This document shows positions 1-48,021 of a DNA stretch of 48,021 bases, piece after piece. The position numbers and the translations under genes are program-made. The stretch spans positions 3,421,465 through 3,469,485 of the forward strand of contig LR026961.1 in NCBI GenBank assembly GCA_900498135.1, read 5' to 3'. Position 1 is the first letter of the stretch, and each line of letters begins with the position of its first letter. The stretch is from an uncultured Desulfatiglans sp. Its GTDB lineage: Bacteria; Desulfobacterota; DSM-4660; Desulfatiglandales; Desulfatiglandaceae. The notes beneath the pieces were generated by a model that made no database searches, had not been told where the DNA came from, and saw only the letters and a program-made list of their open reading frames with translations.

Positions 1-123
1 TTGTGAACCGTCATTCAGAGGCGTAGTAACACGCGTTTTTCGGGCCTGCATCTAACCGTTCGGATTTAATGCCGTTTTCGGCTACCCTTTGACTACCCAC
101 CCGGAACCCAGGTCAGAGATAGA

Positions 124-594
124 TTGAGGCTTGGAAGAGTGATTGATCGTAACAGGAAGCCCAGAAAAACATCCTACTACGCACCGAAAAAAGTCTCATT
201 ATCGGCTATGATCAAGCCCCCTATCGCACTTTTTGATAACATACTTTTTTATCTGGTGAACAGGCCTCGTAATAAGAATGAAGTCTATATCTACGACAGG
301 TTTATCTCTGCCACCCAAATTAAGATGGCCGCCCTAAACTATCGTACCCAATGGCTCAGATGCTTGTGGGGAAACATCAAGACGCCCCTTACCTTTTACA
401 TTGATATCGATGCGGAAACCTCCCTAACAAGACAGGTGTCGCGGAAAGATCCTTATACATATCCGGTTGAGATATTGCAAAAGGAGCGTCAGGAGTACCT
501 GCGACTTGCTCAAAGGCATAAATACACAATTATTAGAAATGACAGAAGCATCAAGGCAGCTTTTGCGGACCTTATCAGTAGTATCGGTTCATAA
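124..594 (+). pseudogene. 5'-truncated thymidylate-kinase-like protein
   Basis: The C-terminal two thirds resemble the nucleoside-monophosphate (dTMP) kinase fold. An acidic-Arg 'YDRF' segment near residues 57-60 matches the DR motif. A strand 'FYIDID' followed by a short Arg-rich lid (RQVSRKDPY) matches the usual dTMP kinase C-terminal half. The ATP-binding P-loop that should lie about 40 residues earlier is absent. The frame has a stop at 67-69, only TTG is available as a start at 124, and no P-loop is visible in the other two forward frames of bases 1-123. I read this as a gene that lost its 5' end, with a junction upstream. The DUF354 gene starts 9 bp downstream. Kinase-like genes of this type occur in O-antigen loci. 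A functional partial protein cannot be excluded. Confidence 0.5.
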
Positions 595-603
595 TTTAGA
601 CTT

Positions 604-1650
604 ATGTTGCGAATATTAGTTGACATTACACACCCTGCATATGTTCATCTGTACAAAAATATCATCCGTATTTTGAAGTCTCAGGGCCATCACGTGGTGG
701 TTACTGCGGCGCAGCACGAAGATACCCTTAAGTTATTGAGAAGTTACAATTTAGAGCATCTTGTTTTGGGTCGTAAGGGGCATAACATTAAAACAAAGTT
801 ATTGTATCAGCAGTTACTGACTCTTAGGCTCTGGTTACTAGCAAGGAAAAGTGATATTGACCTAGCTCTGGGCGGATCAACCACAGTAGCTCAGGGAACA
901 TTCTTTACAAGGGCTCGATCCATTATCTTTACGGATGACGATGGCGATATTGTCCCGCTTTTTGCGAAAAGCACCTATCCGTTTGCCAGTAAAGTCGTCC
1001 ATCCGCGTTGCATAAGAGACAGGCTAAGTAAGCGCAAACAAGTATTGGTTGATAGTTTTAAAGAGTTGGCTTACCTGCACCCTAACAATTTTCAACCAGA
1101 CAATTCCATTTTCAATTTGCTCGGTCTCGAAACGGGGCAAAGGTTTTTCGTGGTCAGATTCTCTGCCCTCAAGGCGCACCATGACCTTTTTGCCCGTGGC
1201 ATAAAAGACAAGGTACAATTGATCAGGTATCTTGAGAACTTCGGGCGTGTTTTCGTGAGTAGCGAATCCGAATTGGAAGGGGATTTAAAAAAGAATCAAA
1301 TAGAGCTTCCAATTGAAATGGTGCATTCTTTGCTCCATTTTGCTTCACTGTACATAGGAGATAGCCAGACTATGGCTGCTGAAGCAGCTGTTTTGGGTAC
1401 ACCATCTATCAGATGTAACACATTTGTCGGAAAACTGTCCTATCTTGAAGAACTTGAAAACGAATATAATTTAACTATCGGAGTAAGGCCTGAAAGCTTT
1501 GTTTCAGTTTTCCCAATAATAGAAAGTTATATGCGGGAACCCAATATTAAAAACATCTGGGCCGAGAGAAGAAATAGGCTTCTGAAAGACAAAATTGATT
1601 TCACAGAATGGTTTGTGAACTATATTAACTCGATGGAATGGATTAATTAG
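604..1650 (+). CDS. DUF354 family protein, predicted glycosyltransferase
   Basis: A 348-residue protein of the DUF354 type, a GT-B-like fold resembling UDP-GlcNAc epimerases and glycosyltransferases. The N-terminus 'ILVDITHPAYVHLYKNII' is the family signature, and an 'IGDSQTMAAEAAVLGTPSI' segment near residues 251-269 matches the nucleotide-sugar-binding region of GT-B enzymes. There is no signal peptide, so it is probably cytosolic or membrane-associated. It lies 9 bp after the truncated kinase gene and 2 bp before wecB, so it is almost certainly co-transcribed with wecB. Base composition is AT-rich, like its neighbours and unlike the rest of the window. The sugar substrate cannot be read from the sequence. 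Confidence 0.85.
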   Translation: MLRILVDITHPAYVHLYKNIIRILKSQGHHVVVTAAQHEDTLKLLRSYNLEHLVLGRKGHNIKTKLLYQQLLTLRLWLLARKSDIDLALGGSTTVAQGTFFTRARSIIFTDDDGDIVPLFAKSTYPFASKVVHPRCIRDRLSKRKQVLVDSFKELAYLHPNNFQPDNSIFNLLGLETGQRFFVVRFSALKAHHDLFARGIKDKVQLIRYLENFGRVFVSSESELEGDLKKNQIELPIEMVHSLLHFASLYIGDSQTMAAEAAVLGTPSIRCNTFVGKLSYLEELENEYNLTIGVRPESFVSVFPIIESYMREPNIKNIWAERRNRLLKDKIDFTEWFVNYINSMEWIN

Positions 1651-1652
1651 TC

Positions 1653-2738
1653 ATGAATATTTGCATTGTAGTGGGTACACGGCCTGAAATAATTAAGATG
1701 TCCCCAATAATGCGTTTGTGTCAAATTAAAAGGCGATCATTTTATGTTGTTCATACCGGCCAACACTATTCATTTTCATTAGATAAAGTCTTCTTCGAGG
1801 AACTTCAACTCCCTAAACCTGAATATAACCTTGAGGTGGGCTCTCACAGCCATTCAAAACAGACGGGCAGGATCCTTGAGAGAATTGAAAATGTCTTTTC
1901 CGTGAACCACCCGGATATTGTATTGGTACAGGGCGATACCAATAGTGTTCTGGCCGGAGCCTTGGCTGGCGCTAAGGCCAAGATCAAGGTCGGGCATGTT
2001 GAGGCTGGTCTTCGGAGCTTTGATAGAAACATGCCTGAAGAAATCAACAGAGTTGTAGCTGATCATATTTGTGACTATTTGTACGCACCGACTGAAATCG
2101 CAAAAACCAATTTAATAAATGAGGGAATAACGGAGAATCAGATATTCGTAACCGGAAACACGGTCACAGATGCCATCCTTGGGAATTTGAATATTGCACA
2201 AAAAGAAAGCGACATAATGCGCAAATTGGGAGTCGGTCCGGATAGCTATTTTTTGGCGACATTTCACAGGCCCGAGAATGTTGATAATAGAACCAAGCTG
2301 GAAAATATTATTATAGGTTTAGAGCAGATCGCATCGGATAACCGATTGCCTGTTGTTGTTCCATTGCACCCGAGAACGCAGAAGATGATTAAAACATTTG
2401 AAATTGGACATTTATCCGATTCTATAAAATTCATTGGGCCAGTTACATACCTGGACTTTGTTTCATTGCTAAACAATGCGAAATTAGTCTTTACCGATTC
2501 CGGGGGCGTACAGGAAGAGGCATGTATTCTTAAGGTTCCCTGCATTACATTGCGGGAAAATACCGAACGTCCAGAAACCATTGATATCGGGGCAAATCTT
2601 CTGGCAGGCACAGATTTGAATAGAATTGTTGAATGTTCCCGAATAATGCTAAACAAACCAACGGATTGGGCAAATCCCTATGGGGATGGGCAAGCAGCCG
2701 CAATTATAATGGCACACCTGGATGAAGAGCTTGGATAA
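1653..2738 (+). CDS. wecB: UDP-N-acetylglucosamine 2-epimerase (non-hydrolysing)
   Basis: Interconverts UDP-GlcNAc and UDP-ManNAc in the cytosol, feeding ManNAc-type sugars into surface glycans. All family blocks are visible in order: VGTRPEIIKM at the N-terminus, HTGQHY, QGDTNSVLAGALAG, VGHVEAGLRS, PEEINR, TFHRPENVD, PLHPRTQKM, TDSGGVQEEA and RENTERPETI. The last carries the Arg/Glu residues that bind the diphosphate. The length of 361 residues is normal for the family. The gene starts 2 bp after the DUF354 stop. Its 3' end overlaps the annotated 5' end of the ATP-grasp gene by 17 bp, so the four genes appear to form one operon. No ManNAc dehydrogenase (wecC) is present in the window. Confidence 0.96.
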   Translation: MNICIVVGTRPEIIKMSPIMRLCQIKRRSFYVVHTGQHYSFSLDKVFFEELQLPKPEYNLEVGSHSHSKQTGRILERIENVFSVNHPDIVLVQGDTNSVLAGALAGAKAKIKVGHVEAGLRSFDRNMPEEINRVVADHICDYLYAPTEIAKTNLINEGITENQIFVTGNTVTDAILGNLNIAQKESDIMRKLGVGPDSYFLATFHRPENVDNRTKLENIIIGLEQIASDNRLPVVVPLHPRTQKMIKTFEIGHLSDSIKFIGPVTYLDFVSLLNNAKLVFTDSGGVQEEACILKVPCITLRENTERPETIDIGANLLAGTDLNRIVECSRIMLNKPTDWANPYGDGQAAAIIMAHLDEELG

Positions 2739-3855
2739 GGCAAGTGGGCGGGGCGGGTGCGTTTCTGATGAAGCCGACTACAAGAGTATGGCAAGAAGGA
2801 TTTTATTAGGCGAGATATCAAGCTATAAGGCTGCTGTTATAGCTAAGTATTTAAAGTTATTTTATCCTCGGACTCATATAACTGCATATGATTACAAAGG
2901 GATAATCAGATGTTTTCATACCAAATATTGCGATGATTTTATATCTCCGCCCAGCCCAAAAGAGGGCTGGGAAGTGCATCTGCGATTTTTACGAGACATT
3001 ATTAAAGAAAGACAAATCGATTTGTTCGTTCCCGTTCATAGTGAGATGTATGGTGAGTACATAAAACACAGGGATTTTTTGGGCAGAGCGTTTGGGTATC
3101 TTGGTGATTTTGCTCAGTTTGATCTATTGCATGATAAGCGGAAACTTAATGGGCTTCTGGCTGAATTGGACATTAGAAGGCCAAGGACCTACACGACAAT
3201 CGATGTTGCCGAACTGCCTTGTGTTGTTAAGCCCAGAAACCTATCTTCATCTAAAGGGGTTAAATACATACTCAGTGAAGAAGACCGGAATAAGTGCCGA
3301 AGCTTGAACGGTGAGGATCTAATCATCCAGGAATACGTGGACGGCGTTGGATGCGGGTATTCGGTTTACGCTCAGGATGGCCAGGTCCTTATTGGGTTTG
3401 GGCACAAAAGGCTTGCTGAACAACCGGTAACGGGAGGGTCGAGCGTTTACCGGGATACGTATTTTAATTGCAGGATCCGGGAGATCTCCGAAGAGATTTT
3501 AAAGGCCACAAAATGGACCGGATTTGCCATGTTGGAATTTAAATTGACGGACAAAGGTGAAATATACGTCATAGAGATTAATCCCAGGATTTGGGGTTCC
3601 ATTAACCAGGGGCTACAGAATGGATGTAATTATTTTGAGCCGCTATTAGGTAAATCAAATTTTGTTAGAAAGAAGGATGTTCAATATAAGACCTACTTAT
3701 CTCCGTTGTTATATATTTCCCTCCTCAATTATCTGTTCCGACTCGACGTGGGTCCATTGGCTAATTTTTTCAAAAATATTAGGGTAAATCGGGCGGATGT
3801 ATCTTTCCTGGATGATCCAAAGGGGTTTATCAGCCTGATCGCTCGAAAAATGTAA
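2722..3855 (+). CDS. ATP-grasp domain protein (carboxylate-amine ligase type)
   Basis: A 377-residue protein with an N-terminal Rossmann-like pre-ATP-grasp region (residues about 23-110) and an ATP-grasp core. Visible ATP-grasp residues are the lysine in 'CVVKPRN' (about K170), the 'IIQEYVDG' hinge (about 201-208) and the metal-binding 'EINPR' (about 285-289). Such proteins ligate a carboxylate to an amine, often an amino acid onto a sugar or peptide. The substrate is unknown here. The first 22 residues (from ATG 2722, inside wecB) are poorly conserved in character. ATG 2788 would begin directly at the ordinary Rossmann start (MARRILLGE) and is the likelier start. The HAD gene follows 10 bp after the stop. 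Confidence 0.85.
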   Translation: MKSLDKASGRGGCVSDEADYKSMARRILLGEISSYKAAVIAKYLKLFYPRTHITAYDYKGIIRCFHTKYCDDFISPPSPKEGWEVHLRFLRDIIKERQIDLFVPVHSEMYGEYIKHRDFLGRAFGYLGDFAQFDLLHDKRKLNGLLAELDIRRPRTYTTIDVAELPCVVKPRNLSSSKGVKYILSEEDRNKCRSLNGEDLIIQEYVDGVGCGYSVYAQDGQVLIGFGHKRLAEQPVTGGSSVYRDTYFNCRIREISEEILKATKWTGFAMLEFKLTDKGEIYVIEINPRIWGSINQGLQNGCNYFEPLLGKSNFVRKKDVQYKTYLSPLLYISLLNYLFRLDVGPLANFFKNIRVNRADVSFLDDPKGFISLIARKM

Positions 3856-3865
3856 ATGAAGTAGT

Positions 3866-4405
3866 ATGAAGAAGCTGAACGCCATTGACCTTGATAACAC
3901 TTTGATCCCCTTTGATTCTTTTAGGATTCTCGTTGTTTCTCATCTTAAGCAAAAAAAATACTTGACTCCTGTGTCCGTAATCGCGCTGATGCGGAAAATG
4001 CGCATGATTGGAGGCGCGGAGTTTAAGCAAAGAGTCCTTTGTTGCCTCCAAGAGGAAGAACAGTATCCTGTGTTAATCCATGAGGTGGTCCGGCAAGTGA
4101 TGTCTGCCATAAGGTCGGAGATCATGGAAGAAATTGATGACGAAACAGATGAAGATACCAGCAACGTTCTGATAACTGCATCGCCTAAAGACTACGTCAA
4201 GTTGGTCGCCCAAAGGCTCGGGTGGCCCTACATGGCATCTGAAATAAAAGGGAAACGCTTTATCCATTGTCATGGGAAGAAGAAATTAGAATTATTGCTC
4301 AAATATTATCCTGAGGACAAATTCATATACAACTTTGCCATATCAGATTCACTCTCTGACCTGCCCTTGCTGCAAACCTTCAGAAAATATCGTTTATTAA
4401 TCTGA
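3866..4405 (+). CDS. HAD-family phosphatase
   Basis: A small (179 residue) haloacid-dehalogenase-type hydrolase. Motif I is 'DLDNT' with nucleophile Asp8 and acid/base Asp10. Motif II is in 'LITASP', the motif III lysine lies in 'HGKKKLELL', and motif IV is the Asp pair in 'SDSLSDLPLL'. All catalytic positions are present. The insertion between motifs I and II is helical and fits subfamily I (SerB/HAD-IB-like). In this operon it probably dephosphorylates a sugar-phosphate or lipid-phosphate intermediate, which is inference from context. It is the last gene of the AT-rich block; GC content rises after its stop. Confidence 0.85.
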   Translation: MKKLNAIDLDNTLIPFDSFRILVVSHLKQKKYLTPVSVIALMRKMRMIGGAEFKQRVLCCLQEEEQYPVLIHEVVRQVMSAIRSEIMEEIDDETDEDTSNVLITASPKDYVKLVAQRLGWPYMASEIKGKRFIHCHGKKKLELLLKYYPEDKFIYNFAISDSLSDLPLLQTFRKYRLLI

Positions 4406-4778
4406 TCTCTGTCCTTCAATTGTGATTAGAGAGGAAGGATCGTGCGTGCATCCCCCCTGCATCAGCGGCATTGAAATCATGGCCCGCCAGGACCAACACA
4501 TAACACATTGATATCAAACTCATCAAATGGGCGAATAGCGCCCTCCCCTCCTCCTAATCGCCTCTATCCCATGCCCGGGAAGATTTTGACCTGGTGGTGA
4601 AAAGATCGGTTCTGGAGCGCGGGGTCGGAGGTGTGATGTCATAGGTCTGATGTCGGAGGGCGGGGATGGTTGGATGATTAGATGACTGCGTGCGGCGTTG
4701 GATGGATGAATCCTTCGGGATCGGATGAGTGGATGCCACCTCCGGAGTTGGATGGCTTTGGTGGATGCGTAATGTAGC
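4406..4778. other. non-coding interval with GGATG-rich tract
   Basis: No convincing gene. Bases about 4640-4770 contain many irregular copies of GGATG/TGGATGA, as if from a decayed short tandem repeat. The small frames here have no recognisable protein features. The composition step from AT-rich to GC-rich falls near the left edge. Confidence 0.5.
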
Positions 4779-5579
4779 GTGATGAATGTGGATTTCACGA
4801 TAAAAGCATATAAAGAATTATTGGTAGCCGTGAAGAGGCAGGGCTTTTCTTTTCAGACGGTTGAGCTGTTCATGTCACAATTGTTGGAGAAGGTGGTTGT
4901 TCTTCGGCATGATGTGGATCGGCTACCGGGGAACTCCTTGAGGATGGCAAGGCTAGAACAGGAATTGGGGGTTGTGGCGACGTATTATTTTCGGTCAGTC
5001 CCTGAAAGCTGGAATGAGGGGATTATTCAAGAAATCGCGGGGTTGGGTCATGAGGTTGGGTATCATTACGAATCCCTCACAACCTGCAAGGGCAATCTGG
5101 AACAGGCCTTTAATGATTTTAAGCTCAACCTGGAGAGGTTGCGCAAGCTAGTGCCGGTTTCAACGATCTGTATGCATGGGAGCCCGAGATCGGCATGGGA
5201 CAGCAAGGATCTTTGGAAGATTTATGGGTACGAATCGTTGGGAATTGCCGGGGAGCCTTATCTGGATACTGATTTTGATGAGGTGTTTTATTTGACGGAT
5301 ACGGGGAGGCGGTGGGACGGCTGGAAGGTCAGCGTCCGTGACAAAATGCGACAGCAGAAAGAATGGGTCGAGCAGGGTCTTGTGTTTCATAGCACTTGGG
5401 AAATCATCCGCGCGGCTAAGCATGGCAAACTGCCGGACCGTATCATGATGACCGTGCATCCACAGCGGTGGACGGATGATCCTGTGGCGTGGGGGAAGGA
5501 GTTGATTTTGCAGAATACTAAAAATGTGGTGAAAAGACTGGTTTTAAAGAACAGAACGAAGGGAACAAAAAGTGATTAA
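4779..5579 (+). CDS. Polysaccharide deacetylase-like (NodB/CE4 fold) protein
   Basis: A 266-residue protein with the CE4 polysaccharide-deacetylase layout. An early 'LRHDVDR' (about residues 42-48) supplies the catalytic Asp and a metal-binding Asp. A 'GHEVGYHYE' block (about 90-98) corresponds to the usual H-x3-H-type metal ligand motif. A late 'TVHPQRW' supplies the C-terminal histidine. It probably deacetylates an N- or O-acetylated surface glycan or modifies a sugar intermediate; the substrate is unknown. There is no signal peptide, which suggests a cytosolic step. Start is GTG 4779 or ATG 4782. It is separated from both neighbours by long gaps, so it appears monocistronic. Confidence 0.8.
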   Translation: MMNVDFTIKAYKELLVAVKRQGFSFQTVELFMSQLLEKVVVLRHDVDRLPGNSLRMARLEQELGVVATYYFRSVPESWNEGIIQEIAGLGHEVGYHYESLTTCKGNLEQAFNDFKLNLERLRKLVPVSTICMHGSPRSAWDSKDLWKIYGYESLGIAGEPYLDTDFDEVFYLTDTGRRWDGWKVSVRDKMRQQKEWVEQGLVFHSTWEIIRAAKHGKLPDRIMMTVHPQRWTDDPVAWGKELILQNTKNVVKRLVLKNRTKGTKSD

Positions 5580-6019
5580 AAATTAGCCGCTCCCCTTAGG
5601 GTTCTTGGGCCAAAACCGTTTTCGGTATAAATGAATCCCTGGCAGCCAATTCCAAATTATAACCATCACACAATTTAAGCCTAGCCGATAATATCAATGC
5701 CGTCCACTGCCCTCCTTTAGCAGTTCCCGCCAGGACTATTTCTGTAAGCAGTATGGATTTCGATCAACTGGTGATCAACCGAACAGTCAAATGCATCTCA
5801 GCGGAAGTCGAAGATATGAGGTCCCCGAATATGGTCTCTCATGTGATCCAGGACTCTGTTCGGAGGGATTCTTTTTCGAAGGTAGGGATTACCTCTACAT
5901 GCTTCTTTTGTTGAGGGAAGCTGACGAAGTACCCGGTTTTGACGTTTTTCGCGGACGTTTCAGGTGTACCGCGGGATAGGGATAGTGGGTATGTGTAACA
6001 ACAGATTCAAGATCTTGGT
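5580..6019. other. long intergenic region before the EPS operon
   Basis: No recognisable gene. A short frame at 5753-5914 (53 codons from ATG) has balanced amino-acid composition (it contains VINRTVKCISAEVEDM) and could be a remnant. It has no clear ribosome-binding site and I do not recognise it. The promoter of the EPS operon must lie here, but I could not pick a convincing one. Confidence 0.4.
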
Positions 6020-8056
6020 GTGGCAATGAGCGCAGTCGGTTCTGAGCAGGCAAATATGAACGGGATATGTGCGGAAGGAACTGAGGTACTTCGGGGAGCG
6101 GCCCCGCGGCCCTGGTTGCTGGGGGTGGGTGATTTTCTCTTCCTGAATGTGGCCTTCTGGACTGTAAACTCCTGGAAAGGCGGACCGTGGCATCTGAGCG
6201 ACCGCAATTTCAAGCTCCTGCTGGCCTTTTGGGGGGGCTGGTTTTTGGTTTCTCTGGGGACCCGGAAGTTCCGGATCAGGCCTTGGAAAGGCTACTGGGT
6301 GGGTGTGTGGGATATTCTGAGATCAGGGCTATACTTGGCCTATGCCATGGCGCTGGTTGTGGTGCTGATGGGCGAGTATGCCGTGTCGAGAGGGCAGGTC
6401 TTTGGGACCTGTCTGGTGCTGACAGGTCTGGAGTTGGCGATATTTATGGTGATGTACCCGGCTTTTGCGGGGAGACGATCCGGGACGGATGAGACTGCAA
6501 CAAGGCCGCGGACAAAGGCCGAGGGCATTTCTTCCCTTTTGATGCTTGCCGATATGGCGCTGGTGGGGCTTTCCTTTTTCCTGGTCCATTATTTCAAGAG
6601 GGGCGATTTCGAGCTTCTGCCCGGGTACGAAATCCTCGTACTTCTTTTTTATGGGACGTGGTTCGTTTGCTCATCGATCACCGGGAAATTCCGGAGGAAG
6701 GCCCACGGCAATTTCTACCAGATCCTGTGGCCCTGGCTAAAGGCCGGGGTTCTGATGTTTCTGAGCCTGGCCCTGATCGTTTTCTTGTTCCGGTTCGCTG
6801 AGTTCTCGCGGATCCAGGTCTTTGGCAGTGTGGTGGTGCTGGTTTACCTGGAGAGTATCCTGGTGGCCTTCTATGTCGCCAGGAAACAGCAGCGGGGGCT
6901 GGAGGAGGACGTCGAATCCCTGGAGGAGCGGCAGAGGCTCCTGAGGCAGGAGAGACTCGAGGTCATGGATCCAGCGAGGATCCAGGAGAGGCTCTTCGCA
7001 CCGGTGCGGGGGCTGTTGCGGGACAGGGCCTTCAAGGGGGACGGGGAGGTCTTTGACTTTCTGGACCAGGCGCTCGACCTCCGCTCTGTTTTACGGGCCG
7101 AGATGGTGCTCCGGGACAGCAGCGATCTGATCCAGTGGGATCTGTTGGAGGGGCATCCGGTGAGGCTGGTGATCAACCTCCGGAAGATCAACGACATGCG
7201 TTGGGTGAACCGGTATCTGTTGGAGGCGCACAATATGCTGTTGGCGGGGGGATGGCTGGTGGTCATGGCCCACACCATTCAAACGCACCGTGAATGGATG
7301 TTCCAGAAATACCCCCGGGTGCTGGCGCATATCCTGTATACGATCGATTTTGCGATCCATCGTGTCGCCCCCAAGCTGCCATGGATCAAGCAGCTTTATT
7401 TCTCCGTGACCAAGGGGCGGGATCGGAGGCTGTCGCGGGCCGAGGTGCTGGGAAGGATCCGTTTTTGCGGCTTCGAGATTTCGGCGGAGAAGAAGATCCA
7501 CAACCGTTTGTATGTAGTGGCGCAAAAACTTCTTTCCCCTTCTCATAACGAAGAGCCCTCTTACGGGCCTTTGGTGAAGCTCAGACGCTTGGGTTATAGG
7601 GGGGAGGTGCTTTCCATTTACAAATTTCGGACGATGCATCCCTATTCGGAATTCATCCAGGACTATGTGGTGGCAAAGTGCGGTCTGCTGCCCGGGGGAA
7701 AGATCAGGGACGACTTCCGCCTGACCGCCTGGGGAAAGGTGATGCGCAGGCTGTGGCTGGACGAGCTGCCCATGCTCTACAATCTGGTCAAGGGGGACCT
7801 GCAGCTCTTCGGGGTGCGGCCGCTGAGCGCCCAGTATTTCGGGATGTATCCGAAGGATTTGCAAGAGCTGCGGATGCAGGCGAAGCCGGGGCTGGTGCCT
7901 CCCTTTTATGCGGACATGCCCGAGAGTTTCGAGGAGATCTGCGAGTCGGAGCGGCGGTATTTGAGGACGTATCTGGAGCGGAAGGTGCGGACCCAGATCG
8001 TTTATTTCTGGAAGGCATTCCATAACATCGTGTTCAACGGCGCACGGAGCAAATGA
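6020..8056 (+). CDS. Large membrane sugar transferase (polyprenyl-phosphate phosphoglycosyl transferase)
   Basis: Probably starts exopolysaccharide synthesis by moving a sugar-1-phosphate from a nucleotide sugar to a lipid carrier. The C-terminal part has the bacterial sugar transferase blocks: 'IYKFRTM' (about 525-535), the catalytic Asp-Glu dyad in 'LDELPML' (about D581/E582), and 'KGDLQLFGVRPL'. At 678 residues it is much larger than a minimal (about 200) or WbaP-type (about 470) enzyme. Two similar four-helix membrane modules lie at about residues 30-150 and 172-290. A soluble middle region (about 295-490) ends in a stretch resembling a methyltransferase-like or regulatory domain. The usual membrane re-entrant helix before the catalytic domain is not obvious. 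Start is GTG 6020 or ATG 6026. The VanZ-like gene follows. Confidence 0.85.
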   Translation: MAMSAVGSEQANMNGICAEGTEVLRGAAPRPWLLGVGDFLFLNVAFWTVNSWKGGPWHLSDRNFKLLLAFWGGWFLVSLGTRKFRIRPWKGYWVGVWDILRSGLYLAYAMALVVVLMGEYAVSRGQVFGTCLVLTGLELAIFMVMYPAFAGRRSGTDETATRPRTKAEGISSLLMLADMALVGLSFFLVHYFKRGDFELLPGYEILVLLFYGTWFVCSSITGKFRRKAHGNFYQILWPWLKAGVLMFLSLALIVFLFRFAEFSRIQVFGSVVVLVYLESILVAFYVARKQQRGLEEDVESLEERQRLLRQERLEVMDPARIQERLFAPVRGLLRDRAFKGDGEVFDFLDQALDLRSVLRAEMVLRDSSDLIQWDLLEGHPVRLVINLRKINDMRWVNRYLLEAHNMLLAGGWLVVMAHTIQTHREWMFQKYPRVLAHILYTIDFAIHRVAPKLPWIKQLYFSVTKGRDRRLSRAEVLGRIRFCGFEISAEKKIHNRLYVVAQKLLSPSHNEEPSYGPLVKLRRLGYRGEVLSIYKFRTMHPYSEFIQDYVVAKCGLLPGGKIRDDFRLTAWGKVMRRLWLDELPMLYNLVKGDLQLFGVRPLSAQYFGMYPKDLQELRMQAKPGLVPPFYADMPESFEEICESERRYLRTYLERKVRTQIVYFWKAFHNIVFNGARSK

Positions 8057-8096
8057 AAGGATATTCGGTGCAGAGGCGGAAAGAAAAGATCTTCTG

Positions 8097-8525
8097 ATGG
8101 CCTATGGGGATCTCGGGGGCTTGAGTGCCCGGGGGGAAAAATCCAGGTCCTGGTGCCGATGGGGGCTGGTGATCGCTTGTGTGGTGTTCACCGTTGTGGC
8201 GGCCGTTCCTTACGGCCGTGATGCGCACAGCGTGGTGGTTTTATCCGTTGGGCTCGACAAGATTGTGCATCTGTTGGGGTTCGCGTTTTTGGCCGTGCTG
8301 GCGATCGGAGCGGGCAAGGGCCTTTTGTTGTGGAAAAGGGTGGGGCTCGTTTTGCTGGTGCTGGGCTTCGGGGCGGGCATCGAGTGGATGCAATCCTATC
8401 TCCCTTATCGGACGTTCAACCCGGTGGATATTGTCGCGAACTCGATCGGGGTGGCCATCGGGGCGGTGGTGGGGGCCGCGGCCTTGCAGAACGGGAGACG
8501 GAGTGTTGAGAGGGCTTCGCAGTAA
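8097..8525 (+). CDS. VanZ-like membrane protein
   Basis: A 142-residue integral membrane protein with about four hydrophobic segments. The VanZ signatures are 'DKIVHLLGFAFLAVLA', an 'IEWMQ' motif, and 'FNPVDIVANSIGVAIGA' with the conserved Asp. In polysaccharide operons VanZ-like proteins commonly sit next to polymerases or exosortase-type genes, but their biochemical role is not established. It lies 40 bp after the sugar transferase and 5 bp before the polymerase gene, consistent with one transcript. Confidence 0.85.
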   Translation: MAYGDLGGLSARGEKSRSWCRWGLVIACVVFTVVAAVPYGRDAHSVVVLSVGLDKIVHLLGFAFLAVLAIGAGKGLLLWKRVGLVLLVLGFGAGIEWMQSYLPYRTFNPVDIVANSIGVAIGAVVGAAALQNGRRSVERASQ

Positions 8526-8530
8526 GGGGC

Positions 8531-10669
8531 GTGGAGAAGGCGGCCTACATCTTGCTCTTGATCGTGCTCGTTCTGAGCATCCTGATGTTCGGCGCGGTGC
8601 ACACGTACATGTACACCCTCATGTCGCTCGGGGTGCTGGCGGCAACCGTTCTCCTGGTTTTGAGCGGGATCCGAAAGGATTACCGGTTCGGGGTGTATCG
8701 ATGGCGGGTGCCAAAAAACAGCCTGCATGCGGGGTTTATCCTGCTGCTGGCTTTTTTTGTTTTGCAGATGGTTCCCCTGCCGGAGGGGATTTTGGAGGCG
8801 CTCTCGCCCGGGGCCGCGGAGGTGGGCCGGAGGTCGATCCCCGCTGTTGAAATGGCGGCGGGGAGCGGCTGGTCTCCCCTTGCCGCTTATGGGTATCCGG
8901 TGCGGATGAGCCTTATCCGGTTGGTGGTGTATGGCTTCTTCTTTTTTGGGCTTTGTCAGACCCTCCAGTCGCGGCGGCGGATCGACGGGGTGGTTGTCGT
9001 TCTCTTGGCGGCGGGGTGTTTCGAGGCGTTGTATGGGCTGATCGAGACCTATTCCGGGTCGCACCATGTACTGTGGTACCGGATGGATTACGGCAAGGAG
9101 CGATTGAAGGGGACCTTTATCAACGGGAATCACTTTGCGGCCTTTATGGCCATGGGGGTGGTGCTGGCGGCGGGGTTCGCCGGGGCTTTTGCCTCCAGGG
9201 GGCGAAAAGTTCGAGGGGGGGATGAGAAACGGGGGCTGTCCGGGAAGCTCTCGGCCTTGATCGAAGGGGATGAGGCGTTGTCCAAGAGGGTCCTGATCGC
9301 TTTTGGAGGGGTGGTCATGGGGATCGGGCTGGTGTTTTCGGCCTCCCGGGGGGCTATCCTGAGCTGGGCCTGGGCCATGCTGGCGATGGGTGTTTTGTTT
9401 CTGCTGAAGAAGGGCTATCGGTGGAAGGGGGGCATTATCGCCGGCATCTTTGTGGTGGTTTGCGCCTATGCGGTCCAGATCGGGGTCGAGTATCCCCTGG
9501 AGCGGTTCATGCGGATCGAATCGGCGATCGAGAACCGCTCGCGCTATGCGGCCAGGACCATGGACCTGTTCGAGGACTTCAAGGCGTTTGGTGTGGGCGT
9601 CGGAAATTTCCAGTATGCCTTTCCCAAGTACCAGTCCGTGGTCGACAAGAAGAAGTTCTACCGGTATGCCCACAACGACTGGGCCCAGTACCTGGCGGAG
9701 GCGGGTGTGGCGGGGCTGGGGGTGCTGGTGGTTGGGTTCGGGATATACCTTTTCAAGACGCTGAGGCTGTGGAAAAGGCGGAACGATCCTTACGCGGTTT
9801 CGCTCGGGGTTGTGCCCGCGGCCGTTCTTGTGTACATCGCCGTCCACTCCTACGGGGAGTTCAGCCTGCACACCCCGGCGATTGCGCTGATCGCAGGCGC
9901 CGTTATGGCCATCGGATACGCGGCCCTGCACCTGGAGCGGCATCGCCGGCAAGACCGGATGAATGATATCTACTATGATCTGCCGCTCAAGTACCGGGGC
10001 GGGGTGGCGCTGGTTGTGATCTTCGGGTTGATTGGATGGGCGGGATGGTGGAGCGTCCGGCATTTTGCGGCTGAGGCGTACTGTAATACCGTGCCGAACA
10101 GCACCCTGAACCGGGATCAGGACCCTCCGGTCGAGTCTGTTCTCAAGGCGATTGCGTGGGACGGGGGGAATGCGGAGTATTGGTTCAAGCTCGCGGAACG
10201 GATGGGGGTCGAAGGCTCGGGGCGGGAAGGCGAAGGCGGTGGTGATGACGGGGCGGGCGGGCGCATAGCGGTGCTCGAGCAGGCGGTGCGGCTCAATCCG
10301 TTCGAGGCGCTCTATCATGTGCAACTGGGATGGGCCTACACGCACCGGTGGGAGGCGCCGGATTACCACAGCAAATGGCTCCCGGCGGCGGATGTCTCAA
10401 TGGACCGGGCGGCCTGGTTTGCCGGGGTCAAGAACCCGAGGCTGCATGTCGAGATGGGGAACTACTGGACCATGCGGTCGAAGACGGTGTATCCGAACGA
10501 CCCGCTCCACCAGGAGGCTTGGGGCAAGGCGTGCGGGCATTACCGGGAGGCGCTGCGGATCGAGGGGGCGGAGAGCAGGGAGGGAAAGCGGCTGCGGAAG
10601 GAGATCCGGGAACATGTGTGGAATGTCTATCCGGATGAGGGGATGATGGATGAGTGCCTCGGCAGGTGA
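8531..10669 (+). CDS. O-antigen ligase / Wzy-type polymerase with C-terminal soluble domain
   Basis: A 712-residue polytopic membrane protein with about 10-12 hydrophobic segments over residues 1-470, then a soluble C-terminal region of about 220 residues. The Wzy_C/O-antigen-ligase features are 'GTFINGNHFAAFMAMG' (about 194-209, in the catalytic periplasmic loop region) and 'SASRGAILSW' (about 270-280). It probably joins lipid-linked repeat units or ligates the chain to an acceptor at the periplasmic face. The C-terminal part has 'AVRLNPFEALYHVQLGWAY', which reads like tetratricopeptide helices and fits the Wzy-TPR architecture. Start is GTG 8531 with AAGGGG just upstream. It is the last gene of the operon and converges on the lipoprotein gene. 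Confidence 0.88.
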   Translation: MEKAAYILLLIVLVLSILMFGAVHTYMYTLMSLGVLAATVLLVLSGIRKDYRFGVYRWRVPKNSLHAGFILLLAFFVLQMVPLPEGILEALSPGAAEVGRRSIPAVEMAAGSGWSPLAAYGYPVRMSLIRLVVYGFFFFGLCQTLQSRRRIDGVVVVLLAAGCFEALYGLIETYSGSHHVLWYRMDYGKERLKGTFINGNHFAAFMAMGVVLAAGFAGAFASRGRKVRGGDEKRGLSGKLSALIEGDEALSKRVLIAFGGVVMGIGLVFSASRGAILSWAWAMLAMGVLFLLKKGYRWKGGIIAGIFVVVCAYAVQIGVEYPLERFMRIESAIENRSRYAARTMDLFEDFKAFGVGVGNFQYAFPKYQSVVDKKKFYRYAHNDWAQYLAEAGVAGLGVLVVGFGIYLFKTLRLWKRRNDPYAVSLGVVPAAVLVYIAVHSYGEFSLHTPAIALIAGAVMAIGYAALHLERHRRQDRMNDIYYDLPLKYRGGVALVVIFGLIGWAGWWSVRHFAAEAYCNTVPNSTLNRDQDPPVESVLKAIAWDGGNAEYWFKLAERMGVEGSGREGEGGGDDGAGGRIAVLEQAVRLNPFEALYHVQLGWAYTHRWEAPDYHSKWLPAADVSMDRAAWFAGVKNPRLHVEMGNYWTMRSKTVYPNDPLHQEAWGKACGHYREALRIEGAESREGKRLRKEIREHVWNVYPDEGMMDECLGR

Positions 10670-10688
10670 GGAGGGGGACGGTTGTCGG

Positions 10689-11171
10689 CTAGCGGAAGGG
10701 GCCGAGGACCTTCATTCTGATCTGTTCGTCATCGGAGCACCAAACTTCGTATCGGAGGCCGGCCTCGAGGGTGAGGCGGGCCTCTTCCGTCTCTTTGTAG
10801 GGGGCATCGGTCCTGGTCCAGCGCAGCTCGGTGCGCTCGGCCGGAAAATCCGATTCGCCGGGGACGATGGGGACGGTGGCGAGCTGTTTCCGCTCCTGGA
10901 GGCGGGAGTGGTAGAGTTTGGCCCTGAAGGCGTAGGTGCCGGGCAGGACGAGTATGCCGAGGTCGTCCAAGGGCAGATCGCGGACTTCATCCGGGGTGGG
11001 GATGCGGATGAAGACGGGCCGGTACTCCACGTTCTCGGTCTGGACGATCAGGGAGAGTTCCCGCTTGGGGCGATCCGGGCCCAGGTAGGCTTTTCTGGGG
11101 GCGAGGGAGCAGCCGAGGGCGCCCATGAGCAAGAGGAAGACAGATAGCATGGTTGTCGATCTGCGTTTCAT
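10689..11171 (-). CDS. Hypothetical lipoprotein
   Basis: A 160-residue protein with a clear lipoprotein signal: basic start (MKRRS), hydrophobic stretch, then lipobox 'ALGC' with Cys21 as the lipidation site. The mature part is polar, rich in beta-prone segments (for example 'LSLIVQTENVEYRPVFIRI'), and ends in 'IRMKVLGPFR'. I do not recognise the family. It probably sits in the periplasm anchored to the inner or outer membrane. Convergent with the polymerase gene (20 bp between stops) and divergent from the hybrid kinase gene. Confidence 0.7.
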   Translation of the reverse strand: MKRRSTTMLSVFLLLMGALGCSLAPRKAYLGPDRPKRELSLIVQTENVEYRPVFIRIPTPDEVRDLPLDDLGILVLPGTYAFRAKLYHSRLQERKQLATVPIVPGESDFPAERTELRWTRTDAPYKETEEARLTLEAGLRYEVWCSDDEQIRMKVLGPFR

Positions 11172-11411
11172 GTGAACCTCACCGGGCAGCGTGTGCGGGG
11201 AAATGGGGCACTATGCAAATGGATCGTCTTTAAATTAACATGATGAACCGGCTGCGGCAAGGATGGTGTTCGAATGTCGATAGGTGAGGACGATATAAGG
11301 GGGATGGTGCGGAGGGGTCTAGAGATCGAACCTGTGTGGGCGTGTGGTTGAAAGTTTCGGGCAGTGCAGGCATTGGGGGGAGCGCGTCAGAAGATTTTGT
11401 GCAAGAATTGA

Positions 11412-14400
11412 ATGACTGAAGGAGACGTTTTGGGGATCAGAAATACTCGGAAGGTCCTGGCGGTCACTGCGGGGGTCGTTTGGGTGCTCTGCATCGTCGG
11501 CTCGATTGTGTGGGGTCACAGGGAAATGGATCGGTCCCTGATGGCATTGGCCGAATGGGAGGCTGCCGCTTCGGTCGACAAGGATGGTGTATTCCGCAAG
11601 GGGGTGTCCAAGGGTGGGGGCGCCTATGTGCCACCGACGGAGGCGGCGGCGCCGAACCCTCTTTCCGCGTATGCCTTGGCGCTCGGCGACCATCGAGCCC
11701 AAGTGGTCATGGTGCACGGCGCAATCGGCGTTTTGGGGTTGGTCGGTTTGTGGCTGGGGGCTGCCATCCTGAAAAAGTCGGACAGGCAACTGAGGGAAAG
11801 CGAGGAGCGGATCCGCGGCATCGTCGAACATAGCACTTCCGTCTTCTATGCCTGCGATGCGAAGGGGGTTCCGACCTATCTGAGCCCCCAGATCGAAACG
11901 GTGCTCGGGTACACGCCGGAAGAGGCCATGGCCCGTTGGGGGGGCTTGATGACGGACAACCCCCTGAACCAGATTGCCGAGGAGCGGGCCGCGGCCGCTT
12001 TCGAGACGGGCGAGGCCCAACCGCCCTATGAGATCGAGGCCTTGCACAAGGCCGGCCATCCGGTCTGGCTGGAGTGCAGGCAGAGCCCTGTTGTCAAGGA
12101 CGGGCAGGTCGTGGGAATGGCTGGTTCCTGGAGGGATATCAGCGCGCGTAAGGCAGGCTTGGCGGCGCTCAGAAATCGCGAAGAGCGTCTGAGGCTGGCC
12201 CTGGAAGCCGCTGAATCGGCCACCTGGGATTTCGATGTGCCGAGCGACACGATGATCTATGATCGGCGCTGGTTCCGCATGCTCGGCTATGCGGCGGGCG
12301 AGATCAAACCCGATCTCCGCAGTTGGGAAGCGCTCGTCCACCGGGAGGACAAGTCGTATGTAATCGGGCGATTTCATGCTCACTTGGTGGGTATGACGCA
12401 GATTTACGAGACGGAGCATCGGCTCCGCCACAAGTCGGGCGATTGGATCTGGGTGCTGGACAGGGGGCGCGTGACGGAACGCGACTCGGAGGGGCGGCCT
12501 TTGCGGGTCTGCGGCACGCTGATGGATATCACCGCCCGCAAGCACGCCGAGCGTATGACGCAGATCCAGCTCGATCTGATCGAATTCACGGCCGACCACA
12601 GTCTGGATGAGGTGTTGAAGCGTGCCTTGGACGAGATCAGCACGTTCGTGCGGAGCCCGACGGCCTTTTTCGCCCTCGTGGCGGCCGACCAGAAATCCAT
12701 CTCGCTTCAAGAATGGTCGCCTTCGACCACGGAGATTTGCTGGGTGGAGGCGAAGCAACTGCACTGCACCCTCGATCGGGCCGGCGTCTGGGCGGATTGC
12801 GTTTTGGCGAAAAACCCCGTGATCCACAACGACTATCAGGCCCTGCCCCGCAAAAAGGGGCTGCCGGAGGGCCATCCCGAACTGGTCCGGGAGTTACTGG
12901 TGCCGGTGCTGCGGAAAGACAGCGTCGTCGCGATCCTCGGTGTGGGCAACAAGCCCGTGCCTTACACGGAAGAAGACGCCGAACGGGTGGCGGCTTTGGC
13001 CGATGTGACGTGGGAGACCATCGAGCGCAAGCGGGTCGACGAGAGGCTGCGGGAGAGCGAAGAACTGCAGAAGGCTATGATCGAGTGCTCGCCCTTGGCG
13101 CTGTATGCCTTCGACCTGGAGGGTGGTGTCCTCTCATGGAACGCTTCGGCGGAAAGGTTGTTCGGCTGGAGCGCCGATGAGGTCGTCGGGAAGCCGCTGC
13201 CCACCGTTCCGGAGGAGAAGGCGCGCGAGTTCGAGGCGATCCGGAGGCGGGTCGCCGAGGGGGAGGTGATCTCGGGCCTCGAGGTCGTCCGGCGGAAGAA
13301 GGACGGGGTGCGCTTCGATGGGAGGCTGTCCGTTGCACCGATTCGTGATATCGATGGAGAGCTCGTCGGGTTCATGGCCAGCATGGAGGATGTGACCGTA
13401 TGGAAGGAGGCGGAGAAGGAGAGGAAGGAGCTTTCGGAACAGCTTTCGCAGGCCCAGAAGCTCGAGTCCGTGGGGCGTCTGGCGGGGGGTGTCGCCCACG
13501 ATTTCAACAACATGCTGAGCGTGATCCTGGGGCACGCTGAAATCCTGCTGGGAAAGCTCGAGCCGGGCGACCGCATGGCGGCGGGTCTGCGGGAGATTCA
13601 GGGGGCTGCCGAGCGGTCTGCGCTCTTGACGCGGCAGTTGCTCGCCTTTGCGAGGAAACAGGTCGTGGAGCCCAGGGTCCTCAGTTTGAACGAAACGGTG
13701 GAACCCCTCCTGAAGATGCTGCGCCGGTTGATCGGGGAGGACATCGCCCTGCTCTGGCACCCGGGGAGGAATCTCTGGCCGATCCTGATCGACCCGTCGC
13801 AGGTCGATCAGATACTGGCGAACCTGTGCGTAAACGCCCGGGATGCCATCGAGGATGTCGGGGAGATCGTCATCGAAACGCGGAATGTCCATCTGGTGGC
13901 CGCGCAATACGACGATCACCCGGAGGCTGTCTCCGGCGAGTATGTCCTGTTGTCTGTGAGCGATGACGGCTGCGGCGTGGACAAGGAGGCCCTGCCGTAT
14001 CTGTTCGAGCCGTTTTTCACGACGAAAGAGGTCGGCAAGGGGACCGGGCTCGGCCTGCCCACCGTGTACGGCATCGTGCGGCAGAACGGGGGCTGGATCG
14101 ATGTGCAGAGCGAATCCGGGAAGGGCGCCATCTTCAAGATCTATCTTCCGCGCCACTGCGGGGAGGAGATGCAACCGCAGGAAGCGGTGTTGGACGCCTC
14201 GCTCCCGCGCGGCAGCGAGACCATTCTTCTGGTCGAGGACGAGCCTGCGCCGCTCCGAATGACGGCCAGGATGCTTGCGGGGTTGGGCTATCGCGTGCTG
14301 AGCGCTTCTTCGCCCGAAGAAGCCATCATGCTCGCGCACAAGCATGCAGACGAAATAGACCTGCTCCTCACGGATGTGGTGATGCCGGGGATGAACGGGA

Positions 14401-14582
14401 AGAATCTGGCAGATAAAATCCTGTCGACGCACCCCGGTCTCGTCTGCCTCTTCATGTCTGGATACACCGCCGATGTCATCGCTCACCACGGGATGATCCA
14501 CGAGGGGATCGCATTCATCCAGAAGCCGTTCACCATGAAGGATCTTGCGGTCAAGATCCGCCTATTGTTCGATCAGGACTGA
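11412..14582 (+). CDS. Membrane hybrid histidine kinase (PAS-PAS-GAF-PAS-HisKA-HATPase-REC)
   Basis: A 1056-residue sensor kinase. Transmembrane helices at about residues 14-35 and 97-120 bracket a short periplasmic loop. Three PAS domains (about 125-248, 253-378, 545-668) and one GAF-like domain (about 385-535) follow. The HisKA domain has phosphoacceptor His696 in 'GGVAHDFNN', then HATPase_c (about 800-915, with the N box NARDA and the 'GTGLGL' lid), and a C-terminal receiver whose phosphoacceptor is about Asp988 in 'LLTDVVMPG'. The HDFNN type of H-box often belongs to kinases with an attached receiver and no dedicated partner. A second hybrid kinase begins 23 bp downstream. The signal is unknown. 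Confidence 0.93.
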   Translation: MTEGDVLGIRNTRKVLAVTAGVVWVLCIVGSIVWGHREMDRSLMALAEWEAAASVDKDGVFRKGVSKGGGAYVPPTEAAAPNPLSAYALALGDHRAQVVMVHGAIGVLGLVGLWLGAAILKKSDRQLRESEERIRGIVEHSTSVFYACDAKGVPTYLSPQIETVLGYTPEEAMARWGGLMTDNPLNQIAEERAAAAFETGEAQPPYEIEALHKAGHPVWLECRQSPVVKDGQVVGMAGSWRDISARKAGLAALRNREERLRLALEAAESATWDFDVPSDTMIYDRRWFRMLGYAAGEIKPDLRSWEALVHREDKSYVIGRFHAHLVGMTQIYETEHRLRHKSGDWIWVLDRGRVTERDSEGRPLRVCGTLMDITARKHAERMTQIQLDLIEFTADHSLDEVLKRALDEISTFVRSPTAFFALVAADQKSISLQEWSPSTTEICWVEAKQLHCTLDRAGVWADCVLAKNPVIHNDYQALPRKKGLPEGHPELVRELLVPVLRKDSVVAILGVGNKPVPYTEEDAERVAALADVTWETIERKRVDERLRESEELQKAMIECSPLALYAFDLEGGVLSWNASAERLFGWSADEVVGKPLPTVPEEKAREFEAIRRRVAEGEVISGLEVVRRKKDGVRFDGRLSVAPIRDIDGELVGFMASMEDVTVWKEAEKERKELSEQLSQAQKLESVGRLAGGVAHDFNNMLSVILGHAEILLGKLEPGDRMAAGLREIQGAAERSALLTRQLLAFARKQVVEPRVLSLNETVEPLLKMLRRLIGEDIALLWHPGRNLWPILIDPSQVDQILANLCVNARDAIEDVGEIVIETRNVHLVAAQYDDHPEAVSGEYVLLSVSDDGCGVDKEALPYLFEPFFTTKEVGKGTGLGLPTVYGIVRQNGGWIDVQSESGKGAIFKIYLPRHCGEEMQPQEAVLDASLPRGSETILLVEDEPAPLRMTARMLAGLGYRVLSASSPEEAIMLAHKHADEIDLLLTDVVMPGMNGKNLADKILSTHPGLVCLFMSGYTADVIAHHGMIHEGIAFIQKPFTMKDLAVKIRLLFDQD

Positions 14583-14605
14583 ACGAACGACCTTGCGAGG
14601 TTGAC

Positions 14606-17458
14606 ATGACGACGCTTGTTGTTGTGGCGGCAGTTGTGGTTCTGCTGCTGGCGGTCCATCTCTGGTACCTCCGCCGGGTGCGTGCGGCGGGGGAGGAGCT
14701 GCGTCGATCTGAGGAGAAGTACCGCGTGCTGGTGGAGCATGCGAACGACGGGATTTTTGTCGCCCAGGACGGCCGGTTCGAGTTCGGGAATCCAAAGGCC
14801 TTGGAACTGATCGGGTACGACGCAAAGACGCTGCGGGGGCGCAGCTTCGCCGAGCTCATCCACCCCGAGGACCGGGCGATGGTGGTTGAGCGGCATTTTC
14901 AACGGTTGAAGAACGAAAATCCACCGGAAAGCTACCCCTTCCGGATCCTCCGCCAGGACGGCTCGGTCAGGTGGGTCCACCTGAAGACGGTGCGGATCGA
15001 CTGGGAAGGCAGGCCTGCGACGCTCAATCTGCTCGAGGATTTCACGGAGAAGAAGGCGGCGCAGGACGCGCTCGCGGAGCGCGAGGCGATGTACCGGAGT
15101 CTGGTCGAGCGCGCGAACGACGGCATCATCATCATCCAGGACGAGCGGATCGAGCTGTGCAACAGCATGTTCGCCGGCTGGGTGGGCTGTTCGAAGGCGG
15201 AAATCGAGGGCCGGCCGTTTACGGAGTTTTTGAGGGAAGAGGATGTCGTTGTGGCCCTCGAACGCTACCGGAGCCGGATGGCCGGAAGGGCGGTCGAGAG
15301 GCTCATCGAGCATGAACTTCCCTGCAGGGGTGGAGGGTTTAGGAATGTCGAGGTCAACGCCGGCCTGATCCAGTACCAGGGGGCGCTGGCCAACCTGGCC
15401 ATCCTGCGCGACATCACCAGGCGCAAGAAGACCATCACCGAGCTGCGGAACAAGCAGGCCGAACTCGAGCAGATCTTCGAGGCGATGCCCGACGCCCTGG
15501 TCTACACGGACACCGAGCGGAGGATCCTCCAGGTCAACCCGGCCTTCACGCGGATCTTCGGATGGGAGGCCTGGGAGGTGCTGGGCAGGTCGACGCGCTT
15601 CCTCTACCCGGACGAGGAGTCCTTCCTCGAGCACGGCAAGCTGCACTACAACCGGGAGGTCACTTATGTCGTCGATTCCTACGAACTCGTGACCCGGCGG
15701 AAGGACGGGGGCGCGTTCCTTGCCGAGGTGGTGGCTGCGCCGGTGCGCGACGCGGAAGGGAAGATCGCCGGGCTCCTCTCCCTGGTGCGGGACATCTCCG
15801 GGCGGAGGGAGGCGGAGGAGCGGATCGAGCACCTGAACCGGGTGCTCCACGCCCTGCGGGAGGTGACGCGGTGGATTGGAAGAGAGACGGATCCGCAGCG
15901 GCTGACGGAGGCCGTCTGCCATATCCTGGTGACCTGGCGGAGCTACAGGGCGGCGCTGATCGCGCTCCAGCCCCAGGGGGAGGGTATGCCCTTCAGCGTG
16001 GCGACGGCGGGGGAGGAGGCGGCCCTGGAGCGGTGGGTCGCGAAGGCCCTGAACGGCGAGATACGGGATTGGATTGGGGAAGGCTCCGGGGAGGACTCCT
16101 CGGGCGGGCGGGAGGATTGTCTGTGCAGCCGGATCCAGCATGGGTCGACCCTTTACGGGTATGTGCTCGTGGTCCGCGGGAGGGGCCATGCGGTCGACGA
16201 GGAGGAGCGGACGCTTTTCTGTGACATGGCCGCCGATCTGGCCCATGCCCTCGACGCGATCGCCCAGGGCAGGGCTGCGGTCGAGGCGAGGAAGGAGGCC
16301 GCGCACCTCGAGAAGCAGTTCTACATGGCGCAGAAGCTCGAGGCGGTGGGGCGGCTGGCGGGCGGGATCGCCCACGACTTCAGCAATGTGGTGACGGTTA
16401 TCGAGCTTTATGTCGATCTCCTGGAGAGCGGGCTGCCGGAGACCGAGCCGCTGCGCGCTACAACGGCATCTGTCCGGGAGGCCTGCGGCAGGGCCTCGCG
16501 GCTGACGCGGCAGCTGCTCACCTTCAGCCGCGGCCAGGTCCTGCAGGTGGAGCATATGAACCTGAACGACCTGATCGAGCAGATGATGAACATGCTGCGC
16601 CCCATGGTCAGGGAAGACATCTCGATCCGGTTCGTGCCCGCAGAGGGGCTCGAGCGCATCAAGGCCAACCCGGGGCAGATCGAGCAGGTCGTCATGAACC
16701 TGGTGGTCAATGCGCGGGATGCGATGCCGGACGGGGGCGAGATCGTGATCGAGACCCGCAGCGTGGAACTCGACGAGGAGTATGCCGCGCGGCACGTGGG
16801 GGTGCGGCCGGGCGCGTATGTCATGCTGGCGGTGAGCGATACGGGATCGGGGATCCCGAAGGAGGTCATGGGGCGGATCTTCGAACCGTTTTTCACGACC
16901 AAGAAGCCCGGCTTCGGCACCGGCCTGGGGCTGTCGACCGTCTACGGGATCGTGAAGCAGAGCGGCGGGAACATCTGGGCCTACAGCGAGCCGGGGCAGG
17001 GGACCACCTTCAAGGTGTACCTGCCGCAGACGGCCGAGGGGGAAGCGGTGCGGCGCACGGAGAACCAGCCGCTCGAGTTTTACGGGTCCGAGACCATTCT
17101 CCTCGTGGAAAACGAGGAGTGGCTCCTCGAACTGGTCGAATACATGCTGAAAGTGGCAGGCTACAAGGTCCTCGCGGCCGGGAGCGGAGAAGAGGCGCTT
17201 CGGGTGGCCGAGGAGTTCGGTGGACCGGTGGACCTGCTGCTGACCGACGTCGTGATGCCCGGCCTCAGCGGCCAGGAGACCGCCGAGCGATTCAAGGAGC
17301 GGTATCCGGAGGCGAAGGTCCTCTACATGTCCGGCTACAGCGAGGAGATCGTCTTCCGGGGAAACGGGGAAGGGGAGAAGACCCTTTTCATCTCCAAGCC
17401 CTTCACGGCGGCCGAACTGGCGCGCAAGCTGCGGGAGGTGCTGGGGGAGGTCCCTTAG
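14606..17458 (+). CDS. Hybrid histidine kinase (3 PAS, GAF-like, HisKA, HATPase, REC)
   Basis: A 950-residue kinase. A single N-terminal hydrophobic helix (about 3-22) anchors it. PAS domains lie at about 33-155, 160-275 and 288-402, and a GAF-like region at about 410-555. The phosphoacceptor is His590 in 'GGIAHDFSN', followed by HATPase_c and a C-terminal receiver with phosphoacceptor about Asp881 ('LLTDVVMPG'). One of the conserved N-terminal acidic residues of the receiver is Asn ('LVENEEW' instead of 'VEDE'), which could weaken Mg binding. It is probably co-transcribed with the preceding kinase. Part of its last codons and 3' flank is duplicated as a scar at about 21.2 kb. Confidence 0.93.
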
Positions 17459-17710
17459 CGGACAAGGGGGCGGCGCACCGGTTTCTCCGACCGGGTTCCC
17501 GGCGGTGTCTCAGAGTTCAGACCGTTTATCCGGAGAATCGGCGCGTTATACCCTGAAAGACCTCGCTCCGGTGCGATCCCCCGGACGTCGAAAAGACAGG
17601 ATGATTTGGATGGATGCCTGCGGTGGGATGAGTGGTTTACCCAAGAATGAATAGGAGGTCTCTTTCCGCGGACTCACTCGCTGGATACGTGAGCTAAAGG
17701 CCGATTTCTC

Positions 17711-17998
17711 TTAGGCGAGTTCCAGTTTCAGGGTTCTACCGACCGCATGAGCTGCTTTTCTGAGGGTGTGTAACGTAACCGATTCATTGACAGGGTCCAA
17801 GAGCCTGTCGAGAGACGATCGGCTCGTTTTCATTCTCTTGGCCATTTCCGATTTCGATAGGTTGTTTCTTTTCATCTCCTGTTCTATTTGCCATGCCAGG
17901 ACCCTTTTGATAGCGGTCTCCGTGCATTCTTCAAAGATCCCTTCCTCCTTAAGAAAGTCATTGAAGCTCCCACCCAGATTCTTGTGCTTGTCATTCAT
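17711..17998 (-). CDS. higA: HTH (XRE-type) antitoxin, HigA-like
   Basis: A 95-residue protein with a helix-turn-helix in the C-terminal half ('LSKSEMAKRMKTSRSSLDRLL'). It follows the toxin gene and overlaps it by 8 bp (ATG 17998, toxin stop 17991-17993). An upstream in-frame start six codons earlier (18016) is possible but lies deeper inside the toxin gene. The toxin-first order and overlap fit the HigBA arrangement. It is expected to neutralise the toxin and repress the shared promoter at 18365-18393. Confidence 0.82.
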   Translation of the reverse strand: MNDKHKNLGGSFNDFLKEEGIFEECTETAIKRVLAWQIEQEMKRNNLSKSEMAKRMKTSRSSLDRLLDPVNESVTLHTLRKAAHAVGRTLKLELA

Positions 17999-18356
17999 TC
18001 GATTTCTCCTTCTCAAAATGGGCCATACGCTGTTTGGCGGTCCTCAGATCATTTAGCGGTGTTTTAGGACTCTTTTTGATGAAACCATGCAGTAAGATCA
18101 TCATTTGCCCGCTTACCGTGAAGAGTACTCTTGAAATCCGGCTACTTGATAGATCAGAGCGGACTTCCCATAGACCGGTATCAATCTTTCTCACGAGTGG
18201 CATGCCCATCGGCCATCCCAGCTCAACCGTGCGCATATCCTCACCGATAGTCTTCCTGTCAGCGGGTGTCAATTCCTTAAGCCACTCCTTGACCGGTATT
18301 CTCCCCTGATCAGTCATATAAAACTGAACATCGATGATTTTTCTTGTCCGCGCCAT
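17991..18356 (-). CDS. higB: RelE/HigB superfamily toxin (Gp49-like)
   Basis: A 121-residue toxin-like protein of the phage-derived Gp49/HigB family. It has a family-typical N-terminus ('IIDVQFYMTDQGRIPVKEWLKEL'-type layout), a central 'MPLVRKIDTGLWEVRSDL', and a hydrophobic strand before 'LLHGFIKKSPKTP', the usual basic C-terminal segment. Members cleave mRNA on the ribosome. There is no Shine-Dalgarno sequence before ATG 18356, and the best promoter would start transcription only 2-3 nt upstream, so a leaderless message is likely. It forms an operon with the HTH antitoxin downstream. Confidence 0.85.
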   Translation of the reverse strand: MARTRKIIDVQFYMTDQGRIPVKEWLKELTPADRKTIGEDMRTVELGWPMGMPLVRKIDTGLWEVRSDLSSSRISRVLFTVSGQMMILLHGFIKKSPKTPLNDLRTAKQRMAHFEKEKSNE

Positions 18357-18364
18357 GCGTAAGA

Positions 18365-18393
18365 AATGTACCTATTATGGGGCATTTTGTCAA
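18365..18393 (-). promoter_or_regulatory. Promoter of higBA (sigma70-like)
   Basis: On the minus strand, -35 TTGACA (18388-18393), a 17-bp spacer and -10 TACATT (18365-18370). The expected start point lies about 2-3 nt before the higB ATG, giving a leaderless mRNA. Confidence 0.55.
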
Positions 18394-18490
18394 GAAAGAT
18401 ATTGTGTAAATGGGGGCCGTAGCCAACGTTCGGAAAGTGTCTGCTGAGGCAGGACTGAGGGGGTGGCTTCCGCCTCAGTAGTTAACTGCT

Positions 18491-18636
18491 CGCCCCACGC
18501 TCTCGGCAAGAATCAGCCCATCGAACTCGCCCAGCATCTGCCTTCCAGCCGAGAGGCCTTTCAGCTCCCGCTTCAAAGTTGAGATAAACCGTCCGCTTCC
18601 TGGGAATGCCCTCCTTCTCGAGATCGGACATGAGCT
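18491..18636 (-). pseudogene. Internally deleted remnant of the second DUF4143-type ATPase
   Basis: Two blocks match the intact ATPase gene at 21415-22692. Bases about 18491-18570 correspond to its 3' part (near 21479-21558), and 18572-18636 to its 5' part (near 22489-22543, encoding the 'MSDLEKEGIPRKR' region). About 930 bp between them are missing. No full domain remains. The remnant abuts the truncated copy of the sigma-54 activator at 18658. Confidence 0.75.
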
Positions 18637-18657
18637 CGTGAGGGTGGGCGAATGCCT

Positions 18658-19077
18658 CTATTTCCGCAGTGGGATCTCCCATTTCTTATTGTATTTCCAG
18701 ACCGCGGTGCGGCTTACGCCGAGGCGGCGACCGGCCTCGGCCTTGTTCCAGGCGCATTCGTCGAGGAGTTCGAGCAGGCCGTCGCGGGTGAGCGGCTGGG
18801 GCGGCCAGCCGCTGTTCGCGGGCGGGGCCTCCTGCGGGAGGAGGCCGGCCTCCTCCGCCTCGTGGCGCGCCTTCTGCAGCTCCGTCAGGTCCGTAACCGT
18901 CTCGACGACGCCCTCGATCGTTCCCTGCTCATCCCTGACGAGCCGGGCGCTCTTGATGACCGGCACGTCGTGCCCGTCTTTGTGGCGCAGGAAACACTCC
19001 CTCCCGTCGAGGCGTCCATAGGTGAGGATGCCGCATTCAGAATAGGCGTTGAAGGACGGAAAAGCGGTTTTTTTCAA
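18658..19077 (-). pseudogene. Doubly deleted copy of the sigma-54 activator (PAS fragment plus Fis HTH, no AAA+ domain)
   Basis: A 139-codon open frame nearly identical to two separate parts of the activator at 23983-25368. It keeps residues about 70-134 (end of PAS, '[14 protein letters not shown]') joined directly to residues about 402-461 (Fis-type helix-turn-helix, '[20 protein letters not shown]'). The whole AAA+ ATPase and the start of the PAS domain are lost. Both junctions keep the frame. The first codons ([12 protein letters not shown]) come from sequence matching the region just upstream of the intact gene. A small HTH protein could still be made and might compete for DNA sites, but decay is the simpler reading. 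Confidence 0.8.
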
Positions 19078-19092
19078 GGCCGCTTTGGCCGG

Positions 19093-19160
19093 CCCGGGCA
19101 GAAAAGGGCGCCGGACGCTCTTCCCTCGCTTTGGACGGTGGGAGGGGGCGGGCGCAGCCG
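19093..19160. repeat. Intergenic repeat, copy A
   Basis: About 68 bp resembling 28815-28882 (roughly 80% by eye, shared core GGAGGGGGCGGGCGC). It lies between the truncated activator copy and the first DUF4143 ATPase. The hairpin seen in the other copy is not preserved here. Confidence 0.55.
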
Positions 19161-19191
19161 GTGAGGACGCACATCTATTTCCGGATCGACA

Positions 19192-20427
19192 TCAAATGGC
19201 GCTGACGGGAACGGCATAGACCGAATCGGTCAGGGGCAGCGCCTGCCGGACAAGGCATATCAGCGCCCCGGGGCCGACGGGCAGGGAGAGGCGGTCCAGC
19301 ACCCCGAAATGCCGGATGTCGCGGGTGCCGGGCGAGGCCGTCTTTTTGATCTCGATCGGATAGGCAGTGCCGTCCTGAATGATCAGGAGGTCGATTTCTT
19401 TCTGATCCTTGTCCCGATAAAAGTGGAAAGGGGCCCGTTTCCCGCTGTGCCACCAGCCTTTGAGCAGTTCTCCCAAGGTCCACGTCTCCAGGACGGCCCC
19501 GGACATGGCCCCAGCCTCCAGGGTTTCAGGGCTCGACCATTCCGTCAGATAAGCGCACAGGCCCGTATCGAGGAAGAAGAGTTTGGGCGTCTTCACCAGG
19601 CGTTTGGTCACGTTGGTGAAGTAGGGCTCCAGGAGGTAGACGATTCCGGAGGTCTGCAGGATGGAGAGCCAGTTCCTGGCGGTGCCGGTCGAAACCCCGG
19701 CGTCGCGCCCGAGCTCCGCCAGGTTGAGCAGCTGCCCCGTCCGCGCTGCAGCCCCCCGGAGGAACCGCAAAAAGGCCATCTCATCGCCGACTTTGGTCAG
19801 GTCGCGGACATCCCGCTGCAGGTAGGTCTGGACATAGGAGCTGTAGAAGAGATCCCGGTCGACGGCCTCGTGGAGTGCGACCGCGGGGAAACTCCCGCGC
19901 CAGATCAGGCGGTAGAGTTCATTGAGGGGGATGGGGGCTTCGGCAGCGGCGCGCTCGAGCACAAGCTCCGGCCAGGGGACGAACGGCCGGGAGTCCGCGG
20001 CGCGCCCCGCCGACTCGAGCCTTGACAACCCCAGCATCTGCACGATGCCCACCCGGCCGGCCAGCGATTCCGACAGATTCCGCATGAGGTGAAAGTGCTG
20101 GGAGCCGGTGAGCCAGAACGCGCCCGGCCGCCGGTCCTGGTCGACGGCCATTTTGATGTGGGGCAGGAGTTCCGGGGCGTATTGAATCTCGCCGATCAGC
20201 AGGGGCGGGGTGTAGCGTTGGAAGAAGAGCGCCGGGTCGTTCCTGGCGAGTTCGAGCACCAGAGGGTCGTCCAGGGTGACGAAGGCCCTCTTTTCACCGC
20301 TCAGATGCTTCAAGAGAGTGGTCTTCCCGACCTGCCTGGCCCCGGTGAGGAGGAGCACCGGAAAGTGCTCCGCAGATGCGGCAAAAAAGCCCTCCAGGGT
20401 GCGGGGGACATACATGGGCTTCTCCAT
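19192..20427 (-). CDS. DUF4143-type AAA ATPase (ATP-binding protein), copy 1
   Basis: A 411-residue P-loop ATPase. Walker A is 'GARQVGKTT' (about 29-37). The AAA_14 region is followed by a sensor-type 'LTGSQHFHLM' and a winged-helix middle region. The C-terminal DUF4143 part has a PD-(D/E)XK-like signature: 'FYRDKDQKEIDLLI' then 'YPIEIKKT'. The Walker B region reads 'LLIGEIQYAP' where the family normally has Asp before Glu, so the Mg-binding Asp is Gly here. The role of this family is not established; members are common in islands and near toxin-antitoxin genes. Start is ATG 20427; an internal Met lies four codons later. A fragment of its P-loop region recurs at 31247-31300. Confidence 0.85.
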   Translation of the reverse strand: MEKPMYVPRTLEGFFAASAEHFPVLLLTGARQVGKTTLLKHLSGEKRAFVTLDDPLVLELARNDPALFFQRYTPPLLIGEIQYAPELLPHIKMAVDQDRRPGAFWLTGSQHFHLMRNLSESLAGRVGIVQMLGLSRLESAGRAADSRPFVPWPELVLERAAAEAPIPLNELYRLIWRGSFPAVALHEAVDRDLFYSSYVQTYLQRDVRDLTKVGDEMAFLRFLRGAAARTGQLLNLAELGRDAGVSTGTARNWLSILQTSGIVYLLEPYFTNVTKRLVKTPKLFFLDTGLCAYLTEWSSPETLEAGAMSGAVLETWTLGELLKGWWHSGKRAPFHFYRDKDQKEIDLLIIQDGTAYPIEIKKTASPGTRDIRHFGVLDRLSLPVGPGALICLVRQALPLTDSVYAVPVSAI

Positions 20428-20443
20428 ATGCGTCTAGTATGCG

Positions 20444-20483
20444 ATGCAATTGCATAATAGCCGCATGCCCTCGACCCCGTCAA
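20444..20483 (-). promoter_or_regulatory. Promoter and palindromic operator of DUF4143 ATPase 1
   Basis: Minus strand: -35 TTGACG (20478-20483), 18-bp spacer, -10 TATTAT (20454-20459). A perfect 12-bp palindrome ATGCAATTGCAT (20444-20455) covers the -10 edge and expected start point, suggesting repressor control. Confidence 0.5.
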
Positions 20484-20539
20484 GGGCGAATGATCTCGCC
20501 ACCGTATGCCGCTGCCGGCGCATCGCTCATGGGGCCCTT

Positions 20540-20785
20540 CTATGCGCGCAGGATCGACTCCCCGTACTGCAGCACGTTCGCGTCGGCGGAAAGAAGGGAT
20601 ATGCCTTCCGTTTTTGCCTGCGCAATGAGGATGCGACCGAGTTTGATCACGATTTCCCAGATGCTCGCAGCGCTGAAAAGAAGCGTGTTTTGGGGAGAGG
20701 TCAGCAGCGAACGGGCCTTCACCGAAAGCTTCTCAGGCTCGCCGGCAGCCCAAAGGAGAACATGGGTGTCCAGGAGAAGCTTCAC
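20540..20785 (-). pseudogene. PIN-domain (VapC-type) toxin with internal in-frame deletion
   Basis: The N-terminal part matches VapC-like PIN proteins: 'LLLDTHVLLWAAGEPEKLS' with the first catalytic Asp, then 'LLFSAASIWEIVIKLGR' with the conserved Glu. The sequence then jumps directly to 'ILIAQAKTEGISLLSADANVLQYG', the normal C-terminal part. About 45 residues between, including the conserved Asp of the 'DPFDR' region, are missing, so the product is 81 instead of about 125-130 residues. The frame is kept. The upstream antitoxin gene overlaps it by 4 bp and looks intact. RNase activity is unlikely. Confidence 0.78.
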
Positions 20786-21030
20786 TTGGTTCGGCCTTCG
20801 AAAAGCTCGAGGATCTGGGAGGCCCCCAGCGTATCGAAATCATCCGGGGTGAGGATCTGATCCCTCAAGAATCCGAGCCTGCCGGCGACACCCCGCTCCT
20901 CTTGGGACAAGGGCAGGACCTTCACCATCGGCTTGCCGGCCTTGGCGATGATAAAAGCGTTGCCGCGCGCCGCTTCCTCGACCAGGCGGGACAGGTTTGT
21001 TTTGGCCTCATGGATATTGTACGTTTGCAT
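20782..21030 (-). CDS. Phd/YefM-family antitoxin
   Basis: An 82-residue antitoxin: N-terminal 'MQTYNIHEAKTNLSRLVEEAARG' DNA-binding fold with 'AFIIAKAGKPMVKVLPL', then a C-terminal toxin-binding tail ending in 'ILELFEGRTK'. Its last codon overlaps the PIN toxin start (ATGA, 20782-20785). It probably represses its own promoter (21064-21092). With the toxin deleted it may persist as an orphan, perhaps acting as an anti-addiction module or repressor. Confidence 0.85.
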   Translation of the reverse strand: MQTYNIHEAKTNLSRLVEEAARGNAFIIAKAGKPMVKVLPLSQEERGVAGRLGFLRDQILTPDDFDTLGASQILELFEGRTK

Positions 21031-21046
21031 TACATACTCTGCTTGA

Positions 21047-21092
21047 TTTAGTTTACAAAGCTAAGTTTAGCCACGATGAGATTTCGTGTCAA
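21047..21092 (-). promoter_or_regulatory. Promoter and direct-repeat operator of the Phd antitoxin gene
   Basis: Minus strand: -35 TTGACA (21087-21092), 17-bp spacer, -10 TAAACT (21064-21069). Two similar nonamers, TTTAGTTTA at 21047-21055 and CTAAGTTTA at 21061-21069 (plus-strand reading), flank the start point and fit antitoxin binding sites. Confidence 0.45.
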
Positions 21093-21149
21093 GATCATTC
21101 GTTGGTCGCCTATGCAGATCCTCTGCCACGGATGGCTTCGCTGGCGGGC

Positions 21150-21235
21150 TCCCAGGCGGAAAGGTTGTATGGCTGGAGCGCAAGCTGCGGGAGGTGCAGG
21201 GGGAGGTCCCTTAGCGGACAAGGGGGCGGAGTTCC
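21150..21235 (+). pseudogene. Scar of fused histidine-kinase fragments
   Basis: Bases about 21157-21181 resemble a PAS-domain segment of kinase genes (protein AERLYGWSA; compare 13149-13173). Bases about 21179-21233 match the last codons, stop and 3' flank of the kinase ending at 17458 (protein RKLREV-GEVP, then GCGGACAAGGGGGCGG). Two separate kinase pieces have been joined. Confidence 0.65.
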
Positions 21236-21250
21236 GGCCCTATGGAGCGG

Positions 21251-21410
21251 TTCCTTAAGTCAAGGAAAATATGAGAGAGCGGGTGGCGGCGGTGAACACC
21301 GGAAACCAGAATAATCCATTCGTTTACTGACTAAATTTAGCAAAATTTAGTCACTTTGGACGCCCATTTTCACCAAAATATAGTCAGTAAACGAGGGCTG
21401 AAAACAGGTT
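21251..21410. repeat. 160-bp direct repeat, copy A (downstream of ATPase 2)
   Basis: Aligns over its whole length with 22717-22876 (about 90% identical by eye, same orientation). It starts with the hairpin TTCCTTAAGTCAAGGAA. It also holds a 13-bp inverted repeat CGTTTACTGACTA ... TAGTCAGTAAACG, with a second inverted repeat TGACTAAATTT/AAATTTAGTCA nested at its left end. The two copies bracket exactly one gene, the DUF4143-type ATPase. Confidence 0.85.
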
Positions 21411-21414
21411 GCTT

Positions 21415-22692
21415 CTAGGCTTCGAGCAGCCATTCCTGCATCCCCATGACTCGGATCCATAAAGGGATGTCCAGCCCGCGCTCCACGCTCTCAGCAAGAA
21501 TCAGCCCATCGACCTCGCCCAGCATCTGCCTTCCCGCTGTGAGGCCTTTCAACTCCCGCGCGAGATTCGCCCGGTCGAGCCGCTCCGTGACCTGAATGAG
21601 CCGGGGTGGGCAGCCTGTCGGGAGAAAAACGAAATCGCATTCCCAGCCGTTCCTCGCAAAAAAGATCTCTTCCGTTTGGCCCCGCAGGTGCCTGAAAACA
21701 ACATTCTCCAGGCGTTTGCCCCGGTCCTCGGCAAAGGCGTAGTGCAGGGCCGACGCAAAACCGTTGTCATACAGGTAGACCTTCTTGTTGGTCATTTCCC
21801 GCTTGATGACGGCCGGGTCGTAGCGCTCGACGCTTGCAAGCATGTAAATGGTGAAGATCTCGTCGGCCATACGATAGAGGGAGTCTTTTCCAATGGAAAA
21901 TCCCCTCGATTTGAGGTCATTGTAAAGCTTGTTCACGGAAAATTCTTTTGTGAACGAACCGACGAGCCGTTTGAGGACGTATTTCAGAATGGCGGTGTCC
22001 CGGATGGCAAAGCGCTCCACAAGGTCCCGGTAGAGCGTCACGTTGAAATATTCCTGGAGGAGGCGTGCTTTGAAGCGGTCCTCGATCTGGGCCACCTCGG
22101 GAAATCCTCCCCACAGGCAATACCGATCGAACGCGTTGCCGATCAGGGCCCTGTTTTGGCTCGAATCGAGATCGGTTGCGGAGATATCCATGAAGTCGAG
22201 GTACTCCGCGAACGAAAGGGACAGGATCTCGAAGGAGAGGCTGCGACCCCTGAGGGAGGTCGCGATTTCCCTTGAAAGAAGCCGGGCGTTCGAACCGGTC
22301 AGGAACACATGCCGCGAAATGGCGTCGGCCGTCCGGCGTACAAATTTTTCCCAGTCGGGCAGTTCCTGGATCTCGTCGAAAAAGAAGTAGACATCCCCCA
22401 TCTGCTGTTCAGGGTATAGCTCTCGATAGGCGTCGAAGATCAGGTCGTATTCCCCCTCGAGAACCAAACGTTCATCTTCGAAGTTGAGATAAACCATCCG
22501 CTTCCTGGGAATGCCCTCCTTCTCGAGGTCGGACATGAGCTGATAAAGGTAGTAGGTTTTCCCTGCGCGGCGGGGGCCGACGATGACGACGATTTTGGCC
22601 AGATTCGATGGGACGTCGAGGGCCCTGCGCCGGAATTCCGGCAGGGGGGAGCGATGGAAATCAGCGATGATTCTCTTTAGAACAGTCTTCAT
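21415..22692 (-). CDS. AAA ATPase with DUF4143-like C-terminus, copy 2
   Basis: A 425-residue P-loop ATPase of the same broad family as the one at 19192-20427 but clearly diverged. Walker A is 'GPRRAGKT' (about 39-46) and an intact Walker B is 'YFFFDEIQELPDW' (about 101-113). 'VFLTGSNARLLSRE' acts as a sensor region, and a winged-helix region and a C-terminal nuclease-like part ('GWECDFVFLP') follow. The gene sits between two 160-bp direct repeats, and its own remnant is found at 18491-18636. Its promoter uses a -35 element inside repeat B. There is no Shine-Dalgarno sequence, and the predicted start point lies 1-2 nt before ATG 22692, so a leaderless message is likely. The function of the family is unknown. 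Confidence 0.88.
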   Translation of the reverse strand: MKTVLKRIIADFHRSPLPEFRRRALDVPSNLAKIVVIVGPRRAGKTYYLYQLMSDLEKEGIPRKRMVYLNFEDERLVLEGEYDLIFDAYRELYPEQQMGDVYFFFDEIQELPDWEKFVRRTADAISRHVFLTGSNARLLSREIATSLRGRSLSFEILSLSFAEYLDFMDISATDLDSSQNRALIGNAFDRYCLWGGFPEVAQIEDRFKARLLQEYFNVTLYRDLVERFAIRDTAILKYVLKRLVGSFTKEFSVNKLYNDLKSRGFSIGKDSLYRMADEIFTIYMLASVERYDPAVIKREMTNKKVYLYDNGFASALHYAFAEDRGKRLENVVFRHLRGQTEEIFFARNGWECDFVFLPTGCPPRLIQVTERLDRANLARELKGLTAGRQMLGEVDGLILAESVERGLDIPLWIRVMGMQEWLLEA

Positions 22693-22700
22693 ATCAGGAA

Positions 22701-22729
22701 AATATATGGAAATGTTTTCCTTAAGTCAA
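22701..22729 (-). promoter_or_regulatory. Promoter of ATPase 2, partly inside the direct repeat
   Basis: Minus strand: -35 TTGACT (22724-22729), 17-bp spacer, -10 TATATT (22701-22706). The -35 lies in the TTCCTTAAGTCAAGGAA hairpin of repeat B, which could also be an operator. Confidence 0.6.
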
Positions 22730-22876
22730 GGAAAATATTAGAAAGCGGCTGGCGGCGGTGAACACCGGAAACCAGAACAATCCATTCGTTTGGTGACTAA
22801 ATTAAGCAAAATTCAGTCACTTTGGACGCCCATTTTCATTAAAATATAGTCAGTAAACGAGGGCTGAAAATGGGTT
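22717..22876. repeat. 160-bp direct repeat, copy B (upstream of ATPase 2)
   Basis: Same orientation and length as 21251-21410. The 13-bp inverted repeat is slightly decayed on one side (CGTTTGGTGACTA versus TAGTCAGTAAACG). It supplies the -35 of the ATPase promoter. Confidence 0.85.
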
Positions 22877-22948
22877 ACGGTTTTTCATCGTCTGGGCAAA
22901 TACCGACTCCACGTCCCGGGGGTGAGAGGGATGAGCCTTTTCATAACA

Positions 22949-22997
22949 GTTTCCGGATTGGAAACGGGGTTGTACCGGGAAATCATTTCCGGATGGA
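22949..22997 (+). repeat. Solo terminal module of the palindromic element family
   Basis: One 36-bp minisatellite unit (TTTCCGGATTGGAAAC ...) ending in the family's right terminal inverted repeat CATTTCCGGATGGA. The palindromic core is absent. It lies just downstream of the HTH antitoxin gene (minus strand, stop 23004) and may act as a transcription terminator or hairpin. Confidence 0.7.
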
Positions 22998-23003
22998 TAC
23001 CCA

Positions 23004-23363
23004 TTAAATTCCGAATTGAACCATAAAATCCGTCGCCTCGACTACAGGCCTTAATTTGCGGTCTCGCTTTTCGATCTTCACGATACCGTAGCGGGCCATC
23101 GTTTTGAGCGTCCGCGACAGGTTGCTGCTGCTGCGCCCGGTCACCGCTTCCAATTCTTTGAGCGATTGAGGTTTATGTTTCAAAATGGTCTTCAATAGCC
23201 ATTGGTTTTCATTACTTAGAACCTGGGCCATGGACTGTAGCGATTCGAACCATATTTTGGGTTCATCCGGCTGTGGTTGGTATTCTCCGTTGGCGATGGC
23301 CAAGGTGCGCTTCTTGTAATCCTCATAGGACAGAATGCCGATATGGAGTACTTTTCGGTTCAT
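23004..23363 (-). CDS. HTH transcriptional regulator/antitoxin (HVO_A0114-like, COG4190 type)
   Basis: A 119-residue winged-helix protein: 'SNENQWLLKTILKHKPQSLKELEAVTGRSSSNLSRTLKTMARYGIVKIEK' is a MarR/ArsR-like helix-turn-helix with wing (the Ser-Ser-Asn-Leu-Ser-Arg recognition helix is evident). It begins 4 bp after the stop of the TumE-like toxin gene, with AGAGG before the ATG. This pairing (DUF6516/TumE-type protein followed by an HTH protein) is a known toxin-antitoxin arrangement. It probably neutralises the partner and autoregulates. Confidence 0.8.
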   Translation of the reverse strand: MNRKVLHIGILSYEDYKKRTLAIANGEYQPQPDEPKIWFESLQSMAQVLSNENQWLLKTILKHKPQSLKELEAVTGRSSSNLSRTLKTMARYGIVKIEKRDRKLRPVVEATDFMVQFGI

Positions 23364-23367
23364 TTTT

Positions 23368-23967
23368 CTACCTCTGATATTGGCTCATGATTCGGTCGAC
23401 TTCGCGCCAGAAATCATGGAGCAACTCGCCTGCAGATTCGTATTCGTAGGGGGAAATGACATTGAATTCATGTTTGTGATCCCAGGAAATTTTCCTGGCG
23501 CCGTAGCGCTTGGTCTTGGGTTTGAAGGCGTGTGCATTGTCAAAGCCAAGCAGTCGCCGGTTGTTTCGGTCGTGCAAGGTCAGGCAATACCGGACTCCAT
23601 GAGGGATATGGGGTTCCGGGGCGACCCGGAACGCCTCGAATTTTGTCCAATAACCCTTATCCATAAAGAAAATCTCACCATCCAAATTCAGCAAGGTGGC
23701 AAGGCTTTCATCGTCCTCAGAAGGTCGTCCGATCTCCATGTCGAAATAGATTATCACCAGGTGATAAGGTATGCAAGCTTTTTTCATGAGCGTGGGCTGT
23801 TTGCTGTTTAGAACCTTGGTGGGTTGCTCCTGGGCCAAGCCCACCTGTTTGCGGATTTCGGCCAGGTTGCTGTGCTTTAAGTTCTTCACGGTGTCGGCAT
23901 GGGGTTGCCCAAGGGCGGGGTCCGGAATCCGCAGCAAATTGACTACGAGGGTCAGCGTTCCCTGCAT
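23368..23967 (-). CDS. TumE-like (DUF6516) toxin-family protein
   Basis: The part from about residue 61 onward (Met at 23787) is a DUF6516/TumE-type protein: 'LLNLDGEIFFMDKGYWTKFEAFRV', 'HGVRYCLTLHDRNNRRLLGFDNAHA' and 'HKHEFNVISPYEYESAGELLHDFWREVD'. The His and Asp residues in 'FDNAH' and 'WDHKHEF' resemble the family's conserved positions. The first 60 residues do not look like the family and may be a fused scar or simply an upstream extension. Neither start has a strong ribosome-binding site. The long start lies 15 bp after the stop of the sigma-54 activator. The HTH antitoxin follows 4 bp downstream. Confidence 0.75.
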   Translation of the reverse strand: MQGTLTLVVNLLRIPDPALGQPHADTVKNLKHSNLAEIRKQVGLAQEQPTKVLNSKQPTLMKKACIPYHLVIIYFDMEIGRPSEDDESLATLLNLDGEIFFMDKGYWTKFEAFRVAPEPHIPHGVRYCLTLHDRNNRRLLGFDNAHAFKPKTKRYGARKISWDHKHEFNVISPYEYESAGELLHDFWREVDRIMSQYQR

Positions 23968-23982
23968 GGCGGGCGCATGCCT

Positions 23983-25368
23983 CTATTTCCGCAGTGGGAT
24001 CCCCCATTTCTTCATGTACTTCCAGACCGCGGTGCGGCTTACGCCGAGGCGGCGGCCGGCCTCGGCCTTGTTCCAGGCGCATTCGTCGAGGAGTTCGAGC
24101 AGGCCGTCGCGGGTGAGCGGCTGGGGCGGCCAGCCGCTTTTCGCGGGCGGGGCCTCCTGCGGGAGGGGGGCGGGGCGGTAGGCGAAGCGGCGGATCTCGA
24201 CTGGCAGATCGAAGACGTCGATATAGTCTCCGGCGCACAGGACGAAGGCATGCTCGATGGCGTTTTCGAGTTCACGCGCATTGCCCGGCCAGGGGTAGTC
24301 CATCAGGATCCGCATGGAACTCTTCGTGGCGCCTTTGATGGCCAGGCCGGTCTTGCGGTTTTGCAGTTCGATGAAGTGGGTGACGAGCCAGGGGATGTCC
24401 TCCTTGCGCTCGCGCAGGGGCGGGATGAGGATCGGGAACACCTTGAGCCGGTAAAAGAGATCCTCCCGGAAGGCGCCCTGCTGGACCTGGGTGAGGAGGT
24501 CCTTGTTGGTGGCGGCGATGATCCGGATGTCGATCCTGCGCTTGCGGGATTCCCCGACGCGTTCGATTTCCCGCTCCTGTACGACCCTCAGGAGCTTCAC
24601 CTGAATGAACGGGCTGATCTCGGCGATCTCGTCCAGGAAGATCGTTCCCCCGTCGGCCTCTTCGAAGCGGCCGACCCGGTCGCGGATGGCCCCGGTGAAG
24701 GCCCCTTTGACATGCCCGAAGAGTTCGCTTTCAAGGAGCGTCTCAGAGAGCGCGCTGCAGTTGACGGTAACGAAGGGCATGTTTTTCCGGGCGCTGTGGT
24801 GGTGGATGGCGCTGGCGACGAGTTCCTTGCCGGTGCCGCTTTCGCCCTGGACGAGGATGGTGGCCTCGCTCGCCGCGGCCGCCTCGATGGCCGAGAAGAC
24901 CTGCTGCATGGCGTGGCTCTTGCCGATGATCTGGTCGAAGCGGTGGGTCTCGCCGAGGCGCCGGGCGGCCTCCTCCGCCTCGTGGCGAGCCTTCTGGAGC
25001 TCCGTGAGGTCCGTAACCGTCTCGACGACGCCCTTGATCGTTCCCTGCTCATCCCTGACGAGCCGGGCGCTCTTGATGACCGGCACGTCGTACCCGTCTT
25101 TGTGGCGCAGGAAACACTCCCTCCCGTCGAGGCGCCCATAGGTGAGGATGCCGCATTCGGAGATGCCGGTCGGGCAGCTTGCCTGAAAGCACTCGGTGAA
25201 GTTCAGGAGGGCGCAGGGCTGCCCGATCGCCTCCTCGGCGCTGTAACCCGTGATCCGTTCGATCGACGGGTTCCAGGAGGTGATCCGCCCCTGTTCATCG
25301 AGGGTGAACACCCCGTCGGCCATGGACTCGAGCAGCAGGCTCGAAAATCTGGGATCCAGTGTCCGCAT
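23983..25368 (-). CDS. PAS-containing sigma-54-dependent transcriptional activator
   Basis: A 461-residue enhancer-binding protein. It has an N-terminal PAS domain (about 10-130), a short linker, then the AAA+ domain: Walker A 'GESGTGKE' (about 175-182), the sigma-54 contact loop 'GAFTGA' (about 222-227), and Walker B 'GGTIFLDE' (about 240-247). A Fis-type helix-turn-helix (about 420-458) is at the C-terminus. All signature elements are intact, so it should activate sigma-54 RNA polymerase in response to a cytosolic signal sensed by PAS. It is divergent from the thioredoxin gene, and a near-consensus sigma-54 promoter lies after that gene (25998-26012). A deleted copy sits at 18658-19077. Confidence 0.95.
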
Positions 25369-25402
25369 AGGCGTTGAAGGACGGAAAAGCGGTTGTTTTA
25401 CG

Positions 25403-25476
25403 GCCGCCTTTCGCGGTCCGGAAAATGGGTTTTATCCGTGCCGCCTTTCCCGGTCCGGAAAATGGGTTTTATCCGT
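25403..25476. repeat. 37-bp tandem repeat (2 copies) upstream of the sigma-54 activator
   Basis: Units at 25403-25439 and 25440-25476 differ at one base. They lie between the activator start codon and the GTAACGTTAC palindrome, so they form its 5' leader or regulatory region. Confidence 0.85.
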
Positions 25477-25503
25477 TGCAGGATGAACCGGCATAAAGAA
25501 TAA

Positions 25504-25513
25504 GTAACGTTAC
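25504..25513. promoter_or_regulatory. GTAACGTTAC palindrome (candidate operator)
   Basis: A perfect 10-bp palindrome downstream of a TTGACA hexamer read on the minus strand (reverse complement near 25531-25536). It would sit in the spacer of an activator promoter. The half-site recurs four times at 26223-26266. Confidence 0.45.
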
Positions 25514-25644
25514 CGGGTTCCTTTGTCAAGGATATCGCGGGCCGAGCGGGAGCCTGATGGCGATGTGCGGCACAATAATTGAAGTAGCTCGAAGGATGCA
25601 GGAGTTCACAGAGGTGTCGGCGGGTTCGCTTCGGGCGCCTGGGG

Positions 25645-25989
25645 ATGGAGAGAGGATTGGGTTTGATCTCGGAAAAGAAGGCGGGAAAGTTACACAGGGG
25701 GAAAGACCATGGGTTGACGGTGGTCCATTTCGGCGCCCCCTGGTGTGCGCCCTGCTCCCTTCAGGATCCGATCATGAGGGAGCTTTCCAGGCGGTACAGG
25801 GGCAGGGTGCGCATGGCCGCGGTCGATATCGACCGGAACCCGGATGCGGCCGTGCAGCTCGGGATCGAGTGCATTCCGACCGTGGTGATCTTCCGGGATG
25901 GCTTAGAAGTGAAGCGCTTCCTGGGACTTCAATCGGCTGACGTTCTTTCGGCCGCCATCCGCTCGATCCAGGGCGCAGAAGAGGCGTGA
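25645..25989 (+). CDS. Thioredoxin-family protein
   Basis: A 114-residue single-domain thioredoxin fold: active site 'WCAPC' (about 33-37) on 'VVHFGAPWCAPC', cis-proline in 'ECIPTVVIF' (about Pro78), and C-terminal helix. There is no signal peptide, so it is a cytosolic dithiol-disulphide oxidoreductase. The WCAPC motif differs from the classical WCGPC. It is divergent from the sigma-54 activator gene. A sigma-54 promoter begins 9 bp after its stop, so what follows is likely a separate transcript. It may receive electrons from the FTR-type reductase encoded at 43.2 kb, but that is speculation. Confidence 0.88.
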   Translation: MERGLGLISEKKAGKLHRGKDHGLTVVHFGAPWCAPCSLQDPIMRELSRRYRGRVRMAAVDIDRNPDAAVQLGIECIPTVVIFRDGLEVKRFLGLQSADVLSAAIRSIQGAEEA

Positions 25990-25996
25990 AGAGTTC

Positions 25997-26012
25997 TTGG
26001 CACAAGTTTTGC
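25997..26012 (+). promoter_or_regulatory. Sigma-54 (-24/-12) promoter
   Basis: TTGGCACA-AGTT-TTGC matches the sigma-54 consensus with exact spacing: the -24 GG is at 25999-26000 and the -12 GC at 26011-26012. The expected start is near 26024. A sigma-54 activator gene is encoded 0.6 kb away. Confidence 0.8.
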
Positions 26013-26023
26013 TTTTAAAGTAT

Positions 26024-26126
26024 TCAACAGAAACAGCGGTTCGTTTGCCATAACCTCTAACCTTAACCCTCCTGATCCAGGGCGGGGCATGCAAGGGAAA
26101 CGGTGCGCCTTGCATGCCCCGTTTCC
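26024..26126 (+). ncRNA. Candidate sigma-54-dependent small RNA
   Basis: The interval from the predicted start to a large hairpin holds no gene. A perfect 14-bp stem (26083-26096 with 26108-26121, 11-nt loop) is followed by GTTTCCTTCC. An overlapping alternative stem GGAAACGG/CCGTTTCC (26096-26103 with 26119-26126) competes with it. An unpaired CCCTCCT at 26067-26073 could pair with ribosome-binding sites. It may instead be an attenuating leader of the DUF5320 operon or the thioredoxin terminator. Confidence 0.45.
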
Positions 26127-26222
26127 TTCCAAGCGTTCCAGAAAACAGCCTCGCCGAGGTCCGGCGGGCTTGACAGAACGAAAAGAAAGACTCCTTCTCC
26201 CTGCAGCCCTTCGAAAAGATAG

Positions 26223-26266
26223 CGTTACTTATACCGTTACGGAACGTTACAAAATGCTGGGTAACG
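26223..26266. promoter_or_regulatory. Cluster of CGTTAC half-sites
   Basis: CGTTAC at 26223, 26235 and 26245 and GTAACG at 26261, within 44 bp. The 10-mer CGTTACTTAT is shared with the palindrome region at 25502-25512 (opposite strand). Candidate operator for the downstream DUF5320/DUF1638 genes. Confidence 0.45.
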
Positions 26267-26464
26267 GTTTGCTTTGGAGTTCGAGCGCATGGATCTAAGG
26301 GCGTAAATGGTTGGGTAGGGCCGTCTGCGGCCTGGGAGCCGGGGAGGCGTCGATGGAGGTGCGAGCGGCATACATCTTGATGCATGATGAGGGGGATGGC
26401 GCGGCGTGATTTCTGCGTCCTACGCCGCGATGATTCAGTGAAAAACGAGCAAGGAGGTGTTTCG

Positions 26465-26692
26465 ATGCCTAGAGGAGATGGAACAGGTCCAAGGGGACAG
26501 GGGCCCGGAACGGGCAGAGGCACGGGGGGAAGAGGCGGCGGAGGCGGCGGAGGCCGTGGTGGTGGATTCGGGGCCGGTCCAGGCGGCAACTGCGTCTGCC
26601 CCAACTGCGGCGCGAAGGCGCCGCACGAACTGGGGGTTCCCTGCTATCAGCAGGCTTGTCCGCAGTGCGGTGCAGCGATGACACGAGAGTAG
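26465..26692 (+). CDS. DUF5320-like glycine-rich zinc-ribbon protein
   Basis: A 75-residue protein. The N-terminus 'MPRGDGTGPRGQGPGTGRG' is the DUF5320 signature, followed by a long Gly-rich linker and a C-terminal double CxxC zinc-ribbon ('CVCPNCG' and 'ACPQCG'). ATG 26465 is chosen because AAGGAGGT lies at the right distance upstream (26450-26457); the frame extends further upstream but without family features. Such proteins occur in anaerobes near nitrogenase-accessory (Mrp/NBP35-like) iron-sulphur genes; the function is unknown. The roughly 475 bp before it hold a sigma-54 promoter, a hairpin and CGTTAC repeats. Confidence 0.8.
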   Translation: MPRGDGTGPRGQGPGTGRGTGGRGGGGGGGRGGGFGAGPGGNCVCPNCGAKAPHELGVPCYQQACPQCGAAMTRE

Positions 26693-26842
26693 TGCAGCCG
26701 CCCACGGGGGTCATCGAGCGGCGGCCGAGCGGAGCCGGATGGGCAGCGGCGCAGCCTGTGGGGTGTGCGGGTCCCTGTTCTGCGGTGGGACGCATGGTTC
26801 GCGGACCGGGAGGGCGACAACAAGAGGGAAGGAGATCTGTGA

Positions 26843-27496
26843 ATGGACACCGTATCGTTTGCCGAGATCGCTGTGGTCTCATGCGGCACATTGAGTTTAG
26901 AGCTGAACTACTTGAGAAAAGAAGGATTTCTTGATACGCAGCATCTCTTTTACACGACCCCGGGCCTTCACGAGGACTGCAAGGAGCTCGAGCGGCAGCT
27001 GGTCGACCGGATCCAGCGGGCCAAGGAAAAGGCGGACAAGGTGCTGGTCGTCTACGGCGGCAAGTTCTGCTACGTCAATGCGGACAACCCGACGCGGACG
27101 ATGCGCACGATCATCTCCGAGCAGGGGAAGGGGGTGGCGCGGATCGAGGCCACGCACTGCATGGACATGATCGCGGGGGAGGAGGAGCGCGAGCGGATCG
27201 CCCAGGAGATGGCGGGTGGCGAGAAGGTTTGGTGGATGACGCCGGGTTGGATCCAGTTCCGTCACCAGGTGTTCAAGGGCTGGGACCAGGGGCTGGCGAA
27301 CGAGAACTTCCCTCGGCACACCGGCGGAGCGATCGTGCTCGACGGCATCGGCTTCCTCGATACGTACATGGCCGAGAAACCGGAGGAGTTCCTGGAGTAC
27401 TCCGACTGGATGGGGATCCCGATCCAGCCCTGTCCCGTCACCCTCGACCGGTTCAAGTCGCTGCTCCTCGATCAGGCGAAAAAACTTCTGGCCTGA
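26843..27496 (+). CDS. DUF1638 domain protein
   Basis: A 217-residue protein of the DUF1638 family: early 'VVSCGTLSLELNYL', central 'VVYGGKFCYVN', 'RIEATHCMDMIAG', 'MTPGWIQF', and a C-terminal 'ANENFPRHTGGAIVLDGIGFLD' region. The Cys and His residues (CGT, THC) could bind a metal or cofactor. Family members occur in methanogens and anaerobic bacteria near corrinoid methyltransferase genes, but no such gene is in this window and the role is unknown. There is a good ribosome site (GGAAGGAGA). A palindromic mobile element is inserted at its stop codon (TGA 27494-27496 is part of the flanking direct repeat). Confidence 0.85.
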   Translation: MDTVSFAEIAVVSCGTLSLELNYLRKEGFLDTQHLFYTTPGLHEDCKELERQLVDRIQRAKEKADKVLVVYGGKFCYVNADNPTRTMRTIISEQGKGVARIEATHCMDMIAGEEERERIAQEMAGGEKVWWMTPGWIQFRHQVFKGWDQGLANENFPRHTGGAIVLDGIGFLDTYMAEKPEEFLEYSDWMGIPIQPCPVTLDRFKSLLLDQAKKLLA

Positions 27497-27596
27497 GTCG
27501 TTTCCATCCGGAAATGGTCTTTTTGGCCCATCTCGGCGTCAATCTGCACGTTTGCTTGTGCGGCGACCACCAGGTCGCCTCCGCGCAAACGCTGGA

Positions 27597-27736
27597 TTTC
27601 CATCCGGAAATGGTCTTTTTGGCCAATCTCGGCGTCAATCTGCACGTTTGCTTGTGCGGCGACCTGCAGGTCGCCTCCGCGCAAACGCTTGATTTCCTTG
27701 ATATTGGCCAAAAATCCTCATTTCCGGATTGGAAAC
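27597..27736. repeat. 140-bp nested palindrome (core unit)
   Basis: Arms read outward from an exact centre at GACCTGCAGGTC (27661-27672): GCAAACG/CGTTTGC, TTTTGGCCAAT/ATTGGCCAAAA, and GTTTCCAATCCGGAAAT/ATTTCCGGATTGGAAAC with small bulges. It would form a very long hairpin in RNA or single-stranded DNA. Confidence 0.85.
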
Positions 27737-27840
27737 CGAGTTCTAACGGAAAATCATTTCCGGATTGGAAACTGAGTTCTACCGGGAAATCATTTCCGGA
27801 TTGGAAACTGAGTTCTACCGGAAAATCATTTCCGGATGGA
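27720..27840 (+). repeat. 36-bp minisatellite, three units plus terminal partial
   Basis: Units at 27720-27755, 27756-27791 and 27792-27827 differ at 1-3 bases, then 13 bp of the terminal inverted repeat. Other copies of the element have fewer units or degenerate ones. Confidence 0.9.
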
Positions 27841-28032
27841 GATTGAGTCGTTTCATGAAGGCGCAGCGGGCCACGGGCGGGTTCGCTGCCCCCGGCATGC
27901 CGGCCGGGGGAGCGGGGCCTGCCTGTCCGCCCCGGCCTGCACAGAGGGGTTGCGCAGCGCTGTAACCGACTTATTTTCAAAAGGAGATCGGACCGGAACC
28001 GACCCACGACATCTTCGAACCGGGGGCAGGCC

Positions 28033-28803
28033 ATGCTGAAGACAGCGATCGAGGCGGCGCAGCGGGCGGGGCGGCTCATCGCCGAGCGGTATCCATCGGA
28101 GCGGCGCTTTGCCCTAAAGGGATTCCGAGACCTGGTGAGCGATGCGGACACCGCGGCGGAGGCGCAGATCATCGAGCTGATCACGCGGCGCTTCCCCGGC
28201 CATGCGATTTTGGCGGAGGAGGCCGGCGGCCCGGACGCGGCCGCAGGCGAATACACCTGGGTCATCGACCCGCTGGACGGCACGACCAACTACGTCCACC
28301 GCCACCCGGTGTTTGCCGTCTCGATCGGCGTGCTTCAGCGCGGCCGGCCGCTTCTCGGGGTGGTGCACGACCCCCTGCGCAACCACACCTTTGCCGCGCA
28401 CAGGGGCGGCGGGGCGCGGCTCAACAACGAGCCGATCCAGGTGAGCGCCTTTCCGCAGTTGGGTGAGGCCCTCCTTGGATTCGACTGGGGGCACAGCGAC
28501 GAGATGCGCGGCAGGATCGCCGGGTGTGCGGGGAAGCTGCTCACGTGCTGCGGAGGGCTGCGCGTCATGGGTTCCGCGTGCCTGGCGCTCGCCTATGTCG
28601 CCGCCGGATGGCTGGACGGGTATTTTCAGGCCGGGTTGAAGCCCTGGGACACGGCGGCCGGCATCCTGCTGGTGTCGGAGGCCGGCGGCTGCTGCAGTAC
28701 GCTTCAGGGGGAGCCCTTCCAGGTGGGGGAGCCGGGCTGCCTGGCATCGAACGGCGCGATCCACGATTCCTGCCTCGAGATCCTGCAGGGCGTTCTGGCC
28801 TGA
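28033..28803 (+). CDS. Inositol monophosphatase family protein (SuhB-like)
   Basis: A 256-residue Mg-dependent, Li-sensitive-type phosphatase. The metal-binding blocks are complete: 'AEEAGG' (Glu62/Glu63), 'WVIDPLDGTTNYVH' (Asp79, Asp82, Gly83, Thr84) and C-terminal 'KPWDTAAGILLVSEAGG'. Substrates in the family include inositol-1-phosphate, fructose-1,6-bisphosphate, PAP and histidinol phosphate, which I cannot distinguish here. The region before the start (27854-28032) is GC-rich with a GCCCCCGGC...GCCGGGGGA-type hairpin. Probably transcribed alone or with the ZIP gene about 260 bp downstream. Confidence 0.92.
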   Translation: MLKTAIEAAQRAGRLIAERYPSERRFALKGFRDLVSDADTAAEAQIIELITRRFPGHAILAEEAGGPDAAAGEYTWVIDPLDGTTNYVHRHPVFAVSIGVLQRGRPLLGVVHDPLRNHTFAAHRGGGARLNNEPIQVSAFPQLGEALLGFDWGHSDEMRGRIAGCAGKLLTCCGGLRVMGSACLALAYVAAGWLDGYFQAGLKPWDTAAGILLVSEAGGCCSTLQGEPFQVGEPGCLASNGAIHDSCLEILQGVLA

Positions 28804-28814
28804 GGCGCCCTCCG

Positions 28815-28882
28815 GTGCGGGCAGAGAAGGGCCCCGGACGGGCCGTCCTTGCTTAGGACGGCCGGAGGGGGCGGGCGCATCC
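28815..28882. repeat. Intergenic repeat, copy B, with hairpin
   Basis: Resembles 19093-19160. Here it contains GGCCGTCC-TTGCTTA-GGACGGCC, an 8-bp stem that may serve as terminator of the phosphatase gene. Confidence 0.55.
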
Positions 28883-29067
28883 ACAGACGTCGGAAGGGTT
28901 TGCTTGCGTGCCGTTCCCGGGTTTTGCCCCGGGAGTGGAAAGGCCGGGCGGCGGCTGTGGAGATCGAGCCCCGGGGCGGCCTGGGTGAGCGCTTGAGCCT
29001 TGGGCCGCCGGGCGGTTCGAGTGCGAATGATTTGCTGCAACTGCATCGAGCGCCGTTGGAGGAGGAA

Positions 29068-29799
29068 ATGGAGGGGACATTCTGGCCCGCCTTCGGAGCG
29101 AGCTTTCTGGCGGCGGTGGTCACCTCGATAGGCATCTACGTCATCCGCCGTTTCGAACGGTGGGGGCGGGAAAACAGCATCTATTTCGTCTGCTTTGCGG
29201 CCGGGGTGCTCATCTCGGTCTCGTTCATGCACATCATCCCCAAGGCCTTTTCCATGGACGCCCAGGCCCCGTTCTTCCTGTTCGCGGGGTATATCGGGCT
29301 CCATCTCTTCAACCGCTTCATCAACGCCTTCGTGTGCGACAAGAGCGGCGACGAGCAGTACGCGATCGGCCTCGTCCCGATGGTCGGGATCGGCTTGCAC
29401 TCCTTCATCGACGGTTTCATCTACTCCATCACCTTCACCGTCAGCGTGTTCACGGGGCTGCTGGCGGCCACCGGCATGGTCCTGCATGAATTCCCCGAAG
29501 GCATTATCACCTACCTGCTGCTCGTCCGGGCGGGGTTCAGAGAAAAAGTGGCGTGGATCCTCGCCTTCTTGGCCGCAGCGGCCACGACCCCTCTCGGGAT
29601 GCTGGTTTCCTACCCCTACATCAGCCGGATCGACAAGCCGTTCCTGGGTGCGCTCCTGGCCTTTTCAGCCGGGGCCCTCGTCTACGTGGGGGCCACGCAT
29701 CTCCTGCCGCAGGCCGAGGTGGAGCGGAAAAGATACAGCCTCCTCGCCCTGGGTGCGGGGGTCCTGATAGCGTTGATCATTATTTTTTCGAAGTCATAG
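29068..29799 (+). CDS. ZIP-family metal transporter
   Basis: A 243-residue inner-membrane transporter with about eight hydrophobic segments. ZIP metal-site motifs are present in transmembrane segments 4 and 5: 'HSFIDGF' (His111, Asp115) and 'HEFPEGI' (His140, Glu141, Glu144). It probably imports Zn, Fe or Mn. The start is set at ATG 29068 because GGAGGAGG precedes it at 29058-29065 and hydrophobicity begins right after. The open frame runs further upstream but encodes non-family, Arg-rich sequence. A palindromic element lies 46 bp downstream. Confidence 0.9.
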   Translation: MEGTFWPAFGASFLAAVVTSIGIYVIRRFERWGRENSIYFVCFAAGVLISVSFMHIIPKAFSMDAQAPFFLFAGYIGLHLFNRFINAFVCDKSGDEQYAIGLVPMVGIGLHSFIDGFIYSITFTVSVFTGLLAATGMVLHEFPEGIITYLLLVRAGFREKVAWILAFLAAAATTPLGMLVSYPYISRIDKPFLGALLAFSAGALVYVGATHLLPQAEVERKRYSLLALGAGVLIALIIIFSKS

Positions 29800-29844
29800 G
29801 GCAGGCGCGCCGCGCCGGTCCTCGGGGGATTCCGACGTCAAGTT

Positions 29845-30066
29845 TCCATCCGGAAATGGTCTTTTTGGCCAATCTCGGCGTCAATCTGCACGTTTGCTTG
29901 TGCGGCGACCTGCAGGTCGCCTCCGCGTAAACACTTGATTTCCTTGATATTGGCCAAACCGGGACCCGCCCCGCAGGGGTGGGACTGAGCACGCGCAGCG
30001 TGTAAAGAAAAATCCTCATTTCCGGATTGGAAACCGGGTTTTGCCTGGAAATCATTTCCGGATGGA
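29845..30066 (+). mobile_element. MITE-like palindromic element, second copy with insertion
   Basis: Starts with TCCATCCGGAAATG and ends with CATTTCCGGATGGA. The left arm and centre (GACCTGCAGGTC) match the 27.6-kb copy. About 50 bp (29958-30007) separate ATTGGCCAAA from the outer right arm, and only one 36-bp unit follows. The right end lies 40 bp before the kinase start codon, so it forms that gene's leader. No convincing target duplication is visible. Confidence 0.75.
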
Positions 30067-30106
30067 TCTAAGTGAGGGATCACACCATTTCAAAGGATGC
30101 AAGCCG

Positions 30107-31222
30107 ATGGAACGAAGAGCGAAAAAAGCGGAGGCGCAGACCAGGAAGGGGAACCTTTCCGATGTCACATTTTACAGCTTCGTGATGGACAGCCTGCCGG
30201 TCGGCATCCTTACGGTCGACCGGGATATGAGGATCACGAGCTTCAACCCGTGGGCGCAGACCCTGACGGGCTACACCGAGGAGGAGGTGCTCGGCCGCCA
30301 GTGCGGGGAGGTGCTTCGGGGGGGGCGGTGCGGTAGTGACTGCCCCCTGAAAAAGTCGATTCACGAGCGCGCGCCCATCGTGTGGATCGAGACCACGATC
30401 CGGAAGAAGACGGGCGAGACGATCCCTGTCAGGATCCACACCTCGGCGCTGACGGACCAGGACGGCAAGCTGATGGGAGGTGTGGAGGCCTTCCAGGACA
30501 TGACTGTGGTGAGGGCCATGGAGCGCGAGAAGGACAACATCATCTCCATGTTCGCCCACGACATGAAGTCGTCCCTGACGATCATCGGCGGCTTTGTGCT
30601 GCGGTTGCTCAAAAAGGCCGTGGATCTTGACGACGAAACGAAGGCGAAATACCTCGAAATCATCCAGAAGGAGACCGGGAAGCTCGATTTCCTGATCAAC
30701 GACTTCCTCGAGTTCGCGCGCCTGCAGACCGGCAAACTGAAGCTGAACCTGCAGGCCGTCTCTCTCGACAAGGAGCTCATGGAGCTTTTCGAGGCGTATC
30801 AGTCGAGGGCCATGCAATCCGGGATCGAGCTCGAGTTCCGGAGCGACATCATCCTGCCGGTGATCCTGGCCGACCCCAACCGCCTGCGCCGTGCCTTCAC
30901 CAACATCCTGGACAATGCCTTCAAGTTCTCGAAAAAGGGGGATGTCATCCGCATTGTGCCGGATCTGTGGGAGAAGGAGATCTCCGTCCGGATCGAGGAC
31001 CAGGGCCCCGGGATCGCGGCGGAGGATCTCCCGTTCATCTTCGAGGCCTTCTACCGCGGAAAGAAGGTCGAGGGGAAGCAGGAGGGCGTCGGGCTAGGGC
31101 TGGCGAGCGCCAAATCGATCGTCGAGGCGCACGGCGGCCGCGTGAAGGCGGAAAGCGAACTTGGGAAGGGCTCGGCCTTCACCATCATCCTCCCGAGGAC
31201 CGAGCGGCTCGAGAAGCGGTGA
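30107..31222 (+). CDS. PAS-domain histidine kinase (cytosolic)
   Basis: A 371-residue kinase: PAS domain (about 20-145) with a Cys-rich insert ('GRQCGEVLRGGRCGSDCPLKKS'-type, four Cys in 24 residues) that could bind a metal, FeS cluster or haem. HisKA follows with 'FAHDMKSSL' (His about 155), then HATPase_c ('NILDNAFKFS', 'EDQGPGI', 'GVGLGLASAKSI'). No transmembrane segments. ATG 30107 is preferred (AAGGA upstream); in-frame starts further up (30041, 30062) would translate the mobile element's end. No partner regulator is fused. The next genes are a hybrid kinase on the opposite strand and its neighbour. Confidence 0.9.
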   Translation: MERRAKKAEAQTRKGNLSDVTFYSFVMDSLPVGILTVDRDMRITSFNPWAQTLTGYTEEEVLGRQCGEVLRGGRCGSDCPLKKSIHERAPIVWIETTIRKKTGETIPVRIHTSALTDQDGKLMGGVEAFQDMTVVRAMEREKDNIISMFAHDMKSSLTIIGGFVLRLLKKAVDLDDETKAKYLEIIQKETGKLDFLINDFLEFARLQTGKLKLNLQAVSLDKELMELFEAYQSRAMQSGIELEFRSDIILPVILADPNRLRRAFTNILDNAFKFSKKGDVIRIVPDLWEKEISVRIEDQGPGIAAEDLPFIFEAFYRGKKVEGKQEGVGLGLASAKSIVEAHGGRVKAESELGKGSAFTIILPRTERLEKR

Positions 31223-31246
31223 GAGCGGGAACGATCAGCGGATCAG

Positions 31247-31300
31247 CAAAGTGGTCTTCCCGACCTGCCTGGCCCCGGTGAGCAGAAGGACCGGAAGTTG
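31247..31300 (-). pseudogene. Scar of DUF4143 ATPase 1 (P-loop region)
   Basis: About 54 bp closely match 20317-20370, the segment that encodes 'VLLLTGARQVGKTTLL' in ATPase 1, in the same minus orientation. Nothing else of the gene is present. It lies between the 3' ends of two convergent kinase genes. Confidence 0.7.
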
Positions 31301-31310
31301 TGAGTGACAT

Positions 31311-33254
31311 TCAGTTCAGGACTTCACGGATCTTGCTGGAAAGCTCGCGCATCCGGAAGGGCTTCTGGATGAAACCGTTGCAGCCGCGCTCCATGATCCG
31401 GCCGGCCTCTCCGTCCAGGCTGTAGCCGCTCGAAAGCAGGACGCGCACGTCCGGATAGCGCTCTTTCAGTTGGTCGAAGATCTCACCGCCGCTCATGCCT
31501 GGCATGATCATATCGAGAAGGACGAGGTCGATTTCGGCACGGCGCTCGGCGAAGAGTTCGAGGGCTTCATCCCCGCTTCCGGCCGTAAGGACCCGGTATC
31601 CGAGCGCCTCCAGCAGCTCCCGCCCCACATCGCGGATCCGCTCCTCGTCGTCGATCAGCAGGATGCCTTCCCGGCCGCTGAAATCCCCTGCCTGGGCGAT
31701 GTGAGACGCTTCTTCTTCCGCCTCCTCGAGCACTTCGTTCCGGGGCTTGCCTGCCGGCAGGTGGATGGTGAAGACGCTCCCACGGCCGAGTTCCGATTGA
31801 ACCTCGATGTGTCCGGCATGCCCTTTGACAATCCCGTAAACGGAGGTCAGACCGAGGCCGGTTCCCTTTCCGGCCTCCTTGGTGGTGAAGAAGGGTTCGA
31901 AGACCCGCTCGATGGTTTCCGGGGCCATCCCGCAGCCGGTGTCTCGCACGGAAACCGTGACGTAGCGTTCCTCGGGGGCGTCGAAGGTCGGGCTCATGAC
32001 CTCGGCCCGCATGGTGTTGCGGGTCTGGACCAGGAGCTCCCCCCCCTGCGGCATGGCATCGGCCGCGTTGACGAACAGGTTCAGGAAAAGCTGCTGCATC
32101 TGGCTTTGATCCGCCTCCACCTGGAGGAGGTCCGCGGCGAACTCGCCCCTGAAGGTGAGCTGTTTGCGCGTCTTGACGAGGGTGTCGGCGGATTCACGGA
32201 TCAAAGGGTTCAGGTCGGTCGGGCGGACATCGTAGCGACCTTTCCGGGCATAGCCCAAGAGCTGGGAGGTGAGCCGGGAGCCGTTCCGGACCTGCTTTTC
32301 GATCTTCCTCAACCGCTCGTAATGGGGATGGTCCTCCGAAAGCGCCCAGAGCATCAGGGAGACGTTGCCCTGGATATTCATCAGAAGATTGTTGAAGTCG
32401 TGCGCGATGCCGGCCGCGAGGGTGCCGACGGCTTCCATCCGCTGCGCGGACAGGAGCTGTGCCTGCAGTTCGACCTCATCTGTCACATCGTTCAGGATGG
32501 CCACCCACTTTTTGGCCGATCTCGGCAGGGGGGAAAAACTCAGAAGCGTTTTGTGCCGGTTGATGGAATAGGGGCCTGCCCGCTGGATGGGGATGCGGGA
32601 GGCGAGTGCGCTGTCGAGGAGTTTGCGGATGGCGCCCCGTTCACGCTGGACGAAGAGGTCCTCCATCCTCCCGCCGAGCAGGCGGTCCTCCGCGTTCCCG
32701 GATATGGACAGGGCGGCTGGATTGACATAGACGATCCGCCTGTCGGTCGTGACTTCGAAGACGGCCTCGGACATATTGGCCAGAATCTGTTCGAAATGCT
32801 CCTTGAAGGCGAGCAGTTCCCGGGTGACCCCCCGTGAGTAGATGCCGTCGATGCCGAGGACCCTCTCCGGGCAGCTCCGGCGGGGCTCGGAGAGGGCGGC
32901 ATCCAGCACGGATGAGAGGCTGCGCGCCAGTTCATCGAGCGGCGTCTTGGCGATCTGGGCGTCGATGTCGAGCTGCAGGGGATGGTCGCGCTGTTCGGCG
33001 GCGACATCGGAAAGGACGACCAGGTAGGCGTTTTCGAGGTGGGGCATCCCGCGGATGATCCGGCAGAGCGTCTCGCCCGAGATGTTCGGCATGACGAGGT
33101 CGGTGAAGATGATGTCCGGGCTTTGCTCCCGCAGCAGGTCGAGGGCCGACAGGCCGTCTTCGGCGGTCAGGACCTCATGGCCCTGCTTCTGCAGGAACTC
33201 CGTCATGAAGGTCAGGATGTGCTTGTCGTTATCCACTACCAGGATTGTGCGCAT
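31311..33254 (-). CDS. REC-PAS-HisKA-HATPase-REC hybrid histidine kinase
   Basis: A 647-residue soluble hybrid kinase. It has an N-terminal receiver (about 1-118, phosphoacceptor Asp52 in 'FTDLVMP'), a PAS domain (about 150-265), HisKA with 'GIAHDFNN' (His about 285), HATPase_c (about 380-500, 'GTGLGL') and a C-terminal receiver (about 525-645, Asp about 581 in 'LLDMIMPG'). An N-terminal receiver suggests that another kinase feeds it. It lies just downstream of the HTH-REC regulator gene on the same strand (24 bp apart), so the pair may be one signalling unit. Confidence 0.92.
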   Translation of the reverse strand: MRTILVVDNDKHILTFMTEFLQKQGHEVLTAEDGLSALDLLREQSPDIIFTDLVMPNISGETLCRIIRGMPHLENAYLVVLSDVAAEQRDHPLQLDIDAQIAKTPLDELARSLSSVLDAALSEPRRSCPERVLGIDGIYSRGVTRELLAFKEHFEQILANMSEAVFEVTTDRRIVYVNPAALSISGNAEDRLLGGRMEDLFVQRERGAIRKLLDSALASRIPIQRAGPYSINRHKTLLSFSPLPRSAKKWVAILNDVTDEVELQAQLLSAQRMEAVGTLAAGIAHDFNNLLMNIQGNVSLMLWALSEDHPHYERLRKIEKQVRNGSRLTSQLLGYARKGRYDVRPTDLNPLIRESADTLVKTRKQLTFRGEFAADLLQVEADQSQMQQLFLNLFVNAADAMPQGGELLVQTRNTMRAEVMSPTFDAPEERYVTVSVRDTGCGMAPETIERVFEPFFTTKEAGKGTGLGLTSVYGIVKGHAGHIEVQSELGRGSVFTIHLPAGKPRNEVLEEAEEEASHIAQAGDFSGREGILLIDDEERIRDVGRELLEALGYRVLTAGSGDEALELFAERRAEIDLVLLDMIMPGMSGGEIFDQLKERYPDVRVLLSSGYSLDGEAGRIMERGCNGFIQKPFRMRELSSKIREVLN

Positions 33255-33277
33255 TTCCGTTTCTTCCGCCCCCTCTT

Positions 33278-33859
33278 CTACGCCGCCGAAAGGTTTTTTT
33301 CCAGGACGCCACGAAACTCCTTCAGGTTGAAGGGCTTCTGCAGGACGCCGTCGATGGGCGCTTTTTCGAGCTTTTCCATGTGGGAGGACGTGGCGTGGCC
33401 TGTGATTACGACGATCTTCGTTTCAGGGCTGGTTTCTTTGATCTTTCGGGCCAGTTGATGGCCGTCCATGTTCGGCATGACGATATCGAGCAGGACCAGG
33501 TCCGGCTTGGACGACCCGATGAACAGTGCGGCTTCGAGCGGATCGAGAAAGGTCTGCAGCGTCCAGTCGGGTTCCAGGGGGACTTCCGTGAAATAGACCT
33601 TCAGGATCTCCAGAATCTTGGGGTCGTCATCGACTGCCACGACCGTCTTCTTTCTGATCGGGCCGAGCGATGCGGGTATCGCCATGCCGCGCTCCGTCAG
33701 GAAGCGGCGAAGGGCATTGCGGCTGACGAGATAACGGCCCCCGGGGGTGCGTGCCGCTTCGAGCGCGCCCTGTTTGATCCACGAGGCAACCGTAACCCTG
33801 TGAATACCCAGGATGGCGGCCACTTCAATCGATGAGAACGATTCATCGAAAAGGCCCAT
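33278..33859 (-). CDS. Response regulator with N-terminal excisionase-type HTH
   Basis: A 193-residue protein: an N-terminal MerR/excisionase-like helix-turn-helix (about 6-55, 'SSIEVAAILGIHRVTVASWIKQG' then 'RTPGGRYLVSRNALRRFL') followed by a receiver domain (about 70-190, acidic pocket Asp77-79, phosphoacceptor Asp125 in 'LLDIVMP', 'ITGHA', 'QKPF'). The domain order is reversed relative to common REC-HTH regulators. ATG 33859 is chosen because GAGGA lies 11-15 nt upstream and the HTH begins right away; the open frame continues up to 34141 without family features. It is followed by the REC-PAS-HK-REC kinase gene and probably works with it. Confidence 0.88.
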   Translation of the reverse strand: MGLFDESFSSIEVAAILGIHRVTVASWIKQGALEAARTPGGRYLVSRNALRRFLTERGMAIPASLGPIRKKTVVAVDDDPKILEILKVYFTEVPLEPDWTLQTFLDPLEAALFIGSSKPDLVLLDIVMPNMDGHQLARKIKETSPETKIVVITGHATSSHMEKLEKAPIDGVLQKPFNLKEFRGVLEKNLSAA

Positions 33860-34253
33860 AGCTTGTATATTCCTCTGCGTTGAGGTATGCTGGATGAACA
33901 TTGCCCGGCCGCCGATAGGCATGGGCCTCATACAGCCGATATCGAGGTCGATGCCGGGCGTCTGGCGGACGGCCGCCTGCAGTCCCTTCCGGATCGGCGC
34001 CTCGCGTTCATCGAGGCACCCGCGCGGTGGCTCACAGGCGTCTGCTGCCCCGCGGGCGGTCGAATCGCGCCCCCGGTACGGCGCTCGATGGCCGGTTCCG
34101 AGGCGGAATGGAAGCCGAGGCTTGCGATGCCGCCTGTTCATCGATTGACTACAAAACTAACGTAAACTAACACGAACTGCCTTGTCAATTTTTTTCTGAG
34201 CAACCTAATGAAATGACAGGGCGTTTCAGTGTCGAACGAGCTTTTGGCAGGAG

Positions 34254-35822
34254 ATGGAAGTGAAACCGGGAGATATCGAGGCGCTTCGCGCAAGAGGCAT
34301 GCAACCGGAGGAGGTCGAATCACAGATCGAGCGCTTTCGAAAGGGCGCGCCGTTTCTGGATCTCGTCCGCCCGTGCACGGTCGGCGACGGGATCGTGCGG
34401 CTGACGGAGGACCACCAGGAGCGCTGTTTGCAGATCTTCGAAGGCCGTGCGCGGGGGCGCAGACTCGTCAAGTTCGTCCCCGCCTCGGGGGCCGCGAGCC
34501 GCATGTTCCGGGATCTCTTGAAGATCCGCAAAGAGGTCGAGCCGGTTCGGATGGACCGGGTGCGGGTGCTGGCGGAAGAAGGGGACGGGGCGGCGCGGGC
34601 AGGCATCCAGTTCATGGAGGGGATCCGCCGCTTCGCGTTTTTCGCGGATCTCAGGGACCGGATGGCCGCCGGCGGACTGTCGATCGAGGAGGGGATCGAG
34701 GCCGGGGATTTCACCGACATCCTCGACTATCTCCTGACTGACCAGGGGCTGGACTACGCGTCGCTGCCGAAGGGCCTTCTGCTTTTTCACGCCTACCCCG
34801 AAAGGCCGCGGACCGCGTTCGAGGAGCACCTCGTGGAGGCGGAGGGTTACGACCGCTCGGGCGACGGGGTCTGCAGGCTGCATTTCACGGTCTCGGAGGA
34901 GCACCTTTCAGGATTCGAGCGGCGTTTCACCGAGGCGAAGCCCGCCTTCGAGTCCGCGTACGGGGCCTCCTACGCCGTGGAGTTCTCTTTTCAGGACCCC
35001 TCGACGGACACGATCGCCGTCGATCTGGAGAACGAGCCCTTCCGGACGGAGGAAGGAGACCTCCTTTTCAGGCCCGGAGGCCACGGCGCGCTCATCCGGA
35101 ACCTCGGCGGCATCGACGCGGACCTGATCTTCGTCAAGAACATCGACAACGTGGCGGTCGACCGCTTGAAGCCGCCGGCCATCCGCTGGAAAAAGATCCT
35201 GGCCGGATTCCTGCTGGACCTCCAGGCGAAGGTCTTCTCACGCCTGGACGCCCTCGAAAGGGGTGCGCCGGATGAGCGTGCAGAGGAGGATGCGGCCGCC
35301 TTCCTGCGGGACGAGCTCGGGGTCGATGTCGAGGCCGAACGGAAGGGGGCTTCCGGCGAGGTCTGGCGCGGGCGGCTGGTCGAACTCCTGGAGCGCCCTC
35401 TGCGCGTCTGCGGCATGGTGGAGAACGCCGGCGAGCCCGGCGGCGGACCGTTCTGGGTGAAAGGAAAGAGCGGCAGGATCAGCCGGCAGATCGTCGAAAA
35501 GGCCCAGGTCGATCTCGAGGCCGCCTCCCAGCAGGAGCGATGGCGTTCTTCCACCCATTTCAATCCGGTCGACATCGTCTGCGCGACCAGGGGCCTCGAC
35601 GGACGCCCCTTCGACCTCAGCCGCTTCGTGGACCCCGAGGCGGTGATCATCACGCGCAAATCGATGGGCGGGAGGGACTTGAAGGCCCTCGAGCTCCCGG
35701 GGCTCTGGAACGGCGGGATGGCCTGGTGGCACACGGTCTTCATAGAGGTCCCGCTTGTCACCTTCAACCCGGTCAAGACGGTGACGGACCTTCTGAGGGA
35801 GGCCCATCAGCCGTCCGAGTAG
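34254..35822 (+). CDS. DUF4301 family protein
   Basis: A 522-residue protein of the DUF4301 family: 'LVKFVPASGAASRMFRDLL' (early), 'LPKGLLLFHAYP', 'RTAFEEHLVEA', 'LFRPGGHGALIRNLGG-DADLIFVKNIDNV' (central), 'MVENAGEPGGGPFWV', and 'STHFNPVDIVC' with 'LWNGGMAWW' near the end. The mid-protein GxGxL-type and KNIDN segments recall nucleotidyl or sugar-phosphate transferase folds, but the function is not known. CAGGAG at 34248-34253 is too close to ATG 34254; GTG 34260 is better spaced and may be the real start. A kinase gene follows 62 bp downstream. Confidence 0.85.
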   Translation: MEVKPGDIEALRARGMQPEEVESQIERFRKGAPFLDLVRPCTVGDGIVRLTEDHQERCLQIFEGRARGRRLVKFVPASGAASRMFRDLLKIRKEVEPVRMDRVRVLAEEGDGAARAGIQFMEGIRRFAFFADLRDRMAAGGLSIEEGIEAGDFTDILDYLLTDQGLDYASLPKGLLLFHAYPERPRTAFEEHLVEAEGYDRSGDGVCRLHFTVSEEHLSGFERRFTEAKPAFESAYGASYAVEFSFQDPSTDTIAVDLENEPFRTEEGDLLFRPGGHGALIRNLGGIDADLIFVKNIDNVAVDRLKPPAIRWKKILAGFLLDLQAKVFSRLDALERGAPDERAEEDAAAFLRDELGVDVEAERKGASGEVWRGRLVELLERPLRVCGMVENAGEPGGGPFWVKGKSGRISRQIVEKAQVDLEAASQQERWRSSTHFNPVDIVCATRGLDGRPFDLSRFVDPEAVIITRKSMGGRDLKALELPGLWNGGMAWWHTVFIEVPLVTFNPVKTVTDLLREAHQPSE

Positions 35823-35884
35823 GGAACCTGCCGGTCTGGAAAGGCCTTTCGCCCAACCGCCCGGGCAGACGGTCATTGACTCCC

Positions 35885-37102
35885 ATGGCGTTTTCTGAGA
35901 TGCTCCCGAGCGGTGCGCCGGGCCGAGCCGGCAGCCGCCGGGCGCAGGCCGGAGGCCGTGCGCCTCGGGGAGATGAGCCTATCAAAGAGATCATCGTCGA
36001 GAATATCATCACCGGTCTTCCCGTAGGTCTGGTCGTCATCAGCGGAAAGGGCGAGATGACTATCGCCAATCCCGTGGCCGGCAGGCTCCTCGGGTATCCG
36101 GTGCAGGAGATGCTCGGAAAGGGCTGGGGGGAGCTCTTTTTCCAGAACCCGGCCAACGACGACTTCAACCAGGTCATGCTGGATGCGGTCGGGCAGGCGC
36201 GTGTGCATCTGCGCCGGACGGTCTATTATGTCCGGCCGGACGGGATGACCCTTCGGCTGCTCCTGACGACGTCCTATGTGAGCGAAGACGGCAACGTGGA
36301 AGGGGTCGTCGTTCTGCTGGAGGATCTGACCGAACTCCACGCGCTCTATGAACGGGAAAAGACCATCCTGGAAGACAAGAACCGCATCCAGGCCGAACGG
36401 GTGGAGAGCCTGCGCTATTTGGCCCTGGCCGTCGCGCATCAGATCCGCAATCCGGTCATGTCGATCGGCGGGTTCGCCCAGCGGCTGAAAAAGAAGGCGT
36501 CCGAGGACACGACGGAGGCCCGCTACCTGCAGTTCATCCTGGAGGGGGCGGCGCGACTCGAGAAGATCGTCGAAAGCGTCAAAGCATACGCGGATTCCTT
36601 CGAGCCGCGCCTGCAGACCGTCAGGCTCGACGAGGCGATCCGGGCCGCCGTCGAGGCCTTTCGGCTGGAGCAGCGCGGGTCGCTCGAGCGGGTGAAGTGG
36701 GAGATGGAACTCGATCCGGTGGAGGTGCGCCTGGATCCGTCGCTCTTCCGCGGCGGACTGAGGGAGCTGCTCCTGAACAGCCTGCAGGCGCTCAAGGGGG
36801 GCGAGGGCACGATCGGCCTCAGCCTTTCCGGGGCCGGCGCCGCAGGCGGATGGCGGCTCGAGGTGGCGGACAGCGGCGTCGGGATCCCTGAATCGGACCT
36901 GCCCTATGTGCTCGACCCCTTTTTCTCGACCCGCCCCGATGCCGTCGGCATGGGGCTCGCGAAGGTGTACCGGGTCGTGACCGACCACGGTGGGACGCTC
37001 GAACTGGAGAGCCATGAGGGGAAAGGCACGCGTGTGATCATCACCATGCCGGGGGGCGGGCCGGCGCAGGGGTCCGTTCGCGAACGGGGGCCGGCCAAGT
37101 GA
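35885..37102 (+). CDS. PAS-domain histidine kinase
   Basis: A 405-residue soluble kinase: PAS domain (about 35-150, 'LPVGLVVISGKGEM'), short coiled-coil, HisKA with 'LAVAHQIRNP' (His about 185), HATPase_c with 'DSGVGIP' and 'VGMGLAKVYRV'. The residue after the phosphoacceptor His is Gln rather than the more usual Glu or Asp, which occurs in some kinases but can alter phosphatase activity. No receiver is fused. ATG 35885 is the first sensible start after the DUF4301 stop; the same frame is open earlier, but there it overlaps DUF4301. rfbD begins 16 bp downstream, so the kinase may be co-transcribed with rhamnose genes. Confidence 0.9.
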   Translation: MAFSEMLPSGAPGRAGSRRAQAGGRAPRGDEPIKEIIVENIITGLPVGLVVISGKGEMTIANPVAGRLLGYPVQEMLGKGWGELFFQNPANDDFNQVMLDAVGQARVHLRRTVYYVRPDGMTLRLLLTTSYVSEDGNVEGVVVLLEDLTELHALYEREKTILEDKNRIQAERVESLRYLALAVAHQIRNPVMSIGGFAQRLKKKASEDTTEARYLQFILEGAARLEKIVESVKAYADSFEPRLQTVRLDEAIRAAVEAFRLEQRGSLERVKWEMELDPVEVRLDPSLFRGGLRELLLNSLQALKGGEGTIGLSLSGAGAAGGWRLEVADSGVGIPESDLPYVLDPFFSTRPDAVGMGLAKVYRVVTDHGGTLELESHEGKGTRVIITMPGGGPAQGSVRERGPAK

Positions 37103-37118
37103 AGGTAAAGGGGCATCC

Positions 37119-38003
37119 ATGAAAAAACAGGTCCTCATCTGCGGGGGTGCAGGGCAGCTCGGGCGCGACTGCGCGGCGGTCCTGGAGGCGGCGTGGCGGG
37201 TGTCGGCGCCGGGATCGAAGACGCTCGACATCGCCGACCGTGAAGCGGTCCTGGAGGCGGTCGAGGCCCTTCGCCCGGACGTGATCCTCAATTGCGCCGC
37301 CTACACGAAGGTGGATCAGTGCGAGACCGACCGCGCGGAGGCCTGGCGGGTCAATGCCCTCGGGCCCCGGAACCTCGCCGAGGCGGGCGCGACACACGGG
37401 GCGCTGCTGGTCCATGTCTCGACGGACTACGTCTTCGACGGCCGGCGTGTTCCGCCCGAACCCTACACAGAGGAAGATGCGCCCGGACCGCTCTCGGTCT
37501 ACGGGCAGAGCAAACTCGCGGGGGAGATGGCGGTGCGTGAAATCGCCGAGCGGCACGCGATTCTTCGAACCGCCTGGCTCTACGGAGCGGGCGGCCACAA
37601 CTTCCTGAAGACCATGCTGCGCCTGGCGGTCTCCGATCCGGAGCGCGTCATCCGGGTGGTGAACGACCAATACGGCTGCCCGACCTGGTCCCGGGACCTG
37701 GCCCGGCAGATCGCCCGCGTCATGGAGGCCGGGGTGTGCGGCACCTTCCACGCCTGCGGGGAGGGCTTCTGCACCTGGTACGACCTGGCGCGCCGCTTTC
37801 TCGAACTCATGGCCTTGCCGCACCGGCTGGCGCCCTGCAGCACGAGCGAGTATCCGACGGCGGCGGTGCGCCCCCGGAACTCCATCCTGGAAAACCGGCG
37901 CCTCAAGGAGGAGGGGCTCGATGTCATGCGCCCCTGGGAAGAGGCGCTCGAAGAATTCGTCGCCCTGAACGGCAGGGCTTTGCTGGAAGAGGTCAACGCA
38001 TGA
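37119..38003 (+). CDS. rfbD: dTDP-4-dehydrorhamnose reductase
   Basis: Last step of dTDP-L-rhamnose synthesis: NAD(P)H-dependent reduction of dTDP-4-keto-L-rhamnose. N-terminal Rossmann '[11 protein letters not shown]', '[12 protein letters not shown]', 'VSTDYVFDG', catalytic Tyr/Lys in 'YGQSKLAGE', 'RTAWLYG'. The length of 294 residues is typical. Its stop overlaps the rfbB start (ATGA at 38000-38003), so translation is probably coupled. Confidence 0.96.
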
Positions 38004-39049
38004 GGAATATGCTCGTCACGGGCGGCTGCGGCTTCATCGGCAGCAATTTCGTCCGTTATCTGCTGGAGGAATCGGACTTTACGGGGCGCATCGTCAACGT
38101 CGACAAGCTGACCTACGCCGGGAACCCGGAGAACCTCGCGGGCCTCGAGGAGCGCTTCCCCGGGCGCTACGTCTTCGAGCAGGGAGACATCTGCGACGGA
38201 CCCTTCATCGAGTCGGTCTTTTCCGACCACGGGATCGACTGCGTCTGCCACTTCGCCGCGGAGTCCCATGTCGATCGGTCCATCGTGGCGCCGGACGCCT
38301 TCATCCGCACCAACATCGTGGGGACCTTCACCCTGCTCGAACAGGCCCGGGCCCACAGCGGGCAGGTGCGCCTGTTCCATCACATCAGCACCGACGAGGT
38401 CTACGGGAGCCTCGGCCGCGAGGGGGCCTTCACGGAGAGCACTCCCTACTGTCCGAGCAGCCCGTATTCGGCCTCGAAGGCGTCCTCCGATCACCTGGTG
38501 CGCGCCTACCACACGACCTACGGGCTGCCGGTGACCCTTTCGAACTGCTCGAACAACTACGGCCCCTACCAGTTTCCGGAGAAGCTCATCCCCCTGATGG
38601 TCCTGAACGCCTGCGAAGGACGGCTGCTGCCCATTTACGGCGACGGCCGCCAGGTCCGCGACTGGCTCTACGTGCGCGACCACTGCCGGGCGATCTGGGC
38701 CATCATGAAGGAGGGGCGCCGCGGGGCCACCTACAACATCGGCGGCAACCAGGAGATGGAAAACCTCGCCCTGGTCGAGCGGATCTGCGACATCCTGGAG
38801 GAGGAGCGGCCGCAGGGAAACGGGGTCCCTTACCGGAGCCTGATCCGTTTCGTGAAGGACCGGCCCGGGCACGACCTCCGCTACGCCATGGACTTCACGC
38901 GGCTTCGGACCGAACTCGGCTGGGGACCCGAAGAGTCCCTCGATACGGGCCTCCGCAAGACGGTGCGCTGGTACCTCGAGCACAGCAACTGGATCCACTG
39001 CGTCCGGAGCGGGGAGTACCGACGGTGGGTCTCGGCCCAATACGGCTGA
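38000..39049 (+). CDS. rfbB: dTDP-glucose 4,6-dehydratase
   Basis: Converts dTDP-glucose to dTDP-4-keto-6-deoxyglucose. 349 residues: '[12 protein letters not shown]', '[10 protein letters not shown]', 'HISTDEVYG', catalytic '[11 protein letters not shown]', '[18 protein letters not shown]', '[15 protein letters not shown]'. The start is fixed by overlap with the rfbD stop; earlier in-frame codons would run through rfbD. Followed by about 290 bp holding a decayed copy of the palindromic repeat, then rfbA. Confidence 0.97.
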
Positions 39050-39097
39050 TGCGGTCCCCGCCGAAGGGGCTGCAGCGGGTCGTCGGGCGCATCCCGG

Positions 39098-39250
39098 TTT
39101 CCAGTTCGGAAAGGGTTTTTGCCCGGCAGGAACCGCCTGTCCACCCGGCGACGGTCTTTCGGGCCAATCCCGGCGTCGCGCTGCGTTTTGGCCGGCGGCG
39201 CGGCTAAGGAGGCTGCCTCCGCCCACATGCTTGATCTCCTCGATGCGAAA
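39098..39250 (+). repeat. Decayed palindromic element copy between rfbB and rfbA
   Basis: Order and spacing of several blocks match the element core (GTTTCCAGTTCGGAAAGGG, GGTCTTTCGGGCCAATCCCGGCGTC, then GGCTGCCTCCGC and CTTGATCTCCTCGAT), but with many substitutions and an insertion. The rest of the rfbB-rfbA interval shows no gene. Confidence 0.6.
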
Positions 39251-39337
39251 GCAAGACCCTCGTACCCTGACGGAAGCGAACCAGGACCCTGATGTCGGCA
39301 CATGCACCAGGGCTGCACATCTCAACAGGAGCATCCA

Positions 39338-40234
39338 ATGAAAGGCATCATTCTGGCGGGCGGGTCCGGCACCCGGCTCTACCCCATAACGCGCGTGCTG
39401 AGCAAGCAGCTCATACCGGTCTACGACAAACCGATGATCTACTATCCCTTGTCGGTCCTCATGCTGGCGGGGATCCGCGAGATCCTGATCATCTCGACCC
39501 CCGAGGATCTGCCCCGCTTCGAGCTTCTTCTGGGGGACGGATCGAACCTGAACATCTCGATTTCCTACGCGGAGCAGCCGCGCCCGGAGGGGTTGGCCCA
39601 GGCCTTCCTCATCGGCCGGGAGTTCATCGGCGCGGACAGCGTGGCGCTCGTCCTCGGCGACAACATCTTCCACGGCCACGGGTTTTCACAGCTGCTGCAG
39701 CGCTGTAGGGGGCTCGAGAGCGGGGGGATCATCTTCGGATACGCCGTGAAGGACCCGCGGCGCTACGGGGTGGTGGACTTCGATCAGGAGGGGCGGGTGA
39801 CCGGGATCCAGGAAAAGCCGGAGTCGCCCCGCTCCCGCTATGCCGTCCCGGGGCTCTATTTCTACGACAACCGGGTGGTGGAGATCGCCGAAGGCCTGAA
39901 GCCGTCGCCGCGAGGCGAGCTCGAGATCACGGACGTGAACCTCGCCTACCTCGAGCGCGGGCAGCTGCGGGTGGAGCTTCTGGGCCGCGGGTATGCGTGG
40001 CTCGACACCGGCACCCATGAATCCCTGCACCACGCCATCCACTTCGTGCGGGCTATCCAGGAGCGGCAGGGGCTGAAGATCGCCTGCATCGAGGAGATCG
40101 CCTACCGCTTGGGCTACATCGACCGGGGGCAGCTGCGGCGGCTCGCCGACGAGATGTACCAGGCCGAGTACGGGCGCTATTTGCTCGATATCCTCGAAGA
40201 GGGGGACGACCGTCATGCCGATGAACTTTATTGA
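39338..40234 (+). CDS. rfbA: Glucose-1-phosphate thymidylyltransferase
   Basis: First step of dTDP-L-rhamnose synthesis: dTTP plus Glc-1-P gives dTDP-glucose. 298 residues: nucleotide-binding '[14 protein letters not shown]', '[18 protein letters not shown]', '[10 protein letters not shown]', '[10 protein letters not shown]', '[10 protein letters not shown]'. The start at ATG 39338 has CAGGAG upstream. It overlaps the rfbC start by 20 bp, and the two are probably translated together. Confidence 0.97.
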
Positions 40235-40769
40235 GTCCGGGCTGCCGGGGGTCGTTTTCGTCGAGCCGAAGGCCTTCGAGGACGGGCGGGGCTACTTCAT
40301 GGAGACCTACCACCAGAGGACCTTCCACCAGGGCGGCATCCCGTGCACGTTCGTCCAGGACAACTTCTCCCATTCGCGGAAGGGGACCCTGCGCGGCCTC
40401 CACTATCAGCTGCGGCATCCGCAGGCGAAGCTGGTCTACGTCATCAGCGGGGAGGTCTTCGATGTGGCGGTCGACATCCGGCGCGGCTCCCCCACCTTCG
40501 GGAAATGGGTCTCGGCGGTCCTTTCCAGCGAAAACCACCGTCAGATCTTCATCCCGGCCGGGTTCGCCCACGGGTTCTGCGTGGTGAGCGAAACAGCCGA
40601 CGTGGTCTACAAATGCACCGACTTCTATGCCCCCGGGGATGAATACGGCATCCACTGGTCCGACCCGGCCCTCGCCATCCCCTGGCCGGTCGCCGAGCCG
40701 CTCCTTTCCCCGAAGGACGCGGCCAATCCCCGCCTGGCAGACATCCCCGAGGAGATCCTCGGCTCGTAA
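40215..40769 (+). CDS. rfbC: dTDP-4-dehydrorhamnose 3,5-epimerase
   Basis: Epimerises C3 and C5 of dTDP-4-keto-6-deoxyglucose. 184-residue cupin: '[12 protein letters not shown]', '[18 protein letters not shown]' (catalytic His), '[28 protein letters not shown]', '[10 protein letters not shown]', '[17 protein letters not shown]'. All four enzymes for dTDP-L-rhamnose are thus in 37.1-40.8 kb. Convergent with the phosphohexomutase gene. Confidence 0.97.
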
Positions 40770-40919
40770 GCGGGCGGCCCGTCGAGCTGAACCAAGGCGG
40801 CGGCTTTTCGAGCCACCCGTCCGGATCAGCGGGATGAGGCCTTGGGAGGAACCTGCCGCAACACGCGGTTAGGGCTTGCCGTCAGGGATTCAGCCTGAGT
40901 GAGCCGCCCGGCCGCGGAT

Positions 40920-42410
40920 TCAGCGCCAGGATTCCATCAACGTCAGGCAAGTGCGGTTCAGCTCTTCTGCCCGCGCCGGGGTCCCGGCCTCGGTGTAGCA
41001 GCGGAACTCCGGTGCATTCCCGGAGGGCCGGAGGTGAACCACGTCGCCGCCCTCGAAGGTGACGCGGAGCCCGTCGATCCTGTCGCAGGCGGCCGGACGG
41101 CCGAAGGAGGGACCGAAGAGGGCGGCGAGCCGCTTCAAGTCCTGCTCGAGGCCGCCGGTCGAGAGTCCTTCCAGTATCCGGCGGCTCGTTTCGGACGGAA
41201 AGTCTTTGAGGCGGTCGCTGAAGGTGAAACGCCGGGGGAGCTTTTCGAGCAGCGCACTGAGCGGTCCGCCCTCTTCCCGGGCTGCCATCAGAAGGGCGAG
41301 ATGCACGATGATGGCGTCCCGGGTGGGAAGGGGCGGCAGGACCCGGCCGTTCTTGGCGATCGGGGAGGCGGTCATGAACCCCCCGTTCGCCTCGTAGCCC
41401 ACCACGCGGCGCGCGCCGTCGGCTGCGGCCTGCAGCATCCCCTCGATGACGTAGGGCGAGCCGATGCGGGTGCGGTGGACGCGCTCGAAAAAACCGCACC
41501 GCTCGACGGCCGAGTTGCATGAAACCGGAAGGACCACCGCATCGGCCTCGAGATAGGCGGCGCAGAGGATGCCGGCGATGTCCCCGCGGAGCCAGCGGCC
41601 GGCTTCGTCGGCGATGAGGGGCCGGTCCCCGTCGCCGTCGGTCGAGACGATGGCGTCGAAGCGGTCCTGCCGGGCCCACTCCGCGGCGGCTGCTACGTCC
41701 TCGGGGCGCAGGGCCTCCGTGTCGACCGGGATGAAGCGCTCCGAAAACCCGAGGCGGGTCACGGCCGCGCCGAGGCGGCCGAGGACCGTCACCATCGTTT
41801 CCCGGCTGACCGATGAATGTCCGTAGACCCCGATCCGCGCCCCCTGCAAGCAGCCGGCCGGGAAGAAATCCAGGAAGCGCCGGATATAGCGCTCCCCGGC
41901 CGCCTCGCTGAGCGGGGGGAGCGCCGCCGGTTCGAGGAGCCTTCCCGCGCCGTCGAAGAGTTTGTCCGGGAGGTCCACCACCTGCCGGCGGATCCCCGCC
42001 TCGTCCGCCTTGAGAATCTCACCCGTTTTCTTGTTGTATTTGATCCCGTTTCGGTCCTCGGGGATGTGGCTGCCGGTGACCATGACGGTCGGGATGCCCT
42101 CCTCGATGCCGTGGAGCGCGAGGGCCGGGCTCGAGAGCCTGCCTGCGTGCTCGACCCGGTAGCCCTTGTCGGCGACCGCCCGGGCGGCGGCCTGCATGAT
42201 GCGCCCGGTGCTCGGACGCAGGTCGCCTCCGAGGGCGACGGTCTCGCCGGGGCGGGAACCGCCGGACGCTTCGAGGTATTGGAGAAAGGCTGCCGTGTAG
42301 CAGTAGCAGACGCCATCCGTCATGTCGGCGGCAAGGCCGCGGACCCCGCTGGTCCCGAACTGCACGCCGGTCTGGTTCATCAACTCCGCGATGGACTGCC
42401 GGATTCCCAT
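40920..42410 (-). CDS. Phosphohexomutase (phosphoglucomutase/phosphomannomutase family)
   Basis: A 496-residue alpha-D-phosphohexomutase: 'FGTSGVRG' at the N-terminus, phosphoserine loop 'VTGSHIPEDRNGIKY' (Ser114), metal loop 'STDGDGDRP' (three Asp), sugar-binding 'YEANGGFM', and C-terminal phosphate-binding 'RPSGNAPEFR'. The usual TASHNP serine loop is TGSHIP here. It interconverts hexose-6-P and hexose-1-P and could supply Glc-1-P for RfbA or Man-1-P, which the sequence does not decide. Convergent with rfbC, divergent from the ferritin-like gene. Confidence 0.92.
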   Translation of the reverse strand: MGIRQSIAELMNQTGVQFGTSGVRGLAADMTDGVCYCYTAAFLQYLEASGGSRPGETVALGGDLRPSTGRIMQAAARAVADKGYRVEHAGRLSSPALALHGIEEGIPTVMVTGSHIPEDRNGIKYNKKTGEILKADEAGIRRQVVDLPDKLFDGAGRLLEPAALPPLSEAAGERYIRRFLDFFPAGCLQGARIGVYGHSSVSRETMVTVLGRLGAAVTRLGFSERFIPVDTEALRPEDVAAAAEWARQDRFDAIVSTDGDGDRPLIADEAGRWLRGDIAGILCAAYLEADAVVLPVSCNSAVERCGFFERVHRTRIGSPYVIEGMLQAAADGARRVVGYEANGGFMTASPIAKNGRVLPPLPTRDAIIVHLALLMAAREEGGPLSALLEKLPRRFTFSDRLKDFPSETSRRILEGLSTGGLEQDLKRLAALFGPSFGRPAACDRIDGLRVTFEGGDVVHLRPSGNAPEFRCYTEAGTPARAEELNRTCLTLMESWR

Positions 42411-42810
42411 GATCGCACTTTTCCTCTCAGCAAGAAGGGGGTGTTGTCCGCCGCCTCTGCACCTTCAGGACGAAATGGCCGGACGGAGGCTCGGGCCGGC
42501 GCCTCAGGCGCCAACCTGTTCGAGCACAATACGGGGGAGACTGTTACCAGAAGAGCGTCCTCCGCGTCAAGCTCCTGCGATTTTTTCCCGGCCGGCCATC
42601 CTCACGCACGGCCTCGATTCCGCAGCGCGGTCGGGCCTCCCCGGTCTGGAAGCCGGGGGCCGGCGTTCCGCCTCGGGGTGCGGGCGCGGCGGGTCGGCCT
42701 CCGGGGGCGCCGGCCGGCGGTTCTTCGACGGTTGGTTCAATACCGGCGCGTTCCATCCTGCCTCATCGACCGAAGACCTGCCGGTGCTGCGGTCGAGGGC
42801 GAGAAAAGGA
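42411..42810. other. Intergenic region without recognised gene
   Basis: About 400 bp of GC-rich sequence between divergent genes. No family-like protein, tRNA or strong repeat was seen. The promoter of the ferritin-like operon begins at its right edge. Confidence 0.5.
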
Positions 42811-42838
42811 TTGACCCCGGGTGCAAACGCTTTATAAG
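42811..42838 (+). promoter_or_regulatory. Promoter of the EncFtn-FTR operon
   Basis: -35 TTGACC (42811-42816), 16-bp spacer, -10 TATAAG (42833-42838). A hairpin GCCGGAG-GCTGTT-CTCCGGC (42857-42876) lies in the predicted leader, 42 bp before the start codon. Confidence 0.6.
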
Positions 42839-42917
42839 GTGAGAGCATCAGAACCGGCCGGAGGCTGTTCTCCGGCTGCGGCCACGCAATCGAACCTGTC
42901 AAGACAAGGAGGATATC

Positions 42918-43220
42918 ATGGGCCACGAGGGACTCCACGAGCCTGCAGCTGAATTATCGCAGGAAACCAAAGACATGCATCGCGCGATCATCTCTCTGAT
43001 CGAGGAACTGGAGGCTGTCGACTGGTACAACCAGCGCGTCGATGCCTGCAAGGACGAGGGCCTGAAGGCGATCCTGGCCCACAATCGGGACGAAGAGAAG
43101 GAGCACGCCGCCATGCTGATGGAATGGATCCGGCGGATCGACCCGGCCTTCGACAAGGAGCTGAAGGATTATCTCTTCACGGAAAAACCGATCGCCGAGA
43201 TGGAGCACGAACATCATTAG
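42918..43220 (+). CDS. Encapsulated-ferritin-like protein (EncFtn family)
   Basis: A 100-residue two-helix ferritin-like protein, very close in pattern to EncFtn: 'HEPAAELSQETKDMHRAI', 'EELEAVDWYNQRVDACKDE', and 'AILAHNRDEEKEHAAMLMEWIRR' with the E-x-x-H metal motif (Glu60, His63) and acidic residues near Glu32. EncFtn monomers pair to form the ferroxidase site and normally sit inside encapsulin shells. No encapsulin gene is next to it. The C-terminus ends 'IAEMEHEHH' instead of a cargo-targeting peptide; the His/Glu tail could bind metal. Strong ribosome site AAGGAGGA. Followed 17 bp later by the FTR gene. Confidence 0.9.
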   Translation: MGHEGLHEPAAELSQETKDMHRAIISLIEELEAVDWYNQRVDACKDEGLKAILAHNRDEEKEHAAMLMEWIRRIDPAFDKELKDYLFTEKPIAEMEHEHH

Positions 43221-43237
43221 AAGGGGATCGAACGAGA

Positions 43238-43573
43238 ATGGACGAAGTCGAGAAGCTTTACGAGACGCTGCGAAAGGTGCAGGAGCCGAAAGGCTACTAT
43301 TTCAACAAGGACAGGGAGCGGGTGATGGACCTCCTCGGCGCCCTGCTCGTCAACAAGGACCGCTACGGGTACATGTGCTGTCCGTGCAGGCTCGCTTCGG
43401 GCAGCCGGGAGAAGGACAAGGACATCCTCTGCCCCTGCGTCTACCGGGAGGCAGATGTGGCCGAGTACGGCAGTTGCTACTGCAACCTGTACGTGTCGGA
43501 GGATTGGAACGAGGAGCGCATGCCTCGCCGCTACGTCCCGGAGCGCAGGCCGCCTGAAAAGATGTTCGGGTGA
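43238..43573 (+). CDS. Ferredoxin:thioredoxin reductase catalytic subunit-like protein
   Basis: A 111-residue protein with the FTR catalytic-subunit cysteine pattern: 'CPC' (Cys48, Cys50), 'CPC' (Cys65, Cys67) and 'CYC' (Cys80, Cys82), plus an extra Cys47. These ligate a 4Fe-4S cluster next to a redox disulphide that passes ferredoxin electrons to thioredoxins. No variable subunit gene is seen, as is usual outside cyanobacteria. ATG 43238 is chosen where the family starts. Co-transcribed with the EncFtn-like gene; together they suggest iron/redox homeostasis. Confidence 0.9.
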   Translation: MDEVEKLYETLRKVQEPKGYYFNKDRERVMDLLGALLVNKDRYGYMCCPCRLASGSREKDKDILCPCVYREADVAEYGSCYCNLYVSEDWNEERMPRRYVPERRPPEKMFG

Positions 43574-43813
43574 TCCCTTCTGGGCGCGAACCGGGCGTGT
43601 TTGACCCGGCATGCGCCGGAGCGTTATCCGCAAAGATATTCGGGCGATTCCTTCAGGCATGGACCGGCCCGCCGCAGCCGCGGCCGGCTGGACCCGGGCG
43701 CCCCGGTTGGCGGGCTCCCGTCCGCTCGAAGTAAACAGCGGCGGGGCGGCCTGCAGGGCCGGCGCGAGGTGTCGAGCGGGGCGGAAACCCTTTCGACGGT
43801 GGAGGCACCATTC

Positions 43814-44329
43814 ATGGATCTGCGCATCTTCGAGGAGATGGAGGCGGAGGATCTCCGGAAGTACATCGCCTTTCTGCTCTGGCATTACCGTGTTATCGAC
43901 GCCTTCTGGTTCATTTATGCGGCCGAGCGGTTCGGGCAGCCGACGGCCGAGAGGCTGAACGAACAGGTGTGGGGCAGGGTGCCGGCCATGGCGGCCAAGG
44001 ACCTGGTGCAGCGATTCGGCATCCGGGCGAAAGGCCTCGAGGGCTTCGTAGAGGCCCTCCGGTACTTTCCCTGGTGCATCCTGGTGGGGTACGAGATCGA
44101 GGCGGGGCCGGACGAGGTCCTGATCTCCGTTCCTTCGTGTCCGACGCAGGAGGCGCGCCTGAAGCGTGGACTCGGGGAGTACGTCTGCAAGGAGATGCAC
44201 CGGGGCGAGTTCGAGAGCTTTGCGCACGCGGTGGATGACCGCATCCGGGTCGAATGCCTGTTTGCGCCGCCCGACCCGCATCCGGAAACGATGTTCTGCC
44301 AGTGGCGGTTCACGATGCAGTCCGCCTGA
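43814..44329 (+). CDS. DUF6125 family protein
   Basis: A 171-residue protein of the DUF6125 type: '[33 protein letters not shown]', '[16 protein letters not shown]', '[22 protein letters not shown]', '[19 protein letters not shown]'. Conserved Cys and His residues suggest metal binding, but I know of no established function. ATG 43814 begins the family region; the frame continues upstream without family features. It lies among ferritin- and rubrerythrin-like genes. Confidence 0.75.
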
Positions 44330-44609
44330 GGCGGTGTAGCGTCTATGGTTGAGAATGGGAGGCGCGGATCGGAGAGTGCGGCCGCTGCGCTTGGCCTGAG
44401 ACCACGAGAGCGCGGAGAACCAAGGCTGCAGGCTGGAGCCGGATAGGCGTCCGCGCCGATGTGCTCAGGCTGAGGCCGCCGGGCCGCGGAGGCGCCGTGG
44501 CATGCCCCTGTGTCGAAAGGGCGGGCCGCGGCCGGAATGCGGATCGCTTGTCCGGCTTCGACATCAGCGGCCGGGCGCGGGGCAACCATCGAGAGGGTGG
44601 AGGTTGGGC

Positions 44610-45122
44610 ATGGAGAAGACGGAGAAGAAGCTGCTGCAGGGACTGAAGACGGCGATGCAGGCGGAGCTCGCGGGGCATTATTTCTACAAGAATGCGGCCG
44701 AGGCGACGAGCGATCCGCAGGGGAAGGAGACCTTCAGGAGGATGGCCCAGGAGGAGATGGGGCACTTCAAGTATCTCCAGCACCAGTACAAGAACCTTGT
44801 GGAGAAGGGCGCCTACGACCTCGAGCGGGCGCTCGCGACCAACAGCTACCGGCATGCGGCGCACCCCATCTTCACCAGGGAGATTCGGAAGCGCATCAAA
44901 GACAGCCATTTCGAGATCAGCGCGCTCACCATCGGTCTGAAGCTCGAACTCGATGCGATGAGGTTCTACCGCGCACGCGCCGAGGAAGCCGAAGAACCGG
45001 AGGTCAAGGCCTTTTACCAGGAGTTGGCCGAGTGGGAAGAGGATCATTACCGGGCCTTCGAAAAGGAGCTGGAATCCCTCAAGGAAGAGTACTTCGAGGC
45101 GAACAACTTCGTCCCCATGTAG
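44610..45122 (+). CDS. Rubrerythrin-like ferritin-family protein
   Basis: A 170-residue di-iron ferritin-like protein with two E-x(n)-ExxH-like helices: 'MQAELAGHYFYKNAAEATSD', 'FRRMAQEEMGHFKYL' (Glu48/49, His52), and in the second half 'KLELDAMRFYRARAEEAEE' and 'LAEWEEDHYRAF'. The C-terminal rubredoxin domain of classical rubrerythrin is missing. It may reduce peroxide with electrons from a separate rubredoxin. ATG 44610 has GGTGGAGG just upstream. Confidence 0.88.
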   Translation: MEKTEKKLLQGLKTAMQAELAGHYFYKNAAEATSDPQGKETFRRMAQEEMGHFKYLQHQYKNLVEKGAYDLERALATNSYRHAAHPIFTREIRKRIKDSHFEISALTIGLKLELDAMRFYRARAEEAEEPEVKAFYQELAEWEEDHYRAFEKELESLKEEYFEANNFVPM

Positions 45123-45264
45123 GCGCCGCCCTGAAGGCGGCCTCCCCCGGGACCTGCCGGATCCGGCTGCAGAGCGGCCGGAATCGCAGAATGGAGCACC
45201 ATGGATGCAACGTGTGAAGAGTGCAGACTCCATCAGCCGGGCAGGTCTTCGGGTGGAAGAACCC

Positions 45265-47109
45265 ATGCCGTCCCGGGGCCCTTCGCGGGACGGGCGTATG
45301 GGTGATCGGGAGGCAGGGCCCCCGAGCTGGGATTTGAGCGTCCTGTACGACAGTCCTTTGGACCCGGCCATCGAACGCGACCTGGGGGAGGCCCTGGTCG
45401 CGGCAGAGGTGTTCCGTCACTCGTGGGAGGGGCGGGTGCAGGAGCGTTGCGTCGAGCCGGCGGAGGCCGCCCGCGCTCTGGAGGCCTTCGAGGCCTGCCG
45501 GGAGAGGATCCTCCGGCCCCTGGGTTACGCGATGCTCCTGTTGGCCGCCGACACCCAGGGGGAGGCCTCGCGCGCCCTTTACGGACGTGCCTCCGGGATC
45601 CTCGGAGCGGTGAAGAAACTCCTGATTTTCTTCCCGCTGCAGCTGGCGCGGATGGGGCCCGGCACCCTGGCGGATCTTGCCGCGCATCCCGCCTGCCGTG
45701 GATACGGCCCCTACCTGCGGCGTATCATCCGGCAGGCCCCTGCTTTTCTGCCGGAGGCGGCCGAGCATCTGGCTCTCGACCGGGACCTGACGGCCCGGGA
45801 GGCCTGGCGCCTCTTCTACGACATGACGCTCGGCGCCCTGCGGATTCGGGAGCCCCGGCGCGGCGGCAGGCCGATCGGCCTGCCCGAGGCCCTCGGGCGT
45901 CTGGGTGCGGCGGATGCGCGTCGGCGGAAGGCGGCCTTCCACGGAATCTATCAGGCGCTCGATCCCTGCATCCCTCAGATGGCCTTCGCCCTCGACACCT
46001 TGACTCACCACGAGATCCTGGACACCTCTGCACGCGGATTCGGCTCCCCGCTCGATGCAGCCGCGCTTGCCGGCGGCTTCGAGGCAAAGAAGATTTCCGA
46101 ACTCCTTGACCTGGTGGAACCCCGCTATTCCCTGGCGACTCGGTATTTTCGCCTGAAGGCCGCAGCGTTCGGATCCGCACGGCTGGCGATGGAGGATCTC
46201 GCGGCCCCGTGGGGCCGAGGAGCCTGCAGCGCTTCCTTCGGGGCGGCGAGGAGGCGGCTTGAACGGACGGCCGGCGCCGTCGCACCCGCCTGGCACGAAG
46301 CCGTGAGCCGGGTTTTTACCGATGGCCGGATAGATGCCGCGCCCAAGGCCGGGAAGCAGGGAGGCGCCTTCTGCCATGCACCTCCGCCCCAGAGGCTGCC
46401 GTATGTCTTTCTCTCCTACACCGGTTCCTTTCGGGATTTTCTGACGCTCGCCCACGAAATCGGACATGCGGTCCACTATACCCTTGCCGCCCGGCAGAGC
46501 GGCCTCGTTTTCGACGGGTCGCGGGTGGTGGAGGAGGCCGCCGCGACGCTCTTCGAGCTGCTCGCCTGCCGGCAGTGGGCGGTGGAAGGCGCGCCGGCGG
46601 AGGTGGGCATGCAGCTTGCCGCCGCATGCATCGAGGGCTTCATTGCGACGGTTATGCGCCAAAGCGTGCTGACCCGTTTCGAACTGGCGCTGAACCGGCG
46701 GCGGAGGGTCAGCCCGCTCGATGCGGATTTCATCGGCGGGGCCTGGATGGAGGAAAACAGCCGGCTTTACGCGGACGGCATAGAGATGCCCGGCGCCTAC
46801 CGGGACGGCTGGGTGCTCGTCCCGCACCTTTTCCATCGGCCGCTGACCTGCTGGGTCTATGTGTACGGGCAGCTGATATCGGCGGTTCTCTATCGGCGGT
46901 ATCTGGATGAAGGGGCGCGGTTCGCCGCAAGGCTCAACCGGCTTTTCGAAGCGGGCGGGAGCGCGGAGCCCGCCGCGCTGCTCCGGGGTGTGGGGATCGA
47001 CCTCGACGGCCTGGCCTTCGTGGGGGAGGCCTTCGAGGTCTTCGAGGGGTTCCTGGGGGAGTTCGAACGGATGGTGCAGGACTCGAGGATGGGGGATGCC
47101 GCCCCATGA
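45265..47109 (+). CDS. M3-family oligoendopeptidase (PepF-like)
   Basis: A zinc metallopeptidase of about 600 residues: catalytic 'LAHEIGHAVHYTLA' (HExxH, His about 397, Glu398, His401 with this start) and a third ligand Glu about 26 residues later in 'VVEEAAATLFELL'. It has a mostly helical thimet-like layout, 'WDLSVLYDSPLDP' near the N-terminus and a C-terminal 'FHRPLTCWVYVYGQLIS' region. It probably trims peptides in the cytosol. ATG 45265 (GGAAGA upstream) is preferred, but 45205 and 45298 are possible. Confidence 0.88.
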   Translation: MPSRGPSRDGRMGDREAGPPSWDLSVLYDSPLDPAIERDLGEALVAAEVFRHSWEGRVQERCVEPAEAARALEAFEACRERILRPLGYAMLLLAADTQGEASRALYGRASGILGAVKKLLIFFPLQLARMGPGTLADLAAHPACRGYGPYLRRIIRQAPAFLPEAAEHLALDRDLTAREAWRLFYDMTLGALRIREPRRGGRPIGLPEALGRLGAADARRRKAAFHGIYQALDPCIPQMAFALDTLTHHEILDTSARGFGSPLDAAALAGGFEAKKISELLDLVEPRYSLATRYFRLKAAAFGSARLAMEDLAAPWGRGACSASFGAARRRLERTAGAVAPAWHEAVSRVFTDGRIDAAPKAGKQGGAFCHAPPPQRLPYVFLSYTGSFRDFLTLAHEIGHAVHYTLAARQSGLVFDGSRVVEEAAATLFELLACRQWAVEGAPAEVGMQLAAACIEGFIATVMRQSVLTRFELALNRRRRVSPLDADFIGGAWMEENSRLYADGIEMPGAYRDGWVLVPHLFHRPLTCWVYVYGQLISAVLYRRYLDEGARFAARLNRLFEAGGSAEPAALLRGVGIDLDGLAFVGEAFEVFEGFLGEFERMVQDSRMGDAAP

Positions 47110-47124
47110 GCGGACAATCGATGC

Positions 47125-47751
47125 CTATTCAACGTCGCGGCGGCCGTTCGGGCCGTTGACCCACCAGTCCGTCTGCTTGTCGAACCACCAGTCGGTCCAA
47201 TCGGTTTCGAGCACGACATGCGCCAGCGCCCGCGCCTCGTCCGTCGAGAGCCGCTGCAGGGCGAACGAGAGCCAGTCCTCGGCGTGCGGGTTTCCCAGGT
47301 CCTTGTAGGCCTTCAATTCCAGGATGAGGTCCAGCTGATCGGCATCCTTCGCGAGCCGGGCCTCGATCGTCGCTCCCTCGTTGAATTCATTGAAGAGGGA
47401 GAGGATGTCGGCGCCGAACGGTAGGCCGCCGACCTGGTCCTGGAGCGCGCGCACCTCGTCGACCGTCACATAGCGTTTGTTGACGTAGTTGTGGTCGCCC
47501 GTGCGGGCCTCGGGCAGGTCGTGGAAGAGGCACAGCTGGATCACCCGGCTGAGGTCGACGCCGGGCGTGCGTGAGGCAAGCACGTAGCCGATCACCACCG
47601 TGCGGAAAGAGTGTGCCGCCACCGATTCCCTGCCGGAGCCGAGAAACTGGTAGCCGGTTCGGGGGGTCTTCTTAAGCATCCCCACTTCGAAAAGAAATTT
47701 CGCGATCTGATCCAACATAGCACCGTCCATCCGGTTCTTCACCGATGACAA
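47125..47751 (-). CDS. HD-domain phosphohydrolase (YfbR/HDDC2-like)
   Basis: A 208-residue HD hydrolase: 'ESVAAHSFRTVVIGYVLA' (His47), 'LCLFHDLPEARTGD' (the HD pair, His77-Asp78) and 'AKDADQLDL' (final metal Asp, about 138). This spacing resembles 5'-deoxynucleotidase YfbR and HDDC2 proteins, so nucleotide 5'-monophosphate hydrolysis is likely. The C-terminal tail contains an unusual Trp-rich stretch ('DWTDWWFDKQTDWW'). Start is ATG 47751; Met8 or Met12 are alternatives. Convergent with the M3 peptidase gene. Confidence 0.88.
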   Translation of the reverse strand: MSSVKNRMDGAMLDQIAKFLFEVGMLKKTPRTGYQFLGSGRESVAAHSFRTVVIGYVLASRTPGVDLSRVIQLCLFHDLPEARTGDHNYVNKRYVTVDEVRALQDQVGGLPFGADILSLFNEFNEGATIEARLAKDADQLDLILELKAYKDLGNPHAEDWLSFALQRLSTDEARALAHVVLETDWTDWWFDKQTDWWVNGPNGRRDVE

Positions 47752-47775
47752 ACCGTTTCCCCTTTGGAAACGGTT
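47751..47775. terminator. 10-bp hairpin at the edge of the repeat region
   Basis: AACCGTTTCC-CCTTT-GGAAACGGTT, followed by GTTTTG on the plus strand. It could terminate a transcript or be part of the decayed repeat array that begins here. Confidence 0.4.
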
Positions 47776-47814
47776 GTTTTGTTCGCTGAGGGCCGGTTAC
47801 CCCCTGTGGAAATG

Positions 47815-48021
47815 ACTTCTCCATCCAAAATGCGCTGTTACTCCATCCGGCAATGTTTTTTCACTCGGCAGGCCCCGTTTCCCCATCCGCAAAAGGCTCC
47901 TTACCAGGCACGAGCCGCTTCCCCGGCCGGAAATGAGGATTTTTGGCCAATATCAAGGAAATCCAGCGTTTGTGCGGAGGCGACCTGTAGGTCGCCGCAC
48001 AAACAAACGTGCAGATTGACG
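47815..48021 (-). mobile_element. Palindromic element copy, reverse orientation, cut by window end
   Basis: On the plus strand, degenerate 36-bp-like units (47815-47920) are followed by the outer arm GGAAATGAGGATTTTTGGCCAAT and the centre GACCTGTAGGTC (47982-47993). It then runs into the left arm, cut by the window edge at 48021. Same order as the 27.6-kb copy read in reverse. Confidence 0.8.

Follow-up and report, generated by a model that had tools for sequence, protein, structure and literature searches.

This locus raises the question of what a sigma-54 promoter drives when it directly follows a thioredoxin gene and 440 nt separate it from the next gene. It lies in a 48,021-nt stretch from the genome of an uncultured Desulfatiglans sp. 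(contig LR026961.1), the whole of which we analysed and here call the window, and a preliminary description had suggested either a sigma-54-controlled small RNA or an attenuator. The small RNA is supported by the promoter statistics, by a second RNA in the same genome (sRNA-B) and by a layout that recurs across the phylum, while the fold energies speak against the attenuator. On balance, we consider it rather probable that the locus encodes a sigma-54-dependent small RNA of ~105 nt, sRNA-A, acting through CCCUCCU on ribosome-binding sites. In the proposed mechanism, sigma-54 polymerase would bind at 25997-26012 and stay idle until triggered by an AAA+ activator, and a non-coding transcript (~26024-26128 by its predicted 5' and 3' ends) would then be made, presumably terminating at the 14-bp GC-rich hairpin with its C/U-rich tail. 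Its C-rich leader, which ends in CCCUCCU, would pair in trans with AGGAGG sites of target mRNAs, so that translation of these putative targets would be lowered while the activator's signal is on. Table 1 gives the coordinates.

Table 1. Predicted features of the sRNA-A locus and its surroundings (window positions).
Feature	Position	Strand	Basis
ACT, activator gene (PAS, sigma-54 interaction (AAA+), Fis-type HTH)	23983..25368	-	PF00989, PF00158 (1e-71), PF02954
GTAACGTTAC, probable ACT enhancer site	25504..25513	.	GTTAC/GTAAC density
Thioredoxin gene	25645..25989	+	PF00085, 2.8e-19
Sigma-54 promoter TTGGCACAAGTTTTGC	25997..26012	+	weight-matrix score, genome-wide rarity; start predicted ~26024
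sRNA-A, predicted small RNA of ~105 nt	26024..26128	+	promoter position and terminal hairpin; ends inferred
CCCTCCT, candidate anti-Shine-Dalgarno seed, last CCT partly paired	26067..26073	+	sequence, fold probabilities
Candidate terminator: perfect 14-bp hairpin followed by TTTCCTTCC	26083..26121	+	inverted-repeat search, shuffles
Alternative 8-bp stem, excludes the 14-bp stem; probably unused	26096-26103/26119-26126	+	fold energies
GTTAC/GTAAC cluster (four half-sites within 42 bp), probably a second ACT enhancer	26224..26265	.	shuffle test
Weak sigma-54-like site CGGCGTGATTTCTGCG, possible GRICH-DUF1638 operon promoter	26402..26417	+	position, likeness to relatives' sites
GRICH, small Gly-rich zinc-ribbon-like gene, RBS AAGGAGGTG	26465..26692	+	first gene downstream, 440 nt from predicted start
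DUF1638 gene	26843..27496	+	PF07796, 3.4e-23

The promoter reads T25997-T-GG(25999-26000)-CACAAGTTTT-GC(26011-26012), also written TTGGCACA-AGTT-TTGC. Its GG-N10-GC spacing is exact, its flanks equal the consensus, and it begins 7 bp past the thioredoxin stop codon (TGA, 25987-25989), which bears out the -24/-12 element, the consensus spacing and the position of the preliminary description. Scored with an ad hoc weight matrix, it reaches 21.0 of a maximum of 21.7, against 19.0 for the runner-up in the 48-kb window, and is the window's best sigma-54 site by a clear margin. The strict consensus TTGGCACN5TTGC occurs 6 times in the 4.8-Mb genome and never in the reversed control; with one base fewer (TGGCACN5TTGC), the counts are 23 and 5, respectively. 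One of these looser sites (L158) precedes a gene that by eye appears to encode an ammonium transporter, a type of gene classically under sigma-54 control. All five remaining strict sites lie 35-160 nt ahead of gene starts, and the site at 25997 is the exception, as 440 nt containing a strong hairpin separate its predicted start from the next gene.

This hairpin is a perfect stem of 14 bp (17 bp counting G-U pairs; arms 26083-26096 and 26108-26121, loop of 11 nt) that starts ~56-60 nt past the predicted transcription start, where the preliminary description had placed it. No other perfect, non-overlapping inverted repeat of at least 12 bp with a loop of up to 25 nt was found in the 48 kb of the window, and the longest one in 2000 dinucleotide shuffles of 26024-26135 had 10 bp. 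The tail that follows, TTTCCTTCC, is pyrimidine-rich without being a true U-run, and is weaker than the U-runs of most of the relatives described below. We rejected a REP-like, dispersed or mobile hairpin, as the element is single-copy in the genome at up to 3 mismatches. Rfam covariance models gave no match in the window at gathering scores, two sub-threshold miRNA matches being dismissed as chance, and no tRNA or tmRNA was found.

The activator gene ACT is divergent from the thioredoxin gene, and 14 further genomes of the family carry orthologs of it at 68-75% identity. A PAS-type sigma-54 activator had been described as encoded next door; it is indeed encoded nearby, yet the thioredoxin gene lies between it and the promoter. 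The genome holds at least 36 matches to the AAA+ domain of such activators, and the one acting on sRNA-A may be ACT or another. No enhancer was found at the usual 80-200 bp upstream of the 25997 promoter. In the 350 bp preceding ACT, the words GTTAC/GTAAC reach a density of 10.0 per kb, compared to 0.94 elsewhere, and because all 14 orthologous loci are rich in them, they are probably ACT enhancer sites; as a single long word (GTTACNGTAACGTTAC), the UAS consensus gave no signal above control genome-wide. The downstream cluster packs four half-sites into 45 bp, whereas 100 shuffles of the window never gave more than two in such a length. Relative to the 25997 promoter, one cluster, a single pair at 25504, is 490 bp upstream and the other 225-265 bp downstream, the latter being 135-175 bp ahead of the weak site at 26402-26417, and such a distance between enhancer and sigma-54 promoter is the usual geometry. 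By their positions, the clusters fit the weaker promoter near 26403 better than the one at 25997. The weak site overlaps an inverted repeat and resembles TGGCGTGAAAATTGCT and TGGCGTGGAAATTGCA, which in relatives stand just before the GRICH ortholog (L047) and upstream of a NifX-like gene that GRICH follows (L048). Based on the position of this cluster and on the likeness of the L047 and L048 sites, ACT may serve GRICH-DUF1638.

Several other observations concern this neighbourhood. In relatives, ACT is divergent from the thioredoxin gene, which is followed by an old-yellow-enzyme-like oxidoreductase gene, in some by ferredoxin, and then by DUF1638 (68-84% identity). Most relatives have the oxidoreductase; it is absent from the window, where 25989-26843 carries a non-coding stretch and GRICH instead. 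Before the thioredoxin gene, ~11 relatives share a conserved element, TGGCACG-ATTA-TTGA, at the place of 25568-25582 (CGGCACAATAATTGA in the window), which resembles a sigma-54 promoter with GA in place of the GC at -12. Two near-identical direct copies of GCCGCCTTTC(G/C)CGGTCCGGAAAATGGGTTTTATCCGT stand at 25405-25480, just before the ACT start, and fragments of ACT are repeated at 18643-19041, 23983-24063 and 25229-25421, arranged differently in the sister genome G001, as remnants of duplication or recombination. Dispersed repeats at 27500-27773, 29841-29958 and 47927-48021, with frames like SGNDFPVELSFQSGN and FPDWKLSSTGK, also occur elsewhere in the genome (L052, L140, L151). Finally, the minus strand encodes a PIN-like toxin with a Phd-like antitoxin by the look of the sequence (20540-21030) and a protein matching the TumE toxin (23368-23967; PF20126, 1.5e-06).

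G001, the only other genome of the genus in our comparison, is 99% identical at the locus, and it keeps the -24/-12 element, though at an identity too high to be informative. Between the thioredoxin gene and GRICH, it differs by one change in 475 bp, versus four in 276 bp upstream of the thioredoxin gene; the single change, C26120->T, replaces a G-C by a G-U pair in the stem. We do not take this low divergence as proof of sRNA-A: it spans the whole gap, its sole change falls in the stem, and it says little about an RNA. No alignable DNA for the locus was found in 59 other relatives searched. The conservation of the entire gap would suit the main rival explanation, in which the 25997 promoter drives the GRICH-DUF1638 operon through a 5' leader of 440 nt, the hairpin being a leader structure that perhaps causes partial termination. 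GRICH is also the first gene on this strand with a good ribosome-binding site, and in L047 a sigma-54-like promoter stands close before it. That promoter, however, is only ~50-80 nt from GRICH, and the window offers a comparable weak site of its own at 26402-26417, upstream of which the ACT cluster lies at a suitable distance. Moreover, the leaders behind the other strict sites measure 35-160 nt, and a perfect 14-bp stem would strongly block read-through. We regard a long operon leader as unlikely, if worth keeping in mind.

For the small RNA, further evidence comes from the same genome. Three of the 35 sigma-54 sites examined in it have a stem of at least 10 bp downstream, and two of these three also have CCTCC, namely sRNA-A and sRNA-B (G000:C1:3117310, minus strand). 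The latter repeats the layout of sRNA-A, with two CCTCC stretches, a terminal hairpin of 15 bp and a similar C/U-rich tail. Compared to G001, sRNA-B shows ~7 changes in the ~160 nt from promoter to tail and ~12% difference upstream. All three transcript changes beyond the first bases fall in the hairpin G[G/A]CCC[A/G]-CAACA-[T/C]GGGTC with pairing kept, and one pair is altered on both sides, from A-U to G-C, in a compensatory manner. Such a pattern has the look of a structured RNA under selection. A further site (L154, G000:C1:3383697) has a 15-bp hairpin 81 nt downstream, no near gene and no CCTCC, and is perhaps another small RNA.

The sRNA-B case also bears on a second, improbable alternative, in which the hairpin of the sRNA-A locus merely terminates the thioredoxin transcript and the -24/-12 match is unused or due to chance. 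The hairpin does lie 94 nt past the thioredoxin stop, and some looser consensus sites must be chance, given 5 matches in the control for 23 in the genome. Against this, the match at 25997 is near-perfect, rare and intergenic, the other strict sites all precede genes, and the pairing of promoter and hairpin is found again, and conserved, in sRNA-B. A terminator shared with the thioredoxin gene would in any case be compatible with a small RNA.

The attenuator of the preliminary description would be controlled by sigma-54 and would let the 14-bp and 8-bp stems alternate, thereby deciding on read-through into GRICH. The 8-bp stem does exist (26096-26103 with 26119-26126) and is incompatible with the 14-bp stem, as had been claimed, and the alternative fold would hide CCCTCCT. 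Yet 3.9% of shuffles contain a repeat of 8 bp, and the fold with the alternative stem reaches -32.2 kcal/mol versus -38.0 kcal/mol with the 14-bp stem, a gap of 5.8 kcal/mol. The 14-bp stem is also completed first, and we saw no upstream anti-stem or leader peptide that could unwind it, all of which makes a switch between competing stems very improbable. A pseudoknot of the two was rejected by reasoning, since both use 26096 and 26119-26121 and no linker spans the 14-bp stem. That the transcript encodes a small protein is hardly credible: a frame of 70 codons is open at 26089-26300, but it starts inside the stem behind a weak ribosome-binding site, its third-position GC is ~50% (by eye) in a GC-rich genome, and its sole change in G001 is non-synonymous (P to L, by eye).

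If sRNA-A is a regulator, CCCTCCT (26067-26073) is its candidate seed. It lies just ahead of the 14-bp stem, with a gap of 55 nt from TTGC, and had been described as an unpaired stretch able to block ribosome-binding sites. The predicted fold of sRNA-A, with its one dominant stem, agrees for the first half, as CCCT is mostly free (unpaired probability ~0.65-0.70), and disagrees for the last CCT (~0.2), which pairs in a small CCUG-AUC-CAGG hairpin. For an RNA of this class, blocking of ribosome-binding sites would be plausible, though the motif is partly paired here. Most of the 20 relatives computed have at least one mostly free CCTCC copy. In our model, either the first CCCU would suffice as a seed or the seed would open on contact. 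Six base pairs to any strong ribosome-binding site would carry little target information.

The same layout recurs well beyond the genus. With the pattern TGGCACN5TTGCTN{30,60}CCTCCT and its reversed version as a control, we obtained 16 matches versus 1 in 85 genomes of the class and 39 versus 9 in 395 genomes of the phylum. We set aside CCTCCT matches that fall within long open frames, among them L217 and L252. A stem of at least 10 bp lies within reach in 30 of the 48 entries examined, most with a U-run behind it. A sigma-54 activator gene is found within 1.6 kb of 14 of these 30 hairpin entries, which include near-identical pairs from closely related species; the share expected, roughly estimated from ~36 such genes in each genome, is a few percent. 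As CCTCCT is part of the search pattern, it is not independent evidence; the intergenic position, the terminator and the linkage to activators are. Twelve of the loci, mainly of the delta and gamma groups below, had no Rfam match up to E = 0.5.

The entries fall into several groups. The alpha group (L236-L243) reads TTGCT - CTCCCTATCCCTCCCAACCCTCCT - terminator, and most of its members come directly after a same-strand gene for a sigma-54 activator; the beta group (L246-L251) has AAGAG-AAACCAA-CTCTT-TCCTCCT; the gamma group (L196, L218, with L231 similar) is flanked on one side by a sigma-54 response regulator gene and on the other by one for an era-like GTPase; and the delta group (L211-L214, with L197 and L219) has a GGAATGAAG hairpin with CCTCC in its loop, followed by ACCTCCT. 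Terminator stems with pairs altered on both sides occur in the beta, delta and alpha groups. L236 comprises two tandem sigma-54/CCTCCT RNA genes 390 bp apart (G400:C2:451901 and 452290). The alpha group shares with sRNA-A the order of promoter, gap of 30-60 nt, CCTCCT and hairpin, and differs in its true U-run terminators, extra CCTCC copies and an activator directly upstream. The only good local match between sRNA-A and the four groups is to one copy of L236 (CATAACCTCTAACCTTAACCCTCCT; 0/500 shuffles, in one of 25 comparisons), other alpha members being weakly similar. Since the layout is found again across the phylum, sRNA-A probably belongs to a wider set of small RNAs, most of which are still uncharacterised.

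Qrr, GlmY/GlmZ and CrcZ are sigma-54-controlled small RNAs of gammaproteobacteria; they differ from sRNA-A in sequence and mode of action, and the window has no Rfam match. Closer by description is Pxr of Myxococcus xanthus, a lineage-restricted small non-coding RNA beside a gene for a sigma-54 activator/response regulator (nla19/pxrR), with its own predicted sigma-54 promoter from which it is apparently transcribed (PMC5568312, PMC5684412). Like sRNA-A, it thus combines such a promoter with a nearby activator gene. Pxr has, however, three stem-loops and a functional seed in a loop, where a change from C to A abolishes function (PMC5568312, PMC5684412), and it lies directly downstream of its activator, whereas sRNA-A has one dominant stem and the divergent thioredoxin gene stands between it and ACT. 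As far as the available parts of two reports go, the sigma-54 regulome of Desulfovibrio vulgaris includes four ncRNAs, at least two of them just downstream of their regulator gene: Dv_sRNA2 lies downstream of DVU0679, ncRNAs are also targets of DVU0653, DVU1419 and DVU2359, and expression of one ncRNA was confirmed by tiling array (PMC3333781, PMC4641369). These are likened to sRNA-A by description, as RNAs of a sulfate reducer from the former Deltaproteobacteria under sigma-54-dependent regulators; the same parts of PMC3333781 and PMC4641369 do not mention a CCUCC motif. Because of Pxr and the D. vulgaris ncRNAs, sigma-54 small RNAs beside activator genes are a known kind; a CCUCCU layout shared across groups was not found in the open-licence papers searched.

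Taken more broadly, we give an even chance to the hypothesis that Desulfobacterota possess, phylum-wide, sigma-54-dependent small RNAs that copy the anti-Shine-Dalgarno CCUCCU, often have their own enhancer-binding protein encoded alongside, and evolved independently several times (at least alpha, beta, gamma, delta, sRNA-B and sRNA-A), with the result that many activators would act partly via a built-in translational repressor RNA. The layout can serve as a simple rule for detecting such RNAs when nothing but sequence is at hand, any cultured species holding one would make it testable, and the set may include the known D. vulgaris ncRNAs. If many activators do drive small RNAs that mimic the ribosome in this way, their regulons would be partly translational, and this part would be missed by searches for promoters before genes.
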